Assembly: GCA_029243485.1 (NCBI GenBank)
Contig: JAQWRY010000088.1
Coordinates: forward strand, 153,221-217,220
DNA: 64,000 nt
Direction: 5' to 3'
DNA from: Candidatus Binatia bacterium
Lineage (GTDB): Bacteria; Desulfobacterota; Binatia; UBA12015
A program made the position numbers and the translations under genes. How positions within the stretch are numbered: position 1 is the first letter of the stretch; each line of letters starts with the position of its first letter. The notes beneath the pieces are model-generated. The model worked only from the letters and a program-made list of their open reading frames with translations, searched no databases and was not told the origin of the DNA. This document shows positions 1-64,000 of the stretch, one piece after another.

Positions 1-192
1 GCCGCCGTCGTAGAGCGTACGCTGCCAGGCCCGGCAGTGCTCGAACCAAACGCGTTCGGCCTCTGGGGTGTGCTTCTGCCCGAAGCCAATCGCTTCGGCC
101 TCGGCGCGCCACGCGAGGCCGTGCGCTTCGAGCCAGGCTCGCGCCTCCGCGCGAAACCTGGCCTCGTCCGTCGTGTCGGCGCGTCGAGTCAC
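1..192 (-). CDS. acyl-CoA dehydrogenase, N-terminal part (runs off window)
   Basis: The first 64 codons of a gene that continues beyond base 1. The peptide opens VTRRADTTDEARFRAEARAW, the usual start of a flavin-dependent acyl-CoA dehydrogenase (helical N-terminal domain, 'eFRaEvRaWL' pattern). The start codon is GTG at 192-190 and overlaps the TGA stop of the upstream acyl-CoA dehydrogenase by four bases (GTGA), so the two are translationally coupled. Adjacent, unequal ACAD genes are typical of the heteromeric enzymes that desaturate steroid and other branched acyl-CoAs. FAD and active-site residues lie outside the window, so the family call rests on the N-terminus and context. Confidence 0.75.
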   Translation of the reverse strand, partial: MTRRADTTDEARFRAEARAWLEAHGLAWRAEAEAIGFGQKHTPEAERVWFEHCRAWQRTLYDGG

Positions 193-1331
193 GGGTGGAT
201 TGTCTCCAACTCGAGCGCGACGCGCTCTCGGTGGAACGCCGGACTTCCGAGAAAGTCGGCATTGAATTGGGCCCGCCGGAGGTAGAGATGCGCGTCGACT
301 TCCCAGGTGAACCCGCTGCCGCCGTGGATCTGAATGTTCTCGAATGCAGCGTCACGGTAGGCATCAGCTACGTAGCTCTTGGCGATACTCGCGACGAAGG
401 GGGCTCGAGCTTCCCCGCGGACGAGGCTCGCGATGGCCTCGTCGGTTGCCGTGCGCGAACCTTCGAACAGGATCCAGAGATCCGCGAGCTTGTGTTTGAT
501 CGCCTGGAACGAGCCGATGGCGCGTCCGAACTGAGTACGCTCGCGGGCAAAGGCAACGGCGGCTTCGACGACAGCGCCGAAGCCGCCCACACTTTCGGCG
601 CAAAGCACGGCCGCGGCCTCCGCGAGCGTCGCCGCGAGTGCGTCGCGCGCGCTCGGGTCGATCTCGATCGTGGGTGCTCGGTGGAAGTCCACCGTCGCGA
701 GACGGCGGGTGCGGTCGAGGGTCTGGAGCCTGCGGCGCGTAACCTCGGGAGCGCTGGGATCGACCGCAACGAGTTGCAGCCGGCCTTCGGGCCCGCCGCG
801 AACGATCACGAGGAGCCGGTCCGCCGAGTGCCCGTCCAGGACAAAGGTCTTCGTTCCCGTCACGGTGCCGCTCTCTTCGTCGCGTGTCATGCAGACCGCG
901 TCGAGATCGAAGCTCCCGTGAGGCTCGACCCAAGCGAGCGTCGCTGTCGTGCCGCGCGCGATCTCAGACAGGAGCTCGTCTCTCGCGCGCCCCGCCGGCG
1001 CGTGGGTCACGGCGCGAGCGGTTAGGATTCCACTTGCGAAGTACGGAGTCGGCGTCAGTGCTCGGCCCAGCTCCTCGGCGACGATCGCAACCTCCGCAAT
1101 GCCGAAGCCCTGGCCGCCGAGGTCCTCGGGGACGGCCAGGCCCGGCAGCGCCATCTCGTTGCACAGTTGCTCCCAGAGTTCCGCACTGAAGCCGTCGTCC
1201 GTTTCCATGCAGCTTCGGACCGCGGGTGGTGGAGCCTCCTTTGCGAGAAAACGACGCAGGGTGTTCCGGAACTCCCTCTGCTCGACCGTTAGGCCCGCGG
1301 CTTCGGTCGCTGTGAACGGTGAGCGGGACAC
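189..1331 (-). CDS. acyl-CoA dehydrogenase
   Basis: 380 residues, the usual length for the family. FAD-dependent alpha,beta-desaturation of an acyl-CoA is the expected reaction. The N-terminal helical domain has the pattern LTVEQREFRNTLRRFLAKEA. The middle carries the beta domain. The C-terminal helical domain has ERTQFGRAIGSFQAIKHKLA (around residue 265), the classic 'R-x-Q-F-G-x-x-I-x-x-F-Q' motif, and IQIHGGSGFTWEVDAHLYLR (around 340), which matches the FAD-binding 'q-hGG-G-t-E' region. The start is GTG, immediately after the TGA of the dehalogenase-like gene (TGAGTG). The stop overlaps the next ACAD start. It is probably one half of a two-subunit ACAD. Substrate unknown. Confidence 0.9.
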   Translation of the reverse strand: MSRSPFTATEAAGLTVEQREFRNTLRRFLAKEAPPPAVRSCMETDDGFSAELWEQLCNEMALPGLAVPEDLGGQGFGIAEVAIVAEELGRALTPTPYFASGILTARAVTHAPAGRARDELLSEIARGTTATLAWVEPHGSFDLDAVCMTRDEESGTVTGTKTFVLDGHSADRLLVIVRGGPEGRLQLVAVDPSAPEVTRRRLQTLDRTRRLATVDFHRAPTIEIDPSARDALAATLAEAAAVLCAESVGGFGAVVEAAVAFARERTQFGRAIGSFQAIKHKLADLWILFEGSRTATDEAIASLVRGEARAPFVASIAKSYVADAYRDAAFENIQIHGGSGFTWEVDAHLYLRRAQFNADFLGSPAFHRERVALELETIHP

Positions 1332-2015
1332 TCAGACGTTCACGGCCGAGCCACCGGCGAAGGGAATGATCTGCCCCGTGATGAAGTTGCTGTTCTCGCT
1401 CGCGAGAAAGAGGGCAAGTTCTGCGCTCTCGCTGCCTTCTGCGAATCGCTCGGTGGGGCAGAGACTTTTCAGGAACGCCTGGAAGCCCTCGCCGTCGACC
1501 TTGTCCTCGGGGTAGTAGTCGGGGTTCTTCACGAAGTTCTGAGCGACCGCGTTGATCTGTACGTTGTGTGACGCCGCCTCGAGGCCGGCGTGCTGTAGGA
1601 ATACGTGCTGGGCGCCCCGTGCGGAAGCGTAGGCCGAGACGGGACCGATCGGGCGGAGCGGCGTCGCGCTCGTGATCGCCACGATCTTCCCGGCGCGGCG
1701 TTCCATCATCTGCGGGAGGACGGCCCGCACGAGGCGCATGAGTGGGTGCACCATGCCGTCGAACGCACCAACCCAGGCTTCGTCCTGGATCTCGACGACA
1801 GGCTGGAGGTCGGCCGGTGTCGAGAGGTTTGCGATCAGGATGTCGACGTGGCCGGCTTCGAGAATGAGCGTGGCGGGTGCCGCGGCGTCGGTCAGATCGC
1901 GCTCGTCCGCGACGACATCCGCACCCTCCTCGCGAAAGAGCGTACAGATGGCCGGTCCCATGTAGTCGCCGGCGCACGTGACGACGGCTCGCTTGCCCGC
2001 AAGGCGCTCTCCCAT
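1332..2015 (-). CDS. halohydrin dehalogenase-like protein (SDR fold)
   Basis: 227 residues with a short-chain dehydrogenase fold, but with the two motifs that separate halohydrin (haloalcohol) dehalogenases from true SDRs. T13-x4-Y18-x-G20 (TCAGDYMG) replaces the glycine-rich NAD(P) loop. The catalytic triad reads S116-x12-Y129-x3-R133, with Arg where SDR reductases have Lys. The stretch ITSATPLRPIGPVSAYASAR aligns by eye with HheC of Agrobacterium (ITSATPFGP...YTSAR). Residues 158-170 (VAQNFVKNPDYYP) sit where HheC has its halide-site loop. These enzymes convert vicinal haloalcohols to epoxides plus halide, and open epoxides with small anions, without a cofactor. The gene lies directly upstream of two ACAD genes with no gap. 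The halogenated substrate is an inference; loss of function or an altered role is possible. Confidence 0.85.
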   Translation of the reverse strand: MGERLAGKRAVVTCAGDYMGPAICTLFREEGADVVADERDLTDAAAPATLILEAGHVDILIANLSTPADLQPVVEIQDEAWVGAFDGMVHPLMRLVRAVLPQMMERRAGKIVAITSATPLRPIGPVSAYASARGAQHVFLQHAGLEAASHNVQINAVAQNFVKNPDYYPEDKVDGEGFQAFLKSLCPTERFAEGSESAELALFLASENSNFITGQIIPFAGGSAVNV

Positions 2016-2069
2016 GAGGGTGCGTCTACCACGAAGAGGGTGGGGGAGGGGAAGGGCGACGGCGAAGGA

Positions 2070-2570
2070 TTAGGGCCGCAGGCCTTGAAGTAGTTTCTCG
2101 CTGCCCGGCTCGGGGACGATTCCGACCAGGACCGCGTGCGTGCCGAGCACATCGACGGAGACGTTCATCCGGTGGGCCTGCGAGTCCACCGTGATCGCCG
2201 CTTCGGCCTTCGCCTCCAGGGCGAGTTCATCGGTGCTAATCGGCGCGTCGGACGGCTCGGTCGGCAGGTACGAACTGAACGACGCCAGGCCGGACACGCC
2301 GCGGGCCGCATTCTCGAGCGCCGAGCGCTCCTCGCCGTTCTTCACCCAGCCGACCAGATAGGCGTGCCCGCCGAAGACGTAAGGGGAGATGGAAAGGGCG
2401 GTGACGGGATCCGCCTCGACGAGTGCCCTGCGCAGCGAGGTCCGCAGCATCTTGTCATGGACGAATGCGAGCGGCTGCTCGGGGTTTCGCGCCGCTTGAA
2501 GCATCCTCCGGTAGGGGAGAAATCCGATCGCCGGAGAGACGCCTGCGGTGAGCAGCATCGTGACCACCAT
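2070..2570 (-). CDS. BON-domain protein, probably exported
   Basis: 166 residues. The N-terminus is hydrophobic (MVVTMLLTAGVSPAIGFL), a signal peptide or anchor. Two BON-like repeats follow: about residues 45-100 (AYLVGWVKNGEERSALENAA) and 115-160 (HAVLVGIVPEPGSEKLLQGL). BON domains occur in OsmY and DolP-type periplasmic proteins that bind membranes. The start chosen is the only ATG that keeps the hydrophobic segment. The frame stays open upstream but has no start codon there, so an N-terminal frameshift is possible. The gene lies between the carboxylase and dehalogenase genes on the same strand, 54 bases upstream of the latter. Confidence 0.6.
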   Translation of the reverse strand: MVVTMLLTAGVSPAIGFLPYRRMLQAARNPEQPLAFVHDKMLRTSLRRALVEADPVTALSISPYVFGGHAYLVGWVKNGEERSALENAARGVSGLASFSSYLPTEPSDAPISTDELALEAKAEAAITVDSQAHRMNVSVDVLGTHAVLVGIVPEPGSEKLLQGLRP

Positions 2571-2760
2571 GGCCCCACTCGCGATGATCCGTGTCCAATC
2601 GCTCGTCCTGCCGTGCCGCCCCCTCGAAGCCGTTCCGGCCCTGATAGCCGAGGTCGAGATACGGCTGGAGGGCTGAGCTCAGGGCCTCGAGCTCGGAGTT
2701 CTCGAGGATGACGAACCTGTACTCCCGATAGTGGGCAAGCTGTTCTTCGGTGGAGTCCAT
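2455..2760 (-). CDS. possible small protein overlapping the BON gene
   Basis: 101-codon frame beginning MDSTEEQLAHYREYRFVILE. The first ~45 residues have a plausible protein composition, but the rest is Arg/His-rich and overlaps the BON gene out of frame, as expected of a shadow. Either a short real gene ends up in non-functional sequence, or the true gene starts here and shifts frame near 2600-2660 into the BON frame, whose upstream sequence also looks coding. No family recognised. Low certainty. Confidence 0.3.
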   Translation of the reverse strand: MDSTEEQLAHYREYRFVILENSELEALSSALQPYLDLGYQGRNGFEGAARQDERLDTDHREWGHGGHDAAHRRRLSGDRISPLPEDASSGAKPRAAARIRP

Positions 2761-2809
2761 TCGCGGTTCGAGTTTACTCCCGCCGCGAGACGGATGTTAC
2801 GGCGCTGCG

Positions 2810-5563
2810 CTAGAGGAGCCCGAGTGTGACTTCGCGGCGACGGGTTGTGATGGTTTCCGGAGACTCCGGTTCGAAGCGCTCATCCGGCTCGATCTTGAAG
2901 ATCGGCTGGCCTTTGGCCACGACCGTCGCGTCCTGATCTACCATGAGGTTCTTCGTGATGGTTCCGGAGAACGGCACGGAGACCTTGTTGAACATCTTCA
3001 TCACCTCGATGATGAAGAGCGGCTCACCGGCCTCGAAGTGATCTCCCACGTCGATGAGCTGAGGCATGTGCGGAGCCTCGCGCGCGTAGAAAGTGCCACC
3101 CATCGGCGTCACGATCTCATCGGCGCTTGCCTGCGGCGGCGGTGCCAGCGCCCGGAGATTCGGAACCATGGCTTCTTCGTCGAGGAATCGCTCCGGGAAC
3201 ACAGGGACGAGGTCGTCGCCGACGGTGATCTCGAGAAAGCCCGAGTGCGCCCCGATTCGAGGGATGAGGAGCATAAGATCGAGTCCGACCTGGAATCCGC
3301 GGTGGGCGGCGACAGCGCGCTTCCACAACTCGTCGTCACCTTCGGTCAGCTTCTTGGACGGCTTCTCCGAAAAGAGTTTCTCGAGCTCGGCCGCCGTCCG
3401 TGCGCCCGTGCGCTTCTCGACCTCGGCATAGAACGCGAGCGCCGAGTCCATGATGTCCTGATCGTGGTCCCAGATGCGCTCGGAGGGCGGCTTCGCGCCG
3501 ACGTGCTCGAGGTCGAGGAATTGGTAGAGCCGTTCGAGGAAGTGCACTGGGTTGTCGACAAATCGGACTTCGCCATCGCCGTGGGCGAACAGGTCGCCGT
3601 CGTATCGGCCGAGGAAGCCTCCAAGGACGTGTGAGTTCTCGAGGAGCTTCGCAATCGGGCGCAGAAGCAGGGTTTGCTTCGTTGCCAGAATCTTGCGCGC
3701 CTCGGCATCGGGCTGCTTCTTCACCAGCTCTGCGACGGCGATGTCGAGATCCACGTCGTCGACGATCTTCTGCAGCGAGCCGACGGCGGCGAGGAAGGGC
3801 TGCATGAACCCGGTGGTCGGTTCGGCCATCACGCCCTTGCCGAGGAACCACTGCACCAGTCCGTAGTGCACCGGGAGGTTCGTCTGCAGGTCATCGCCTC
3901 GCAGGGAGGTGCGGCGAAGAACTTCGGCCATTCGTTCGTAGTTGTCGCGCCGGTTCGTGCCGTCGGTGAGGACGAGCGCGACGTTCGAGTCGTACGCACC
4001 GGCGAGCCGGTAGAAGATGAACGCGCCCGTGTCCGGGTTCCGCGTGCCGATCCCCTGATCGAAGCGGATCTCGCCGGCGATCGGCGGCGACCACGAGCGG
4101 ATCATGCCGCCGGCGTGCGGCTGTAGTGCTTGGTTGGTCGCGTTGATGCGGACCTCGAGACCGGAGACGTTTCGCACCGTGCGTTCGGGCTTGGGCATGC
4201 GATCGCCATGTGACGCGAGCAGGCACATCGCTTCGATCAGGTCCTCGACGTAGTACGATTCCCCGGCATCGTCGGGATTCGTGAACTTCAGCCGGTAGGC
4301 GAGCTCGGTCACGACGTGCTCGACCTGGATCCGGGTGTTCATCTCCATGAAGAAGTGGTCGAAGCCCGAGATGATGCACTCGAAGGTGGAGACCGAGTTG
4401 AGGCCGGTGGCTTCACCGAAGCGCTCGCCCTCTTTCTCCATGCGATCGAGGCAGCCTTTGTCGCCCGTGAGGATCTCGACGGCCTTCTTCTGGCTCGCTG
4501 CGCTCGCGAGCGCGATCTCGGCATCGAGGAGTTCGGCCGTGAGCGAGACTTCCAACAGTTTCTGCTCGTGCATTTGCACCGAGCAATCGCGTCCGCCGAG
4601 GGCGACGCACCAGGAGCCGTTGCCGATGAGCTGGATCTCGTTGTGGCGGGTGCTCTCGATGTTGAGCTCGACCAGGAAGTTCCGATTCGAGCCGGGCTCG
4701 ACGACCTTGGATTCGGCGAGCACATCCATCACGGCCGCATCGATCTCATCGGGCGACGAGACGACGCGCTGGCCCTTCCCGCCGCCGCCGCCGATGTGCT
4801 TGAAGCGGATGCGGTAGCCGGCGTGGCTCTCCCACATCTCGGCGCTGATCGTCGCGGCCATCGCCTGGAGTTCGGCAATTGTGACGAGCTCGACCGTCGC
4901 GCCGTAGGCCTCCTGGAGGAGGTTCTCGCCGTTCTCTTCGACCGTCTGGTCGCCGTCCCACTTGAAGGTGAGATTGTGCCTTTTCGCGAGCTTCTCGAGG
5001 CCGCCTTTGTCCTTCGCGGTCTTGGCGAGTGCGCGCGAGCTGATGTCGTCGACGCCCGGAATGATGGCGTTCCCGAGGCTGCGGGCGAGCTTCTTGGCTT
5101 CGTCCTTGGCGCCGGCTCGGCGCGCGACTTGGGAAGACGGACCTACGAAGCCGAGTCCGGCCTTCTCGATGGCCTCGATGAACTCGGCGTCCTCGGCCAT
5201 GAATCCGTAGCCGGCGAAGAGGTGCGTGTATCCGCGGCTCTTTGCGATTTCGATGATCTCATCGATGCGCTCGAGCTTCTCTTCTTGGCCGCTGCCCATG
5301 TAGTCCGCGACCCGATGGACATTGGAAGGGAAGCGAAGGCTGCGGAGTTCCGGGGCAAGGCAGCGCGCGTACGTGACCGAGTCTTTCTCGGAAAGCAGCA
5401 TGCCGTACTCGCCGACACCGATCCGGTCGAAGACCTCGAAGGCTTCCTGACGGACCGGGCCGCGGCAGACGACGAGGATCTTCATCTCCGCGAGGGAGAA
5501 CGAATCGATCCAGCTGGAACCGGCGTTGCCGGGGGCGATGGGTTCGAGCTTTCGATCCAACAC
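2810..5563 (-). CDS. acyl-CoA carboxylase: fused biotin carboxylase and biotin carrier
   Basis: 917 residues, clearly longer than the usual ~650-670-residue alpha subunits. The N-terminal biotin carboxylase part (from about residue 27, MKILVVCRGPVRQEAF) has an ATP-grasp domain with the glycine loop HIGGGGGKGQRVV and the signature FMEMNTRIQVEHVVTE. An extra ~60 residues sit just before the glycine loop. A ~220-residue linker follows, then a biotinyl domain with EVMKMFNK (biotinylated Lys) near residue 850. It should charge biotin with CO2 for the neighbouring carboxyltransferase, acting on acetyl-, propionyl- or a related acyl-CoA. Start is GTG at 5563 with GGGAG eight bases upstream, 13 bases after the stop of the beta subunit. 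Substrate not determinable by eye. Confidence 0.88.
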   Translation of the reverse strand: MLDRKLEPIAPGNAGSSWIDSFSLAEMKILVVCRGPVRQEAFEVFDRIGVGEYGMLLSEKDSVTYARCLAPELRSLRFPSNVHRVADYMGSGQEEKLERIDEIIEIAKSRGYTHLFAGYGFMAEDAEFIEAIEKAGLGFVGPSSQVARRAGAKDEAKKLARSLGNAIIPGVDDISSRALAKTAKDKGGLEKLAKRHNLTFKWDGDQTVEENGENLLQEAYGATVELVTIAELQAMAATISAEMWESHAGYRIRFKHIGGGGGKGQRVVSSPDEIDAAVMDVLAESKVVEPGSNRNFLVELNIESTRHNEIQLIGNGSWCVALGGRDCSVQMHEQKLLEVSLTAELLDAEIALASAASQKKAVEILTGDKGCLDRMEKEGERFGEATGLNSVSTFECIISGFDHFFMEMNTRIQVEHVVTELAYRLKFTNPDDAGESYYVEDLIEAMCLLASHGDRMPKPERTVRNVSGLEVRINATNQALQPHAGGMIRSWSPPIAGEIRFDQGIGTRNPDTGAFIFYRLAGAYDSNVALVLTDGTNRRDNYERMAEVLRRTSLRGDDLQTNLPVHYGLVQWFLGKGVMAEPTTGFMQPFLAAVGSLQKIVDDVDLDIAVAELVKKQPDAEARKILATKQTLLLRPIAKLLENSHVLGGFLGRYDGDLFAHGDGEVRFVDNPVHFLERLYQFLDLEHVGAKPPSERIWDHDQDIMDSALAFYAEVEKRTGARTAAELEKLFSEKPSKKLTEGDDELWKRAVAAHRGFQVGLDLMLLIPRIGAHSGFLEITVGDDLVPVFPERFLDEEAMVPNLRALAPPPQASADEIVTPMGGTFYAREAPHMPQLIDVGDHFEAGEPLFIIEVMKMFNKVSVPFSGTITKNLMVDQDATVVAKGQPIFKIEPDERFEPESPETITTRRREVTLGLL

Positions 5564-5576
5564 GTGCAGGCTCCCT

Positions 5577-7244
5577 TTACTCGAACTCGCGCTGCGGGCC
5601 GCTCATCGCCGTGGGCGTGTACGTCCTCATGAGAAAATCCAGGTTCTTCGCCAGCACCCGGCGGCTCGTGCCCGGCATGACGATTCGCGAGATGGAGCCG
5701 AGGGACAGCGCTTCCTTCGGGTTCATCAATTCGCGTTCGTAACGATTGGTTAGTTCGGCCAGCGCGGCGTCGCGTTCGGCGGCCGCCTCCTCCTGGGAGG
5801 CGCCGCCCGCGACGGCCTTCTTGTAGGCGGCTTCCGCGGCGCGCATCTCGTTCTTGTAGACAAATTCCTTGCCGCCGCCGGGCCCCATGACCGCGACGCG
5901 TGCATGCGGCATGGTGAAGACGGTGTTAGCGCCGACGAAGTGGGAGTTGTAGCTCGCGTACGCGCCGCCGAACGCGTTGCGAATGATCAACGTCATCGAC
6001 GGGGTGCGGAGGTCGATGATCGAGTCCAGGAACTTCCGACCCTCGAGGACGATGCCGCGGGATTCCTGCTCACTGCCGGGCAGGAAGCCCGTCGTATCCT
6101 CGAGAAAGATCATCGGGATGTTGTAGACGTTGCAGAACCGGATGAATCGGGTGCCCTTCCGTGCGGCGTGGACGTCGATCTGGCCGGACGAGACGTGCGA
6201 GTTGTTGGCCACGAACCCGACGACGTGGCCACCAATACGGCCGAACGCGGTGACGAGGTTGCGCGCGCGAGCCTCCTGCAGCTCAAAGTACTCGCCGTGA
6301 TCGCAGATCTGCTGCATGAACAGCGTGATGTCGAGCGGAGCGTTCATGCCCGCGGGCGAGTTGAACGTCTTCCGGAAGAGGATGTCCTCTTCGACCGTGA
6401 AGCGATCGATGGGGTCGGAGGTCGGCGCGAAGGGTGCGGCGGTGTGATTGTTGTCGGGCAGGTAACCGAGGAGTCGGATCGCCGTTCGGAGCGAGCCCAG
6501 CTCGTCGTTCGTCGTGACGTCGCAGACACCGTTCATTCCGTGGATGCCCGGTCCGCCGAGGTCCTCGGCGGAGACGTCTTCTCCCAGAGCGCTCTTCACG
6601 ACGCCGGGACCGGTCAGCCCGATGAAGGTATCTTCGCACTGGATCATGAACGATCCCTGGCGAGGCAGGTAGGAGCCGCCGCCGGCGTTGTAGCCGAACA
6701 TGAGACTGATGCTCGGCACGACGCCGCTGATCCGGCGTAGCGCAGTGAACGCTTCGCTGTAGCCGTCGAGCCCGCCGACGCCTGCGGGAACGAACGCGCC
6801 CGCGGAGTCGTTCATGCCGATCAGCGGAATGCCGCGCTCACCGGCCATGTAGATGAGGCGAGCGAGCTTCGCGCCGTTCGTCGCGTCCATCGAGCCGGCG
6901 CGCAGAGTGAAGTCGTGTCCGTAGACGGCGACGTCGCGGCCGCCGATGTCGAGGATGCCGCAGACCAGCGAGGCGCCGTCGAGGTTCGGGCCCCAGTTCT
7001 GCCAGAACAGGTTCGGTTCTTTCTCGGTCAGCACTTTGATGCGCTCGAAGACCGTCATCCGGTCCTTGGAGTGCTGAACGCGGATGCGGGCGAGGCCGCC
7101 GCCGTCCATGGGCTTGTCGAGGAGCTCCTGCCCGAGGCTGAGGGCCGCGTCGTACACCGTGCCTCCCGTGTGGACGGGACCCGTGGGGGCAGGGGGCGGC
7201 GCGAAGGGATTGTCCAGCGAATAGGTCGGGTTTGTGGCTTCCAT
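5577..7244 (-). CDS. acyl-CoA carboxylase beta (carboxyltransferase) subunit
   Basis: 555 residues, a complete carboxyltransferase with N- and C-lobes as in PccB/AccD5-type proteins. Evidence includes [20 protein letters not shown] in the N-lobe, the acyl-CoA pocket [20 protein letters not shown], and the C-lobe stretches [15 protein letters not shown] and [13 protein letters not shown] (second oxyanion region). The ATG at 7244 was chosen because GGAG lies five bases upstream; an in-frame extension to 7325 has no such site. The gene is first in the run 7244 to 1 on this strand and lies 13 bases from the biotin-carboxylase fusion, so the two form one enzyme. Divergent to the enoyl-CoA hydratase. 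Confidence 0.93.
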
Positions 7245-7386
7245 GGGTCTCCGATCGGTTCGAGCCCCTCCCTTTAACAAAAGATGCGGGGAAGCCATCC
7301 GAATCCGGACCGGCTCTGTAAGCATCTGAAACTACAGGGAATTCGGACGTCTTTTCATCTCTGGCCGGTGGTGCGAAGGTCGCCCG

Positions 7387-8169
7387 ATGGCATCCCATGA
7401 ATTCATCGAGGTCGACGAGGCCGCCCCGGGGGTCTGTCGGATCACCCTCAGCCGCCCCGAGAAGCGCAACGCCATCAACAACGCGATGCGCGGCGAGCTC
7501 CTCGCCGCTCTGCAGGCGGCGGATCGAGACGACGCGGTCCGGGTCTCGATCCTGCGTGGGGCGGGGACCTGCTTCTCGTCGGGCTACGACATCAAGTCGG
7601 ACCTGGGTGCGGACCAGCCGTACTTCACCGCCGACGTCGGCATGCAATGGGCGCGGCATGTGGCGGAGGGCTGGATGTCGTTGTGGGATCTGGCGAAGCC
7701 GGTCATCGCGCAAGTCCATGGCTACGCTCTCGCGGGCGGGTTGGAACTCGTGGGCGCGTGCGATCTCGCGTACGCCGCCCGTGATGCGCGCTTTGCCCAC
7801 CCGGTCCTTCGTGTCGCCGGAGTCCCGGACTTCGCGTGGTTTCCGGTCGCCATGGCCCCGCGGCACGCGATGGAGCTGCACGTGGCCGGGCGCGAGTACG
7901 ACGGCGACGAGGCCGAGCGGGTCGGCATGATCAACCAGGCGTTCCCGCCCGAAGAGCTCGAAGCGCGGGTTCTCCAGATTGCGCAACGAATTACCGAGGT
8001 TCCGCCGGCGGTGGTGACGGTGAACAAGCGACTCGTTCACTCCGCCGTCGAGGCGCGCGGCGGTCGGAGCGTGATCCGCACCGCGGCGGACCTCCAGGCG
8101 GGGCCGCACATGCAGGCGCTCGGCCAGATGAGCGGCGCCGCTCTCAGCGATCAGGTGAAGAAGGCATAG
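7387..8169 (+). CDS. enoyl-CoA hydratase/isomerase family protein
   Basis: 260 residues, normal for the crotonase fold. Recognisable parts are the N-terminal strand VCRITLSRPEKRNAINNAMR, the first oxyanion-hole segment CFSSGYDIKSD, and the second, VIAQVHGYALAGGLELVGAC, with Gly-Gly at the oxyanion hole. Family members hydrate or isomerise enoyl-CoAs, but some hydrolyse or decarboxylate CoA esters, so the exact reaction is open. The gene is divergent from the carboxylase operon, with 142 bases between the starts and an AAGG element upstream of the ATG. Confidence 0.88.
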   Translation: MASHEFIEVDEAAPGVCRITLSRPEKRNAINNAMRGELLAALQAADRDDAVRVSILRGAGTCFSSGYDIKSDLGADQPYFTADVGMQWARHVAEGWMSLWDLAKPVIAQVHGYALAGGLELVGACDLAYAARDARFAHPVLRVAGVPDFAWFPVAMAPRHAMELHVAGREYDGDEAERVGMINQAFPPEELEARVLQIAQRITEVPPAVVTVNKRLVHSAVEARGGRSVIRTAADLQAGPHMQALGQMSGAALSDQVKKA

Positions 8170-8219
8170 GGCGAGCGGCGCTTGACCGCACTTCGGCGAC
8201 CGCACTAGCACTTGGAGTG

Positions 8220-8611
8220 ATGTCGGATGAGCGCCATCGGCACTTTCGGTTGAGATACCCAATTCCCGTTCGACCCCCGATCGAGATCGACGGAAACGTG
8301 TTCTCGGTAGTCAATCTCTCCGAGAGGGGCCTCAGGTTTCACGCGAGTCGGAGCACGTACCTGGCGACGGGGACGAACGTCGCCAGGAGGATCAGGTCCT
8401 CGACCTGGTGCCTGCCGTACCGGTGTTCGCCGCAGAGGTTCTGCGGACGGCTGCCGGGGAACCCGTCGCGGCGAGGGTTCTCCTCACTCGGCGCCCGGCG
8501 CTCGCCTTCGATCGCATCGACTTCGCGCTCTTCGAACCGGTCGAGATCGCGTACGAGTTTCTCCCGCGACTGGGGCAGACGTCCGACGCGAAGCTCGTCC
8601 TGTCTCCGTGA
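8220..8611 (+). pseudogene. PilZ-domain protein, frameshifted
   Basis: The first ~50 codons from the ATG at 8220 encode a PilZ N-terminus: RHRHFRLRYPIPV (basic motif) followed by VVNLSERGLRFHA, which contains the N-x-S-x-x-G part of the cyclic-di-GMP binding motif. After about base 8380 the coding signal moves to another frame (QEDQVLDLVPAVPVFAAEV...) and runs to the stop at 8611, giving the remaining beta-barrel-like portion. A single-base indel near 8370-8390 would join them into a ~130-residue PilZ protein. It may be a real lesion or an assembly error; the downstream half is otherwise intact. It starts 50 bases after the enoyl-CoA hydratase on the same strand. Confidence 0.65.
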
Positions 8612-8626
8612 GTCGCGGGCAGCAGG

Positions 8627-9871
8627 TCAGTCGACCGCGCCCTGGTTCACGCGAACCTTCTTTACCGAGGCTCGCACCACGGGGATCTCGTCGTCGGCCA
8701 GTGCCGGTAGGACCGTCTTGCGCTCGAGCGCCGCTCGGACGTAGGGCTCGAGTTCCTCGGCTTTCGCTCGTTCCCGCGCGCCACGATCCGCGGCGAACGG
8801 TCCCATGAGCTTGGAGGCGAAGAGTTCCAGCGATTCGCAGATGTGCTCGTGTCGGTTCCGGCCCGCTTGCTGCATGAAGATGATCTGATCGACTCCCGCC
8901 TCGCGGTACTCCGTCAGATGGGCGCGCATATCGTCGGGCGTCCCAATGCCGGCGCCGTCATACCCGGCGGCTGAGGCGGCCTCGATGAGATCCTCCGTGC
9001 GATTGCCGCGGAGGCGTTTGAAATCCTCCCACAGCGTCGTTCGTCCGGGCACGGAGTCCGCGGTGACGAGGTTCGAGAGTGCGTACCCGAAGAACTCGAA
9101 GCCCTCTCGTCCCCGCCGAATCGCTTCGGCCCGATCGTGGTGGATCGAGAAGCTCGACACCATGGCGATGTTGGCGTTCACGGTGTGGCCGATGGGAACA
9201 CATTCGTCGGACTTGATGATCGAGTAGTAGACGTCGACCCAGGCCTTGGCCTCCTGGGGGTCTACGAACGAGAACGCGAGTGCGCCGAGGCCGAGGCGCG
9301 CCGCCACTTTGATCGTGTCGCGGTTCGTGCACGCCATCCACATCGGTGGGTGGGGCTTCTGGAGCGGCTTCGGCAGCACGTTGCGGCAGGGCATCGAGAA
9401 GTGCTCGCCCTCGAAGCCGGGGTACGGCTCCATCACCATCATGTTCGCAATCTGCTCGGCCGCCTCGAGGCTCATCGCTCGCTTCTTCTTCGCGGGGATC
9501 CCGAAGCCGCCGAGTTCGAGGCGTGTTGCGCCCTCGCCGATGCCGAACTGCGCGCGGCCGTTCGAGACGAGGTCGAGAGTCGCGATGCCCTCAGCGCTGC
9601 GCGCCGGGTGGTTGTAGTTGGGGATCACCTGGCGGATGCCGTGGCCGAGTCGAATTCGCTCGGTCCGACCGGCGGCGCAGGCGAGGAATACTTCGGGCGA
9701 GGAGCAATGCGAGTACTCGTCGAGGAAGTGGTGCTCCACCGCCCACGCGTAGTCGAACCCGAGTCGGTCGGCGAGGGCGACCTGATCGAGGGCCTCATGA
9801 AAGAGACGGTGTTCATCGCCCTCGCGCCAGGGCTTGGGTAGCTGAAGTTCGTAAAACACGCCGAATCGCAT
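8627..9871 (-). CDS. LLM class flavin-dependent oxidoreductase
   Basis: 414 residues with a luciferase-like TIM barrel. The N-terminus MRFGVFYELQLPKPWREGDE and the segments DYAWAVEHHFLDEYSHCSSP and IRLGHGIRQVIPNYNHPARS are typical of bacterial-luciferase-like monooxygenases. These act on small organics using reduced flavin supplied by a partner. The ATG at 9871 has GGAGG eight bases upstream. A near-perfect 26-base palindrome lies 16 bases upstream of the start, suggesting single-gene repression. No flavin reductase gene is adjacent. Substrate unknown. Confidence 0.88.
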   Translation of the reverse strand: MRFGVFYELQLPKPWREGDEHRLFHEALDQVALADRLGFDYAWAVEHHFLDEYSHCSSPEVFLACAAGRTERIRLGHGIRQVIPNYNHPARSAEGIATLDLVSNGRAQFGIGEGATRLELGGFGIPAKKKRAMSLEAAEQIANMMVMEPYPGFEGEHFSMPCRNVLPKPLQKPHPPMWMACTNRDTIKVAARLGLGALAFSFVDPQEAKAWVDVYYSIIKSDECVPIGHTVNANIAMVSSFSIHHDRAEAIRRGREGFEFFGYALSNLVTADSVPGRTTLWEDFKRLRGNRTEDLIEAASAAGYDGAGIGTPDDMRAHLTEYREAGVDQIIFMQQAGRNRHEHICESLELFASKLMGPFAADRGARERAKAEELEPYVRAALERKTVLPALADDEIPVVRASVKKVRVNQGAVD

Positions 9872-9887
9872 TGGATCGCCTCCGAGT

Positions 9888-9913
9888 CAGAATCCTATCC
9901 GGACAGGATTCTG
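9888..9913. promoter_or_regulatory. 26-bp palindromic operator candidate
   Basis: CAGAATCCT and AGGATTCTG form perfect nine-base arms around a central TCCGGA, with only one mismatched symmetric pair. It lies immediately upstream of the LLM oxidoreductase start (9871), covering the likely promoter. Size and symmetry resemble operators of TetR-family dimers, but no regulator gene is adjacent. Confidence 0.6.
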
Positions 9914-9974
9914 GGAAACTACGCTCCGGATCGAACTTCGCCAACCTAAACGGTCGGGTCTCGGTGGAATGCCG

Positions 9975-10800
9975 CCCGCGCGGTGCAACGAGAAGAGACG
10001 AGCCGCGTTGCCGCGAGCCGTTGATCCTCTCGGCTGCCGTATTGAGGCAGGGAATCTTCTGATAGCACTCGGTCCCCGTCGAGAGGGCGTCGAAGATGTA
10101 CTCGACGTTGAAGTTGCCGGGCGGCCCGAGTGCGCACAGGCCGGAGGGCTCTCCATTCGTGCCCTGGTTTGGTGTTGCCAGGTACTGCGTGTAGGCAGCC
10201 GTGCAGCCGGTGATGGTCGAAGCATCGGTTGCGCCCGCCGTCGGGACGGCCGTGGTGCTCACAGGGAAGCGGACAATGTCGAGGTTCTCGATTCGTGGGT
10301 TCGGGGTCGTCTAGACGAAGTCGTAGTGCGGGAGTGAGTTCGAGAAAACGTAGGCCCAGGTCGAGTCACATTGTGCTTTGACGCACGGGTCCGGCTCCGG
10401 GCCGTCGTTGTCGATCTTGTTCGAGTCCTCGAGCTTCTGGCAGGAGTGGCGCCTTCATGCGCTTGTCGAGGTAGACCCGCGTTGCTTTCCCAGCGTACGT
10501 GATCTGGCACTTTCAGACGTCGGTCTTGTCGCCCTCGACCGGCGGTGCGGAGCCGTACGCGGTGTCGGCGGCGCCGGTTGCTGCGCTGGTGGCGCGGCAG
10601 GCGAGGCAGTTCGCCACGCCGTCGTAGGTCGAGATGCTGGGGACGGTCACATCGCACGGAGCCGGGCAGCTCGCGTACCCGGCTGCTCCCGGGGAAGATG
10701 CCGCTGTGCACGCAGAGGTCGTCTTGCTGAGGCGCGACGCGGCGGCCTTGGTGATTTTAGTGGAGCCCTTCGCCGGGAAGCAGGCGATCGGTCGGATCGT
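9975..10800 (-). pseudogene. decayed gene for a secreted Cys-rich protein
   Basis: Coding signal persists through this 0.8 kb but is broken. From the 5' side, one frame reads ACFPAKGSTKITKAAASRL..., CPAPCDVTVPSISTYDGVAN and CLACRATSAATGAADT, then meets TGA at 10515-10513. It resumes KCQITYAGKATRVYLDKR, shifts frame near 10440 into CQKLEDSNKIDNDGPEPDPC and AYVFSNSLPHYDFV, and meets TAG at 10313-10311. The same frame then continues RIENLDIVRFPVSTTAVP... and CALGPPGNFNVEYIFDALST to about 10020. Two stops plus a shift argue for a degraded gene. The spaced cysteines resemble exported Cys-rich proteins of deltaproteobacterial-type genomes. No function assigned; the boundaries are approximate. Confidence 0.55.
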
Positions 10801-10836
10801 TGCAATCGACGCCGGCGGCGATGTCGTCCGGCAGAC

Positions 10837-11997
10837 TCAGGGGCGCGGGGCGGAGAACCGGCGATCACTCAAGAAGCGGACGTCGGTGAGGCTTTCGAGG
10901 AAGTCGAGAAGGTCGGCCTTCTCCTCTTTCGTCAGGACGAATCCGACGATGAACTCGCTTCGTAGAGGGCTGTCGGAGCCACGGCCGGCATTCGGGCCCG
11001 TTGTGAGGGTGCGCCCGCCGCCGGAATAGTGATCGATCACCTCCTCCAGCGTGGTGATGCTGCCGTCGTGCATGTAGGGGCTGGTGACCGCGACGTTGCG
11101 CAGGGTCGGTGCCTTGAACTGACCCATGTGGTCGGGCTTGGCGGTGATCCGGTGAAGGCCCGTGTCCTCCGCCGGGTATCCGCCGCGACCGTCCACGTTG
11201 TAGAGGCCGGTGTTGTGGAAGCCGAGCCCGGTGCGCGGTGTGCGGTCGTGATCGACGCTATCGCTGAAGTTGAATCCGCCGTGGCAGTGGAAGCACGCCA
11301 GGCGTTCGGAGAAGAAGAGGTCCATCCCGCGAATGGCGCCGGGGGTGAGTGCGGTTTCGTCACCCTGCACGTAGCGGTCGTACGGCGCATCCCCGGAGAT
11401 GAGCATGCGTTCGAAGCTCGCGATGGCGTCGAGGATTCGACGGATCTGCACGGGATCGTCGTCATCGGGGAAGGCCTCGCGGAATCGCGTCACGGTTTCC
11501 GGGTCGGACCGGAGTCGAGCGAGCATTTCCGTGTCGTGCCCGCCCAGCCCCATCTCCGTGGGCCGCTCGCTGAACAGGGCCATCCGCGCCTGCTCCTCGA
11601 GTGAATTCAGGTGAGGATGCGACCAGGTGAGCCTCGAGCTGTACGCGACGTTCGCGAGCGACATCGCGTTTCGCGTATGCACTTCGCCCGTCGCGCCGAT
11701 GGCGCGGGGGCGGCCGTCTGTGAAGGCCAGTCGCTGCACGTGGCAGGTGCCGCAGCTCGTCTCGCCGTTCACCGAGAGGCGTTCGTCGTAGAAGAGGTGA
11801 CGTCCCAGCTCGACCTTCTGCGGCGTGAGCGCGTTTTCGGGGGGGACGCTCGGCACGGGGAAGTGCTCGGGGTGCCACGGGGGAGGGGGGCGGCGCTCGC
11901 AGGCGCTGAGGGCCACTGTGAGAAGCACGAGGCCTCCGAAGACGATCGCGCGCGAGGTCCCGGGGCGGGGCGTGTGAGAGGTAAGGCGTTGGATCAT
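10837..11997 (-). CDS. di-haem cytochrome-c peroxidase / MauG-type lipoprotein
   Basis: 386 residues. The N-terminus is a lipoprotein signal (hydrophobic stretch ending LTVALSAC, Cys lipidated), so it is membrane-anchored outside the cytoplasm. Two c-type haem sites are visible: SCGTCHV (around residue 85) and CFHCHG (around 240). Other family features are KVELGRHLFYDERLSVNGET, PYDRYV and the C-terminal PTLRNVAVTSPYMHDGS. Relatives reduce H2O2 or act as MauG-like oxidases. The ATG at 11997 overlaps the stop of the MFS gene (ATGA). A longer open frame reaching 13521 is the MFS gene read in a wrong frame. Confidence 0.9.
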   Translation of the reverse strand: MIQRLTSHTPRPGTSRAIVFGGLVLLTVALSACERRPPPPWHPEHFPVPSVPPENALTPQKVELGRHLFYDERLSVNGETSCGTCHVQRLAFTDGRPRAIGATGEVHTRNAMSLANVAYSSRLTWSHPHLNSLEEQARMALFSERPTEMGLGGHDTEMLARLRSDPETVTRFREAFPDDDDPVQIRRILDAIASFERMLISGDAPYDRYVQGDETALTPGAIRGMDLFFSERLACFHCHGGFNFSDSVDHDRTPRTGLGFHNTGLYNVDGRGGYPAEDTGLHRITAKPDHMGQFKAPTLRNVAVTSPYMHDGSITTLEEVIDHYSGGGRTLTTGPNAGRGSDSPLRSEFIVGFVLTKEEKADLLDFLESLTDVRFLSDRRFSAPRP

Positions 11998-13403
11998 GGA
12001 AGTCGGCCTACCTCCCGCTGCGCCTCTAGGAGATCGGCGCGCGTAAAGTGGAAGCTGGAGAGCGCGAGTCCGGCGGCGCCGTAGAACGCGGCCGGGAACC
12101 ACGAGTACATCCAGACCAGCCACCACTTGACCGTCTCCGTTTGTTCGACGCCCGGTTCGTAGCCGACGTGTTCGAGAACCTGGAGCGCTACGAAGCCGGT
12201 AATGGCGGCGCCGAGCTTCGTCGCGAAGGCCCAGATCGCGAAGTAGGAGCCCTCTCTGCGTCGGCCGGTGCGCGCCTCGTCCCAATCGATGATGTCGGCG
12301 ACCATGGCCGGCGGCAGCGACAATGTGTTCCCGAACGCGGCACCGCCGATCATGAGGATCACGGAAAAGTACAAGACGGACCCATCGGTGAGCTGCGTGC
12401 ACGCGAGGCTCGTCGTGCTCGCCATCACGATCGCGATCGTCCACGTGTTGCGCTTCCCGAGCACGGCCGCGACCCGGTTCCAGAACGGAAGCGAGAGCAC
12501 TCCACTCGAGAAGTACAGTAGGAGGTAATACGACCAGGTGGGCATCCACCCCGGAACCGCGGCCGTCCACCAATGCGGTGTTCCGATGACGTAGATCGAG
12601 ATGTAGATGACGAGAACCGCGGGCACGGCGCCCGCCACAGCCGAAAGGGAGAACGCGAGCAGGAGCGGTCGGAAGTGTGGGTTTTTCAGGGTCGCGAGCC
12701 AGCCGGCGTATGGGTTCATCGGAGCACGGCCCTGGAATTCGGGGCGTTCGTGGCACGCGATTGCGGACACGATCAGGGTGATCGCGGTTCCCGCTCCGAG
12801 GATCGCTCCCATGAAGGAATAGCCCACCAGCCCGCCGTAGACGTGGATGAGGTAGGCGGGGGAGATCGTCGCGAGCAGCAGTCCGGCGAGAGCGCACGCC
12901 TCGCGGACGGTGATGAGCTTCACGCGCTCCTGGTAGTCGTCGGTCAGTTCGGCGCCGAGGCTGAAGTAGGGCACGGCCCCGATCGTCCAGAAGAGATACG
13001 TGAGGATGTACAGCGTCAGCATGTACGCGAGCATCCGGACCTGGCCCCCTTCGCCGTCGGTCACTGCCGGCGGCGTGAAGAGGAAGTAGAACGCCACCGC
13101 GAGGGGGATGGCCGTCCCGAGAAAGTACGGCCGGCGTCTGCCGAACCGGGTGTGGGTGCGGTCGGACAAGTACCCCATGAGGGGATCCGTCACGCTGTCG
13201 AACACCTTCGCGAACAGAAGCGACCAGGCGACGAGGCCGGCGGACAGCCCGACGTAGTCGGTGTAGAAGAACTGCAGGTTGACAGTGATCACGAGCCCGA
13301 GCAGCGCGAACGCGAAATTGCCTGAGCCGTAGGCCACCATCGACGCGATGGAGAGCCCCGCGCGGCGAACGGAGGTGGCTGGGTCGAGCGATGGGGGCAC
13401 CAT
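11994..13403 (-). CDS. MFS transporter, GPH (glycoside-pentoside-hexuronide) cation symporter type
   Basis: 469 residues with about 12 hydrophobic segments. The loop after helix 2 reads KVFDSVTDPLMGYLSDRTHT followed by RFGRRRPYFL, the MelB/GPH-family signature for sodium- or proton-coupled uptake of sugars and other organics. The second half contains the matching DIIDWDEARTGRRREGSYFA loop. It is the first gene of a two-gene unit with the di-haem peroxidase-type lipoprotein. The substrate is not evident, and the peroxidase partner does not point to a sugar. Confidence 0.9.
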   Translation of the reverse strand: MVPPSLDPATSVRRAGLSIASMVAYGSGNFAFALLGLVITVNLQFFYTDYVGLSAGLVAWSLLFAKVFDSVTDPLMGYLSDRTHTRFGRRRPYFLGTAIPLAVAFYFLFTPPAVTDGEGGQVRMLAYMLTLYILTYLFWTIGAVPYFSLGAELTDDYQERVKLITVREACALAGLLLATISPAYLIHVYGGLVGYSFMGAILGAGTAITLIVSAIACHERPEFQGRAPMNPYAGWLATLKNPHFRPLLLAFSLSAVAGAVPAVLVIYISIYVIGTPHWWTAAVPGWMPTWSYYLLLYFSSGVLSLPFWNRVAAVLGKRNTWTIAIVMASTTSLACTQLTDGSVLYFSVILMIGGAAFGNTLSLPPAMVADIIDWDEARTGRRREGSYFAIWAFATKLGAAITGFVALQVLEHVGYEPGVEQTETVKWWLVWMYSWFPAAFYGAAGLALSSFHFTRADLLEAQREVGRLP

Positions 13404-13646
13404 GTGCGCGAACCCTACCGTCAGCGGAGGGCGGGCGGAAGAACCTCGCGGATGGTTCGTTCGCCCAAACGAATCGGGGGCACGGTCGACGATGTCGTCC
13501 GTGCCCCCGTTTCTCCGGCAAGGTCAGAGACCCAACGCTATCTTCCTCCGCCCACGAGGAGAGATTCGTGCGGCGCCGTGGACATGGGGTTCATGGATTG
13601 TCGCCGAGGGGCGGCAAGGGATGAGCCCCACGTCCACGGTGGTGAA
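13404..13646. other. intergenic region upstream of the MFS gene
   Basis: 243 bases with no convincing gene. It contains the strong hairpin at 13475-13509 and a small TTCGTT/AACGAA stem near 13458-13474. It should carry the promoter of the MFS/peroxidase unit. Confidence 0.5.
13475..13509. terminator. strong GC hairpin
   Basis: CGGGGGCACGG pairs perfectly with CCGTGCCCCCG around a 13-base loop. On the plus strand it is followed by TTTCT. It lies 72 bases upstream of the MFS start and downstream of the orphan reading frame at 13647. It may end transcription from that fragment or act as a leader hairpin of the MFS unit. Confidence 0.45.
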
Positions 13647-14048
13647 CTAGTTCATCTTCACCCGCCAGCCCTTCTTGTTGGGCTGCCAGGTGGCCGAACG
13701 CTCGAAGGCCTCGTTGCCGACAACGACCTGGACCGCTATTGCGGCCTCGTTTTTCAGGCCGGCAAGCGGTGTCCCGATCGAGTTGGGTTGCCAAAAGGCG
13801 TTGTCCAGGATGAAGAGCACCTCGGCCGGGTAGTCGGGCGGAATCTGGGGGAGGGTATTGCCCGTTGCGATTCCGTTGTTGATGTCGACGCAGGGCGCCT
13901 CGCGGTTCGGAGGCCTGCTGTCGCTCTGGATGTTGAACGTGCCGGCGCAGCCGACGTTCCGGGGCTCATAACTGGGTGGGACATTCCGGGAATATCCAAG
14001 CGTTCGATCGAAACAATGTGCGTGCCGCCTATTTCGAAATACAAACAT
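13647..14048 (-). CDS. orphan fragment, unknown exported-type protein
   Basis: 133 codons. From about residue 31 the sequence looks genuinely coding (NVGCAGTFNIQSDSRPPNRE ... IPPDYPAEVLFILDNAFWQP ... GWRVKMN at the end). The first 30 residues are composition-poor and no ribosome site is visible. Two cysteines and a beta-rich composition suggest an extracytoplasmic protein. It most likely represents the C-terminus of a truncated gene. No family recognised. Confidence 0.4.
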   Translation of the reverse strand: MFVFRNRRHAHCFDRTLGYSRNVPPSYEPRNVGCAGTFNIQSDSRPPNREAPCVDINNGIATGNTLPQIPPDYPAEVLFILDNAFWQPNSIGTPLAGLKNEAAIAVQVVVGNEAFERSATWQPNKKGWRVKMN

Positions 14049-14135
14049 TCGAAACTAGGGATTGGCTTCGCGTCAGGAAGGATCACTGGCCGAACGTCAA
14101 GTGGCGCGACGATGCGTCAGCGGAGGCTCGTCTGT

Positions 14136-14801
14136 CTACTCTTGAGGCAGATCGTGCGGAGTGCCTGGGAGCCGTGCCAGGAAAGCGTGCAGGTCCGGGG
14201 CAAGCGGCGCCTTGATATCGAGCACGCGGCCGGTCGTTGGGTGCGGGAGGTTGAGGCGGCGCGCGTGCAAGAATAATCGAGGGAGCCCGTACAAATCTCG
14301 AAGACGTTGGTTGATGCGTCCCTTGCCGTACCGCGTGTCACCGATGATCTGGTGCGCAAGGTGCGCGAGATGTCGTCGGATCTGATGGCGCCTGCCCGTG
14401 TGAAGCCGGACTTCGAGAAGGGAGCAGCGACTCATCTCTGCGAGCCGACGGAACTCGGTCCACGCTTCTTGGGGCCGTCCCGCCTCGGAATGCAGAGGGC
14501 GCCGGCTCTCGAACGCTTCCTCGGTCGAGCCGCGCACCAGGGCAAGGTACGTCTTCCTCGTCTCGGGCCCAGTGATGCAGGCCTGCGCCGCCGCAGCCGC
14601 TTCCTTGTCGAGGGCGAAGAGAACGACGCCGGATGCGGCACGGTCCAGGCGGTGGACCGGGTAGATGTACGCCCCGATCTGGTCGCGCACGAGCTGGAGG
14701 AGGGCGGTGGAATCACTCGCCTCGGCGCTGCGGTGGACGAGGAGCCCCCCGGGCTTGTCGACCGCAACGAAGCGGTCGTCGCGATACAGGACCGGGATCA
14801 A
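14136..14801 (-). CDS. truC: RluA-family tRNA/rRNA pseudouridine synthase (TruC-like)
   Basis: 221 residues. The catalytic motif HRLDRAASG with its Asp is at residues 50-58, preceded by VAVDKPGGLLVHRS, the standard RluA-family opening. The conserved ETRKTYLALVRG and GRRHQIRRHLAHLAHQIIGD stretches follow. Length and the absence of an S4 domain fit TruC (uridine-65 of tRNA) better than RluC or RluD. The start appears to be TTG, directly after the TAA of the upstream ACAD (TAATTG), so it may be translated by reinitiation. Its place at the end of an ACAD operon is probably incidental. Confidence 0.85.
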   Translation of the reverse strand: MIPVLYRDDRFVAVDKPGGLLVHRSAEASDSTALLQLVRDQIGAYIYPVHRLDRAASGVVLFALDKEAAAAAQACITGPETRKTYLALVRGSTEEAFESRRPLHSEAGRPQEAWTEFRRLAEMSRCSLLEVRLHTGRRHQIRRHLAHLAHQIIGDTRYGKGRINQRLRDLYGLPRLFLHARRLNLPHPTTGRVLDIKAPLAPDLHAFLARLPGTPHDLPQE

Positions 14802-15857
14802 TTACCTGGAGGTGACCAGCGGCCAGATCTCTCCGCCATGGTCGCCCTGAACGGCATCCCCGAGCTCTTCGGCCCATTCGTCGGCGAGCCCGAACTCGGC
14901 GCGCCACGCCCACAGTCGTCGGGTCGAAAAGTGAAGCGAATGCTCGTAGGTGAAGCCGATCGCCCCGTGGACCTGGTGGGCGATTCGGGGGCCTAGCTCG
15001 GCGGCGTCGCCGACGACGACCTTGGCGCAGGCGATCTCGAACGCGGGGTCTCCGGCGGTCCCGACCCGCCCTTGGATCCCCGCGTGCGCTTCGGTCGCCG
15101 CGCGGAACGCGATCTCGGTAGCGGTAGTCGCCTCCGCGACCTGGCCGGCGAGGCGGGCGAGCTCCTGCTGGATGATTTGGAAGTTTCCGATGGGTCGCCC
15201 GAACTGTACGCGCTCGGTGGCGTAGAGCACGGACTGGTCGAGGATGCGCTCGAGGGCGCCAGTCATCTGTCCGGCGCGAAGCAGGGCTCCGTAAGTACGA
15301 ACCGTGTTCGCCGCGAGATCGCACGGCCCGAGGACCGGCGCTTGGTTACCGAGGGTAAGGGTGTCGCGCGGATCGAGGGCCAGGTTGTGCCCCTCGGTGA
15401 CCGCGAGCCCGGAGCGCGGGAGGCACGCGACTCGGGCGACGCCTTCGCCGCCGGCGACGAGGCCGACCAAGTGACCGGCGGCGCGTCCCCACGGTACGCG
15501 TTCGAGCTGCGCGCCGACCTCGGCTTGGAAGGGTACCGGTACGAGGCCGAGCGGACCGCTCGGGATCTCGAGTCCGCTGCGCTCGAGCAGCCACGTTGCC
15601 AGAATCGTCTCGACGAGCGGCAGGGGAACGGAGTGACGTCCCGCAGCTCGCGCGATCTCGAAGACGTCGAGCCAGTCCCCGTCTGCGCCGCCGTTGTCGG
15701 CTCGAAGCAGCGCGCGCGTGAGGCCCGTCTCTTCGACGGCGTCCCACAGATGGTTAGGCCAGGAGCCGCTCTCGGCCTCGGCAAGGCTCTCGGCATCGAT
15801 GGAATCGGCGAAGAGACGTTCGACGGTCTCCGCGATCATGCTGCGAGCTTCACTCAT
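14802..15857 (-). CDS. acyl-CoA dehydrogenase, smaller partner of an ACAD pair
   Basis: 351 residues, slightly short for the family. The C-terminal domain has ERVQFGRPIGNFQIIQQELA and HQVHGAIGFTYEHSLHFSTR, the two best-conserved ACAD blocks. The central beta domain is degenerate (no clear S-G-S-D loop). This pattern is common in the non-catalytic or half-site subunit of heteromeric ACADs. The ATG at 15857 overlaps the stop of the larger ACAD (ATGA). The subunit role is inferred from the overlap and from comparison with steroid-type alpha2beta2 ACADs. Confidence 0.88.
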   Translation of the reverse strand: MSEARSMIAETVERLFADSIDAESLAEAESGSWPNHLWDAVEETGLTRALLRADNGGADGDWLDVFEIARAAGRHSVPLPLVETILATWLLERSGLEIPSGPLGLVPVPFQAEVGAQLERVPWGRAAGHLVGLVAGGEGVARVACLPRSGLAVTEGHNLALDPRDTLTLGNQAPVLGPCDLAANTVRTYGALLRAGQMTGALERILDQSVLYATERVQFGRPIGNFQIIQQELARLAGQVAEATTATEIAFRAATEAHAGIQGRVGTAGDPAFEIACAKVVVGDAAELGPRIAHQVHGAIGFTYEHSLHFSTRRLWAWRAEFGLADEWAEELGDAVQGDHGGEIWPLVTSR

Positions 15858-17005
15858 CGCAGCCCGAGCCCCCGCGCGATGATGCCCCGGAGAACCTCGC
15901 GGGTACCACCGCGAAGGGAGAAGGAGGGGGCGTTCTGCATGAGATGGGCGAGGAGCTGCTGGGTGGCTTCGGCGCCGTCGTCCGTTCGCGGTTCCTCACC
16001 GAGGAGCCGCTGGACGATGCCGGGTAGGTCTTGCTCGAACACTCCACCCAGGTCCTTGGTGACGGCGGCCTCGAGTGCCGGGTTCTCTCCGCGGTCGAGC
16101 AGTCCGGCGAGACTCAGGGTCATTTGGCGCAAGGTTGAGAGGTGCGCGACTTGCCGTCCGATGGTGGTGCGTGCGGCCGGCCCGGCGTCGTCGCCGAGAT
16201 GTCGCGCGATCTCCGCGAGAAGGGGTTGGCAGGAGAGATAGCGCTCGGGCCCGCTGCGCTCGTAAGCGAGCTCGGCCATGACCTGGCTCCAGCCCTCGCC
16301 TTCGTCTCCGATGAGGGCGTCGTCGCTCACGAGCGCGTCTTCGAACGTGACCTCGCAAAAGTGGTCGTTGCCGGCGAGGTCGCGGATGGGTCGAATGGTG
16401 ATCCCGTCGCGCCCGTCGAGGGGGACGAGGAACTGTGAGAGCCCTTGGTGCTTCTTCTCGGCGACCGTCGTTCGAACGAGCGCGATCATGTAGTGGCAGT
16501 GCGCGGCGCCGGACGTCCAGAGTTTTGTGCCGTTGATGCGCCAGCCGTCGCTGGTACGCTCGGCGCGGGTGCGCACCGAGGCCAGGTCGGAACCCGAGTC
16601 GGGCTCGCTCATACCGATGCAGAAGAAGGTTTCGCCTCGGCAGATTCGGGGGAGGATTTCGTTCCGCTGCTCCTCGGTCCCGTACTTCATGAGGAGCGGC
16701 CCACTCTGTCGATCGGCAATCCAGTGCGCCGCGACCGGCGCCCCAGCGGCGAGCATTTCTTCGAGCATGACGTAGCGCTCGAAGCTGCTGCGTTCTCCGC
16801 CGCCGTACTGCTTCGGCCACGTCATGCCGATCCAGCCCCGCTCACCCATCTTGCGGCTGAACGCGGGATCGCTGCCCATCCAGGTATAGGCCCGGCGCCA
16901 CGTTGGGAAGTCGGCGAGATGCTCGGCGAGGAACGCACGGATCTCTCCGCGCAACGCGGTGGTTTCGGCGGGCAGACGACAGGGGTCGAGGCGGAAGCGC
17001 GACAC
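15854..17005 (-). CDS. acyl-CoA dehydrogenase, larger partner of an ACAD pair
   Basis: 383 residues from the GTG at 17005 (SRFRLDPCRLPAETTALRGE). The open frame extends to 17203, but that extension overlaps the divergent LLM gene and is Arg/Pro-rich. The protein holds MTWPKQYGGGERSSFERYVM, the FAD/substrate loop GMSEPDSGSDLASVRTRA, GWRINGTKLWTSGAAHCHYM and a C-terminal GGTREVLRGIIARGLG, all standard for catalytic ACADs. It overlaps the smaller ACAD by four bases, so the two likely assemble. Divergent from the LLM oxidoreductase, with 77 bases between the starts. Confidence 0.88.
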   Translation of the reverse strand: MSRFRLDPCRLPAETTALRGEIRAFLAEHLADFPTWRRAYTWMGSDPAFSRKMGERGWIGMTWPKQYGGGERSSFERYVMLEEMLAAGAPVAAHWIADRQSGPLLMKYGTEEQRNEILPRICRGETFFCIGMSEPDSGSDLASVRTRAERTSDGWRINGTKLWTSGAAHCHYMIALVRTTVAEKKHQGLSQFLVPLDGRDGITIRPIRDLAGNDHFCEVTFEDALVSDDALIGDEGEGWSQVMAELAYERSGPERYLSCQPLLAEIARHLGDDAGPAARTTIGRQVAHLSTLRQMTLSLAGLLDRGENPALEAAVTKDLGGVFEQDLPGIVQRLLGEEPRTDDGAEATQQLLAHLMQNAPSFSLRGGTREVLRGIIARGLGLR

Positions 17006-17082
17006 GGATCTTGCGATACTGGCGGGTCTCCGCGGTTGCAACGTGCCGGCCAAGGGGCGAGAACCCGCTTCGGAGGGCAGAA

Positions 17083-18120
17083 ATGAAGATTGCCGTGACG
17101 ATCGGGGGACCCGCCTCGGGCCGAGGCGACTGGGAGGAACAGGTGGAGTACGCGGTCGAAGCCGAGAAGCTCGGCGTCGACTCGATCTGGTCCGCCGAAG
17201 CATGGGGCATGGACGCCGTTACGACGCTCGCGTTCCTCGCCGCGCGTACGCGCTCCGTCGCTCTCGGGACGGGGATCATGCAGATCAGCGCCCGTGCGCC
17301 CGCGATGACGGCGATGACCGCGCTCACCATGGCCGCGATCTCAAAGGATCGGTTTCGCCTCGGGTTGGGGGCGAGTGGTCCCCAGGTCGTGGAGGGGCTG
17401 CATGGGCAATCGTTCGCGGATCCGGTGGGGCGAATGCGCGAGACGATCGAGATTGCACGCCTTGCCTTCGCCGGTGAGAAGCTGGCGCATCCGGGGAAGC
17501 ACCACCTGCTGCCTCGGCCGGGTGGGGAGGGGAAAGCGCTGCGGCTCTCGCAGCCGGCCAATCCGGCGATTCCAATCTATCTCGCGACGCTCTCGCCGAA
17601 AGCCCTGCGCCTCACGGGCGAGCTCGCAGACGGCTGGCTCGGCACGTCGTTCATCCCCACGCAGGCCGACGCGCACCTCGCGCACATCGCCGCGGGGGCC
17701 GCGGCGGCGGGGCGATCGCTCGCCGACCTCGACATCGGCGCATCAGCGACGGCGGCCGTGACGGACGACCCCGCGAAGGTCATCGCGGCGATGAAGCCGC
17801 AAGTGGCGTTCGTCTTGGGCGCGATGGGCTCCCCAAAGACGAATTTTTACAACGCGGCGTTTCGCCGCGCGGGCTACGAGGACGCCGCAGTAGAAGTGCA
17901 GAAGCTGTGGGTCGACGGCAAGCGCGCCGAAGCGGTCGATCGGGTGCCGGACGAGATGGTTCACGCCGGCAACCTGATCGGTGATGCTGCGATGATTCGT
18001 TCCCGAGTGCAGGTCTATCGCGATGCGGGCGTGAACACGCTGATGGCGGCTCCCTCCGGCCGGAGTCTCGAGGAGCGCCTTTCGACCCTGGGCGCCGTCG
18101 TCGACATCATCCGGGGGTAG
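17083..18120 (+). CDS. LLM class (probably F420-dependent) oxidoreductase
   Basis: 345 residues with a luciferase-like barrel. MKIAVTIGGPASGRGDWEEQ, GVDSIWSAEAWGMDAVTTLA and LGTGIMQISARAPAMTAMTA match the F420-type LLM family. The start at 17083 has GGAGGG upstream; an in-frame extension to 16903 would overlap the divergent ACAD gene. The protein is close to the one at 49743-50741 (same 'IQISAR-PA-AMTAMT' core), so the two are paralogues. It shares a short divergent promoter with the ACAD pair. Confidence 0.88.
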   Translation: MKIAVTIGGPASGRGDWEEQVEYAVEAEKLGVDSIWSAEAWGMDAVTTLAFLAARTRSVALGTGIMQISARAPAMTAMTALTMAAISKDRFRLGLGASGPQVVEGLHGQSFADPVGRMRETIEIARLAFAGEKLAHPGKHHLLPRPGGEGKALRLSQPANPAIPIYLATLSPKALRLTGELADGWLGTSFIPTQADAHLAHIAAGAAAAGRSLADLDIGASATAAVTDDPAKVIAAMKPQVAFVLGAMGSPKTNFYNAAFRRAGYEDAAVEVQKLWVDGKRAEAVDRVPDEMVHAGNLIGDAAMIRSRVQVYRDAGVNTLMAAPSGRSLEERLSTLGAVVDIIRG

Positions 18121-18240
18121 GCCGAGGCGCGGCCTACTAGCGGGGCTAGGCCTCGTGGAGATGCTGACGGCCATTGTATAGGAAAGCAGCAGCTGGGCTC
18201 GCGTGGACTTTATTCGCCGATGGCCCGCAGGAGGTAGGTC

Positions 18241-19929
18241 ATGGGATACGATCTCGTAGTTCGCGGTGGTCGCGTGGTGGACGGAACAGGGATGCCGGGC
18301 TTCTCTGCCGACGTGGCGGTACAGGATGGCCGGATCGCGCGCATCGGTCGGATCGACGAGTCGGGAACACGGGAGATCGACGCCGCGGGGTGTGTCGTCG
18401 CGCCGGGCTTCATCGACGTACACACGCACTACGACGTGCAGCTCGATTGGGATCCGCTCGCCTCTCCGTCGTGTTGGCATGGCGTTACGTCCGTTCTCAC
18501 AGGGAATTGTGGGTTCACGCTGGCGCCGGCGAAGCCGGAGGATGTCTCCTGGCTGGCTGCGATGTTGTCGCGGGTCGAGGGTATGTCGAAGCAGGCGCTC
18601 GCCGAGGGCTTCCAGTTTGCCGGCGGGAGCTTCGGTGAGTTCTGGGGTCGCCTCGAGGGACGGCTCGGTGTGAACGCCGGCGGGTACGTCGGCCATAGCG
18701 CTGTTCGCAGGTGGGTCCTCGGTGACGATGCCTCCGAACGGACTGCGACCGACGACGAGATCGAGCAGATGAAGGAGCTCGTCCGGGCTGCGATGCGGGA
18801 GGGGGCCATCGGGTTTTCGACCTCGCAGATCGACATCCACGTGGGGGATGACGGGCGCGAGGTGCCTTCGAACCACGCCACCCCCGAAGAGATCCTCGCC
18901 CTCGCGTCGGTCCTCTCCGAGTTCGACCACGGCGCGATCGAGATCATTCCGCGCAGCTTCGCCGAGGGGTACGACGAAAAAGACCGAGCGTTGCTGCTGG
19001 GCCTGTACCGGGTGTCGGGGAAGCCGGTCGAGCTCAACATCCTCACGCCGACGCCGCAGCATCCGATGGGCTGGCAGAACATGTTGGAGTTCTGCAACGA
19101 GGCGTTCGCGCAAGGTGCGCGGCTCCATCCCCAGTTCACGACGAACCGGTTGGAGCTCCACCTGAAGATCGCCGACACATTCGTGTTCGACGAAATGCCG
19201 GTTTGGCGCGAGATCCTGACCACCGCGGAGCCGGAGCGTTCCCGCCGCCTTGCGGACCCGGACTGGCGGAGCCGCATGCAAGCCGAGTGGGACGACGACG
19301 ATGCGCGGGCCGTGGCGTTCGATCTCGGAGATCTCGAGATCGAGCACGTGCGCGACGAGGCGAATCGCGGCCTGGTCGGTCGCTCCGTGGGAGAGGTCGC
19401 CGAAGAGCGCGGCACGGAGAAGTTGGCGACGTTTCTCGACCTCGCCCTCCTCGAAGATCTTCAGATGAGCTTCCGCACGCGTTCACCGGAGATCGCGAAG
19501 GAGTTCATTGGCCACATCGTCGAGAGCGGGCTCAAGGACCCCATCGTGATGGCTGGCTCCAGCGATGGGGGAGCCCATCTCGCGTCGTTCACCGGCGCCG
19601 ACTACTCGACGCGTCTTCTCACGGAGTGGGTGCCGAAGACTCTTTCGTTGGAGCAGGCGATCTGGCGACTCACGGGGATGCCGGCCACCGTGCACGGTCT
19701 GCGGGACCGGGGATTCCTGCGGACCGGCGCGTGGGCCGACATCGTCGTCTACGACCCGGCCCGGCTCGCGTGCGGCGAGGCTCACCTCGTGCGCGATTTC
19801 CCTGCGGAGACCGAGCGCTACGTCGTGAAGGCCGAGGGCTACGTCGCCACAGTCGTGAACGGCGAGATCGTCATGCAAGAGGGCGAGCCGACGGGCGCCC
19901 TTCCCGGGCATTTCATTCGGGGCGCCTGA
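18241..19929 (+). CDS. N-acyl-D-amino-acid deacylase-type amidohydrolase
   Basis: 562 residues. It opens YDLVVRGGRVVDGTGMPGF and continues with APGFIDVHTHYDVQLDWDP (metal ligands HTH, with the D-aminoacylase-type Y-D). NCGFTLAPAKPEDVSWLAA follows, and late GSSDGGAHLASFTGADYSTR with the catalytic Asp region. Relatives are zinc-dependent D-aminoacylases and dihydropyrimidinase-like hydrolases; many in actinobacterial and deltaproteobacterial genomes have unknown substrates. It stands alone, with no clear operon partner. The 120 bases upstream contain only a weak hairpin (18123-18155). Confidence 0.85.
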   Translation: MGYDLVVRGGRVVDGTGMPGFSADVAVQDGRIARIGRIDESGTREIDAAGCVVAPGFIDVHTHYDVQLDWDPLASPSCWHGVTSVLTGNCGFTLAPAKPEDVSWLAAMLSRVEGMSKQALAEGFQFAGGSFGEFWGRLEGRLGVNAGGYVGHSAVRRWVLGDDASERTATDDEIEQMKELVRAAMREGAIGFSTSQIDIHVGDDGREVPSNHATPEEILALASVLSEFDHGAIEIIPRSFAEGYDEKDRALLLGLYRVSGKPVELNILTPTPQHPMGWQNMLEFCNEAFAQGARLHPQFTTNRLELHLKIADTFVFDEMPVWREILTTAEPERSRRLADPDWRSRMQAEWDDDDARAVAFDLGDLEIEHVRDEANRGLVGRSVGEVAEERGTEKLATFLDLALLEDLQMSFRTRSPEIAKEFIGHIVESGLKDPIVMAGSSDGGAHLASFTGADYSTRLLTEWVPKTLSLEQAIWRLTGMPATVHGLRDRGFLRTGAWADIVVYDPARLACGEAHLVRDFPAETERYVVKAEGYVATVVNGEIVMQEGEPTGALPGHFIRGA

Positions 19930-19971
19930 ACGGGGGTGCAGTTGGGGCCTGACCGGTTCCGGGTCGGGTTC

Positions 19972-20772
19972 CTATTCCTCGTCGACCTTCCAGTCGGGCT
20001 TCCTCTTCGCAGCGAACGCGCGGGGGCCCTCGGCGGAGTCGGGGTGCGACCAGTGGAGGTAGATCTCCCGCCACCCGCGCTCGAGCGCATCGTTTAGCCC
20101 CTGGTCGAGTGACTGCCACAACGCCCGCTTGCTCGCTGCAATCGTGGCGGGGGAGAAGCCGGCGATCGTGTCGGCCAGCTCGCGCGCGCGCGCCATGAGA
20201 CCCGGTCCGGGCACGACTTCGCTGACGAGCCCGAGTTCGAGGGCTCGCTTCGTGTTCATCCGCTCGGTGCCCGACAGGAGCATCATGCGCATGACCTCGC
20301 CGAACGGAACCTTCCGCGCGAGGCCGATCGTCTCCAGAGCGAAGACTTGGCCGATCTTCACGTGGGTGTCGAAGAAGGTCGCGTGTTCCGCGGCCAGGAT
20401 GAGATCGCCGTCTGCGATGAAGTGGAGGCCGGCGCCGAGGCACATGCCGTTGATGGCGACGATCACCGGCTTGTCGAAGCCGTCGTGCAGACAGTCGGTT
20501 GGCGAGCCGCGGTAGTAGGGGCCCTTCGTGGAGCCGCCGATGGTCCCGCTCTCGGTGGTGTCCTTCATGTCGGCACCCGCGCAGAAGACCTTCTCGCCGG
20601 CGCCGGTCAGGATGACGACGCGTACTTCGGTGTCCCCGGCGGCCAGGGCGAAGGCTGCGGGGATCTCGGTGTGGAGGAGGTTCTGGTTCAGCGCGTTCAT
20701 GCGCTCGGGGCGGTCCAGCGTGATCGTGAGGATGTGTCCGTCCTTCTCGTAGCGAAGATCCTTAAATTCCAT
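19972..20772 (-). CDS. enoyl-CoA hydratase/isomerase family protein
   Basis: 266 residues of the crotonase family. Visible features are GHILTITLDRPERMNALNQN, EKVFCAGADMKDTTESG (first oxyanion segment) and PVIVAINGMCLGAGLHFIAD (second). A C-terminal trimerisation helix region ends the protein. The ATG has a GGAGG-type site (complement of 20774-20780). Convergent with the D-aminoacylase gene and divergent from the ketopantoate-reductase-like gene. The exact reaction is unknown. Confidence 0.88.
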   Translation of the reverse strand: MEFKDLRYEKDGHILTITLDRPERMNALNQNLLHTEIPAAFALAAGDTEVRVVILTGAGEKVFCAGADMKDTTESGTIGGSTKGPYYRGSPTDCLHDGFDKPVIVAINGMCLGAGLHFIADGDLILAAEHATFFDTHVKIGQVFALETIGLARKVPFGEVMRMMLLSGTERMNTKRALELGLVSEVVPGPGLMARARELADTIAGFSPATIAASKRALWQSLDQGLNDALERGWREIYLHWSHPDSAEGPRAFAAKRKPDWKVDEE

Positions 20773-20840
20773 TGGGCCTCCTCGGGTGCGTTTCTAGATA
20801 GCAGGGTCGGGGCGCCGCGACGAAGGCTCCGTGCTATTGA

Positions 20841-21797
20841 ATGATGCGAGGAATGGCGGGCCAGAGCTACAGCATTATCGGGACCGGGGCGCTCGGGGGA
20901 TACTACGGCGCTCGTCTGGCGCACGCCGGCCGCACGGTCCGATTTCTGGTGAACCGCGACTACGAGCACGTGCGGCGACATGGCTTGCGAGTCGATTCGA
21001 TCCACGGAGACTTCTCGCTCGCCGAGCCGGAGGTCTATGCCCTTCCCGAGGGCATGCCCGCGAGCGACGTCGTTGTCGTCGGTTTGAAGACGACGCGGAA
21101 CTCGCTTCTCCCGACGCTTCTACCGCCGGCGACGAGCCGAGATGCGCTGGTTCTCAGCATGCAGAATGGCCTCGGCATCGAGGCGGACGTCGCGAAGGCG
21201 GTTCCGGGGCGCACGATTATCGGTGGCCTCGCGTTCTTGTGTTCCAACAAGGTGGGCGCCGGACACGTGAAGCACTTGGACTACGGGGACGTCCGCCTGG
21301 CCGAATACCGCGCGGACGGGCAACCCGCCGGAATCACGCCCGCAGTGCGTGCGGTTGCCGAGGATTTCCGAGCGGCTGGTGTCGGGGTCGCCCTCGAGGC
21401 CGATCTCGATACCGCGCGCTGGAAGAAGCTCGTCTGGAACGTGCCCTATAACGGGCTCTGCGTCGTTCGGAACGTAACCACCGACGTCGTGATGGCCGAC
21501 CCGAAAACGCGGGAGCGGGTTGAGCACATCATGCTCGAGGTGCTGGCGATCGCGGCCGCCCGCGGCCACCCCATTCCCACGGACTTCGTACGAACGATGC
21601 TCGATTTCACGGCGAAGATGGCACCTTACGATCCCAGCATGAAGCTCGACTACGAGGGTGGTCGGCCGCTCGAGATCGAGGCGCTCTACGCGCGGCCGCT
21701 GCGCGCGGCACGGGACGCGGGAGTCTCCTGTCCGCTCACCCTGGAGTTGTACGAGCAGCTTCTGCAGTTGGACCCGGCGGTTCGCGGCTCAGTCTGA
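20841..21797 (+). CDS. 2-dehydropantoate 2-reductase family protein
   Basis: 318 residues. The NADP-binding loop GTGALGGYYGARLAHAGRTV is near the N-terminus. The C-terminal ApbA domain carries ARWKKLVWNVPYNGLCVVRN, whose Lys aligns with the catalytic Lys of PanE. PanE reduces ketopantoate for CoA synthesis, but many family members in catabolic clusters reduce other 2-oxo acids, so panE is not assigned. The start is uncertain among ATGs at 20841, 20844 and 20853. The 3' end overlaps the convergent amidohydrolase gene by nine bases. Confidence 0.82.
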   Translation: MMRGMAGQSYSIIGTGALGGYYGARLAHAGRTVRFLVNRDYEHVRRHGLRVDSIHGDFSLAEPEVYALPEGMPASDVVVVGLKTTRNSLLPTLLPPATSRDALVLSMQNGLGIEADVAKAVPGRTIIGGLAFLCSNKVGAGHVKHLDYGDVRLAEYRADGQPAGITPAVRAVAEDFRAAGVGVALEADLDTARWKKLVWNVPYNGLCVVRNVTTDVVMADPKTRERVEHIMLEVLAIAAARGHPIPTDFVRTMLDFTAKMAPYDPSMKLDYEGGRPLEIEALYARPLRAARDAGVSCPLTLELYEQLLQLDPAVRGSV

Positions 21798-22646
21798 GGG
21801 ATCCGGCCACAGGGACAACGCGGCGCCGCCGAGGAAGCTCGCCTGAGCGGCGTCGTCGAGGCGCGAGCAGGCATGTCGGGCGAAAGCGACCATCTCTGCG
21901 TAGGAGCGATCGTGCGTTTGGGGGTAGTCGGATCCCCAGAGAAGTCGACCGGGGCCGAAGATGGTGTGCAGATGGTCGACGAAGTCGCGCACGTCGTCGC
22001 CGCTCCGTTCGATTGCCCCCAGGAGATGCGTCGAGACTTTGAGGTGCAGGTTCGGATGCCGGGTGAGCGCGCACAGCGTCGTCGCGCCCTGGAAGGGGGG
22101 GCCCCCTCGGAGATCCGGGAACCCGCAGTGATCGAGGGCGACCTTCGCTCGGGGATGTGCGGCGAGCAGGTTCTCGAGCTTCGGCATCTGGTTGGAGAGT
22201 AGGGTCGCCACGATCGGGATCCCGAGCTGGGTTGCAACGTCGATCACGGCGACTCCGGGAGCCTCGTCGAGCCATGTGGATTCTGGATGCGTGATCGTGA
22301 ACAGGCGTACGCCCCGAGCTCCGTGGTCGACGACGAGCCGCTCGAGCGTCTTGGGGGCGGTCGGATCCAAGGGGTCTACGATGCAGACCGATCCGAGCCT
22401 GGGGGAATGCTCGCTCGCGGCATCGAGGCAGTACGAATTGTCGTAGGAGTACGCGCCCATGGCTTGGACGGCGACGGTCCGATCAATGCCGGCGGCATCG
22501 CCCGCCGCGATCAGATCCTCGGCCGACACCGCATGGGTGTCGAACCAGCGGGCGGGTGCGCCGTCTCCCTGAGGCAGGCCGTAGGGCCGCAATGGATACC
22601 GCTCCCGATCGGGCGAGACGATGTGCGTATGGGTATCGACGATCAA
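21789..22646 (-). CDS. TIM-barrel amidohydrolase (amidohydrolase-2 family)
   Basis: 285 residues. The N-terminal metal motif is MIVDTHTHIVSPDRERYPLR. Later conserved features are KVALDHCGFPDL (His) and LLWGSDYPQTH (catalytic Asp), as in LigI-type lactonases and ACMSD-like decarboxylases. It would hydrolyse or decarboxylate a small carboxylic compound. It overlaps the convergent reductase gene by nine bases and is divergent from the acyl-CoA synthetase, with 57 bases between the starts. Substrate unknown. Confidence 0.83.
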   Translation of the reverse strand: MIVDTHTHIVSPDRERYPLRPYGLPQGDGAPARWFDTHAVSAEDLIAAGDAAGIDRTVAVQAMGAYSYDNSYCLDAASEHSPRLGSVCIVDPLDPTAPKTLERLVVDHGARGVRLFTITHPESTWLDEAPGVAVIDVATQLGIPIVATLLSNQMPKLENLLAAHPRAKVALDHCGFPDLRGGPPFQGATTLCALTRHPNLHLKVSTHLLGAIERSGDDVRDFVDHLHTIFGPGRLLWGSDYPQTHDRSYAEMVAFARHACSRLDDAAQASFLGGAALSLWPDPSD

Positions 22647-22703
22647 CGCTCCTAGCGGTACGAGGAGAAGGAAGTGGGATCAACCATTGGCGCTGGAGTC
22701 TGA

Positions 22704-24413
22704 ATGAACGAATCGAATCGAGCGGTGATCCGGGCCGAGGTCCGGAAGCAGGCAACGGGCCCCGGCGGTCTCTGTGAACTCGTCCGTGAGCCGGTCCTCG
22801 GCTGCGAACTGGAGGTGTTCAAGACGCGAAAGCGTTCTCTGCGCGAGTTGCTCGCGGCCTCCGGCGACCGTGAGGGCGTCGAGTATCTCGTCGACCACGA
22901 GCGTCGGATCACGTACCCGGAGCACGTGCGGTTGGTCGCATCGGTCGCTGCGGCGCTGCGGGACGAGTACGATGTGCAGAAGGGGGACCGCGTCGCGATC
23001 CTCGCCGCGAATTGCGCGGCCTGGCCGATCGCCTTCTGGGCGACGGTGAGTCTCGGTGGGGTCGTCGCGGCGCTGAACGGCTGGTGGACGGCCGATGAGA
23101 TCGAGTACGGCCTCTCGGACAGTGCTCCGAAGCTGCTCATCGGCGACCGGAAGCGGCTCGCCCGTCTCGAAGGGACGGGCATCGACGTGCCTACGTTGGA
23201 GATCGAGAGCGGCTTCGCCGCGCTTGAGAACTTTGCGGTGGACGCCTCCTTGCCGGACGTCGAGCTCGCGGAGGACGACCCGGCGACGATTCTCTACACG
23301 AGCGGGACGACAGGTCGGCCGAAGGGTGCCGTTGGAAGCCACCGTGGGCTCATCGGATTCGCCGACGGCGCCCGTGCTTCGGCGACGTTGAAATTTCTGA
23401 TCGAGTTGGCCGAGCAGGGAGACGACGCTCCGGCGGCTGCGGAGCGTCCGCAGACCGTCTCTCTTGCCGCCGCCCCGATGTTCCATCTCTCGGGCCTCTA
23501 CGGTTCGATCGTGCTGCAACTCGTGTTCGCCGGGAAGCTCGTGATTCGAAGTGGTCGATTCGACGCCGGCGAAATCTTGGCGCTCATGGAGCGCGAGCGA
23601 ATCACGCAGTTCACCGCGCTCGGAGCGATGGGACACCGCGTGAGCAGTCATCCGGACCTGCTTACGCGAGACCTGTCGAGTGTGACGAACGTCGGCTTCG
23701 GCGGGGCGCCGGCGAGCCCGGCTCTCCAGGAGAAGATGCGAAAGGCCTTCCCGACAGCCGGGCAGAATCTCGGGATCGGGTACGGTTCGAGCGAGACGGT
23801 GGCGATCGTCGCGTCGTTCAACGGAAAGGACTACCACGAGCATCCGGAGGCGACGGGCTATATCGCGCTTGGGCAGGAAGTCGAGATTCGCGACGAAGAC
23901 GGGATCGTTCTCCCGCGGGGGCAGCAGGGGAAGATCTTCGTTCGCAGCGCTTGGGCGATGCTCGAGTACTGGCGCAACCCGGAAGCGACCGCGAAAACGA
24001 TCGGGCCGGATCGGTTCCTCGACACCGGGGACATCGGTCGCGTGGACGAGGACGGCCTCGTCTACATCAACTCACGGGCGCGAGACATGATCTTGCGGAA
24101 CGCCGAGAACGTCTATCCGGTTGAGATCGAGTACCGGCTCGACAAGCACGCTTTGGTTCGCGAGTCGGCGGTGTACGGTGTCGAGCACGAGGAGTGGGGG
24201 CAGGCCGTGCACGCGGTTGTCGTTCCGGAGGAGGGCCCAGCCCCGTCGCCCGCGGCGCTCGCTGCGTGGTGCGCGGAGACTCTGGCTCCGTACAAGGTGC
24301 CGACGAGCTGGCAGGTCCGCCCCGAGCCGCTTCCGCGAAACCCGGCCGGCAAGGTGTTGAAGAACGTGCTCCGGGGCGGCGCGGCGAACGTTCTGACTGA
24401 GGACGAAGTGTAA
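22704..24413 (+). CDS. AMP-dependent acyl-CoA synthetase/ligase
   Basis: 569 residues. The adenylate-forming P-loop reads ILYTSGTTGRPKGAVGSHRG (around residue 198). Further motifs are IGYGSSETVAIV, FLDTGDIGRVDEDGLVYI and a C-terminal hinge with NPAGKVLKNVLR carrying the adenylation Lys. It activates a carboxylic acid to its CoA thioester, consistent with the many acyl-CoA enzymes around it. ATG at 22704 with GGAG six bases upstream. The position between an amidohydrolase and a P450 suggests an organic acid or side-chain acid as substrate (inference). Confidence 0.92.
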   Translation: MNESNRAVIRAEVRKQATGPGGLCELVREPVLGCELEVFKTRKRSLRELLAASGDREGVEYLVDHERRITYPEHVRLVASVAAALRDEYDVQKGDRVAILAANCAAWPIAFWATVSLGGVVAALNGWWTADEIEYGLSDSAPKLLIGDRKRLARLEGTGIDVPTLEIESGFAALENFAVDASLPDVELAEDDPATILYTSGTTGRPKGAVGSHRGLIGFADGARASATLKFLIELAEQGDDAPAAAERPQTVSLAAAPMFHLSGLYGSIVLQLVFAGKLVIRSGRFDAGEILALMERERITQFTALGAMGHRVSSHPDLLTRDLSSVTNVGFGGAPASPALQEKMRKAFPTAGQNLGIGYGSSETVAIVASFNGKDYHEHPEATGYIALGQEVEIRDEDGIVLPRGQQGKIFVRSAWAMLEYWRNPEATAKTIGPDRFLDTGDIGRVDEDGLVYINSRARDMILRNAENVYPVEIEYRLDKHALVRESAVYGVEHEEWGQAVHAVVVPEEGPAPSPAALAAWCAETLAPYKVPTSWQVRPEPLPRNPAGKVLKNVLRGGAANVLTEDEV

Positions 24414-24459
24414 CCGCCGTCGGCGGTGCACTCGTCGCCGCGATCACCGGCCGCGTGGC

Positions 24460-25668
24460 TCAGATCGCGCCGACCGGCTTCGACGGCGTGAACGTCACCA
24501 GCATGCTTTCGAGCCCGGCGATGAAATTCGACGGGCGTCGCGGCAATGGGTCGTCGTTCGCGAGCGCCATGTCGGGAAGCCGGCGCAGGAGCTCGTCAAA
24601 CATCACGCGCAGCTCCAGCCGGGCGAGACTCGCGCCCAGGCAGTGGTGTGCGCCGTAGCCTCCGAAGGCCACGTGGTCATTCGGGTGCCGCTCGACGTCG
24701 AACGAATCGGGGTTCGCGAACGCTCGCTCGTCACGGTTGGCTGACTGGTAGAGGAGCAGGAGCTTGTCTCCCTCCCGAATCTTCTGGCCGCGGAGCCTGG
24801 TGTCCTGCGTGGCGGTGCGGTTCATGTTCTTGATGGGCGAAACCCAGCGCAGGAACTCTTCCACCGCAACTTTGAGGCGAGACGGATCCTCGATGAGCTT
24901 GGCGCGTTGTTCCGGAAACTGCATGAGCGCGAGCGCACTCTCGGTGATCACGTGTCGAGTGGTCTCGTCCCCGCCGACGAGGATGAGAAGGGATTCGTGG
25001 GCGATCTCTTCGTCGGTCAGGCGTTCCCCGTCGATCTCACCGTGGACGAGGAGGGACACGAGGTCGTCGGTGGGTGTCGTCTTGCGGTCGGCCATCGCGC
25101 CCATGATGTAGGTGAAGTACTCACCGCCGGCGGCGGTCGCCGCCTCGAGTTCGGCTGCGCTCGCCGTCGAGGAGGTGGCCTGCAGCATCGTCTCCGACCA
25201 ACGGAGCAGGGTGGGAAAGTCCTCCTTGGGCATACCGAGCATGTCCCCGATCATGATCAGCGGCAGCGGCGCTGCGACGTCGCGCACGAATTCGCACTCG
25301 CCGCGCTCGCAGACGGAGTCGATCAGCCAGTTGCAGATCTCCCGAACCCGCGGCTCGTGCGCGGCGAGTCGCCCGGGTGTGAAGCCTCGGTTGACGAGAC
25401 CACGACGTCGCTTGTGCTCGGGGTCGTCCATGTTGATCGACGATGGAACCCAGCTGTCGGGGCGCGATCCCTTGCCGGAGCAGAAGAGTTCCGGGGCCTT
25501 CGAGGTGTGCATCACGTCTTCGTAAAGTGTGATGCCCCAGATCTCGCCGCTCGGGTCGTAGTAGACGGGCGCGTTCGCGCGCATCCAGGCGTAGTGCTCG
25601 AGTGGGCGGTCGACGTAGAAGGTTCCATCGAGCAGATGGATGTCCTCGTGGATCGGGTGGTCGGGCAT
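24460..25668 (-). CDS. cytochrome P450, CYP142/steroid C26-hydroxylase-like
   Basis: 402 residues. The haem signature FGGYGAHHCLG has Cys343. The K-helix ExxR is E271-R274. The I-helix has GGDETTRH (232-239). Whole stretches such as WMRANAPVYYDPSGEIWG, RRRGLVNRGFTPGRLA, CERGECEFVRDVAAPLPL and a C-terminal PSNFIAGLESMLVTFTPS resemble mycobacterial CYP142, which oxidises the cholesterol side chain. Start ATG at 25668 with AGGA upstream. It follows the ThuA-like gene by 14 bases and is the last gene of a three-gene operon. A ferredoxin partner is not visible nearby. Steroid activity is inferred from similarity recalled by eye. Confidence 0.87.
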   Translation of the reverse strand: MPDHPIHEDIHLLDGTFYVDRPLEHYAWMRANAPVYYDPSGEIWGITLYEDVMHTSKAPELFCSGKGSRPDSWVPSSINMDDPEHKRRRGLVNRGFTPGRLAAHEPRVREICNWLIDSVCERGECEFVRDVAAPLPLIMIGDMLGMPKEDFPTLLRWSETMLQATSSTASAAELEAATAAGGEYFTYIMGAMADRKTTPTDDLVSLLVHGEIDGERLTDEEIAHESLLILVGGDETTRHVITESALALMQFPEQRAKLIEDPSRLKVAVEEFLRWVSPIKNMNRTATQDTRLRGQKIREGDKLLLLYQSANRDERAFANPDSFDVERHPNDHVAFGGYGAHHCLGASLARLELRVMFDELLRRLPDMALANDDPLPRRPSNFIAGLESMLVTFTPSKPVGAI

Positions 25669-25682
25669 GGTGGATCCTCGGT

Positions 25683-26552
25683 TCAGGGGCAGCTGTCGCC
25701 GGCGGCCCACGTGATGGAGGCCTCGAGCATCCGCTCATGCTCGGAGCGCATGTAGGTCTTCGCACCGTGGCCCAATGCGGAGTAGAAGCTGCGGCCGTTG
25801 CCCGGGCAAGCGATCCAGATGATCGGATGGTCCCCCATCTGGAGCTCTTCGCCGGGGTCGTACGTCGATTCGTCGAGCGTCGCGAGCACGTGGGAGCCGG
25901 ACTCCCGCGCGCTTTCCTCGAAGGAGTACCACTCGTCCGTGTGGACGAAGCTCTCGCCGAAGTGAGCCATGATCGGGTGATCGCCGTCTTCGATGACGAC
26001 GGTCGCCTCGCGGAACTGCGGCATCATCGGGTGGCCGGTGAAGCGGCCGCCGCCGAGGAGGTCGTCGGTGTACCAGTTCCAGTAGCGGTAGCGGGTGCCG
26101 GCGGCGCCATGCAGCCCGACGAAGCCGCCGCCATCTTCGATCCAGCCGATGAAGGCGGCCTTCTGCTCGTCGGTCCAGTTGTCGCCGGTCGTGTTGTTGC
26201 CGACGATCACGTCGAATCGCGAGAGTTGCTCGTCGTTGAACACGGCGGCGTTCTCGGTCTGGAAGACGGCCCAGCCATTCCTCTCGGCGAGTCGGCCGAG
26301 GGAAGCCTCGGCTGCGGGGATGGCCTCCTCGTGGCGGAACCCGGAGGTCTTCGAGAAGAGAAGGATCTTCACGCTCGAATCGTTCAGCGTCGCTGGCAGC
26401 TCCGGTGGAACCGTGTCGATCACCGGATCGACCCAGCCGAGTGCCGGGCCGATGCGCTTGTACGCCTGCCAGCCTACGAACACGATCGCTACCAGCACGA
26501 TCGCGCCTACTATCTTCAAGATGCTCTTCATGGGCGAGGTCGCCATCGTCAC
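25683..26552 (-). CDS. ThuA-like domain protein, membrane-anchored
   Basis: 289 residues. An N-terminal membrane segment (ILKIVGAIVLVAIVFVGWQA) precedes a ThuA glutamine-amidotransferase-like fold: KILLFSKTSGFRHEEAIPAA, VFNDEQLSRFDVIVGNNTTG, GGGFVGLHGAAGTRYRYWNW and PIIWIACPGNGRSFYSALGH. The family is linked to sugar oxidation and carbohydrate-binding dehydrogenases, but its chemistry is not established. Start GTG at 26552 overlaps the stop of the upstream dehydrogenase (GTGA). Same operon as the P450. Confidence 0.88.
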   Translation of the reverse strand: MTMATSPMKSILKIVGAIVLVAIVFVGWQAYKRIGPALGWVDPVIDTVPPELPATLNDSSVKILLFSKTSGFRHEEAIPAAEASLGRLAERNGWAVFQTENAAVFNDEQLSRFDVIVGNNTTGDNWTDEQKAAFIGWIEDGGGFVGLHGAAGTRYRYWNWYTDDLLGGGRFTGHPMMPQFREATVVIEDGDHPIMAHFGESFVHTDEWYSFEESARESGSHVLATLDESTYDPGEELQMGDHPIIWIACPGNGRSFYSALGHGAKTYMRSEHERMLEASITWAAGDSCP

Positions 26553-29365
26553 TCCGTTTTCGTCACGGGAAATTCCATCCCGTTGTACGACGCGGTTGCA
26601 CCGGTCACGGTGCCGTCTTCGTCGGTCTCAAACTGGATGGACATCTCGTCGCGCAGGAAAAGGCCGTCGCCCGCCTCCTCGATCGGTCCCTTGCCGGTTC
26701 CACGTTGGCCGACGGCCAGGACCGATTCCTGTCGCACGATCACGAGCTCGGTTCCGATTACCGGAACTTGATAGGCGCCGACGTAGCGATCGAGTCGGTG
26801 TCGGATCGGCAGCTCATGCAACTCTTTGACCGTCCATGGCAGCGTGCGTCCGGCGGTCGCCTCTCGAATGCCCGCAATCACGTCCGGTGAGATTGGATCT
26901 TCAGCGTGCCCCCAGGCGCGGCGCATGTACGTGAGCAGGCCCGCCAGGGCCTCGTCACCGAAGTGTTCGGTGTCGTCACCGTGCCCGGGCATGGTGAGGT
27001 TCCATTCCTTGCCGTCGATTTCGATGGGGCCGGTGAGACCGTCGAGCACGATGCGCACGAGCCAATCGTCGGAGTCACGTGCCCAGGGCGAGCCGGCGAG
27101 AGCGGGGGCCTGGCCCGCGAGGCCGCGACCGGTCGCGCCATGGCACGCGGCGCAGCTGTCGGCGAAGAGCTGCTTGCCGGCGGTGCGACGTTTCTCTTCG
27201 TCTGGCGAGAGCGCGCGGGCGCCGCCGGGCCGAGGGTCTCCGGGCCATGTGAATCCGCGCCGGACGCGCCGGGTGGCTTGTGCCACGTCGACGCTCGACT
27301 CGCGGTCTTCGGAAAAGAGCGGGTGTGCAGCAGGAAGCTCGACGATGCCGCCACCGGGGCTGCGCCACGCGGTTTCGAGGCCCGTGAGAAGAGCAATCTG
27401 CGCCGCGTCCGACGGCGTGGCCAACACGAGGTCGAGAACCGTGGTGGGCGGCGTTTGCGAGGGGTTCGTTTTCGCAGAGAGCTGTGCGGCGCGCGCGAGG
27501 AGCGCGAGCCACTGTCGGGTTGCGTCATCGATCTCTGCTCGCTCCGCACGCGCGACCTCGCTTTGCAGAGCGTCCGCTTCGAGCCCCGAGAGACCGGACA
27601 CGACGGCTTGCCTCGCGAGCGGGTCGCCGGGCATTCGGCCCGTCGCGAGCATCTCTTCGAGGGGGCGCTCCTCTGCGGGGAGCGCCCCGAGCGAGTGTAA
27701 TGCCTGCAGTCGAACCTCGGGGTCGTCGTCCTCTAAGAGCGGGCGCAGGGCTGTGAGGCCGCCTGCGCCGGGGTGGTAGAGGAGGGGTTCTCCGGCGCGC
27801 AGGGCGACGACCCGGACACGCGCGTCGTCGTCTCGGAGGGCCGTCTGCCAGGTGTCGACGTCGAGCTCCTCCATCCCTTCGAGAGTCCACAGCGCGTGGC
27901 GGCGACCGAGCGGGGCGAAGTCGGCTAGGCGGCGCAGAGCGGGTGCGGCCGCGGGGGATCGCTCGTGGACGAGCCGGCGTTGGGCGTGGTCGCGGACCCA
28001 GCCGTTGGGATGTTCGAGTGCGGCGATCTGGTCCCCGGTGGTTGCGAGTGACGGAGGTTGTCGCGGGAGGGGTTGGTCCTCCTTCACGATCCGCCAAAGT
28101 CGCCCCGTCGCTCCGGGCTCCTCGAGTTCGTGATTCTGTATGTACTCGCGCAGATAGTCGGACACGAACTCGGCGTGCTGAATCACGCCGCGATACATGT
28201 CGATGACCCAGATCGCGCCGTCGGGTCCGTGGTGCGCGTCGACGGGGCGGAAGCGCTCGTCTGTGGATGCGAGGAACTCGCGTTTCCCCCACTGTGGATC
28301 GTCGTAGAGGTGGTGTTCGGCGGAGAGATCAGTGCCGTCCCTCTCGACCGAGAAGCGCGCGACCGCGGAGCCTCCCGATTCGGGGACGAACGCATCGCCC
28401 ACGAACGCAGGGCCGAACTGGTCGCCGCGTTGGATCGCGAGCCCGCTGACCGCGGTCGGTCCGTTTTGGCGACCATCGGCGCGAAGGGTGCCCTTCAAGT
28501 AGGCCCGGTTCAGGCCCGGTGCGACGCGTACGCCATGCACGAACTCCCCGTCACTGAGCGGCACGTTCACGCCGGCCTTCGCGACGGGCGCTCCCGTCGC
28601 CGGTTGGCGCCTCGGGTAGTCCGCCGGGATCGCGTCCCCGTACAGGAACCCGGAGTTGTGATTGTAGTAGAGCCGTCCGTCGTCGTCCTGCGCGATGCCC
28701 CACTGGCCGCGCATCTGCGTCGGCTCGACCTGGAGGGCTTCGTCGTGAAACCGAAACCTTCGTTTCGATCGCGAATTGTAGATCCAGTTGTCGATGCCGG
28801 GGAGGAGGCCATTCTCCATGTGCTCGGGATTCGTTCTGCCCTCGGCGTACGCGGTGAGTCGGGTTTTCTCGTCGCACCGCGGCTTGGACGGGTCGGCGCC
28901 GGTCGAGCGGCAGAGCCAGAGATTCGGAGGCTCGGCGACGAGGACTCCTTCTGGGAGGACGGCGATTGCACGGGGCATCACGAGCCCGTCGAGGAACACG
29001 TGGCTCTGATCCATCCGGCCGTCGCCGTCGGTGTCCTCCAGGACGACGATGCGGCCGTTGGGGATGTCCTCGTCGTTGCCGTAGACGTCCGGCATGAAGC
29101 CGCGCATCTCGACGACGTAGAGGCGCCCTTCGTCGTCCCAGTCCATCGCGACCGGGTCTACGACCAGCGGTTCGGCGGCGACGAGTTCGGCACGGAAGCC
29201 GGGGGCGAGCCGAAACGTTGCGAGCTCGTCTTCGGGCGACAGCACCGGCGCTGGCGGAACGTCGATCGCGGCCAGGATCGCGGCTGGATCCGGGCCGCGC
29301 CAGAGACGCCAGCCGACCCAGCCGAGGGCGATCGCGACGACGAGAATGACGAGCGCGCGCTTCAC
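26549..29365 (-). CDS. membrane-bound PVC-type dehydrogenase with HEAT repeats and cytochrome c
   Basis: 938 residues. An N-terminal anchor (LVILVVAIALGWVGWRLW) is followed by a beta-propeller of the membrane-bound dehydrogenase type (APGFRAELVAAEPLVVDPVA, DWDDEGRLYVVEMRGFMPDV, GPDGAIWVIDMYRGVIQHAE). A HEAT-like helical region follows (WVRDHAQRRLVHERSPAAAP, DDPEVRLQALHSLGALPAEE), then a c-type haem domain with FADSCAACHGATGRGLAG near residue 750, and a short C-terminal beta region. Such proteins are common in Planctomycetes and occur elsewhere; they probably oxidise sugars or alcohols and pass electrons to the haem. First gene of the operon with ThuA and P450. Confidence 0.9.
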   Translation of the reverse strand: MKRALVILVVAIALGWVGWRLWRGPDPAAILAAIDVPPAPVLSPEDELATFRLAPGFRAELVAAEPLVVDPVAMDWDDEGRLYVVEMRGFMPDVYGNDEDIPNGRIVVLEDTDGDGRMDQSHVFLDGLVMPRAIAVLPEGVLVAEPPNLWLCRSTGADPSKPRCDEKTRLTAYAEGRTNPEHMENGLLPGIDNWIYNSRSKRRFRFHDEALQVEPTQMRGQWGIAQDDDGRLYYNHNSGFLYGDAIPADYPRRQPATGAPVAKAGVNVPLSDGEFVHGVRVAPGLNRAYLKGTLRADGRQNGPTAVSGLAIQRGDQFGPAFVGDAFVPESGGSAVARFSVERDGTDLSAEHHLYDDPQWGKREFLASTDERFRPVDAHHGPDGAIWVIDMYRGVIQHAEFVSDYLREYIQNHELEEPGATGRLWRIVKEDQPLPRQPPSLATTGDQIAALEHPNGWVRDHAQRRLVHERSPAAAPALRRLADFAPLGRRHALWTLEGMEELDVDTWQTALRDDDARVRVVALRAGEPLLYHPGAGGLTALRPLLEDDDPEVRLQALHSLGALPAEERPLEEMLATGRMPGDPLARQAVVSGLSGLEADALQSEVARAERAEIDDATRQWLALLARAAQLSAKTNPSQTPPTTVLDLVLATPSDAAQIALLTGLETAWRSPGGGIVELPAAHPLFSEDRESSVDVAQATRRVRRGFTWPGDPRPGGARALSPDEEKRRTAGKQLFADSCAACHGATGRGLAGQAPALAGSPWARDSDDWLVRIVLDGLTGPIEIDGKEWNLTMPGHGDDTEHFGDEALAGLLTYMRRAWGHAEDPISPDVIAGIREATAGRTLPWTVKELHELPIRHRLDRYVGAYQVPVIGTELVIVRQESVLAVGQRGTGKGPIEEAGDGLFLRDEMSIQFETDEDGTVTGATASYNGMEFPVTKTE

Positions 29366-29486
29366 GGAGTCGCTTACCTACATGTGTTGCGAGCCGTCGG
29401 CCAGCGCTGTCGGACTCGGTGGTCCGGGAAGTCAACGACGGGGCCGACCGATGCCTGGCCACGGGGGCCGGCGGGGGCCGATCTCG

Positions 29487-29520
29487 GCGAGGGGGGGCGC
29501 CCGTGGGAGCCCCCCCTCGC
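29487..29520. terminator. 12-bp stem hairpin downstream of OmpA gene
   Basis: GCGAGGGGGGGC and GCCCCCCCTCGC pair perfectly around a ten-base loop, 17 bases beyond the OmpA stop codon. There is no clear T tract, but position and stability suggest transcription termination for the OmpA unit. Confidence 0.6.
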
Positions 29521-29536
29521 GTGATCGAGTGAAGTC

Positions 29537-30490
29537 CTACTGAAGGACGAGGAGTTCGACGCGGCGGTTCTGCGCGCGGCCGTCTTCCGTGTCATTGGTG
29601 GCGACCGGGTTCGACTCGCCCATGCCGATGGCGTCGAGGCGGCTGCGTGCGACACCCTGAGCGACGAGGTAGTCGACGACAGACTCAGCGCGGCGCTGCG
29701 AGAGGCCCATGTTGTACTCGGCGGTGCCGATGGAGTCGGTGTTGCCCTCGACGGCGACGCGAACGTTCGGATCCTCGTTCAACGTGGCCGCGGCCGCGTC
29801 CAGGATCGGACGGGCATCGGCCCGGATGGCCGACTTGTCGAAGTCGAAGTTCACGCCGCGCAGGACGAGCTTACGCTTGACCGGCGGTGCCGCGGCCACC
29901 GCGACCTGCGGTACCGGGAAGACATGGCTTACGCCGATGCCTGCGAGAACGAACTGACGATCGTTGGTCGTCGCCGGGTTGGCGTCCATCGTCGTCCAGT
30001 CATAGCGGCCCCAGATGCCGACACTGGTGAGGTCGCTGATTCGGTAGGACACACCGGCGCCGGCGTTCGCGCCGCCGCCCGTGTCGGACATCGCGCCCGT
30101 CAGGTCCTTGTAGAAGCCGCCCTGGACGCCGAAATGCGTCTCAACCGGTCCGGTGACGTACGTGAGCTTTGGACCACCGGTGAAGATCACCATGGTGCCG
30201 AAGCCGCCGCCGAAGGCGGTCCCGTTGTTCCATCGTTCGGTGCCCGGCGAGAACGTGAACTGGGGCTGTCCGATCAGGGAGATCTTCAGGGCCTCGGTCA
30301 GATCCCAGCGATAGCCGCCGTAGAAACCGACGGTCGCGCCGGTGTTGCCGTCGACCGTGTCGCGGAACTTCGACAGCGAGATCATGGCACCGGTGTTGGC
30401 GCCCACCTCGGGGCCGTCAGCCGCGAAAGCGGCGGGGGCGACGACCATCGACATCAGCGCGGTCGCCAACAAAACGCTCTTGAACTTCAT
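29537..30490 (-). CDS. OmpA-family outer-membrane protein
   Basis: 317 residues. The signal peptide is MKFKSVLLATALMSMVVAPA, cleaved near AFA-AD. A beta-barrel of alternating aromatic strands follows (about residues 30-205), then a short Ala/Pro linker (VAVAAAPPVKRKL). The C-terminal OmpA peptidoglycan-binding domain has NFDFDKSAIRADARPILDAA, VEGNTDSIGTAEYNMGLSQR and NRRVELLVLQ. It should link the outer membrane to peptidoglycan. A strong GAGGAGG site precedes the ATG. Next gene upstream on this strand is the small exported protein at 30628. Confidence 0.93.
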   Translation of the reverse strand: MKFKSVLLATALMSMVVAPAAFAADGPEVGANTGAMISLSKFRDTVDGNTGATVGFYGGYRWDLTEALKISLIGQPQFTFSPGTERWNNGTAFGGGFGTMVIFTGGPKLTYVTGPVETHFGVQGGFYKDLTGAMSDTGGGANAGAGVSYRISDLTSVGIWGRYDWTTMDANPATTNDRQFVLAGIGVSHVFPVPQVAVAAAPPVKRKLVLRGVNFDFDKSAIRADARPILDAAAATLNEDPNVRVAVEGNTDSIGTAEYNMGLSQRRAESVVDYLVAQGVARSRLDAIGMGESNPVATNDTEDGRAQNRRVELLVLQ

Positions 30491-30627
30491 GTTGCCTCCT
30501 CATTTACGTTGCGTGGCGCTGCGGGCAATGGCCGCTTCGCTCACGAGACGCGTTCAACATCATTCCAGACGCCTCCGAAGATCCCTCGCCACGCCTAGGC
30601 GCGCGATCTCCGTCCTGCGCGTCGTAA

Positions 30628-30987
30628 TCAGGTCGGGTCGAGCTTGCCGCCCGGCGTCGTTCCAACGAATTGCTGCGCCGGCAGCAAGAAGGTGTCTCGT
30701 GCGTCCTGTTCTGTACCGCTCGGCAGGGTGATCGGCAGCGAGAGCACGTAGAACGCTGCACCAGCGATGCCCGCCATGAACAGGGTGGGGCGACCGATGA
30801 TCAGGTCCGTGAAGACGGCGACCGGGCCGATGGGATCGTCCTGCATGACGACGCTGGGCGCGGGAGCGATCTCTTGAATGACGATGATCTCTTCACCACC
30901 GACTTCGTCGGCCCACGCGATCGGGGCGGAAGCGATGAGTGCGAGACCGGCGACGACGGCGGCAACGGACTTGGTGAATCGGGTCAT
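30628..30987 (-). CDS. small exported membrane protein, unknown
   Basis: 119 residues. A clear signal peptide (KSVAAVVAGLALIASAPIAW, cleavage near AWA-DE) is followed by a short acidic/Val-rich segment, then one or two hydrophobic stretches (PTLFMAGIAGAAFYVLSLPI). AAGGAGAG-like Shine-Dalgarno sequence lies upstream of the ATG. It is 137 bases upstream of OmpA and likely an envelope protein expressed with it. The arrangement signal, PIGPVAVFTDLIIGRP, hydrophobic hairpin recalls small multidrug-efflux-related or stress envelope proteins, but no family was recognised. Confidence 0.7.
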   Translation of the reverse strand: MTRFTKSVAAVVAGLALIASAPIAWADEVGGEEIIVIQEIAPAPSVVMQDDPIGPVAVFTDLIIGRPTLFMAGIAGAAFYVLSLPITLPSGTEQDARDTFLLPAQQFVGTTPGGKLDPT

Positions 30988-31155
30988 GAATCTCTCCTTA
31001 CTGCCGGCTGGAATTGCCGGATTTCCCTCGTGGTATCTCAGGATTTTCGTTCTCTCTCAAGGGCCGCGCCCAAGGGATAGGCACTCGAAAGGCCGCCTCG
31101 CCCACGAAACGGGCAGAAAACTCTCAACGCACCGCGTTATTTGCTCTCTTCAGGG

Positions 31156-31596
31156 TCATTCTTGCCATTCGAAACATTGGACCTCGACCATCATCGGCAA
31201 CAAGAAGCGAACATAGAAGCTGTGGAGCTTCAGGACGCCGTGATCCTCGGTGCTCCGGTCGATGATCTCCACCCGCTCGTCTCGCTCGCAGTAGGCCCGC
31301 GCCCGCCCGTACATCTCATCCAGCGCCTCCGGGGTCGCCACGGACATGCCGAAATGGTCGAGGTGGGCGCACGACATCGGGTTGTCGTCTGCGACCAGGA
31401 AGACGAACTCCTCGTAGCTATGGGCTTTGAGCACGAGTCGCTCTCGATCGATCGTCATCGTTGGCATCTCCTCCCAGCCGAAGACGTCCGCGTAGAACGA
31501 GAGAAGGTCGGTCCGATGTCTCTTGTCGAGGGCTTCGGCGGGCATCGAGAGCGCGACGTGATTGAAGCGAGGATGGCGGGGAGCGTCGTCGGACAT
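31156..31596 (-). CDS. VOC (glyoxalase/dioxygenase) superfamily protein
   Basis: 146 residues. NHVALSMPAEALDKRHRTDL, SFYADVFGWEEMP and HLDHFGMSVATPEALDEMYG follow the paired beta-alpha-beta3 pattern of the vicinal-oxygen-chelate fold. Candidate metal ligands are His13 and His79. Members include dioxygenases, epimerases and resistance proteins; the substrate cannot be told. It lies 32 bases downstream of the truncated alcohol dehydrogenase on the same strand. Confidence 0.75.
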   Translation of the reverse strand: MSDDAPRHPRFNHVALSMPAEALDKRHRTDLLSFYADVFGWEEMPTMTIDRERLVLKAHSYEEFVFLVADDNPMSCAHLDHFGMSVATPEALDEMYGRARAYCERDERVEIIDRSTEDHGVLKLHSFYVRFLLPMMVEVQCFEWQE

Positions 31597-31628
31597 GGTG
31601 TGGCTCCTTCGTTCGATCGTTCAGCGGT

Positions 31629-31868
31629 TCAGTCGTTCGGTGAGACGAGGACCTTCCCCGCGAGCCTGCCGGCGGCGTGGGCCACTCCCGCGTACTCGTG
31701 CCCGCCGATCGAATCGGGGCGCCCCCAGCCGTCGACGACCATGTGAAGGTCCGTGCCGCAGATCCCGCAGTGGCTCACCGCGAGGAGCACCTCGCCCGAG
31801 TCGAAGGTGGGGACCGGCACCTCGGCGACCTCGACCTTGCCCTTCTTGCGATAGACGGCTGCGCGCAT
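31629..31868 (-). pseudogene. zinc alcohol dehydrogenase with large internal deletion
   Basis: 79 codons. Residues 1-60 are the start of a GroES-like MDR dehydrogenase: MRAAVYRKKGKVEVAEVPVP, SHCGICGTDLHMV (zinc-ligand Cys) and GGHEYAGV (zinc-ligand His-Glu). The chain then jumps to AHAAGRLAGKVLVSPND and a stop, which looks like the extreme C-terminus of such enzymes. About 250 residues, including the whole NAD-binding domain, are absent. It cannot be a functional dehydrogenase. An in-frame deletion relic is the simplest reading. Confidence 0.7.
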
Positions 31869-31913
31869 CCTAGTGCACCGCCGGCGGCAGGATTTGACCG
31901 CCGTGTCGGTCCG

Positions 31914-34244
31914 TTAGAACCGGTAGCTCAGTTCGCCGCCGAAGGTGCGCGGCTCGTTGTAGATCCGGGTTGCGATCCCGAACGAGGAGACGACCGGGCT
32001 CACCCACTGGAAGTAGGTCTCGTCAGTGAGGTTCTTTCCCCACAGCGCGATCTGCGCGCGGTCGTCGAGGAAATCGTACGAGAGTCGTGCGTGGAGCAGG
32101 TTGTATCCGCTCTGCGTGCCCTGCGGCACCTCGGCGCCGATGATGTGGACACGGCTCTGGTAGGACCAGTCCATCCGCGGCGTGACCCATCCCCGAAGCC
32201 ACTCCGGTCCGCCGGGGTCGACCGCGAGCGAGTACTGGACTGCGATGTGGCTCTGGAGCTGTGGTGCGTTGTTGAAGCTCTGGCCGGCGCGGTCGAGCTG
32301 CGTGCCGTCGAGCGAGCTGATGCCGATGAACTCGTCGAACTCTGTGTAGAGCAAGCCGACGGAGCCGTGCAGCTGGAGTCCGTCGATCGGTATCGTGAGC
32401 AGCTCGAGTTCGGCGCCGTGGGACGTCGCCTTCGCGCCGTTCAGCGTCGTTTGCTCGATGTCGGGTATGCCGTCGCCATTCTGGTCGCCGACGTCGACTT
32501 GCGTCGTCACCTGGATGTCGTCGTAGTTGTTGTAGAAGACCGACGCATTCAACGTGGCGAGCTGGTCGAAAGCGATCGTCTTGAATCCCCACTCGTAGGA
32601 GTCGAGGTACTCGGGCTCGAATTGGTCGAGGCTGGTCGCGACCGGGTTGAGCACGCCGTTGAAGCCGCCTCCGCGGAAGCCGCGCGAGTACGTGAAGTAC
32701 GTCATGAAGTGGTCGACCGGGGTGCCGTCGAGGAGGTCTTCGGGGAGAGTGGCGGCGATGGTGCCCATCGGTGTCCAGGCCGTGAAGATAACAGAGTCGT
32801 CCTGGTTGAGCGTGGGCGGGTCGTCGGTTCGGGGGTCGGTGTTCTGCGCGAAGAGCCCCTTCTTGTCCTCGGTGTAGCGGCCGCCGCCGGTCAGGCTGAG
32901 CCAGTCGGTCACGTCGAGGGTGCCCTGCGTGTAGAGGGCCCAGCTCCAGTTGTCGATTTCGCGTAGGTTCAGCGAGACGATGTTCAGCACCTCGGGGACG
33001 ACCGTGAGGGTCTGGGCGTCGCGGCCGTTTTCCCAGAACCCGAACGCGCCGGCCACGAACTGGATGCGGTCGTCCCAGAGGCTGCCGTTCACCTGCAGTT
33101 CCTGGCTGACCTGCTGTTGGCTGCCCGGAAGCCCGTCGTGGACGCCGCCGCCGACACCGGCGCGGAAGACGGCCTCGGCGGTGCTGCCGTCGTTGTCGAG
33201 TCGCAGCCGTGGAGCCTGTTGCCGCCACGAGCCGATGTACTTGAAGACGTAGTCCTCCAGGGGTCCGCTCGAGGGGTCCCATGCGATCGTGCCCCACGTT
33301 CCGTAGCTCTGGACGTCGGAGATGCCGTCGATGTTCGACGCGCCGTCGAACGGCGACGTGGACTCGCACGCCGGCTGCAAGCCACTCACGAGGTTGCCGA
33401 TCGTGCCGCCACCGATGTAGACGCACTCTTGTAGGCGCCCGTGGTTGTGGTCGCGCGACCAGGAGCCGCTCACGTCGATCGTGACGTCTTCGATCGGGAG
33501 GATGCGAACCGAGCCGAGGAACGAGAGTGAGTTTCGGTTGCTCTCCCACCGGTCGTACTGCCGATTGAATGCGTACCCGCGGGTGTTGTTTGTCGACACG
33601 GAGAGACGCGTGAAGACCTTGTCCTCGACAATCGGCAGATTGACCATCGCTTGCGTGTAGAGTTGGCCGAGGCTGCCGGGGCGGAGGAGGGCGAAGCCCT
33701 CGAGCTCTGGCTGTGGCTTCACGGTGGAGATGCTCACGGCGCCGCCGACAGTGTTCTTTCCGAAGAGCGTTCCCTGCGGGCCGCGGAGGACTTCGATCTG
33801 TCGTACGTCCAGAACGTCGATGAGCGTGCCGATCGCGCGCGGAAGGAACACGCCGTCTACGTAGATGCCGACGCCGGGGTCGAAGGCGATCGACGCAGAC
33901 TGCGGTGTGCCCACACCGCGGATCACGATGTCGGCGGCTTGGCCGTCACTCGGTGTCGAGATGCGTAGGTTGGGGACGAGCTGCTGGATGTCCTCCAGTC
34001 GAGTGACGCCGGTCTCGCGCATTTCGGTGGCGCCCACGACGCTGACGGATACCGGCGTGTCCTCCAGGAACTCTGCACGCTTTCGCGCTTGCACGACGAT
34101 CTCCTCGACGCGTGCGGTGTGATGCGCCGCGGTCGAGGCGGGTGCGGCGTCCTGAGCGGCCGCTGACGCTGGGATGGCAAGAGTGACGCATATCAAGAGA
34201 AGCCGAGTACAGTTGCGGAGCTTTGCGGTTTGCGAGCCGAACAT
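31914..34244 (-). CDS. TonB-dependent outer-membrane receptor
   Basis: 776 residues. The signal peptide region ends near PASAAAQD. The plug starts VEEIVVQARKRAEFLEDTPV and contains GIYVDGVFLPRAIGTLIDVL and EVLRGPQGTLFGKNTVGGAV. The 22-strand barrel ends in FGGELSYRF with the required C-terminal aromatic. The sub-type resembles CirA/Fiu-like and sphingomonad-type receptors used for siderophores or large organics. It is paralogous to, and divergent from, the receptor at 34545. No TonB/ExbBD genes are in the window, so energy comes from elsewhere in the genome. Ligand unknown. Confidence 0.93.
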   Translation of the reverse strand: MFGSQTAKLRNCTRLLLICVTLAIPASAAAQDAAPASTAAHHTARVEEIVVQARKRAEFLEDTPVSVSVVGATEMRETGVTRLEDIQQLVPNLRISTPSDGQAADIVIRGVGTPQSASIAFDPGVGIYVDGVFLPRAIGTLIDVLDVRQIEVLRGPQGTLFGKNTVGGAVSISTVKPQPELEGFALLRPGSLGQLYTQAMVNLPIVEDKVFTRLSVSTNNTRGYAFNRQYDRWESNRNSLSFLGSVRILPIEDVTIDVSGSWSRDHNHGRLQECVYIGGGTIGNLVSGLQPACESTSPFDGASNIDGISDVQSYGTWGTIAWDPSSGPLEDYVFKYIGSWRQQAPRLRLDNDGSTAEAVFRAGVGGGVHDGLPGSQQQVSQELQVNGSLWDDRIQFVAGAFGFWENGRDAQTLTVVPEVLNIVSLNLREIDNWSWALYTQGTLDVTDWLSLTGGGRYTEDKKGLFAQNTDPRTDDPPTLNQDDSVIFTAWTPMGTIAATLPEDLLDGTPVDHFMTYFTYSRGFRGGGFNGVLNPVATSLDQFEPEYLDSYEWGFKTIAFDQLATLNASVFYNNYDDIQVTTQVDVGDQNGDGIPDIEQTTLNGAKATSHGAELELLTIPIDGLQLHGSVGLLYTEFDEFIGISSLDGTQLDRAGQSFNNAPQLQSHIAVQYSLAVDPGGPEWLRGWVTPRMDWSYQSRVHIIGAEVPQGTQSGYNLLHARLSYDFLDDRAQIALWGKNLTDETYFQWVSPVVSSFGIATRIYNEPRTFGGELSYRF

Positions 34245-34544
34245 TCACCCTCCCATTGCTGCTACGGCGGGCATACTCGCGATTGTGGTCGAGACGCAAC
34301 CCGGCGACATCGGGCGTCGCTGTCTGGGCGTCCGCGCTACGTTTCGACACTTTCTGGCGGACACACGGTCCGCATGACGTCTCAGGGCCGGATTCAGTCG
34401 CCCCCATTGATTCCGCGCAGGGATTGACTCTGAACGTTTAGGCCCGGACCGATTCTCTCTGCGAGACAGCGCGGCGGCCCGCTTGACCTTTGGATACGAC
34501 CGGTACATGCGTTGCGCTCTCTCGAACCCAAAAGGGGCACCCAC
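34245..34544. promoter_or_regulatory. divergent region between two TonB-dependent receptor genes
   Basis: 300 bases with no convincing gene. It must hold promoters for both receptors. A weak sigma-70-like pair for the rightward gene is TTGACC at 34483-34488 and TACATG at 34504-34509 (spacer 15). An alternative -35-like TTGACT is at 34424-34429. No Fur-box-like palindrome was seen. Confidence 0.35.
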
Positions 34545-36977
34545 ATGCGCGTTTTTCCACGACTCTTGCCGATGCTGATCGTTCTCGCTGTGCCGCTCGC
34601 CGCGGTGGCCCAAACTCCACAGAGTGAAGCCGTCGAGGATTGGGAGACGCAGAGCGCGACGGGTGGTGCCGAGACCGAGATGGACGCGGCCGAGGCGCAG
34701 GCCCAGGCGGTCGAGTCGGGAGAGCCGACGGGACTCTCGCGGCGAGCGAGCAATCAGGTCGAAGAGATCGTCGTGAGCGCGCGGCGCCGCGACGAGTTGC
34801 TGGAAGATACGCCGGTCTCGGTCACGGCGCTCGGCGAGGCGGCGCTTCGTGAATCCAACATCACGCAGATGACGAACCTGAACGGGATAGTTCCAAACCT
34901 GCAGTTCCAGGCAGGTGGTGGGAATCCGAATCTCGCGCAGGTGTTCATTCGTGGCGTCGGGCAGGTCGATGCCGATCAGCTCACGTCGGATCCGGGTGTC
35001 GGCGTTTACGTCGACGGCGTCTACCTGGCGCGTGCGCAGGGGACGGTGCTCGATGTCGTCGACGTCGCCCAACTCGAAGTGTTGCGCGGCCCGCAGGGGA
35101 CGCTCTTCGGAAAGAACACGGCCGGCGGCGCGCTCAACATCACGTCGGTGAAGCCGACGGAGGAGTTCGAAGGATTCGTCTTGCTCCGGCCCGGCAACCT
35201 CGGTCAGATCGATACTCGAGTCACGTTGAACATTCCGATTTGGGAAGATCGCGTGTACTCGCGCATGACGTTCGCGTCGTTCATGAACGGCGGCTACATG
35301 TTCAATAGCTACGAAGACGAGTACTGGTCGGATCGCAACACGTTGGCGTTCCAGGGGTCGCTTCGTATCCTGCCGCACGACGACGTGACGATCGACATCA
35401 CCGGCAGCTATTCGAAGGCGCACTCGACTCAGTTCGGTGCGCACTGCACGATGTTCGACGAGAGCGCACTGCAGACTCTCGTTCCCGGCTTTCGTGAGGC
35501 GTGTAAGAAGTCCTCCACGCTCACGACTCGGAACTTCAAAGCGGAATGGCCGGGCATGGCGGATCTTCAGTCCTGGGGGATCTGGGGGACGATCCAGTGG
35601 GACATCGGCGATGCGTCGGTCTTCGAAGACCTCAGCTTCAAGTCGATCACGGCGTATCGCGCGCAGGAAGAGGCGTTCCGTCGGGACATGGACATGACGG
35701 AGTTCAACCTCGGGTCGCAGACGTCGACCGGCGAGGACGTGGTCTTCGGCGACTTCACGCTGCCGAGCACCCCGCTGTTCGCCTCGCAGGTCAGCCAGGA
35801 ATTCCAGATGAACGGGACCGCCTGGGATGGCAAGATCAACTACGTCGGCGGCGTCTACTACCTGGCCGATAGCGCCGACAACACGCGGGCGACCGGTTTC
35901 GTACCGAATATGCCGTCGGTCGGCGGGGTGTTCTACGCCGAGAGTCATCTCGACAATTCGTCGATCGCGGTGTTCGGGCAGGCGACAGCCGACATCCTGG
36001 ACTGGATGAGTCTCACCGGCGGCATTCGCTGGACGCAAGAAGACAAGCAGGCGTCGCTCCTCGACGTCGAGCCGGCCGTGCGGGTGCGCGCCGACGGGAC
36101 GGAGAGCAAGAAGTTCCAGGCGTGGACCCCGATGGGTACGCTTGCGATGCGGCTTCCCGAGGAGCATCTGCCCGACCAGCTCGACCACTTCATGGGCTAC
36201 TTCACGTTCGCGAAGGGCTTCAAGAGTGGCGGCTTCAACTTGCGTCCGATTCCAGAGGACATTGAGCTTCTCGAGCCTTATGAGCCTGAGAACCTCAATT
36301 CGTACGAGATCGGATTCAAGACGATCGGATGGGACCGGAAACTGACGTTCAACACATCCTTGTTCTTGAGCGACTACGACAACATCCAGGTGCTCACTGT
36401 CACCACGGTCGACACGGGGGGCTTCATCCCGACGGTCGTTCCCCTCACCCAGAACGCGGCGACCGCAACGGTGAAGGGTGTGGAGATGGAGCTTCTCCTG
36501 ATGCCGTTCGAGGGGATGCGCATCCAGGCGAACGGTGCGCTTCTTGACACCGAGTACGGTGAGTACGCCGGCGTGAGCGATCTCACGGGTCTGGACATCA
36601 ACCGCAAAGGGGAGACGTTCAGCAACGTCCCGCCCTACACGGCCTTCCTCGCGGCCCAGTATTCCTTCGAACTCGACGTCCCCAGTGCGGACTGGGTACG
36701 CGGCTGGCTCACGCCGCGTGTCGAAGGTGTGCTCAGCGGCCCGATTCACTATCAGGGCCCCGAGTTGCCGACGGCCACGCAGGGCGCCTTCGGCCTCCTC
36801 AACGCGCGCCTCGCCTACGACTTCAACGACGACCGCAGCCAGGTCGCCCTCTGGGGCCGCAACCTGACCGACACGATCTACTTCAACTCGAGCATCCCCA
36901 TCACCGCCTTCGGCTTCAATCTCCCGTTCCTGGGCGCCCCCCGCACCTTCGGCGCGGAACTAACGCACAGGTTCTGA
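34545..36977 (+). CDS. TonB-dependent outer-membrane receptor
   Basis: 810 residues from the ATG at 34545, chosen because MRVFPRLLPMLIVLAVPLAA is a clean signal peptide; the frame is open to 34512. The plug has VEEIVVSARRRDELLEDTPV, VGVYVDGVYLARAQGTVLDV and EVLRGPQGTLFGKNTAGGAL. The barrel ends FGAELTHRF. A ~50-residue Ala/Glu-rich extension (EAVEDWETQSATGGAETEMD) lies between signal and plug, absent from the divergent paralogue. Likely uptake of a large or hydrophobic nutrient. It ends eight bases before a long inverted repeat. Confidence 0.93.
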   Translation: MRVFPRLLPMLIVLAVPLAAVAQTPQSEAVEDWETQSATGGAETEMDAAEAQAQAVESGEPTGLSRRASNQVEEIVVSARRRDELLEDTPVSVTALGEAALRESNITQMTNLNGIVPNLQFQAGGGNPNLAQVFIRGVGQVDADQLTSDPGVGVYVDGVYLARAQGTVLDVVDVAQLEVLRGPQGTLFGKNTAGGALNITSVKPTEEFEGFVLLRPGNLGQIDTRVTLNIPIWEDRVYSRMTFASFMNGGYMFNSYEDEYWSDRNTLAFQGSLRILPHDDVTIDITGSYSKAHSTQFGAHCTMFDESALQTLVPGFREACKKSSTLTTRNFKAEWPGMADLQSWGIWGTIQWDIGDASVFEDLSFKSITAYRAQEEAFRRDMDMTEFNLGSQTSTGEDVVFGDFTLPSTPLFASQVSQEFQMNGTAWDGKINYVGGVYYLADSADNTRATGFVPNMPSVGGVFYAESHLDNSSIAVFGQATADILDWMSLTGGIRWTQEDKQASLLDVEPAVRVRADGTESKKFQAWTPMGTLAMRLPEEHLPDQLDHFMGYFTFAKGFKSGGFNLRPIPEDIELLEPYEPENLNSYEIGFKTIGWDRKLTFNTSLFLSDYDNIQVLTVTTVDTGGFIPTVVPLTQNAATATVKGVEMELLLMPFEGMRIQANGALLDTEYGEYAGVSDLTGLDINRKGETFSNVPPYTAFLAAQYSFELDVPSADWVRGWLTPRVEGVLSGPIHYQGPELPTATQGAFGLLNARLAYDFNDDRSQVALWGRNLTDTIYFNSSIPITAFGFNLPFLGAPRTFGAELTHRF

Positions 36978-36985
36978 GGCCGCCG

Positions 36986-37100
36986 GTAGGGACGTTGGTT
37001 AGTCTCGCTGATTTTGTTTAGTCGTGGCGAGCGCCCCTTTTCCCCGCGACGACCCCGGCGACTACTAAAAAAAATCAGCGAGACTAACCAACGTCCCTGC
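36986..37100. repeat. long inverted repeat between convergent genes
   Basis: Perfect 28-base arms (36988-37015 and 37071-37098, beginning AGGGACGTTGGTTAGTCTCG). They extend inward by six more pairs (37017-37022 with 37064-37069) after one mismatch, and outward by a G-C pair. The 41-base centre is GC-rich. The element fills almost all the space between the receptor stop (36977) and the hydrolase stop (37104). No T tract follows either arm, so it is not a classic intrinsic terminator; it could be a bidirectional terminator or a palindromic mobile relic (MITE/REP-like). Confidence 0.85.
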
Positions 37101-37103
37101 CTC

Positions 37104-38219
37104 CTACTTCTCCCTGTAGGTGAAGGGGGCTTCGGGGAAGTCTGAGGCTACGGTGGGGGATAGGCCTACGGGGGAGTCGTCGAGGCCGAAGGCCCAGCGG
37201 AGTTGGGCGGTGACGAAGTGGTTGAAGACGGGCCAGCCGGCTTCGGCCGGGAGGGCTTCGGGCTGACAGCCGTCGGTGCCCAGGCGGCGGAGGCCTTCGG
37301 GGACGGGGAGGCCGGCGTCGAGTCCGATCTGGACGATGCCGCCGCCGTCGGCGCCGATGCGGCAGAGGTCTGTCGGTGCGAGATGGCCGCCGCCTTCGAC
37401 GATGACGAGTCGGGACGGTGACGGTGCGTTTTCGAACGCACGGACGACACCGTCGACGCTCACGATGCCGTCGATGTCGCCCGTGAGCCACATGGACGGC
37501 GCTTGTGGGAAGTCACTGGGTTCCGTCGTGTCGCGCACGCCGGCCGAGAGCGGAATGTAGGTCACGACGTCGGTCTCGCTGCCGAAGCGGAAGGACGACC
37601 CCCCGCCCGCGGAGTGGCCCGTGATCGCGACGCGGTCGGCGGCGATCCGCCCCTCGAGGAGTCCGCCGCCGGTCGAGTTCAGCTGCTTGGCGAGGTCGAC
37701 GGCGGCTCGGCTCAACACCAGGTCTTCGATCGGCTGCTCCGGCGGTTGCCCCAGCGCGTTTCCGAGACCGCGCTCCAGGTAGTCGGGCGCGACGACGACA
37801 AAGCCCCAGGTCGCGAGGTGGGTCGTGAGGAAGGTCGACTGCGTGCGGAAGCTCGCAGACCCGTGCGCGAAGACCACGAGCGGGAAGGGGCCGGCCGCGC
37901 TCGCGGGGGCTTCGCGATGTGCGTTCGTCTCGAACGGCGGATTCGCGTCGGCCGGTAGGATTGCGTTGATGAAGTCCGGCAGCCAGTCGCGGATGAAGTA
38001 CACGTCACGCTCGCGCCCGCCTTCATCGCCGGAGTCGACCGGGTACCAGATCTCGACCTTTCGGTCAGCGTAGCCGACGGTCGTGACGCCCGCGGTGAAC
38101 GGCCCGGCATCTCGGTAGGCAGCACCGGGAGCCGTCTCGCTCGAGGTCGAGCTGTCGCCACACCCATACGCGCCGACGATCGCCAGCATCACTCCGAGAG
38201 TTCGCACAAAGTACACCAT
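37104..38219 (-). CDS. alpha/beta-hydrolase lipoprotein (platelet-activating-factor acetylhydrolase/chlorophyllase-like)
   Basis: 371 residues. A lipoprotein signal (TLGVMLAIVGAYGC, lipobox Cys) precedes an alpha/beta-hydrolase fold: FPLVVFAHGSASFRTQSTFL (oxyanion strand), VAITGHSAGGGSSFRFG (nucleophile Ser in G-H-S-A-G), and a late GGGHLAPTDLC supplying His. Relatives hydrolyse esters and short-chain lipids. It is exported and lipid-anchored. Last gene of a minus-strand run that starts at the TolC gene; 47 bases after the PhyH-like gene. Substrate unknown. Confidence 0.85.
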   Translation of the reverse strand: MVYFVRTLGVMLAIVGAYGCGDSSTSSETAPGAAYRDAGPFTAGVTTVGYADRKVEIWYPVDSGDEGGRERDVYFIRDWLPDFINAILPADANPPFETNAHREAPASAAGPFPLVVFAHGSASFRTQSTFLTTHLATWGFVVVAPDYLERGLGNALGQPPEQPIEDLVLSRAAVDLAKQLNSTGGGLLEGRIAADRVAITGHSAGGGSSFRFGSETDVVTYIPLSAGVRDTTEPSDFPQAPSMWLTGDIDGIVSVDGVVRAFENAPSPSRLVIVEGGGHLAPTDLCRIGADGGGIVQIGLDAGLPVPEGLRRLGTDGCQPEALPAEAGWPVFNHFVTAQLRWAFGLDDSPVGLSPTVASDFPEAPFTYREK

Positions 38220-38266
38220 AGGAAAACGCTATCCCGCGCCGACGAACGGGACAACGGCGTTTTCGT

Positions 38267-39451
38267 TCAGCGCAACTTTTGACCCGCGACCGGCACGCCG
38301 CCCTGCCCCTTGATCGCATCGTTGTAGTGTCCCTGACCGTCGTGCGGGCGTGCGCCGGGAGGCTTCCACGTGAGGATCAGACTTTCCCGCAGGACCCCGT
38401 TGCCGGTCGGCGGAAACGCGGCGTGCATCGTATCGCTCAGATGCAGGGACACGTCGCCCGGCTCGGCCTCGATCAAGACGGAGCCCTCGATCTCGTTCTC
38501 CGAAAAGAGGTCCGGAGGGCAGCTGAACGGGGCGGACCCGGGCAGCATCCACAGCCCGCCCGTCTCGCGATTCGCCGGTGTAAGAAACAGGCTAACGTTG
38601 ACGGTCGGGCAATGGAGCGCGTGGCCACCCATTCCGCAGTCGCGGTGCCAGGGAAGATCCGCCAGCCCCTGGGCGATGTCCTTGACCTTGTAGAGGATGG
38701 TCACGGCTTCGCCGTCGACGTCGGGCACGAGGTCCGAGTCGACGAGATCGATTAGACGCGTGAGGCGTGGCTCTCCGACGAGTCCGTGGAGCTTCGGGGC
38801 GGCGCGCGCATCGAGAACACGCGTGAGTCGCTTCTCACCCGACTTCGCGACGCCCCACCACGAGTTGCCGTCGTCCTCCGTCGCGGTCGCGGCGATCGCC
38901 GAGGCCGCTTCGCGAAAGCTCGCAACCTCGTCCGCCGTGAACACCGAACGAAAGTGGACATAGCCGGCCGTCGCGATGAAATGTGCGATCTCCGCCGGGT
39001 CGTCGTCGACAGCGAAGGAGCGCCGCGGATCGAGAGGGGCGCCGTGGCGGTCGCGAAGATCGATCGACGCGCGTTCGAAGACTGGCCGTCCGTGGAACAG
39101 GGCTCGCCACCCGGGCTCCCAATCGAGGAAGCGGCGAGAGTCCCCGCGCAGCACACGGGCGCGGCCCGGGTAGAAGAGTCCCGCCGCGGCCGCGAGATCG
39201 TTCACGAGGTCCGAGAAGTCGGGCGCACTGATCTCGACTTCGGTGTCGGCGTCCGTTGCGCCCGGCCTCACCGTGATGCTCCCCGCTTCGGGGATGTACG
39301 TGTACGCGTCGCCGTTCGGGAGTCGAAGCGCGAGCGATCCGAGCGCTCGGCTCGCCGTGAAGGCATGTGCGCCGTGACCGGCGGCGATGCGGCTCGGCAA
39401 CTCGTTCTCGTGAAACTCGACGAACTCGATCTCAGGAAACTCGCTGGCCAT
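38267..39451 (-). CDS. phytanoyl-CoA dioxygenase (PhyH)-family protein with N-terminal extension
   Basis: 394 residues. The C-terminal ~240 residues are a 2-oxoglutarate/Fe(II) dioxygenase: VHFRSVFTADEVASFREAAS at the start, WHRDCGMGG with the H269-x-D271 iron ligands, NVSLFLTPANRETGGLWMLP, and SLHLSDTMHAAFPP with the distal His near 343 and Arg356 for 2-oxoglutarate. Residues 1-155 form an extra domain of unknown type with a DWEPGWRALFHGRPVFERAS stretch. It would hydroxylate a small or lipid substrate. Located between the duplicated unknown protein and the lipoprotein hydrolase on one strand. Confidence 0.82.
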   Translation of the reverse strand: MASEFPEIEFVEFHENELPSRIAAGHGAHAFTASRALGSLALRLPNGDAYTYIPEAGSITVRPGATDADTEVEISAPDFSDLVNDLAAAAGLFYPGRARVLRGDSRRFLDWEPGWRALFHGRPVFERASIDLRDRHGAPLDPRRSFAVDDDPAEIAHFIATAGYVHFRSVFTADEVASFREAASAIAATATEDDGNSWWGVAKSGEKRLTRVLDARAAPKLHGLVGEPRLTRLIDLVDSDLVPDVDGEAVTILYKVKDIAQGLADLPWHRDCGMGGHALHCPTVNVSLFLTPANRETGGLWMLPGSAPFSCPPDLFSENEIEGSVLIEAEPGDVSLHLSDTMHAAFPPTGNGVLRESLILTWKPPGARPHDGQGHYNDAIKGQGGVPVAGQKLR

Positions 39452-39500
39452 CCTCGTCTTGTATCGTGCGGAGAGGCCGTCCGCACCACGCCCGCGAGCG

Positions 39501-40802
39501 TCAGGCGCGCGGGAGGCGGCGCGGCTCGAAGAGGAAGGTTGCCCCTTTGCTCACCTTGGCCAGGGCGAGGGCCTGGGACGGCTCGTACGCGTCGGCCGCC
39601 GGGTCGATCAAGACATCGAAGGCGAGCCGTGCGCCGCTCCGTGGGGAAGCCGGCACGCACTGTGCCTTCGGGTTCACCGTGCCCGCGATCGCGTCGAGCG
39701 CGGGGTGGGGTGCCTTGCCAAGCCCGGCGAACCACGAGTGCGCCTCGGTCTCCTCGAAGGCCGGAGACGGTCCGAACGTGAGCCGTGCGCTGGAATCTCC
39801 GGTGATCTCGACGTGGAGATCGATGTACGCGCGCGGTTGAAAGCACGGGTGCATCTGGAACACCTTCGCGATGGACTCGATTCCATCGCCCTCGATGGCG
39901 AGCGCGGTGAGGAGTCGCTCGGCGGTGAGCGCGGCGATCCCGTCCCACTGCTGGGCTGAGAGATCGTCGGCGTCCTCCGTGCCGAAGCGCTGCTCGATGG
40001 AGAGATTGAACGCGTGCGCGAGGAGATGGATCTGCACGCCGATCTCTTGGAGTACGGTGACCAGGGCGTCGTGTGAAAGATCCTCGAGCTGAAACCCGGG
40101 ATCGAATGTGCCGGAGTAGTCCGCCCAGCCGCCCGGCTCGCCGTTCGCGACGGCCTTGGTCAGCACGACGCTTGCCGCCTTCGAGCGGCGGTTGATCGCC
40201 AGGTTCGCGTGTTGCTCGTAGGCGACGCCCTCGTCGTCAATGAAGACCCTCCACCGGCAATGCGGCATCCTGTGCTCGGGGGAACGCGGGGGTCGGTGAA
40301 TCGGTCTGACCTTCATGCAGGGGTGCGCCGCCGCCGCGGTCGCATCGAAGGTCGGATCCTCGATGTCGTGGCACATCGTCCGAACACGCTCTTCGCCGAA
40401 CGGTTCGACGTCCATCAGGGCGCCGCAGTGTGCGAGCCAGAACTCTCCGTACTCGGGTCGGTGGAGCAGGAACTGAAAGTCCATGAACTGGTGCGGCGCA
40501 CCGATGTCGAACTGCAGGTTCTTGAAGACGGTGCCGACGTCGTTCCCCTCGAACCGGAGCGCTCTTTGCATGCGTTCCGAATAGATCGGACTCGCCGCCA
40601 TCCACTCGTCGATCGAGATCGCGGTCATCGCGTCTTCGCCGAAGCGCATCATGACGAGCGGAAGGCCGGCTCGGTCTTGCAGATGGCCGGACAGCAGATA
40701 CTCACGGCCCAGTTCGGCAAGGACCTGCCGGGAAAAGGAGCCCAGCGTGAGTTCGGGGTCGAACGGTCCGGAGTAGTTGCGCCGCAAAGTGCTCGTCGTC
40801 AC
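39501..40802 (-). CDS. unknown protein with two-fold internal duplication
   Basis: 433 residues from the GTG at 40802, whose codon overlaps the TolC gene stop (GTGA); a longer frame to 41837 is the TolC gene read out of frame. Two halves are homologous: NYSGPFDPELTLGSFSRQVL (residues 9-28) with DYSGTFDPGFQLEDLSHDAL (229-248); MRFGEDAMTAISIDEW with QRFGTEDADDLSAQQW; and ALRFEGNDVGTVFKNLQF with ALAIEGDGIESIAKVFQM. The first half keeps Cys126, Cys144, His145, Cys162, His181 and Cys182, possible metal or active-site residues, mostly lost in the second. There is weak resemblance to ATC-hydrolase/DUF6125-type folds. No signal peptide. Function unknown. Confidence 0.8.
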   Translation of the reverse strand: MTTSTLRRNYSGPFDPELTLGSFSRQVLAELGREYLLSGHLQDRAGLPLVMMRFGEDAMTAISIDEWMAASPIYSERMQRALRFEGNDVGTVFKNLQFDIGAPHQFMDFQFLLHRPEYGEFWLAHCGALMDVEPFGEERVRTMCHDIEDPTFDATAAAAHPCMKVRPIHRPPRSPEHRMPHCRWRVFIDDEGVAYEQHANLAINRRSKAASVVLTKAVANGEPGGWADYSGTFDPGFQLEDLSHDALVTVLQEIGVQIHLLAHAFNLSIEQRFGTEDADDLSAQQWDGIAALTAERLLTALAIEGDGIESIAKVFQMHPCFQPRAYIDLHVEITGDSSARLTFGPSPAFEETEAHSWFAGLGKAPHPALDAIAGTVNPKAQCVPASPRSGARLAFDVLIDPAADAYEPSQALALAKVSKGATFLFEPRRLPRA

Positions 40803-42307
40803 GGGGAGTTCCTCAGTTGATCCGAACCCGATTCCGAGTCCGGGATGGCGCCGGCGACGTAGGCGATGCGGGCGGCTTGGGTGAGAAGGTCGGCGCGGCT
40901 CTGCACGAGAATGTACCGCGCTTCGGCGAGGTCGCCTTCCGCTTTCAGGAGATCGACCACGGTCGCGAGGCCGTGGCGGTAGCTTTCCAGGTTTCCTTCG
41001 TACGCCTCTTGGGAGGAGTCGAGGAGTGCTTGTGCGTACTCGTACTTCTTCACGGCGGCTCGTTGGTCGTGGTATGCGCGCCAGACCGCAGCGATGGTCT
41101 CGAGTTCGGCGCGTTCGAGTCGGGCGCGGACTCGAGACGCCTCCGCTTCGGCTTCGCGGATCGTGTTCAACCGCTCGAAGCCTTCGAAGATCGACCACCG
41201 AAGGCCGAGGCCCGCGTTCCAGACCGGCGTATCGCTCTGCACTGTGGGCGGGCCGGAGAACTGGTACCACCAGGCGTCCAGCCCATAGTTCCCGGCGGCG
41301 TAGATGACGGGGTAGAGATCCGCCTTCGCTTCGCGCGCGATGGCCTCCTGCGCCCGTAGCTCCTCGACGCGGGCGGCGAGGTCTGGGCGTTCTGCGAGTG
41401 CGACGTCGATGAGTGCATCGACGCTTCCGGAAAGCTCCAGCGGGACGTCTTCCATCGGCTGGATGTGAATCGACTGATTCGCCGGAACGCCGACGGCGAG
41501 CGCGAGGTTTGCCTCGGCGTCGCTCACGAGGACCCGTGCGCTCTCGAGCTCGTACGCCGCCTTGGCTTCGGCCTGCCGTGCGAGCAGCACGTCCGAGCGC
41601 GTTGCGAGTCCTCGCGCGAGCCGCTCTTCCGCGGCGCTCGCGACCGAATGGGCGCTCACGAAATTGCTCTCGGCCGCGCGGAGCATGCCGCCGGCGGCGT
41701 CCAGGGCGAAGTACGTCGTCTGCACGGAGAAGAGGACTTCCTGGAGTGCCCGGTTGAAGTTCAGATTGGCCGCGAGAAGTTGGCGCCGTGCGCTCTCGGC
41801 CCTCTCGGGGCGGCGTCCGAAGTCGAAGAGGATCCACTCGAGCTGGACCAGCGGGGTGATCGAATACTGCGTGACGATGTTCGGCGACTCCCGTGACTCG
41901 AAGAGGTACCTCGCATTCCCGCCTTCGACCTGGACTCCGATGTCGGGCAGGTACCCGCCGAGCGTTCCTCCGAAAGCGGCGGCGCGCACGCGTGCGGCCT
42001 CCCAGGCTTCGCGCGTCCGCGGATTCGTTCGCATGGCGACGTCGACCAGCGTCGCGAGATCGTAGCTTTCTGCCGCGCTGAGCTGCCGGTCTTCCCTTGC
42101 GAGGACGCGCGTTGTCTCACGCTCGGCATCCAGGTCGCCCGCCTGCGGTTGCCATGGTTCGGAGGAGTCCTTCGGTGCCAGAGTCTCCGGTTCGAGGTAC
42201 GCGGCCTTCGAGGTCGCGAAGGGGAGATTGCACGCGGCCGACAGCAGGCACGCCGCAAGGCCGATGGCTCTCTGATACCTCGCGCGTCTTTGGCGTTCGT
42301 GTCTCAT
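40799..42307 (-). CDS. TolC-family outer-membrane efflux protein (lipoprotein)
   Basis: 502 residues. A lipoprotein signal (AIGLAACLLSAAC) is followed by two outer-membrane-factor repeats of long coiled-coil helices: REAWEAARVRAAAFGGTLGG and LLAANLNFNRALQEVLFSVQ in the first, SRVRARLERAELETIAAVWR and QAEGDL-like NLESYRHGLATVVDLLKAEG in the second. It should be the outer channel of a tripartite efflux or type-I secretion system. No membrane-fusion protein or RND pump is adjacent; the neighbouring ABC exporter (42860-45347) lacks a fusion protein too. It overlaps the duplicated unknown protein by four bases. Confidence 0.9.
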   Translation of the reverse strand: MRHERQRRARYQRAIGLAACLLSAACNLPFATSKAAYLEPETLAPKDSSEPWQPQAGDLDAERETTRVLAREDRQLSAAESYDLATLVDVAMRTNPRTREAWEAARVRAAAFGGTLGGYLPDIGVQVEGGNARYLFESRESPNIVTQYSITPLVQLEWILFDFGRRPERAESARRQLLAANLNFNRALQEVLFSVQTTYFALDAAGGMLRAAESNFVSAHSVASAAEERLARGLATRSDVLLARQAEAKAAYELESARVLVSDAEANLALAVGVPANQSIHIQPMEDVPLELSGSVDALIDVALAERPDLAARVEELRAQEAIAREAKADLYPVIYAAGNYGLDAWWYQFSGPPTVQSDTPVWNAGLGLRWSIFEGFERLNTIREAEAEASRVRARLERAELETIAAVWRAYHDQRAAVKKYEYAQALLDSSQEAYEGNLESYRHGLATVVDLLKAEGDLAEARYILVQSRADLLTQAARIAYVAGAIPDSESGSDQLRNSP

Positions 42308-42360
42308 CGCCCGGTCAGAGGTCGATACACGAGATTCATCGTCGAGAGAAACGAGACAGG

Positions 42361-42807
42361 CTACGATGGCGGCTGAATCACCGTCTGCGTCATCGTGTTG
42401 TAGCCGAATTCCTCGACGCGCTGGGCGATGCGCCAGCCGGCGGGCGTGCGGATGAGCTTGTCGTGGTACCAGCCGCCGCAGAAGAACAGCTTCGGTGGGG
42501 CGTCGCCGTTCGGTACCGCCATCGGGTTGTAGAACCCCGACCGGCCGGTCGCGGTGTCTCCGTCGAGGAGGATCTCACGGTTTATGACGAGGTGCTGTGT
42601 CATCGGGAAGCCCGCCATGGTTTCCTCGAGCCACTTCCGCACTTCCTTCACGCCGCCCTTGATGCCGCCGAACGCCGTGTAGTCGATGTGGGCATTCTCG
42701 GTGAAGCAGCTTTCCCAGAGGTTCCACTGCTTGCGGTCGACCCCGGTCGCGTAGCGGGTCAGGAGGTCGTCGATTTCGAGGCGGTCGTCGAGTTCTTCTG
42801 GGGACAT
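42361..42807 (-). CDS. SnoaL-like/NTF2-fold protein
   Basis: 148 residues from the ATG at 42807. The pattern RLEIDDLLTRYATGVDRKQW, NLWESCFTENAHIDYTAFGG and a C-terminal WYHDKLIRTPAGWRIAQRVE is that of the SnoaL-like NTF2 fold (ring-hydroxylating dioxygenase beta subunits, ketosteroid isomerases, dehydratases). Asp/His in the pocket could be catalytic. It is 52 bases downstream of the ABC permease on the same strand. Function not determinable. Confidence 0.78.
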   Translation of the reverse strand: MSPEELDDRLEIDDLLTRYATGVDRKQWNLWESCFTENAHIDYTAFGGIKGGVKEVRKWLEETMAGFPMTQHLVINREILLDGDTATGRSGFYNPMAVPNGDAPPKLFFCGGWYHDKLIRTPAGWRIAQRVEEFGYNTMTQTVIQPPS

Positions 42808-42859
42808 GACCGGAGTTTCGCCTGAGTCGGGCCCGGTTCTCAAGTGGAGCGGTCGAAGC

Positions 42860-44569
42860 TTACAGACGGGCCAGGGCGCGGTGGGCCGACCTGCGAGCGA
42901 CCTCGAAGGTGATCGCCAAGGCGATGAAGGTCGCGCCGAAGCAGGCGGCGATGAGGGGGGGCTCCCACCGAAGGAGAGGAAGGCTCTTGCTCGAGGTCCA
43001 GAAGAGGCGGGTGACCGGCCACGCTTCGAGGGCGCAGACGACGGTGATCACACCGAGGCAGACGACCATGTAAAGGATCGCGCCGAAGCCGGTCGCGATC
43101 TGCGCTGCGTTCTGGGTGTCGAGTCGGGGATACGCGGCGCCGAACGCGAGTCCGAGGCTCACGATGGCGGCGATGAGGGGGAGAAGCGTGATCGCGAAGA
43201 CCACGGTCAAGCCGTGTCCCACATCGAGGAAGTAGTTTGTTGCAGCCACGAGGACCTGCCCGAGGAGCAGCAGAGGCACGTAGCCGATGCAGAACTTGCT
43301 CCACCACAGCTCGGGGATCGAGATCGGCGCCGAGCGCAGGATCCACCAGGAGCGTCCTTCGAGGCTCACCATCGGATAGACGAAACGGACACTGACCGCC
43401 GTCGTGACGAAAGCGGCGAGGCCCAGGTTGCAGAAGGCCGCGACGTCGCGCAGGACGATCGCGAGGGGCGTGCCGTCGGACGTGGGAAGCGCTCGGAAGT
43501 TGAAGACGTAGATCCCGACGAGCGCCGCGAGGAGCAGAAGCTGAGACCACTGGCTGGCGTCGCGCAGGAAAATCGTGACGTCCTTCGAGAGCAGTAGTCC
43601 GGTCGCGCGGGGAAGCGGTCGGGTGACGGTCTGCAGGAATCGGGCGAGGCGGCGTTCCGGCCCGGCCCCGATTCGCCCTTGCTGGGCGCGCGTCCATGCG
43701 GTGAGAAAGACCCGCTCGACGAGCGCCGTGCTCGCGAAGAACAGAACCGCCGCGGTGGTCACGAGCAGGGCGAGGAAGAAGAGCGGATCTCCCTCGCGTG
43801 CACCGAGCAGTGGGATCAACACCTCGCCGGCCCAGGTCGTGGGCAGGAAGGGGGAGGGACTACCGCCGAACCCGACGAGAAAAGCGGCGAATCCGACGAG
43901 CCCGTCCGCATCTGCGAGCCGCTCGGGGCGCAGCATCCTTGCAGTGAGAAACGCGGCACCGATCAGCAATCCGACGAGGACGAGAAGGCCGTCGCGCGCT
44001 CGCTGTGCGGGGAAGAGGAGAACCAGCCCCGTCGTGACGAGAACCCCGATCGCGCAAAAGATGAAGAGGAAGGGAACGAGGGTTGCTACCGTGCCGAGGT
44101 AGAACAGCGGGCCGGCCTCGTACACCACGCCGTAGGCGAGGAACGCCGGCAGGCCGAAGAGCAGCACCATCCACGACGAGGAGATGAGCGTCTCGATGAA
44201 GCGAGCGTGGTGCAGAAGCCGCGTGTCGACGGGCGCGGCAAGCAGGAGGTTCACGTCGTCGGCGAGGTAGAACGTCGTGAGCGCACTCACCGTGTTCGAG
44301 ATCAGCAGAACCATCGCGAACGTGACGAACAGTAGGACGAGCAGACGCTGCGTGAGCAGCGGCCCAAAGTCGCCGATCGTCTGGAAGTAGTCGAGGCCGC
44401 GAACAAAGAGCGCGAAGCAGCCGATCCAGAACGCCATGGTGAGGAGCGTCCCGATCACCGGTCGGAGCTTTCGTCGTGCAGCGTTGTTTCGCATCGCGAG
44501 GACGCGCGGCGACAGGATACCGCGGAGCGATGCCCCACCGGACGTCGCGCCGGCCGAGGTCGCCACCAT
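42860..44569 (-). CDS. ABC-2-type exporter permease
   Basis: 569 residues with about 12 hydrophobic segments (for example GTLLTMAFWIGCFALFVRGL, LVLLFVTFAMVLLISNTVSA, FLFIFCAIGVLVTTGLVLLF). It resembles large 'putative ABC exporter' permeases that work as a single protein with a DrrA-like ATPase. The ATG at 44569 begins one base after the ATPase TAG; an upstream ATG at 44593 would overlap. The complex should export an unidentified compound or affect envelope assembly. Confidence 0.85.
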   Translation of the reverse strand: MVATSAGATSGGASLRGILSPRVLAMRNNAARRKLRPVIGTLLTMAFWIGCFALFVRGLDYFQTIGDFGPLLTQRLLVLLFVTFAMVLLISNTVSALTTFYLADDVNLLLAAPVDTRLLHHARFIETLISSSWMVLLFGLPAFLAYGVVYEAGPLFYLGTVATLVPFLFIFCAIGVLVTTGLVLLFPAQRARDGLLVLVGLLIGAAFLTARMLRPERLADADGLVGFAAFLVGFGGSPSPFLPTTWAGEVLIPLLGAREGDPLFFLALLVTTAAVLFFASTALVERVFLTAWTRAQQGRIGAGPERRLARFLQTVTRPLPRATGLLLSKDVTIFLRDASQWSQLLLLAALVGIYVFNFRALPTSDGTPLAIVLRDVAAFCNLGLAAFVTTAVSVRFVYPMVSLEGRSWWILRSAPISIPELWWSKFCIGYVPLLLLGQVLVAATNYFLDVGHGLTVVFAITLLPLIAAIVSLGLAFGAAYPRLDTQNAAQIATGFGAILYMVVCLGVITVVCALEAWPVTRLFWTSSKSLPLLRWEPPLIAACFGATFIALAITFEVARRSAHRALARL

Positions 44570-44570
44570 G

Positions 44571-45347
44571 CTACCACTGGCCTTCGGCGGCACCGACGAG
44601 ATCGAGGAACACCGATTCGAGCGACTCGGGTGCGTCCGTTCCGTCTACCGGCACCGCGGCGCCTTCGGCCTTCGACGTCGTGCGCGAGCGGAGTTCCTCG
44701 AGGGTGCCGAGAGCGATCAGCCTGCCGCGGTCCAGCACGCCGATGGCGTCACAGAGGGCCTCGGCGACCGAGAGGCTGTGGGTCGAGAGGAAGATCGAGA
44801 CGCCTTCCGCCGCGAGTTGCTGAAGCAGGCGCTGAAAGTCCTGCGCGCCTTGCGGGTCGAGCCCGACCATCGGTTCGTCGAGGACGAGGATCTTCGGGCG
44901 GTGGACGAGCGCCGCGGCGAGGGCGAGGCGTTGCTTCATACCGTGCGAGTAAGTTTCCGTAAGCTCGCCGGCCCGGTCCAGAAGGGCGAAGTCGCCGAGC
45001 AGCTCCTCGCTGCGCGACTCGCGCTCTCGTTCCGGCACGCCGTAGAGCCCTGCGACGAAGCCGAGGAACTCTCGCCCCGTCAGCTTGTCGTACAGGTACG
45101 GATGATCCGGGAGGTAGCCGGTGATCGCCTTCGCGTCGCGCGATCGCTCCTGAATGTCGAAGCCGCCGAGGGAGACGGTGCCCTTGGTGGGCTCGAGCAA
45201 GCCCATCATCATCTTGATCGTCGTCGTCTTGCCCGCGCCGTTGCGGCCGATGAAGCCGAAGACCTGGCCGGCCGGGATTTCGAACGTGAGGCGGTCGACG
45301 GCGACGAGGTCTCCGTAGCTCTTGTGGAGGCCGGCGAAGCGAATCAC
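44571..45347 (-). CDS. ABC transporter ATP-binding protein (DrrA-like)
   Basis: 258 residues. Walker A is FIGRNGAGKTTTIK, the signature is YSHGMKQRLALAAAL, Walker B is ILVLDEPMVGLDPQGA and the switch His is in FLSTHSL. Its ATG overlaps the transglutaminase gene stop by four bases, and its stop is one base from the permease start, so ATPase and permease form one transporter. ABC-2 exporters of this type move lipids, polysaccharides or drugs. Confidence 0.93.
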   Translation of the reverse strand: MIRFAGLHKSYGDLVAVDRLTFEIPAGQVFGFIGRNGAGKTTTIKMMMGLLEPTKGTVSLGGFDIQERSRDAKAITGYLPDHPYLYDKLTGREFLGFVAGLYGVPERERESRSEELLGDFALLDRAGELTETYSHGMKQRLALAAALVHRPKILVLDEPMVGLDPQGAQDFQRLLQQLAAEGVSIFLSTHSLSVAEALCDAIGVLDRGRLIALGTLEELRSRTTSKAEGAAVPVDGTDAPESLESVFLDLVGAAEGQW

Positions 45348-46807
45348 GAGGGGTTCTCCAACTTGGTGAACTCGAGCCGGCCGACGATATCGGCGAGCTC
45401 GAGGTGGCGTTCGGGCCCGCCCTCGAGGAACTTAACGTGAGTGGCGTCGGCGGGAAACTGGCCGAAGATCGCATCGGCGCTGACCCAGCGTCCGAGCCAC
45501 AGCTCGTTCCACGCGTGGTAGTAGAAGCCGTCTTCGGCGTAGACCACGCCGGCGACGACTCGCGTCGGGATGCCTGTGGCGCGCGCGAGCGCCGCGAGGA
45601 GTACGGCGTGCTCGTTGCAGTCGCCGGTCTTTGACTCGAGCACCGCCCGGGCGCTCGGAATCGTGACGCTCATCTCCTGCGTGAGCGCGCCCCGGACCCA
45701 GTCGACGAGAAGCCGGGCCTTTCGCCCGGGGTCGGTCTCGCCTCCCACGATTTGAAGGGCCTGGGCGACGATCTCGGGGGCCTCGGATTCGATGAACGCC
45801 GACGGTTCGGTGTAGGCGGCCTCCACCATGGTTGCGTGGTCGCCCGGCGCTGCGCCGCGGAGGGACTCGCGTTCGATCTCGAGGATTCCGTTCGCGATTC
45901 GCTGCCGCGGCGGGTCGTCGGGGATCCTGCCTGCGGCTTCGCCTCCGACGGCGAGGCGGAGGTGCGACGCTTCTCTGGGCTGCTCGATCGTTCCGCTCAG
46001 CGGGATCCGGTTTTCCGTCGCGAGGTCGACGGGCGCGCTGCCCTCGATGTTTGCGACGGCGACCTCGGGGGCTTCGCGCTGAAGTCGAAAGCCGAGGGTC
46101 GCTTCTTCTCGAATGGTGGAGCCGTCCTCGGCGATCCACGCGGTCGCTTCGATGCCCTGGTGCGTCTCTCCAATTCGAACGGTCTCGATCGGCCCGTTCG
46201 GTCCGTCGATCGTCTCACGCCCCTTCACGGTGACGGTGAGTATTTCGTTCTGCATCGTGAGCGGGCTGAAGACGGTCGCGCCGTAACGCGCCCCGGGCTC
46301 TGCACCCCACAGCGCGAGCTTCGAGCGCAGCGTGGTCGGAAGATGGATCGGTTCCTCGAGAGGGATCTCGAGGGTGTTCATTGCGGTTCCGGTGCCGTGT
46401 TCGATGTGGACTCGCTCGGGAGTGACGTCACCGACGGCGGAGAACGTTGCGGCGGGGGACACCAGTCGAAACCGGAATCCCTGAAGCGCGTATTCGGAAT
46501 CGGTCTTGGCCACGAGCGACGTCTGCACCTGCTGCTCGGTTCCGAGCATGGCCAGGCGGAGATTCGAATCGTCCCGGAAGGCGAGCCCGTTGGGGCCCCG
46601 GGTCGTCGAGCGGTGGGCCCAGCCGATCTTCCGGTCGTCTTGATAGATCCCGAACCACTCGTCGCTCTGCACGCGGCCCGGATCGGAGAGTGGGCTGTCT
46701 TCGAGTGCGATCAGCGGCGCGTCGGTCGGCGGTTGCTGTCGACCCACCAGCGCGGCCAGCAGTCCGAGCCACACGGCGACGACCACGACGATTCCTGCCG
46801 TTCTCAC
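45344..46807 (-). CDS. transglutaminase-like periplasmic protein
   Basis: 487 residues. An N-terminal membrane segment (TAGIVVVVAVWLGLLAALVG) is followed by ~300 residues of beta-rich unknown sequence, then a transglutaminase-like core: SKTGDCNEHAVLLAALARAT (nucleophile Cys), RVVAGVVYAEDGFYYHAWNE (His) and WVSADAIFGQ (Asp). Such domains act as cysteine proteases or amidases. Its stop overlaps the ABC ATPase start, so it is likely transcribed with the exporter. It may process the exported material (inference). Confidence 0.87.
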   Translation of the reverse strand: MRTAGIVVVVAVWLGLLAALVGRQQPPTDAPLIALEDSPLSDPGRVQSDEWFGIYQDDRKIGWAHRSTTRGPNGLAFRDDSNLRLAMLGTEQQVQTSLVAKTDSEYALQGFRFRLVSPAATFSAVGDVTPERVHIEHGTGTAMNTLEIPLEEPIHLPTTLRSKLALWGAEPGARYGATVFSPLTMQNEILTVTVKGRETIDGPNGPIETVRIGETHQGIEATAWIAEDGSTIREEATLGFRLQREAPEVAVANIEGSAPVDLATENRIPLSGTIEQPREASHLRLAVGGEAAGRIPDDPPRQRIANGILEIERESLRGAAPGDHATMVEAAYTEPSAFIESEAPEIVAQALQIVGGETDPGRKARLLVDWVRGALTQEMSVTIPSARAVLESKTGDCNEHAVLLAALARATGIPTRVVAGVVYAEDGFYYHAWNELWLGRWVSADAIFGQFPADATHVKFLEGGPERHLELADIVGRLEFTKLENPS

Positions 46808-46869
46808 TGTGCGATCTCCCTCATGGCGCTCCTCATTGCTTCCCTTCGACGCAGGATTCTCGCAACCCT

Positions 46870-47880
46870 TCAGGCCGCACAGACGAAGTCACGGAGTTCC
46901 ACGAAGCCCATGCGAGCCAGGGCCGCACGGACCTCGCCCCGGGGGCCCGCGCCCGCGACCGACGTGACGATCCGCTCTCCAGGGTGATCGGCCAAATCGT
47001 CGGGAGAGATGACCGGTGCACCGTGGATCCGTTGCCCGAGCCGGCCCGGATGGACCTCCACTATATGAGAGGGCTCGCGGTCGTGCGCGATTAGGGCCCG
47101 TCGGAGAATTTTCCCGGTGTGTCCATACCCCCATAGAACGTAGGTTTTCCGGTCGGCGAGGAAGCCCTGGCGCAGAAACGCCGCCTTCAGGAGGGGGAAC
47201 TGCTCGATTTCGTACGCCGCGGCCGTGTGCGTCAGCCGATTGGGGTGCTCGCGCCAGGAAACCAGCCGGCGGGGCACGATTCCGAACGCGTGACCGTCTT
47301 GGTGGAGTCGGAGGAGGAAGTCGTAGTCCTCCGGCCAGCCGACATCCCGGTAGCCGTAGGATGTGAGGATCTCCCGTCGCACCAGCCAGGTCGGGTGGGC
47401 GACCGGGCTCTCGATGAACCGCTCCGCCCGAACGCGCGCCGCGTCGTCGATCGATCCGAGCCAGCGTTCGTAGGCGCGGAGCCCGTCCCTCATCGAATCG
47501 CGAGGGAAGATTCGTACGTGACACCCGACACCCGCTTCGTCGGGGTGGCGCCGCAGGTGGTCGACCTGCAAGCGGAGCCGCTCGCGATGCATCAGATCGT
47601 CGGCATCCATCCGGGCGATGAAGGTTCCGCTGCAGGCTTCGAGGCCGGCATTGAGAGTCTCGACGAGTCCGTGATGGTCGCGCCGCAGGACCCGCGCTCG
47701 CGGCTCGCGGCCTACGAACCGAGCGGCGCAATGGGCGGTGCCGTCGGTCGATCCGTCGTCGACGATCACGCACTCCCAGTCGGTAAGGGTCTGCCGCTCG
47801 AGACTTGCGAGACAGGCGGGCAGGGTGGCCTCGGCTTGGTAGACCGGTAGAAGGACCGAGACGAGCGGGGCGGCGGGCAC
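46870..47880 (-). CDS. glycosyltransferase family 2 with C-terminal extension
   Basis: 336 residues from the GTG at 47880 with AGGA upstream. The GT-A domain opens PLVSVLLPVYQAEATLPACL and has ECVIVDDGSTDGTAHC, the D-A-D-D metal motif in ARMDADDLMHRERLRL, and WPEDYDFLLRLHQDGH. After residue ~245 a second domain reads KTYVLWGYGHTGKILRRALI, a Rossmann-like G-x-G-x-x-G, ending with RGEVRAALARMGFVELRDFV. Similar two-domain proteins modify cell-surface glycans. It lies 62 bases upstream of the transglutaminase gene on the same strand. Confidence 0.87.
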   Translation of the reverse strand: MPAAPLVSVLLPVYQAEATLPACLASLERQTLTDWECVIVDDGSTDGTAHCAARFVGREPRARVLRRDHHGLVETLNAGLEACSGTFIARMDADDLMHRERLRLQVDHLRRHPDEAGVGCHVRIFPRDSMRDGLRAYERWLGSIDDAARVRAERFIESPVAHPTWLVRREILTSYGYRDVGWPEDYDFLLRLHQDGHAFGIVPRRLVSWREHPNRLTHTAAAYEIEQFPLLKAAFLRQGFLADRKTYVLWGYGHTGKILRRALIAHDREPSHIVEVHPGRLGQRIHGAPVISPDDLADHPGERIVTSVAGAGPRGEVRAALARMGFVELRDFVCAA

Positions 47881-47934
47881 GCACCATCCTCGCTGCGCAC
47901 GTACCCGATGTCCAACACACCTCTGGAGGCCACC

Positions 47935-48744
47935 ATGTACGAGACGATCAAAGTCGACCGTGAAGATCATCTGACCTGGCTCACGCTCAACCGCCCGGAC
48001 TCGTTGAACGCGATGAATCGAACGTTGATTCGTGAGGTGAGCGACTTCTTCCAGAACCTCCCGGCGGATCGGCAGACGCGGGTCGTCGTGATGCGCGGTG
48101 CCGGACGAGCGTTTTGTGCCGGCCTGGATCTGAAGGAGACCGGGTCGCAGCAGGAGGCCGCGTCTTCTGCGGGGCCCTCGATCGTCGGAAATCTTCGAGG
48201 TCAGCGCGAGGTCAGTGAGATTGTGTTGCGCATGCGTCGCGCACCGCAGCCTATCATTGCAGCGGTCCACGGCGCGGCCGCGGGCGGTGGCTTCGGCATG
48301 GCGCTCGCCGCCGACGTTCGAATCGCCGGCACGTCGGCCCGAATGAACGCAGCGTTCATTCGGATCGGCCTATCCGCGTGCGACATCGGCGTGAGCTACT
48401 TCTTGCCGCGCCTCATCGGCGCCTCGATCGCGAGCGAGCTTCTGCTCACCGGCGACTTCATCGAAGCCGAGCGAGCGGAGCGGTTGGGTCTCGTGTCGCG
48501 AGTCGTGCCCGACGAGGAACTCGAGGCCTCGGCCCGCGAACTCGCCGGCCGGATGCTGCGCAATTCTCCGGCCGGGCTCCGGCTCACCAAGGATTGTCTC
48601 AAGCACTCCCTGGACGCGGGAAGCTTGGAACAGGTAGTCGGGATCGAGGATCGGAATCAGATCCTGTGCGTGCAGTCGCGTGATTTCAAAGAGGGCGTGA
48701 CCGCGTTCCTCCAGAAGCGCCCCGCGACCTTCACCGACGACTGA
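47935..48744 (+). CDS. enoyl-CoA hydratase/isomerase family protein
   Basis: 269 residues from the ATG at 47935, which has GGAGG five bases upstream; a longer frame to 47908 lacks a site. Crotonase features are HLTWLTLNRPDSLNAMNRTL, RAFCAGLDLKETGSQQ and PIIAAVHGAAAGGGFGMALA, then GLSACDIGVSYFLPRLIGAS, where the E of hydratases is replaced by D, as in several isomerase or dienoyl-type members. It is divergent from the glycosyltransferase and 45 bases upstream of the DUF368 gene. Confidence 0.88.
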   Translation: MYETIKVDREDHLTWLTLNRPDSLNAMNRTLIREVSDFFQNLPADRQTRVVVMRGAGRAFCAGLDLKETGSQQEAASSAGPSIVGNLRGQREVSEIVLRMRRAPQPIIAAVHGAAAGGGFGMALAADVRIAGTSARMNAAFIRIGLSACDIGVSYFLPRLIGASIASELLLTGDFIEAERAERLGLVSRVVPDEELEASARELAGRMLRNSPAGLRLTKDCLKHSLDAGSLEQVVGIEDRNQILCVQSRDFKEGVTAFLQKRPATFTDD

Positions 48745-48789
48745 GGCCGTCTGTTTGTCTCGGCCTGGCCTGACCAGTATTTCGTCGGG

Positions 48790-49734
48790 ATGGAACGACC
48801 TGCGGACTCACCCCTGAACGACGCCAAGAACGTGGGCCGCGGCCTCCTGATGGGGGCGGCGGACATCGTGCCGGGCGTGTCCGGCGGAACGATGGCGCTG
48901 ATCCTCGGAATCTACGAGCGCCTCATCGCCGCGATCAGTCACATCGATCTCACGCTGCTGGGCCTCGTGAAGAATCGTCGCTGGGGGGACGCGATGGCGC
49001 ACGCGGATCTTCGCTTCCTCGTCACGCTCCTCGCGGGAATCGGCGCGGGCGTCGTGAGTCTCGCGAGCTTGATGCACTACCTGCTCGAACACGAGATGGC
49101 GGCGACCTTCGGTGCGTTCTTCGGGCTGATCCTCGCGTCGAGTTGGCTCGTTGCGAAGCTCATCGAGCACTGGGGGCCCGGTGAGTTCGCCTCGGCGGCA
49201 CTCGGTGCGGTGTTCGCCTTCTGGCTGACCGGGCTCGTGCCCGTGGTCGCCGAACCGAGCTACCCGTACATCTTCTTCAGCGGATCGGTCGCCATCTGCG
49301 CGATGATCCTCCCCGGAATCAGCGGCGCCTTCGTCCTCCTGATTCTCGGCATGTACTACCACGTGACGGGGCTGCTGAAGGGCCTCGCGTCTGGCGGCTT
49401 CACCGGCGACGCCATCATGACGTTGGTGGTCTTCGGCGCGGGTTGCGTGACCGGTATCCTCGTCTTCAGCCGCGTTCTGCGATTCCTGTTGGATCGCTTC
49501 CACGGCGTCACGATGGCCGTGCTCTGCGGCTTCATGTTCGGATCGCTGCGCAAAATCTGGCCGTACAAGATCGAGATCGATCCCGATCCGGCCAAGAAGT
49601 TCAAGGCTCGCGTCTTCGAGAACGTGCTGCCCTGGGACGCACCCGACGGGATGATCATCCCCGTCGTGATGATCGTCGTCGGGATTGCGTTCGTGCTGGT
49701 CCTCGAGCGCGTCAGTCGCCCGAATGAGACCTGA
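48790..49734 (+). CDS. popT: DUF368 membrane protein (PopT-type undecaprenyl-phosphate carrier)
   Basis: 314 residues with about eight membrane segments. The conserved GLLMGAADIVPGVSGGTMAL near the N-terminus and MILPGISGAFVLLILGMYYH mark the family. DUF368/PopT proteins have been reported to return undecaprenyl phosphate across the inner membrane for peptidoglycan and O-antigen recycling. The symbol is by family only. It follows the enoyl-CoA hydratase by 45 bases and is convergent with the LLM gene. Confidence 0.85.
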   Translation: MERPADSPLNDAKNVGRGLLMGAADIVPGVSGGTMALILGIYERLIAAISHIDLTLLGLVKNRRWGDAMAHADLRFLVTLLAGIGAGVVSLASLMHYLLEHEMAATFGAFFGLILASSWLVAKLIEHWGPGEFASAALGAVFAFWLTGLVPVVAEPSYPYIFFSGSVAICAMILPGISGAFVLLILGMYYHVTGLLKGLASGGFTGDAIMTLVVFGAGCVTGILVFSRVLRFLLDRFHGVTMAVLCGFMFGSLRKIWPYKIEIDPDPAKKFKARVFENVLPWDAPDGMIIPVVMIVVGIAFVLVLERVSRPNET

Positions 49735-49742
49735 CTCGTAGT

Positions 49743-50741
49743 CTACAGAAGGATCTCCGCCACGGTGCGCAGTGAGTTCACGTCGGTCGCGCCGACGAGG
49801 AGCGTCGTCACGCGGCTTTCCTTCCACGCGCCGAGCCGGTCGCGGATGCGCTCCTTGGAGCCGACGAGCGAGATGCTGTCGGCAAAGTCGTCCGGAACGA
49901 CCTGCGCGGCTTCGTCGCGCTTCCCTTCGGCGAACAGGTCCTGGATCTTCTCGACTTCCGCGCCGTAGCCGAAGCGTGTGACGAGGTTCGCGTGGAAGTT
50001 CTTCTTCCGGGCGCCCATGCCGCCGATGTAGAAGGCGAGCATGTACTTGACCGGGAGCAATGCCTGCTCGAGATCGTCGTTTACGTTGACCTGAACCGGG
50101 GGGATGACCATGAAGTCGTCGCTCGCATTGGTGAGCGACTCTTCGTATACGTCCTTGTGGAACGGCGAGTAGTACAGCGGCAGCCAGCCGTCGCACAGTT
50201 CGGTCGCCATCTGGATGTTCTTCGGGCCTTCGGCGCCGAGCAGGACGGGGATGTGACTGCGCAGGGGCTTGTTGATGAGCTTCAGCGGCTTGCCGAGGCC
50301 CGAGCCGCCCTTGAGCGGAAGTTGGTAGTGCTCGCCCTCGAACGTGAGGGGCCCCTCGCGCTTCATCATCTCGCGGAAGAGCGAGATGAACTCGCGTGAA
50401 CGCCCGAGCGGTTTTGGGAACGGCTGGCCGTACCAGCCCTCGACCACCTGAGGGCCGGATACGCCGAAACCCAACATGAGTCGACCACCCGAGAGGTGAT
50501 CGAGCGTCATCGCGGTCATGGCGACGCACGCTGGGGTGCGGGCCGAGATCTGGACGATGCCCGTACCGAGCTTGATCTTGGAGGTCTGCGCCGCGATCCA
50601 GGTGAGCGGGGTGATCGCGTCGGAGCCGTAGGCTTCGGCAGTCCAGACCGAGTCGAAGCCGAGGTTTTCGGCCTCGATTGCGAGGGGGGCAGGGTTCTGG
50701 GGACCCGTCATCCAATAGCCGACCATCAATCCGAGCTTCAT
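49743..50741 (-). CDS. LLM class (probably F420-dependent) oxidoreductase
   Basis: 332 residues with a luciferase-like barrel: MKLGLMVGYWMTGPQNPAPL, FDSVWTAEAYGSDAITPLTW and LGTGIVQISARTPACVAMTA. GGRLMLGFGVSGPQVVEGWY is typical of F420-dependent LLM enzymes. Paralogous to 17083-18120. It is 43 bases downstream of a stand-alone biotin/lipoyl carrier on the same strand. Substrate unknown. Confidence 0.88.
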   Translation of the reverse strand: MKLGLMVGYWMTGPQNPAPLAIEAENLGFDSVWTAEAYGSDAITPLTWIAAQTSKIKLGTGIVQISARTPACVAMTAMTLDHLSGGRLMLGFGVSGPQVVEGWYGQPFPKPLGRSREFISLFREMMKREGPLTFEGEHYQLPLKGGSGLGKPLKLINKPLRSHIPVLLGAEGPKNIQMATELCDGWLPLYYSPFHKDVYEESLTNASDDFMVIPPVQVNVNDDLEQALLPVKYMLAFYIGGMGARKKNFHANLVTRFGYGAEVEKIQDLFAEGKRDEAAQVVPDDFADSISLVGSKERIRDRLGAWKESRVTTLLVGATDVNSLRTVAEILL

Positions 50742-50784
50742 GGATGGATGGCTAACGCGCGGTCCCCGGGAATGCGAGGTGGGT

Positions 50785-51006
50785 CTACGCCAGGGTGACG
50801 AGCAGCGCGTCCTCGGCCACCTGGGTTTCGAGCTCGACCTCGATCGATGCGATCGTGCCGTCGCGGGGGGCGACCACGGGGATCTCGACCTTCATCGACT
50901 CGATGACGAGGAGCTCCTGGTCTTCGGTCACGGATTCGCCCGGAGCGACGAGGATCTCGAGAATGGTGCCGACGGCGGGGCTGCGAATCTCGGTGGGAGC
51001 GCTCAT
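50785..51006 (-). CDS. stand-alone biotinyl/lipoyl carrier domain protein
   Basis: 73 residues, a single biotinyl-lipoyl fold. APTEIRSPAVGTILEILVAP is the first half and LLVIESMKVEIPVVAPRDGT contains the E-S-M-K biotinylation-type motif. Such short carriers serve biotin-dependent carboxylases, decarboxylases or transcarboxylases. No carboxylase gene adjoins it; the window's carboxylase (2810-7244) has its own carrier. Divergent from the sulfatase-fold gene with 77 bases between. Confidence 0.85.
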   Translation of the reverse strand: MSAPTEIRSPAVGTILEILVAPGESVTEDQELLVIESMKVEIPVVAPRDGTIASIEVELETQVAEDALLVTLA

Positions 51007-51083
51007 CCGCCTTGTTTCGCAGACTGCTGCCAGAGTGTCACGCCGCGTGGCTGGACCGCGGAGGGCGTGTCATACTTCGCCGG

Positions 51084-52589
51084 ATGAGCAACGAGACGTC
51101 CGAGGCGCCGGCGAGTGGCTGGCTCCGCTGGCTAGCGCTCGCGGTGGTCGTCGTCTCGCTGGGGGTGCTCGTCTTCACCCGGGACTTCGATGGTCCGCCC
51201 GCGACCCGGGAAGGACCGCCGTCGATCGTCTTGGTCCTAATCGACACGCTTCGTGCCGACTATCTGGGCACGTATGGGTTCGAGGGCGACATCTCCCCGG
51301 AGTTGGATCGGGTGGCGGACGAATCGATCGTGTTCGAGAGCGCGTTCAGCCAGGCTCCGTGGACGAAGCCGGCCATTGCCTCGCTCTTCACCTCTCTGCA
51401 TCCGGAGCAGCACGGCGTGATTGCCCATATGGGGCGCTACGGGGATCGTGAAGGAGAGAGCCCGCGCGCGAGTGCGTTGCCGCAACGCGCGGTGACGATG
51501 GCGGAGATGCTTCGCGGGGCCGGGTACGAGACGGCGGCGTTCATCGCCAACCCGTGGATCCAGCGGCGTCTCGGGTTCGCGCAGGGCTTCGATGTGTTCG
51601 ACGCGAAGGACGTGGGCAATCAGGTGCCCGCGCGGGTTCTGCTCGACAAGGCCGGTGCGTGGCTCGCGCAGCGCGAGCAAGACAAGCCCTTTTTCCTCTA
51701 CATCCACTTGATGGATGTGCACGGGCCCTACGATGCGCCGCAAGACGACTTCGATGCGCTCGCGGGCAGCCCGGGCCTCGGCGAGCCGCGCCCGCTGACA
51801 CTGGCCGAAGCGCAGCGGAGGAAGTCGTACCTGATGCGCGCCGGCGGGACGCACGGCGACGATCTCGCGCTGGAGGCGTGGCGCGGTTCGTACGCCGCTG
51901 GTGTCCGCTCGGTCGATCGTCAAGTCGGCGCGTTCCTCACCGGCCTTTCCCGCGGTGGCGTTCTGGACGACGCGCTTCTCGTCATCACGTCCGATCATGG
52001 CGAGGAACTCGCGGACCATGGCGCGTGGGACCACGGAGGCACGCTGTTCGACGAGCAGATTCGCGTGCCGTTGCTCGTACGTTTGCCCGGCGCGAATCCG
52101 GATGGTCGGCGCGTCGAGCGGGTCGTCAGTCTGATCGACCTCATGCCGACCCTCTTGCGGGTCGCGGGGAGCACCGTGCCCAAGGGCCTCGCGGGCGAGG
52201 ATCTGGGACCGCTTCTGGCCGGACAAGAAATCGAGAAACCCGGAGTCGCCTACGCTTCCGGGGTGAAGTGGCGCCCGGCCGCGAAGGCGGTGCGCACGCG
52301 GGACAGCAAGCTCGTTCGGTCCGGCGACGTGACGTGGGTATTCGACGTCGCGACGGACCCGGGCGAAACCCGCGGCGTTCCGCCGGGGTCGATCGAGATC
52401 GAAGAGCTCGCCGCCATTCTCGACGAACACGGAGAGAAGCTCGCCGCCGGACCCTCGTTCCGCACCGAGGCAGCCACGATGGCTCCGGGAACGCGCGACA
52501 AGCTCCGCGCTCTCGGATATCTAGACGAGGGCCCCCCGCCCGAGCCGACCCCACCCGCCGATCAAACCGAACAGGAGAAGGAAACGTGA
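51084..52589 (+). CDS. sulfatase-fold hydrolase with Thr in the active-site position
   Basis: 501 residues. One N-terminal membrane segment ([20 protein letters not shown]) anchors an alkaline-phosphatase-superfamily domain: [17 protein letters not shown] (metal Asp), [40 protein letters not shown] and [10 protein letters not shown]. The formylglycine Cys/Ser-x-P-x-R motif is absent; W-T-x-P stands in its place, so Thr is the likely nucleophile, as in phosphoglycerol- or phosphoethanolamine-transferase-like members. A true sulfatase is unlikely. Its TGA overlaps the GTG of the formaldehyde dehydrogenase gene. Confidence 0.85.
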
Positions 52590-53695
52590 AGGTACGAGCC
52601 GCAGTCGCCACCGAGGCCGGAAAGCCACTCTCGATTGAAACCGTGGACCTCGAAGGTCCGAAGGCCGGCGAGGTTCTCGTCGAGATCAAGGCGACAGGGA
52701 TTTGTCACACCGATGCGTTCACGCTCTCCGGCGACGATCCCGAGGGGATTTTCCCGGCCGTGCTCGGTCATGAGGGGGCAGGCATCGTCGTCGACGTCGG
52801 CGCCGGAGTGACGAGTGTGGCCAAGGGCGATCACGTCATCCCGCTCTACACGCCGGAGTGCCGGCAGTGTGAGTACTGCACGTCGGGGAAGACGAATCTC
52901 TGTCAGGCGATCCGGACGACGCAGGGGCAGGGGCTCATGCCCGACGGCACGAGCCGGTTCTCGCTCGGTGGCGCCGAGCTGTACCACTACATGGGCACGT
53001 CGACGTTCTCGAACTTCACCGTGCTCCCCGAGATCGCCCTCGCGAAGATCCGGCCGGACGCCCCGTTCGACAAGGTCTGTTACATCGGTTGCGGGGTGAC
53101 GACGGGCATCGGCGCGGTGATCAACACCGCCAAAGTGCAGGCGGGGGACAACGTCGTGGTGTTTGGTCTCGGCGGAATCGGACTGAACGTCCTTCAGGGC
53201 GCGCGCATGGTCGGTGCCGGCATGATCATCGGCGTCGACACGAACGAGACCAAGCGCCCCCTCGCCGAGAAGTTCGGCATGACGCACTTCGTTAACCCGA
53301 AGGAAGTCGAAGGCGACCTCGCGCCGTACCTCGTCGACCTCACGAAGGGTGGGGCCGACTACAGCTTCGAGTGCATCGGCAACGTGAACACGATGCGCCA
53401 GGCCCTCGAGTGCTGTCACAAGGGTTGGGGCGAGAGCATCATCATCGGCGTGGCTCCCGCGGGTGCGGAGATCTCCACGCGGCCCTTCCAACTCGTGACC
53501 GGTCGCGTGTGGCGCGGCACCGCCTTCGGTGGCGCCAAGGGCCGTACTCAGGTTCCGCAGATCGTCGACTGGTACATGGACGGGAAGATCAACATCGACG
53601 ACCTGATCACCCACAAGATGCCGCTCGAGGATATCAATCAGGGCTTCGACCTCATGCACGAGGGCAAGTCGATCCGCAGCGTCGTCGAGTTCTAG
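52586..53695 (+). CDS. frmA: S-(hydroxymethyl)glutathione dehydrogenase / class III alcohol dehydrogenase
   Basis: 369 residues from GTG at 52586, with GGAGAAGG upstream and a four-base overlap with the sulfatase-fold gene. Catalytic zinc ligands lie in [12 protein letters not shown] and [10 protein letters not shown]; the structural zinc Cys are in [31 protein letters not shown] and the NAD loop [13 protein letters not shown] complete the class III pattern. It oxidises the glutathione-formaldehyde adduct, detoxifying formaldehyde or serving C1 metabolism. No S-formylglutathione hydrolase gene is adjacent. Confidence 0.92.
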
Positions 53696-53770
53696 TCGAG
53701 TCTTAGCGGCGCCGGGTACCGCTGTGCGCTGTCGACGGGGCCCCCTCGACGGCACGTGTGGCCGCGTCGA

Positions 53771-55258
53771 TTACGCGGCGGCGATGCTGCGCTCAGGAAT
53801 GACGAGCCGGCCGGCCGGGCGCTTGTGCGAGGCTCGCACCGGCGCCGTTTCTTCGGCGGTCGGTAGCGCGGCGTCGCGCAGCTCGGCGAACGCCTCATCG
53901 AGGCACTCGGCGAGCACCCACGCGTCGGGGATCATCTCCGGGTCGGTGGTGACGCCGATGTCGAGGCGGCCTACGAAGCTCACGGCGGTGAAGTTCAGGC
54001 CCTGTGTCGGGGCGAGTACCGAGATGGGGAACACGCGGTGGACGCGGGCGCCGGCGATGTACAGCGGAACGGGCGGGCCGGGTACGTTCGACACGACTGC
54101 GTTCGTGGGCAGGGTGCCGGTGTACTCGGCGAGACCGCTCAGTGTCCGAAAGCCGAGGTTGATCAACGCCGGCGGCAGCACTTCTCCGAGCGATGGAATG
54201 GCGGTCTCGCGAAGGCGGCTCGTCACCTCTTTGGCGAGCGTCGCGCTTTGGTGGATCGCACGGACGCGCTCGACCGGATCGTCGATGTCGGTCGCGCAGG
54301 ACACGACCATGTGCGCGACTTTGTTCGAGGACTCTTTGTCGCCCTTCACTCGCGTCGAGACGGGGCACGAGACCGCGAGGCTCGCGTTGAGCTCTTCGCC
54401 GTTGCGTTCGGCGTACTTGCGCATCGCGGCGCCGCAAAGGCCGATCACGACGTCGTTGAGTTTCACGCCGAGGACGCCCTTGATGGCCTTCACTTCGTCG
54501 AGCGGGAGCGAGGTGTAGGCGAACCGTCGGCCAGGGCCGAGCTCTGCGTTGAAGCTTAGGCGCGGTGCGGCACCAGGCAGTCCTTCGGTGCCATGTTCGA
54601 GCACGTACGGGATCATGTTGGCGCCGCGTCGGAGGGCCTGGAATCCGTAGCCCACAACGGCCCCCGGAAGAGTCACCAGGTTGGTGAAGCCCTCCAGCGC
54701 GCGCGAGAACTCGCTCGGAATCTCCTCAGTGGTTGGCTTGGTCGGAAGCGGAGTCGGAGGGTCTGCGGGCTCCGGCTCGAGATCGCACAGGATGACGCTC
54801 AGGTCGGCGCCCTTCATGCCGTCCATCAGCGCGTGGTGCGTCTTCATGTAGATGGCTGCGGCCGGCTCTCCGTCGAGCTCGACGCCCTCGATGAACCACA
54901 TCTCCCAGAGAGCGCGGCGTCGATCGAGTTTCTGCTCGTGCAGGTAGCCGCAGAGGTCGGCCAGCTCGCGCATTCCGCCCGGGGAGGGAACGGCGATTCG
55001 GTGCAGGTGGCGGGAGAGATCGAAGGACTCGTCCTCCATCAGGTACGGGCGCGCGAGCCCCAAGGGGGCCTCGGCAAGGCGGGAGACGAACTCGGGGCCG
55101 GCGAGGTTTAGGCGGGCCGCCAGGTTCCGGGCGACGCGGTCGAAGCTGAAGCTCTTGGCCTCGGTCGGGTCGAGAATGATCAGGCCCCCAACGTGCGCAT
55201 GTACCTCCGACGTCTCCATGGAGACGAAAAGGGAATCCGTGCCAGACAGCTGCTTCAT
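53771..55258 (-). CDS. wax ester synthase/diacylglycerol acyltransferase (WS/DGAT) family
   Basis: 495 residues. The N-terminal condensation-type domain carries the active-site motif H141-H-A-L-M-D146-G in YMKTHHALMDGMKGA. The C-terminal WS/DGAT domain has LSFNAELGPGRRFAYTSLPL, VKLNDVVIGLCGAAMRKYAE, NAVVSNVPGPPVPLYIAGAR and TQGLNFTAVSFVGRLDIGVT, all family hallmarks. It esterifies acyl-CoA to fatty alcohols or diacylglycerol for storage lipids. Divergent from a TetR regulator, with palindromes between. Confidence 0.92.
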   Translation of the reverse strand: MKQLSGTDSLFVSMETSEVHAHVGGLIILDPTEAKSFSFDRVARNLAARLNLAGPEFVSRLAEAPLGLARPYLMEDESFDLSRHLHRIAVPSPGGMRELADLCGYLHEQKLDRRRALWEMWFIEGVELDGEPAAAIYMKTHHALMDGMKGADLSVILCDLEPEPADPPTPLPTKPTTEEIPSEFSRALEGFTNLVTLPGAVVGYGFQALRRGANMIPYVLEHGTEGLPGAAPRLSFNAELGPGRRFAYTSLPLDEVKAIKGVLGVKLNDVVIGLCGAAMRKYAERNGEELNASLAVSCPVSTRVKGDKESSNKVAHMVVSCATDIDDPVERVRAIHQSATLAKEVTSRLRETAIPSLGEVLPPALINLGFRTLSGLAEYTGTLPTNAVVSNVPGPPVPLYIAGARVHRVFPISVLAPTQGLNFTAVSFVGRLDIGVTTDPEMIPDAWVLAECLDEAFAELRDAALPTAEETAPVRASHKRPAGRLVIPERSIAAA

Positions 55259-55324
55259 GACTTCTCTCTCTATTTTCCGGTTTACTTCAGCCGACGACCG
55301 GCTAAACGTTCTTTGATCTCTTTT

Positions 55325-55342
55325 GGAAACTCGTCTGTTTCC
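55325..55342. promoter_or_regulatory. dyad GGAAAC-N6-GTTTCC, operator candidate
   Basis: Perfect six-base arms with a six-base spacer in the WS/DGAT-TetR divergent region, 67 bases upstream of the WS/DGAT start. Spacing fits a TetR-family dimer site. Binding is inferred from position only. Confidence 0.4.
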
Positions 55343-55398
55343 TAAGAATACGGAATTGGTGCGAATGGTGCAATGCCCTTACCCGTCGATTTATATGT

Positions 55399-55414
55399 AG
55401 AAATTCTAATTTCT
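55399..55414. promoter_or_regulatory. 16-bp palindrome, operator candidate
   Basis: AGAAATT-CT-AATTTCT, perfect seven-base arms, in the AT-rich part of the divergent region. A second candidate site for the adjacent TetR regulator. Confidence 0.45.
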
Positions 55415-55528
55415 TGGAGCAGCGCTGCCTGTACTGAAGGTTCGGGGCGGGCTGTGGGCCCCGGAAGATATCTATCTGTTTCCCTTGAGAGCTCCAGTGG
55501 GGCAGGATAGGATCGGGGCGTTCCCCGC

Positions 55529-56200
55529 ATGGATAGGGAAGAAATAAAGAAACGGGCCGAGGCGAAGGTTCGCCGGGAGCAGGCTCGGACGCAGATGTAC
55601 CAGGACCTGGTCCTGGAGTGCGCCGAGCGTCTGTTCTCCAAGAGCGGCTTCGGCCAGGTGACGATGCGGGACATCGCGGTCGAGGCCGCGATCTCGCCGA
55701 AGACGCTCTACGCCGTCTTCCCGGGCAAGGACGAGATCTACGCCGAGGTTGCGCGGCGCCGGAGCCTGGTGCTTCTCGACGCGCTCCGCACGGCGATGGC
55801 CGGTGACGACTCGACGATCGAGCGCATGCGCCGCGGTCTGCACGCGCTGGTTCGATTCCTGGTCGAGCACCGCGCGTTCTTCCACATCATGATGCGCGAG
55901 TCGCGGTCGTGGGGGCTCCTGCCAACGGGCGAGGCTTCGTCGAGCGGCGACTGGCGGGCGGGGCACAGGCTGCAGGCCGAGCTGATGCAGGCGGGGATCG
56001 ACGAGGGCGTTTTCTACGATGGCGACCCGGAGTTGATGGCTGCCATCTCCTTGTCAACGACCCAGGTCTACCTGGCCGCGAAGCTCGAAGGCCCGGGCGA
56101 CCCGGACTCCGTTGCGATCTCCGAAGAGATATTCGACCAGGTTCAACGCAGCCTTCGCAAGCTGCCTCCGCTCGCCCTCGAGGACTCGAACGCCGGCTGA
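55529..56200 (+). CDS. TetR-family transcriptional regulator
   Basis: 223 residues. The helix-turn-helix is ERLFSKSGFGQVTMRDIAVE followed by AAISPKTLYAVFPGKDEIYA (the 't-lY-hF-gKe-l' recognition pattern). The remaining ~150 residues form the ligand-binding domain. It is divergent from the WS/DGAT acyltransferase and probably controls it, perhaps sensing an acyl-CoA (inference from position). Its stop is 22 bases before the Fpg-like gene, so the two may be co-transcribed. Confidence 0.9.
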   Translation: MDREEIKKRAEAKVRREQARTQMYQDLVLECAERLFSKSGFGQVTMRDIAVEAAISPKTLYAVFPGKDEIYAEVARRRSLVLLDALRTAMAGDDSTIERMRRGLHALVRFLVEHRAFFHIMMRESRSWGLLPTGEASSSGDWRAGHRLQAELMQAGIDEGVFYDGDPELMAAISLSTTQVYLAAKLEGPGDPDSVAISEEIFDQVQRSLRKLPPLALEDSNAG

Positions 56201-56222
56201 GTCCGGGCGGCTTCGCGCAACG

Positions 56223-57062
56223 ATGCCGGAGCTGCCGGAGGTCGAGTTCGGACGCAAGGTTGCCGAGCGTGTGGCGCTCGGTCGTCGCATCGAGCGGGTT
56301 CGTTGTGCGCAGGACCGTATCGTCTTCGAAGGGGTGGCGCCTCGGACGGTCGCGCGTGTCCTACGGGGGAGAACCGTGACCGCCGTTCGCCGACACGGAA
56401 AGCAGATCTGGTTCGAGCTAGACGAGCGACCCTGGCCACTCATTCATTTCGGGATGACGGGAGCGTTCCGCGTGCCTGAAGAGACGCCGCTCCCCCTCGA
56501 GTCGAGTGCGCGTGTCGTCGATCGGAGCTGGCCGCCGCGCTTTGCGAAGGTCCACTTCTGGTTCTCTGACGGCGGCGAGTTGGTGATGACGAACGCGCGC
56601 CGTCTCGGCCGCATCCGTCTGCAGCAGAACCCGCTCGGAGAGGCGCCGCTCGCGAAGTTGGGGTTCGATCCGCTGACGAACATGCCGCCTCTCGCCGAGT
56701 TTCGGCGTTTGCTGGCGGGCCGCGGTGGGACCGTGGTGAAGGGGCTCCTGCTGGATCAGGCATTCGCGGCGGGCGTCGGGAACTGGATTGCCGACGAGGT
56801 GCTCTACCGGGCGGGGATCGACCCCCGAAGGAAGACCCGCGATCTCGAACCGGATGAAGTGAAGGCCCTGCACAGAGCCCTCCGTGCGGTGATTCGCAAG
56901 GCGGTCTCGGTCGATGCGCGGAAGGACCTCTTCCCGAAGTTGTGGCTCTTCCATGCCCGCTGGGGGAAGGAGAGCGACGCGGCGCTCTCCGACGGAACAC
57001 CGGTCGAGCACATGACGGTCGCTGGCCGCACGACGGCCTGGGTTCCGTCCAGGCAGCGCTAG
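56223..57062 (+). CDS. Fpg/Nei-type DNA glycosylase, zincless
   Basis: 279 residues from the ATG at 56223. The N-terminal MPELPEVEFGRK provides the catalytic Pro2 and Glu3. GKQIWFELDERPWPLIHFGM and a helix-two-turn-helix GVGNWIADEVLYRAGIDPRR are typical of Fpg. The C-terminus (LWLFHARWGKESDAALSDGT ... VAGRTTAWVPSRQR) has no cysteines, so the normal Cys4 zinc finger is missing; the AGRTTAWVPSRQ ending matches zincless Fpg-like proteins known from plants and fungi. It should remove oxidised purines. The family is certain, specificity is not. Confidence 0.87.
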   Translation: MPELPEVEFGRKVAERVALGRRIERVRCAQDRIVFEGVAPRTVARVLRGRTVTAVRRHGKQIWFELDERPWPLIHFGMTGAFRVPEETPLPLESSARVVDRSWPPRFAKVHFWFSDGGELVMTNARRLGRIRLQQNPLGEAPLAKLGFDPLTNMPPLAEFRRLLAGRGGTVVKGLLLDQAFAAGVGNWIADEVLYRAGIDPRRKTRDLEPDEVKALHRALRAVIRKAVSVDARKDLFPKLWLFHARWGKESDAALSDGTPVEHMTVAGRTTAWVPSRQR

Positions 57063-57076
57063 CCCAGATTGCGCGC

Positions 57077-58294
57077 TCAGGGAACGATCTTGGGCGGCAG
57101 CGGGTGGCGATAGAGCTTGGCTGCGTTGCCGTGGGTGATCGCGTGGATCTCTTCGAGGGGCAGCTCGCCGATCACGTCGTCGATCACCTGCTGGGTGTTG
57201 GGCCAGGTGCCGTCGCCGTGTGGGTAGTCGCTCTCGAACAGGATGTTCTCGACCCCGATCCGGTAACGAGTGCAGACCGTCGACGGATCTTCGATCATGC
57301 AGAACCAGAAATTCCGCCTTAGGCACTCGGAGGGGGAGATCTTCGGATCCGGCCACCCTTTGCCGTAACCCGAACGGCTCATGATGTTGTCGAGTCGGTC
57401 CATGAGCGTCGCGACCCAACCGATGCCGCCTTCGGACATCGCGATCTTGAGCTCCGGGTACTTCGCGGGCCATCCGCTCCACAGCCACTCCGCGCACGAG
57501 CCGAGTGCCATCGGTCCGAACTGGGTGGCGCCCAGTTCCAACATCGGCGCCCCCTCCGGCATCTTCGGAAAGCCCGACGAGCCGACGTGGAGGTTCAGCA
57601 CGGTGCCGGTCTCAGCGCAGGCCCGGATGATCGGTTCCCAGTAGTCCATGAAGCAGGAGGGAAGACCCTGCTCGTGCGGCTGCTCGGGCACGGTCACGGC
57701 GGTGAACCCGCGCTTCGCGTTGCGCCGGATCTCCTCGGCGCCCTTCTCGGGGTCGGAAAGGAAGGTGATCCCGAGCGGCACAATCCTCTCTGGATACGAC
57801 CCGTGCCACTCCTCGAAGAGCCAGTCGTTCCACGCGCGCGTACAGGCGAGGCCGAGATCCTGATCCTTCGACTCGCTGAACAAGGTGCCGCCGAAGCCCG
57901 TCACGCCGGACGGAAAGTTCACCGACGCCCAGGTGCCGTTCAGATCCATGTCCTTGATCCGCGCGTGGATGTCCCAGCAGCCCCGCCGCACTTCGTCGAA
58001 GCGTGCGGGCTCGACGCGGTGGTCCTCCCGCGGCCGCCCGGCAACGCACATGAAGCCGACCTGGAAGTAGGGGGTGTCCTCGTACTGCCAGACCTCGTGC
58101 CCCTCCTCGGTCTCCACGACTCGGGGCGCCGCCGCCTCGAACTTCTTGGGCATGCGGCCCTCGAAGGTGTGCGGAGGCTCGAGCAGGTGATCGTCGACGG
58201 AGATGAAGGTGTATTTCTCCGCGCGCGGCTCGGGGTCGGGGAGGAGCGGGTTGGTGGCGGGGCGTTTTACGCCGAGCTTGATGATTCTGGGCAT
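57077..58294 (-). CDS. amidohydrolase-2 family protein
   Basis: 405 residues. KYTFISVDDHLLEPPHTFEG (a D-D-H-L variant metal motif), NLHVGSSGFPKMPE (His), KIAMSEGGIGWVATLMDRLD and NILFESDYPHGDGTWPNTQQ (catalytic Asp) follow the amidohydrolase-2 pattern seen in ACMSD-like and orphan actinobacterial/deltaproteobacterial members. It would act on a small aromatic or carboxylic compound. It is convergent with the Fpg gene. The strong terminator at 58314-58343 separates it from the upstream Cys-rich gene, so it needs its own promoter. Confidence 0.83.
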   Translation of the reverse strand: MPRIIKLGVKRPATNPLLPDPEPRAEKYTFISVDDHLLEPPHTFEGRMPKKFEAAAPRVVETEEGHEVWQYEDTPYFQVGFMCVAGRPREDHRVEPARFDEVRRGCWDIHARIKDMDLNGTWASVNFPSGVTGFGGTLFSESKDQDLGLACTRAWNDWLFEEWHGSYPERIVPLGITFLSDPEKGAEEIRRNAKRGFTAVTVPEQPHEQGLPSCFMDYWEPIIRACAETGTVLNLHVGSSGFPKMPEGAPMLELGATQFGPMALGSCAEWLWSGWPAKYPELKIAMSEGGIGWVATLMDRLDNIMSRSGYGKGWPDPKISPSECLRRNFWFCMIEDPSTVCTRYRIGVENILFESDYPHGDGTWPNTQQVIDDVIGELPLEEIHAITHGNAAKLYRHPLPPKIVP

Positions 58295-58313
58295 GGGCTG
58301 TCCCTATACAACG

Positions 58314-58343
58314 AAAAAGGGGGACGGCCACTGGCCGTCCCCC
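58314..58343 (-). terminator. rho-independent terminator of the DUF4215/lamin-tail gene
   Basis: On the minus strand GGGGGACGGCCA and its complement form a 12-base stem with minimal loop, followed by TTTTT. It begins 27 bases after the stop of the gene at 58371, an ideal intrinsic terminator. Confidence 0.85.
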
Positions 58344-58370
58344 TCCTTCACGTGATGTGTCTCTTGGCTC

Positions 58371-60104
58371 CTAGTCGAGCAAGCCAGCCGGCTTGTCCAG
58401 GAAGGCCATGCACGCCGATCCGCAGGTCATCGACTGACCCGGGTTGGTGGTGCCCGGGCTGTCGGTGTTCGTCGGGCAGAACAGGCCCATCTGGCCGGAG
58501 CAGACGAGCGCGCCGAGCTCCGACGGGTCCGTCCACTCGCTCGCGCTCGATGCGCGCGAGAGGCTGCTCGAGTTTTTGTAGATCGACACCTGCTCGAGGA
58601 AGCCTTCGTCCCTCTCGGCGCTGTACGGAGCATCGATGTGGAAGAAGCCACCGTACGTGCCGGTGTTCTGCACGATGCCCTCGTAGCCCACGGCATCCAC
58701 GTAGCCGTTCAGGTTGTCGAGGAGCAGGAAGCCGTCGGGGCAGCTCGAGTCGGTGTTGGTCAAGTGGCCGTTCTTGAGATTCGAGTCACTGGCCGAACCC
58801 GGCAAGGTCACGTCGCAGTCCGACACGTGCGTCGACGTGTCGGTGAAGCAGACGACGAAGAAGCCGATTCCGGTGCCGGTGTCGTCCGCGAGGACGCTTC
58901 CGCCCGGGATGGTCGCGACGAAATGCGCATCGCCCGCGTTGATGAAGCTCGGCGTGAGGCATCCACCGCCGGCACCTTCGACCGACACGACCTGGTAGCC
59001 CGCCAAGTCGAGGCCGGCTGGGCCGGCGATCTCGACGAACTCGTCGCGGTCGGTGTTGGGGAAGCCGTCGTTCGAGTCGTAGTCGAACTCGTTGACCCAT
59101 GGCTGCAGGAAGTCGCCGCCACACGCGCCGCCGGAGCAAGCGTCGTTCACCGTGCAGCCGTTGCTGTCGTCGCACGGGTCGGTGTTGGGGGCGTTAGTGC
59201 AGGTTCCGGCGCCGTCACAAACGTCATCGGTGCAGAGGTTGGCGTCGTCTGTGCAGCCGCTGCCGTTCGGCTCGAAGCCGCAAAGGGCATCGCAGCAGTC
59301 ACCGCTGACGGTGCCGCCGTCGTCACAGTCCTCGCCGGCGTTCAAGATGTCGTCGCCGCAGACTTCGAGCAGGCACGCGTCACTGCAGCCGTCGCCGTTC
59401 ACGAGGTTGCCGTCGTCGCAGGCTTCGCCCGTGGCCTGGATGCCGTTGCCGCAGGCCGTGACAGTGCAGTTTGTGTCGCAGCCGTCACCGTCGACGGCGT
59501 TGCCGTCGTCGCAGTCCTCACCGGTCTCGGTCACGGCGTTGCCGCAGATTTCCTGGCAGACTGTCGTCGTTCCGTTGATCTTGATGTTGTTGACGAGGTT
59601 CTTCTTGAAGAGGCTCGGCGGAGTCTCCCAGCGGCCGCAGTACTGCTCGGCGCCGACCGTGAACCGGGTCTCGACCCAGGAGACCGGGCCGGTAACCGGA
59701 TCCAGGGAGTAGTCGCCGCTCTGGATCTTGGCTTTCAGGATCCCGCCCTTGTACTTGATTGTGCGGATGCCACCCGGCCCGCCGAGAGCGGCTTTGTAGC
59801 TGTAACCCGATCCGGCGGCCTTCCAGTTGCCGCAGGGCAGGGCGACCGATGCGTGTGCGCTGTTTGACGTCAGGACCTGGAGACTCGATGCGTTCGCGCC
59901 GGCACACGTCGGGTTCACGAGAGGACCGATGGCCGGATCCTTGTACGTGAACTTCAGGATGTCCTTTTTGGGGATGAAGTGTTCTTTGGCCACGAGCGCC
60001 TTGCCCCCGGACAAGGTCGTGAAGGCGAGTGCGGTTGTGCTCGAGAGCAACACTGTACAGGCAAGCATGAGAACGAAAGCAGACAGGGGGAGACGCGTAT
60101 GCAT
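58371..60104 (-). CDS. secreted Cys-rich protein: N-terminal module, DUF4215 repeats, lamin-tail domain
   Basis: 577 residues from the ATG at 60104 with GGAGG upstream. A signal peptide (SAFVLMLACTVLLSSTTALA) leads to a ~155-residue beta-rich module (LSGGKALVAKEHFIP ... GAEQYCGRW). Three DUF4215 Cys-rich repeats follow (residues ~186-275, for example CGNGIQATGEACDDGNLVNG), then Cys-rich linkers (TDDANLCTDDVCDGAGTCTN) and a lamin-tail-like domain from ~335 (VNEFDYDSNDGFPNTDRDEF). DUF4215 proteins are common on the surface of myxobacterial-type organisms. It shares its N-terminal architecture with the copper-monooxygenase protein at 60853. Role unknown, probably cell-surface. Confidence 0.85.
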   Translation of the reverse strand: MHTRLPLSAFVLMLACTVLLSSTTALAFTTLSGGKALVAKEHFIPKKDILKFTYKDPAIGPLVNPTCAGANASSLQVLTSNSAHASVALPCGNWKAAGSGYSYKAALGGPGGIRTIKYKGGILKAKIQSGDYSLDPVTGPVSWVETRFTVGAEQYCGRWETPPSLFKKNLVNNIKINGTTTVCQEICGNAVTETGEDCDDGNAVDGDGCDTNCTVTACGNGIQATGEACDDGNLVNGDGCSDACLLEVCGDDILNAGEDCDDGGTVSGDCCDALCGFEPNGSGCTDDANLCTDDVCDGAGTCTNAPNTDPCDDSNGCTVNDACSGGACGGDFLQPWVNEFDYDSNDGFPNTDRDEFVEIAGPAGLDLAGYQVVSVEGAGGGCLTPSFINAGDAHFVATIPGGSVLADDTGTGIGFFVVCFTDTSTHVSDCDVTLPGSASDSNLKNGHLTNTDSSCPDGFLLLDNLNGYVDAVGYEGIVQNTGTYGGFFHIDAPYSAERDEGFLEQVSIYKNSSSLSRASSASEWTDPSELGALVCSGQMGLFCPTNTDSPGTTNPGQSMTCGSACMAFLDKPAGLLD

Positions 60105-60292
60105 GGGACCTCCAGGATCCGTATTTTCCCTGCCTCCGCACAGAGAGTTCTTCGGACAATTGTTCCGCTTTTGGAGGGGATCGGTCAAGGTATTACGCGG
60201 CTTCTCGCGATGGCAGTCGCCATGGGCGAGGCTTGACGAGTTGTCATTGCGCCGAGCGGGCGGAGTCGGTGGGGACTGCTAGGGAGGCAGCC

Positions 60293-60760
60293 ATGGGAAA
60301 TCTGCGTTTAGACGGGGAGGTAGAGCGTGAATTGGAACTTGCGTTCGAGGACTTGGCCGGGTTCCCGGGACAGGTGGACGACCTGACGAGGCTCGTCCCC
60401 GGGCGCGAGGGTGGGGCGGTGCGGTTCGGATCTCTGCTTGAGGCCGCGCAGCCGAGGGCGTCGGCGACCCACGCGACGCTCTCCTCGGGGGACGGAGACT
60501 TCACAGCGAGTGTGCCGCTCGAGGCCCTCGCCGAAGCGGTGGTCGCCTACCGCGACGGCGACGCGGCCCTGCCGGCCAGTCGGGGTGGCCCGTTCCGGTT
60601 CTTCATTCCGGAAGGTGGGGCGTGCGCCACGGCTGAGGTGGACCAGTGCGCGAACGTGAAGTTCCTCGCGACGATCCGCTTCACCGCCGGACGAGGCCAG
60701 GATAGCCGGCCGACGAATCCGACCGAGCACGCAGAACTCCACGAGCACGACGAGAACTGA
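60293..60760 (+). CDS. sulfite-oxidase-like molybdopterin-domain fold, no catalytic Cys
   Basis: 155 residues with GGAGG before the ATG. The order FEDLAGFPGQVDDLTRLVPG, VRFGSLLEAAQPRASATHAT, FTASVPLEALAEAVVAYRDG and GGPFRFFIPEGG parallels the oxidoreductase-molybdopterin domain (sulfite oxidase/YedY: 'l-l-d-l..v..C..W..G', 'y-t-s-l-pl-eal', 'hG-PlRl-vP'). The Mo-ligand Cys position is not Cys here, and the protein is much shorter than real oxidases. Probably a degenerate, non-catalytic member. It is divergent from the secreted Cys-rich gene and convergent with the copper-monooxygenase gene. Confidence 0.6.
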   Translation: MGNLRLDGEVERELELAFEDLAGFPGQVDDLTRLVPGREGGAVRFGSLLEAAQPRASATHATLSSGDGDFTASVPLEALAEAVVAYRDGDAALPASRGGPFRFFIPEGGACATAEVDQCANVKFLATIRFTAGRGQDSRPTNPTEHAELHEHDEN

Positions 60761-60812
60761 TCCCGAAACGGGCCCCGATCTCGGAACGGCCCTATCGCGA
60801 ACCGGACTGAGC

Positions 60813-60843
60813 GCGAGGCCGGCGGTAGACCCGCCGACCTCGC
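60813..60843. terminator. hairpin between convergent genes
   Basis: GCGAGG-C-CGGCGG pairs with CCGCCG-A-CCTCGC around a five-base loop, with one internal mismatch. It lies between the stops of the molybdopterin-domain gene and the copper-monooxygenase gene; a likely bidirectional terminator. Confidence 0.5.
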
Positions 60844-60852
60844 TTCTCTCGA

Positions 60853-63285
60853 TCAGTCCAGCAGCGAGTCGCTGTAGGCCAGGAAGGCCTGCGACGCGGA
60901 GCTAGTGTAGTGTGAGCCGAGGAGGATGAACATCTCATCCTCGACAGTCACGCCGCCGATCAGTCGGCAGGCATCACAGTCGCCGTCGCCCGCACCCGGG
61001 GACGAATCGCAGGCGGAGTGGTTGCCGCTGCAGAGGGCGTTGTGGTTCGGGCCGCCGATGCAGCGCGTGCTGCCGGCGCTACACGGTCCGCCCGGGACGA
61101 ACAGCAGGGGGGGCTCAGGCGACGTCGAACGCCGCTTCACGTCCTGAATGTCCGTGGCGCCGTTGTCGTAGAGCGCGCAGTACTTGTAGGTACGATCGTT
61201 CGTGCCGTCGCCGGTGTGATCGACCGGCGGGTCGAAGAGCAGCTGAACGGGGTCGTTGTATTCGGTCGACACGTAGATCGGGGCGCCACCCGGCGCGGTG
61301 CATCCGCCCCCCGAGCAGGGGGTCTGCGGCGGGCCCCAGATTCGGAACAACACGCCACGCTTGTGCGTGTGCGAGTCCAATTCGAACAGGAACGAGTCGG
61401 CTGGCAACGTGTAGGTGCGACAGTACTCGCGCGTCTCGAACTGCGGCACGCTCATCACGAAGATGTCATCCGAGTCGAAGATCGTCCCGATGGCATTCGC
61501 ATCGGTCGTATCTGCGAACCACATGTTGTGGTACTGCTCGATCGTCGTGTCGGTGGGCGTGAGGTTGAAGCCGTGGGAGTTCCACACGGTGAATCCCTGG
61601 ATCGGGACCACGCCGAACACGCCGTCGGGGAAGGTGATCCGGTGGTAGGACTCTTGCGAGCCGCCGATCCGAGGTGAGTTCGGGGTGCCCTGACCGTTGA
61701 TGCTGAAGCCCATGTCTGGCGGGCCCCACCCCAGGCAGGCGACCGTCGAACTGACCGCGCTGGCGCACGCGGAGCGTGTGCCGCACTCTGCACCGCCGGC
61801 TGCGGCTGGTACGCCGAGTTGAGTCGGGTCACACGACGTCCCCTCGTTGACGCCGCCGAGGCACGACCATGCGCCCCATCCCGGGTGCGTCCAATCGTGG
61901 GCGCCGATGTAGGCCTGGATAATGCTGTGATGCGACTGCGGGTCCTGTGCGAGGAGTCGGTCGTGGATACGAATGCAAGTGCGCAGAGGTCCACCCATCT
62001 CCGGTGGGCAGGGGGTCTGTGCGTTTAACGGGACCTGGCCGTTCAAGTCGTAGCGGGTCGCGTAACAGACCTCGTCCTCATCGTTGGCGGGCACGACCCA
62101 CGGGGGCGCGTAGAACTGAATGCCCTCACCCGCGGGGGGCGGTTCGAGCGGTGGGATCTTGTTTGGGGTGGGTTCGCCGAAGCAGCCATCGAACAGGCTT
62201 TCGGTGCCGAGGACCGTTCCCGTTTTGGGGGCGCCCGCGCGGATCCACTCGCGCAATCCGGCGAGGCGGTTTGTATCGACCGGGGCCAATCCGCCGGTCG
62301 GCATCTGCGCTCCCGGAACCGATGCGGGTTCACCGAGCGTGGCGGTCGCGAGCTTATGGTAGAGGAAGCTCACGCGCGCGTCGCCGGGCACGATGCGAGA
62401 GAGCGAGCTGATCGTCGAAGCGACGCTGACGATGTTCGCGTAGGCGTTGGCCGGCGTGAGGTCGAGACCGCCCTGCGCCGTAGCGCCGTGACAGACGAAC
62501 TGCGTGCAGCCACTCGCGGCGAAGATCTGATCCTGCACCGCGTCCCAGGTGTGGTCGTACGACGTGCCGACACAATCGCTGATCTCGCAGTCGGCGATGC
62601 AGCCGTCGGTCTCGTCGAGATTGCCGTCGTCGCACTCTTCTAGGCCTTCGATCACGCCGTTGCCGCAGACCTCAGTCGGGCAGAGGCCGGGGGCCGGAGC
62701 GTTCTTCGAGAGGAAGAGGCCCGTCTCGTTCTTCTTCACGTCGCCGCCGAAGTCACTGCAGTACCACTCGAGGTCGTTCGGGTCCGTGTCGCTGTAAACG
62801 CCGAAGTAGACCTCGACGCTGTCGACCGGTCCGTCGACTTCCCAGGGCCACTTGTCGCCGCCTCCGGTGATGATCAGCGAACCACCGTTGTTGCCGGGCT
62901 TGTAGGTGACCCGTTTCACGGCCGTCGAGACGTTATTTTTGTCCGTGTATTTGTAGCCCTTGCTGCCGGCCGGGTTTCCTAGGCCGGTCCACAGAGCCGG
63001 GTCGAGTTCGATCAATTCGGTGCGGCCGGCGTTGGCGCCGGTCCAGCGCACGAGCAGCTTCGACCCGTTTACTGCCGGATCGTGCACCGGGTTGATGAGG
63101 ATATCCCGCGTCGATTTGAAAACGAACTTGTGCTTGCTCGGATCCTTCTTCGTGTCGATCTTGGCAATCTTGCCGCTCACGTTGAAGTTGACGGCGTGCG
63201 CGTCGGCCCTGGAGGCCGGGAGCAGGAAGCTCAGGGCAATTCCTGCGATCAAGACGGCGCGAATGCGGTTCTTGGTTTTGGGCAT
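60853..63285 (-). CDS. secreted fusion: DUF4215, cytochrome-c domain and type-II copper monooxygenase
   Basis: 810 residues. Signal peptide RAVLIAGIALSFLLPASRAD; the ATG at 63285 was chosen for it. Residues ~30-200 are the N-terminal module also seen in the 577-residue neighbour. One DUF4215 repeat (CGNGVIEGLEECDDGNLDET) follows. A haem-c domain holds C260-x4-C265-H266 (GCTQFVCHG), with Met328 in PGAQMPTGGLAP a possible axial ligand. Residues ~385-795 resemble peptidylglycine/dopamine monooxygenases: copper-A ligands H452-H453 and H571, copper-B ligands H639-T-H641 and Met785 in VEDEMFILLGSHY. It should hydroxylate an organic using copper and electrons from the fused haem (inference). Confidence 0.82.
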   Translation of the reverse strand: MPKTKNRIRAVLIAGIALSFLLPASRADAHAVNFNVSGKIAKIDTKKDPSKHKFVFKSTRDILINPVHDPAVNGSKLLVRWTGANAGRTELIELDPALWTGLGNPAGSKGYKYTDKNNVSTAVKRVTYKPGNNGGSLIITGGGDKWPWEVDGPVDSVEVYFGVYSDTDPNDLEWYCSDFGGDVKKNETGLFLSKNAPAPGLCPTEVCGNGVIEGLEECDDGNLDETDGCIADCEISDCVGTSYDHTWDAVQDQIFAASGCTQFVCHGATAQGGLDLTPANAYANIVSVASTISSLSRIVPGDARVSFLYHKLATATLGEPASVPGAQMPTGGLAPVDTNRLAGLREWIRAGAPKTGTVLGTESLFDGCFGEPTPNKIPPLEPPPAGEGIQFYAPPWVVPANDEDEVCYATRYDLNGQVPLNAQTPCPPEMGGPLRTCIRIHDRLLAQDPQSHHSIIQAYIGAHDWTHPGWGAWSCLGGVNEGTSCDPTQLGVPAAAGGAECGTRSACASAVSSTVACLGWGPPDMGFSINGQGTPNSPRIGGSQESYHRITFPDGVFGVVPIQGFTVWNSHGFNLTPTDTTIEQYHNMWFADTTDANAIGTIFDSDDIFVMSVPQFETREYCRTYTLPADSFLFELDSHTHKRGVLFRIWGPPQTPCSGGGCTAPGGAPIYVSTEYNDPVQLLFDPPVDHTGDGTNDRTYKYCALYDNGATDIQDVKRRSTSPEPPLLFVPGGPCSAGSTRCIGGPNHNALCSGNHSACDSSPGAGDGDCDACRLIGGVTVEDEMFILLGSHYTSSASQAFLAYSDSLLD

Positions 63286-63570
63286 TACGGTCAGATGCTC
63301 CCTTGGCGTGGCTCGCTCGATTGGGGCTCGCGCCTCGGGCCCGAACATTAAGGAGATTGCCTCATGGGTGCCGGTGTAGGCAAGCTGTGTGGTGTAGGTC
63401 TGCGGGAACAGGCGAGGTGCCCTCTGATCAGTCGTGAGGGCGTGTGAACGGTTCAAATAGGGCGGACCATGTATGGTCCGCTTTGCCGTTGCCCGAAGAC
63501 GAGTCCGGCCCCTGCGATTGCCTGCAGTGAAGTGTCTACCCCGTTCAGGGTCGAGGGCAGGGGTTTGTCA
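63286..63570. promoter_or_regulatory. divergent intergenic region
   Basis: 285 bases between the copper-monooxygenase gene and the gene at 63571. It contains the 20-base palindrome at 63462-63481 and no convincing gene. It should carry promoters for both directions. Confidence 0.45.
63462..63481. promoter_or_regulatory. 20-bp perfect palindrome
   Basis: GCGGACCAT-GT-ATGGTCCGC, perfect nine-base arms, followed by TTT on the plus strand. It lies in the divergent region, 90 bases before the GTG at 63571. It may be an operator; the two-base centre makes a terminator hairpin less likely. Confidence 0.45.
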
Positions 63571-64000
63571 GTGACCACGCGGTTTTCGATTCTTATCGGT
63601 GCAGTTGCACTCGTGCTCGTAGCTCTGCCGGTGGAGGCTGTGATCTCCGGCGGGGGGAACGCTGCCAAGGACTGCTGGGCCGAGTTCGAAGCTCCGAATC
63701 TGGGGGCTCAACTTCCCGGCCGCGCCCAAGACTTCACGGGAACTGCGCTGCTTCGACGGCGAGTTCGGCTGCGATCTCGATGGTGAAGTAAACGGCGCTT
63801 GTGAGTTCCCGATCGGCGTCTGCCTGTACAACGTCGATCCGCTGCTGCCGACGTGTTCGCCGTCCGACGTGACCCTGGAGGAGGTGAGCAACAAGAAAGG
63901 TAACCCCGACCTGGCGCTCTCCTTTGGCAGAACGCGCTCCAGCCCGAGCCCGTCACCCCCGTGTTCGGCTTGTTCAACGGCGCGGTGGGATTCGCCGGTG
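63571..64000 (+). pseudogene. exported Cys-rich protein, frameshifted, partial at window end
   Basis: Starts GTG at 63571 with a signal peptide (FSILIGAVALVLVALPVEAV) and ISGGGNAAKDCWAEFEAPNL. At the GGGGG run near 63701-63706 the coding signal moves: removing one G gives LNFPAAPKTSRELRCFDGEF, GCDLDGEVNGACEFPIGVCL and YNVDPLLPTCSPSDVTLEEV. A second shift near 63920 leads into LWQNALQPEPVTPVFGLFNG. The homopolymer position points to an assembly or sequencing indel rather than decay. The Cys-spaced repeats recall exported proteins of unknown function in related genomes. It runs off the window. Confidence 0.6.

Follow-up and report, generated by a model that had tools for sequence, protein, structure and literature searches.

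A predicted halohydrin dehalogenase gene joined to a putative heteromeric acyl-CoA dehydrogenase pair in a Binatia genome

Introduction

Halohydrin dehalogenases (HHDHs), which turn halogen-bearing alcohols into epoxides, are in wide use as biocatalysts, and their role in nature is an open question. They are told apart from the SDR family of oxidoreductases by two fingerprints, T-x4-F/Y-x-G rather than T-G-x3-G-x-G, and S-x12-Y-x3-R, in which Arg stands for the SDR Lys (PMC11976700, PMC4989007). In these enzymes the Tyr acts as base, the Arg lowers its pKa, the Ser holds the substrate oxygen, and a halide pocket occupies the place where an SDR binds nicotinamide (PMC4989007, PMC11976700). A review from 2016 knew of no more than two HHDH genes that share an operon with an epoxide hydrolase gene (PMC4989007).

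We analysed a stretch of 64,000 nucleotides from a Candidatus Binatia bacterium (contig JAQWRY010000088.1), referred to below as the window, in which an initial annotation had described a halohydrin dehalogenase-like gene. The features that bear on the analysis are as follows.

1332..2015, minus strand: HHDH-type gene, 227 aa, ATG start, open reading frame confirmed
Sites in the HHDH-type protein: nucleophile-pocket motif at residues 13-20; catalytic Ser116, Tyr129 and Arg133; AQN at residues 158-160, replacing the SDR PG motif
189..1331, minus strand: predicted small acyl-CoA dehydrogenase (ACAD) subunit, 380 aa, GTG start
1..192, minus strand: 5' end of the predicted large ACAD subunit, which is complete (413 aa) at genome position C88:152171-153412, past the window edge
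2070..2570, minus strand: BON-domain gene, upstream flank
2810-5563, minus strand: biotin carboxylase/BCCP gene, flank
5577-7325, minus strand: carboxyltransferase gene, flank

Results

Both HHDH fingerprints are present and the SDR cofactor features are lost

The first motif of the window protein reads TCAGDYMG from residue 13 (T13-x4-Y18-x-G20; T13-CAGD-Y18-M-G20) and the second reads SATPLRPIGPVSAYASAR from residue 116 (S116-x12-Y129-x3-R133), both at the residues that the initial annotation had assigned to them. We aligned the protein with proven HHDHs and ordinary SDRs. At the positions of the SDR motifs TGxxxGxG, NNAG, YxxxK and PG it carries TCAGDYMG, ANLS, YASAR and QN, respectively, and some 26 residues of the dinucleotide-binding half are missing; HheB and HheD show the same losses of NNAG, PG and this segment. 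Both HHDH motifs occupy homologous positions in nearly all relatives retrieved and in HheA2, HheB, HheC, HheD2 and HheD8; the first lapses in two relatives, with V for Y in L020 and S for T in L088. All 11 ordinary SDRs, of which seven come from the window genome, carry YxxxK and have neither HHDH motif. Given that the motifs are kept in relatives and proven HHDHs and are absent from the 11 SDRs, their presence in the window protein is not a matter of chance, and the HHDH family features can be read directly from the sequence.

Comparison with solved structures pointed to the same family. A phmmer search of the PDB returned HheD2 (4e-56), HheD8 (1.6e-54) and HheB (2.5e-51), with all further matches at 2.7e-27 or weaker. 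Over the aligned parts the window protein is 44.6% identical to HheD2, 44.0% to HheD8, 43.9% to HheB, 35.6% to HheC and 28.1% to HheA2. An AlphaFold2 model built from nine sequences (pLDDT 86.8, pTM 0.89) retrieved B- and D-type HHDHs at all of ranks 1-9 in Foldseek and at ranks 1-4 in VIA-align (Z 32.4-33.1, rmsd 1.4-1.6, 221-223 residues), where other SDR-fold chains reached a Z of 29.8 or less. HheG structures ranked far lower than the B and D types in the sequence and fold searches alike.

We then placed the protein in a maximum-likelihood tree of 37 proteins, including the 11 SDRs and leaving out subtypes E, F and G. All HHDHs split from the SDRs with support of 100/99 and the window protein fell on the HHDH side, so that the phylogeny called for in the initial annotation did not yield the contrary result it had named, a firm position among NAD(P)-dependent SDRs. 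Types B and D share a branch (100/98). The window protein sits outside and beside it, grouped with relatives from its own class, from the Polyangiaceae and from the class to which an Ilumatobacter MAG belongs. The internal order of this group is poorly supported, and a topology constraint holding its nine proteins together was not rejected (p-AU 0.164). In this tree, drawn without E, F and G, the window HHDH lies outside the B and D subtypes, and we claim no new subtype. Taken together, the motifs, the loss of SDR cofactor features, the nearest solved structures, the predicted fold and the tree strongly support the label 'halohydrin dehalogenase-like', and the predicted gene product is very likely an HHDH. 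With these fingerprints, halohydrin dehalogenation is its likely reaction; sequence and structural model together argue strongly for HHDH chemistry.

The HHDH gene and two ACAD genes form a compact unit

On the minus strand, the HHDH gene is followed by the small and then the large ACAD gene. The HHDH stop codon TGA runs directly into the GTG start of the small ACAD gene with zero gap (1334-1329), and the stop of the small ACAD gene overlaps the start of the large one by the four bases GTGA (192-189), in agreement with the earlier description of an HHDH gene abutting two coupled ACADs. The small subunit finds its best solved match in Tcur3481 (6wy8_A, 1e-27), the large one in Tcur3483 (6wy8_B, 6e-43) and 4x28_A; Tcur3481 and Tcur3483 are the two subunits of a heteromeric ACAD of the steroid type. 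As aligned by phmmer, the large subunit carries a Glu in the column of the NHERV/NHERI glutamate, which we take to be the catalytic base of such ACADs. The locus shows the arrangement by which heteromeric steroid-type ACADs are recognized, namely two adjacent fadE-like genes, each closest to one subunit of a known heteromer. On sequence grounds we predict that the pair forms a heteromeric alpha2beta2 enzyme, a type that serves for bulky acyl-CoAs with rings or branches. Against the curated models of IpdE2, PimC and PimD the ACADs score well under cut-off (201.5, 191.1 and 120.4 bits vs 450, 623.85 and 652.7, respectively), too low to name a substrate; the small subunit is under every NCBIfam cut-off, with IpdE2 and PimD nearest.

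A sister genome keeps the flanks without the three genes

G001, a congeneric species, has a genome that is collinear with the window genome over some 25 kb at ~73-81% DNA identity. Its gene order runs enoyl-CoA hydratase, carboxyltransferase (90% protein identity), biotin carboxylase (87% identical), BON (a 52% relative), P450 (77%), enoyl-CoA hydratase and acyl-CoA synthetase, and the trio is absent. In the window genome a convergent P450 gene follows the large ACAD gene, and the interval from the BON stop codon to that of P450, some 58 bases in G001, is ~3.36 kb, filled by the trio. This empty junction shows that the three genes are present or absent together. The carboxylase and BON genes do precede the HHDH gene on one strand, as had been reported. 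Since G001 keeps them without the trio, they lie outside the evolutionary unit, and a single carboxylase-BON-HHDH-ACAD unit was rejected on the same synteny. The initial view of a gene embedded in an acyl-CoA catabolic operon thus holds for the two ACADs but not for the carboxylase and BON genes.

Further members of the genus and family that we examined do not keep the BON-P450 junction, so the choice between gain here and loss in G001 is made by parsimony; by that reasoning, as comparable HHDHs are few and close ACAD relatives absent among the genomes searched (see below), the trio was probably gained by this lineage. We found no repeats bounding it, and its GC of 0.671 is close to that of the flanks, leaving no marks of a mobile element. 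A second ACAD pair, PimC/PimD-like but under the cut-offs, is encoded with an acyl-CoA synthetase 4-8 kb beyond the trio (genome C88:145807-148227; L009:5808-8228), in DNA that G001 also keeps.

The arrangement has no counterpart in the genomes scanned

No HHDH-ACAD-ACAD operon was found among 118 relatives, 395 genomes of the phylum, 395 of the L027 class, 318 of the L025 class and plasmids, nor in a contig scan with two peptide patterns, which was not exhaustive. The search of other genomes for the same neighborhood, proposed at the outset, hence returned no second trio in these sets. A comparable HHDH occurs in seven of the 118 relatives' genomes, the window genome included, with the best other at 54%. 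Across named genomes, additional genome sets and plasmids we recovered around 20 HHDH relatives at 41-57%, none of them with the same ACAD pair, and relatives of the trio ACADs elsewhere reach only 40-48%, with none in the class above 47%. We also looked for an SDR-ACAD-ACAD operon common within the class, as a source from which the HHDH might derive, and saw none at 12 ACAD loci, a comparison with few SDR references that a distant SDR could escape. The literature search returned nothing on an HHDH with an acyl-CoA dehydrogenase beyond incidental mention, and nothing on one with phenylacetyl-CoA. The enzyme kind itself is known; it is the joining of an HHDH to an ACAD pair that is without counterpart in the genomes scanned or the literature found.

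Elsewhere in the genome of the window are two EHN epoxide hydrolase genes (on C73 and C47), both unlinked to the trio, one of them 63% identical to the epoxide hydrolase partner in L031 described below. A class II haloacid dehalogenase (HAD type II) gave no match above the cut-off in this genome. Consistent with the initial statement that neither an epoxide hydrolase nor a haloacid dehalogenase is adjacent, the trio has neither an epoxide hydrolase gene nor a halogen gene linked to it. The genome is rich in ACADs, with about 80-100 first-look candidates, so an ACAD neighbor on its own is weak evidence.

Relatives of the HHDH have varied gene partners

The partners of the HHDH relatives are single instances, mostly on draft contigs, with no formal background rate. 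PaaABCDE makes a CoA-linked epoxide. In the class of the Ilumatobacter MAG, one contig (L127:258-5385) carries paaA, B, C, D and E, an SDR gene and an HHDH gene (48%) on the same strand; paaA-E are all above curated cut-offs and the HHDH start codon overlaps the SDR stop. A paaX-like gene is divergent there, and a CoA-transferase III gene and two ACAD genes lie further upstream. In the case of the closest relative (57%; L126:7585-10020), a gene for a methylmalonyl-CoA-mutase N-domain protein begins 18 bp downstream, while a haloalkane dehalogenase gene lies ~4 kb away (14238-15152). At L129:3426-5183 a haloalkane dehalogenase gene (NF002043, above cut-off) adjoins an HHDH relative and is divergent from it.

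Epoxide hydrolases are a further kind of partner. In two near-copies from gammaproteobacterial MAGs (L030 and L031, around 10001-11874) an EHN epoxide hydrolase gene lies directly downstream of a B-type HHDH gene. On the conjugative plasmid pSA2 of Novosphingobium resinovorum (NZ_CP017077.1; L088:13805-15678) the HHDH gene starts 11 bp after an EHN epoxide hydrolase gene, in a cluster that also holds a PQQ-dependent alcohol dehydrogenase, an aldehyde dehydrogenase and an ACAD-family gene. The pSA2 HHDH is annotated merely as 'SDR family oxidoreductase'. EHN genes occur somewhere in six of the eight genomes holding such HHDH relatives.

At L025:3-1462 the stop codon of an alkyl-sulfatase dimerisation-domain gene overlaps the start of the HHDH relative. 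This neighbor might hint at sulfated halogenated lipids; literature support for a chlorosulfolipid connection was not found, and we treat it as a lead only. As the partner genes differ from one HHDH relative to the next, no single pathway is conserved.

Discussion

We consider it rather probable that the cofactor-free HHDH and the ACAD pair make up a catabolic unit for a bulky halogenated (or epoxidised) carboxylic acid, handled as its CoA ester. In such a unit Tyr129, its pKa lowered by Arg133, would deprotonate a vicinal halo-alcohol whose oxygen is held by Ser116. The alkoxide would then displace the halide to give an epoxide, in a reversible reaction, with the halide leaving into the pocket that replaces the NAD(P) site (the T13-G20 and A158-N160 loops). 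The HHDH gene appears laid out for co-transcription with the heteromeric ACAD genes. The HHDH may clear the halohydrin as an epoxide, which an epoxide hydrolase encoded elsewhere (of the EHN family, on C73 or C47) could open, and the ACAD pair would desaturate the acyl-CoA for beta-oxidation. The joint action with the ACADs, the substrate and the order of steps are what we infer from this layout. The initial annotation had suggested that the gene serves either a pathway for a halogenated acid or a step that forms or opens an epoxide on a molecule linked to CoA or a precursor; by analogy with relatives whose neighbors are PaaABCDE, an acyl-CoA mutase, haloalkane dehalogenases or epoxide hydrolases, this idea has become more plausible.

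Other readings of the locus differ in what they ask of the HHDH. It may be a true HHDH whose work in vivo involves no halogen and consists mainly in opening or processing epoxides carried by a CoA-linked or precursor molecule. The paaABCDE-SDR-HHDH run of L127, with its two ACADs and CoA-transferase upstream, points in that direction, as does the acyl-CoA mutase gene just downstream of the HHDH in L126, and the 2016 review does not rule out other physiological functions for HHDHs (PMC4989007). However, the haloalkane dehalogenase genes that adjoin the HHDH gene in L129 and lie close to it in L126 argue for halogen chemistry, the L127 case comes from a single contig of a single draft genome, and known HHDH sites are buried and reached through a tunnel (PMC4989007), with access for a CoA ester being hypothetical; we regard a halogen-free role as possible but unlikely. 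We judge similarly the proposal that the HHDH acts alone to detoxify small haloalcohols and stands before the ACAD pair incidentally. The partners of HHDH relatives are many and unrelated, or absent altogether, the genome abounds in ACADs, and HheA-C stem from haloalcohol degraders (PMC4989007), all of which would suit such an enzyme, but the abutting and overlapping genes of the trio and their joint absence from the collinear sister genome speak against an incidental position.

Far less probable than either is that the protein is an NAD(P)-dependent SDR of the ordinary kind, such as a hydroxyacyl-CoA dehydrogenase following the ACAD step in beta-oxidation. The protein does have the SDR fold, and Pfam adh_short_C2 and generic SDR models match it. 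Yet the generic NCBIfam matches are all far below cut-off, every cofactor-binding feature is gone, Arg has taken the place of Lys, and both the tree and the structure ranking favor an HHDH. We rejected an ordinary SDR on the motifs, the alignment and the tree.

A bolder and quite speculative proposal is that this branch of HHDHs is native to CoA-ester catabolism. Its members would act on acyl-CoA or acid intermediates, where they would make or open epoxides whether or not a halide takes part, and would be plugged into varied pathways through the ACAD pair here, a PaaABCDE-type epoxidase in L127 and an acyl-CoA mutase in L126. If this were true, the halohydrin activity used in industry would be one face of a wider native role. 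Relatives with defined partners, whether an ACAD pair, PaaABCDE, an acyl-CoA mutase, a haloalkane dehalogenase, an alkyl sulfatase or an epoxide hydrolase, make HHDH function testable by substrate, and those outside the B and D subtypes are new candidate enzymes for biocatalysis. The main interest of the window HHDH lies in its partners and not in the kind of enzyme it is.

Comparison with known systems

HheC and HheA2 have the motifs and fold of the window HHDH but differ in identity (28-36% over the aligned part) and belong to a separate branch; HheC moreover shares an operon with an epoxide hydrolase (PMC11976700), unlike the window gene. The HHDHs of pSA2, L030 and L031 are closer, at 50% to the window protein, yet they group with HheB in the tree and have an epoxide hydrolase in their operons where the window operon has none. 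For the ACADs, the Tcur3481/3483 enzyme (6wy8) and 4x28 provide the best solved matches, with adjacent genes and a Glu at the base column of the large subunit. The window ACADs are nonetheless distant from them (E 1e-27 and 6e-43) and fall outside the IpdE2, PimC and PimD families, the likeness being one of sequence. Of the solved HHDHs, HheD2 (7b73), HheD8 (8xxb) and HheB (4zd6) come nearest to the window HHDH: they have in common with it both motifs, the S-Y-R triad, the AQN/AQH loop and a 222-230 residue SDR fold without a cofactor site, and they are 44-45% identical to it. The window HHDH differs in lying outside the B+D branch, amid mixed relatives, and in having a predicted heteromeric ACAD pair as its partners.
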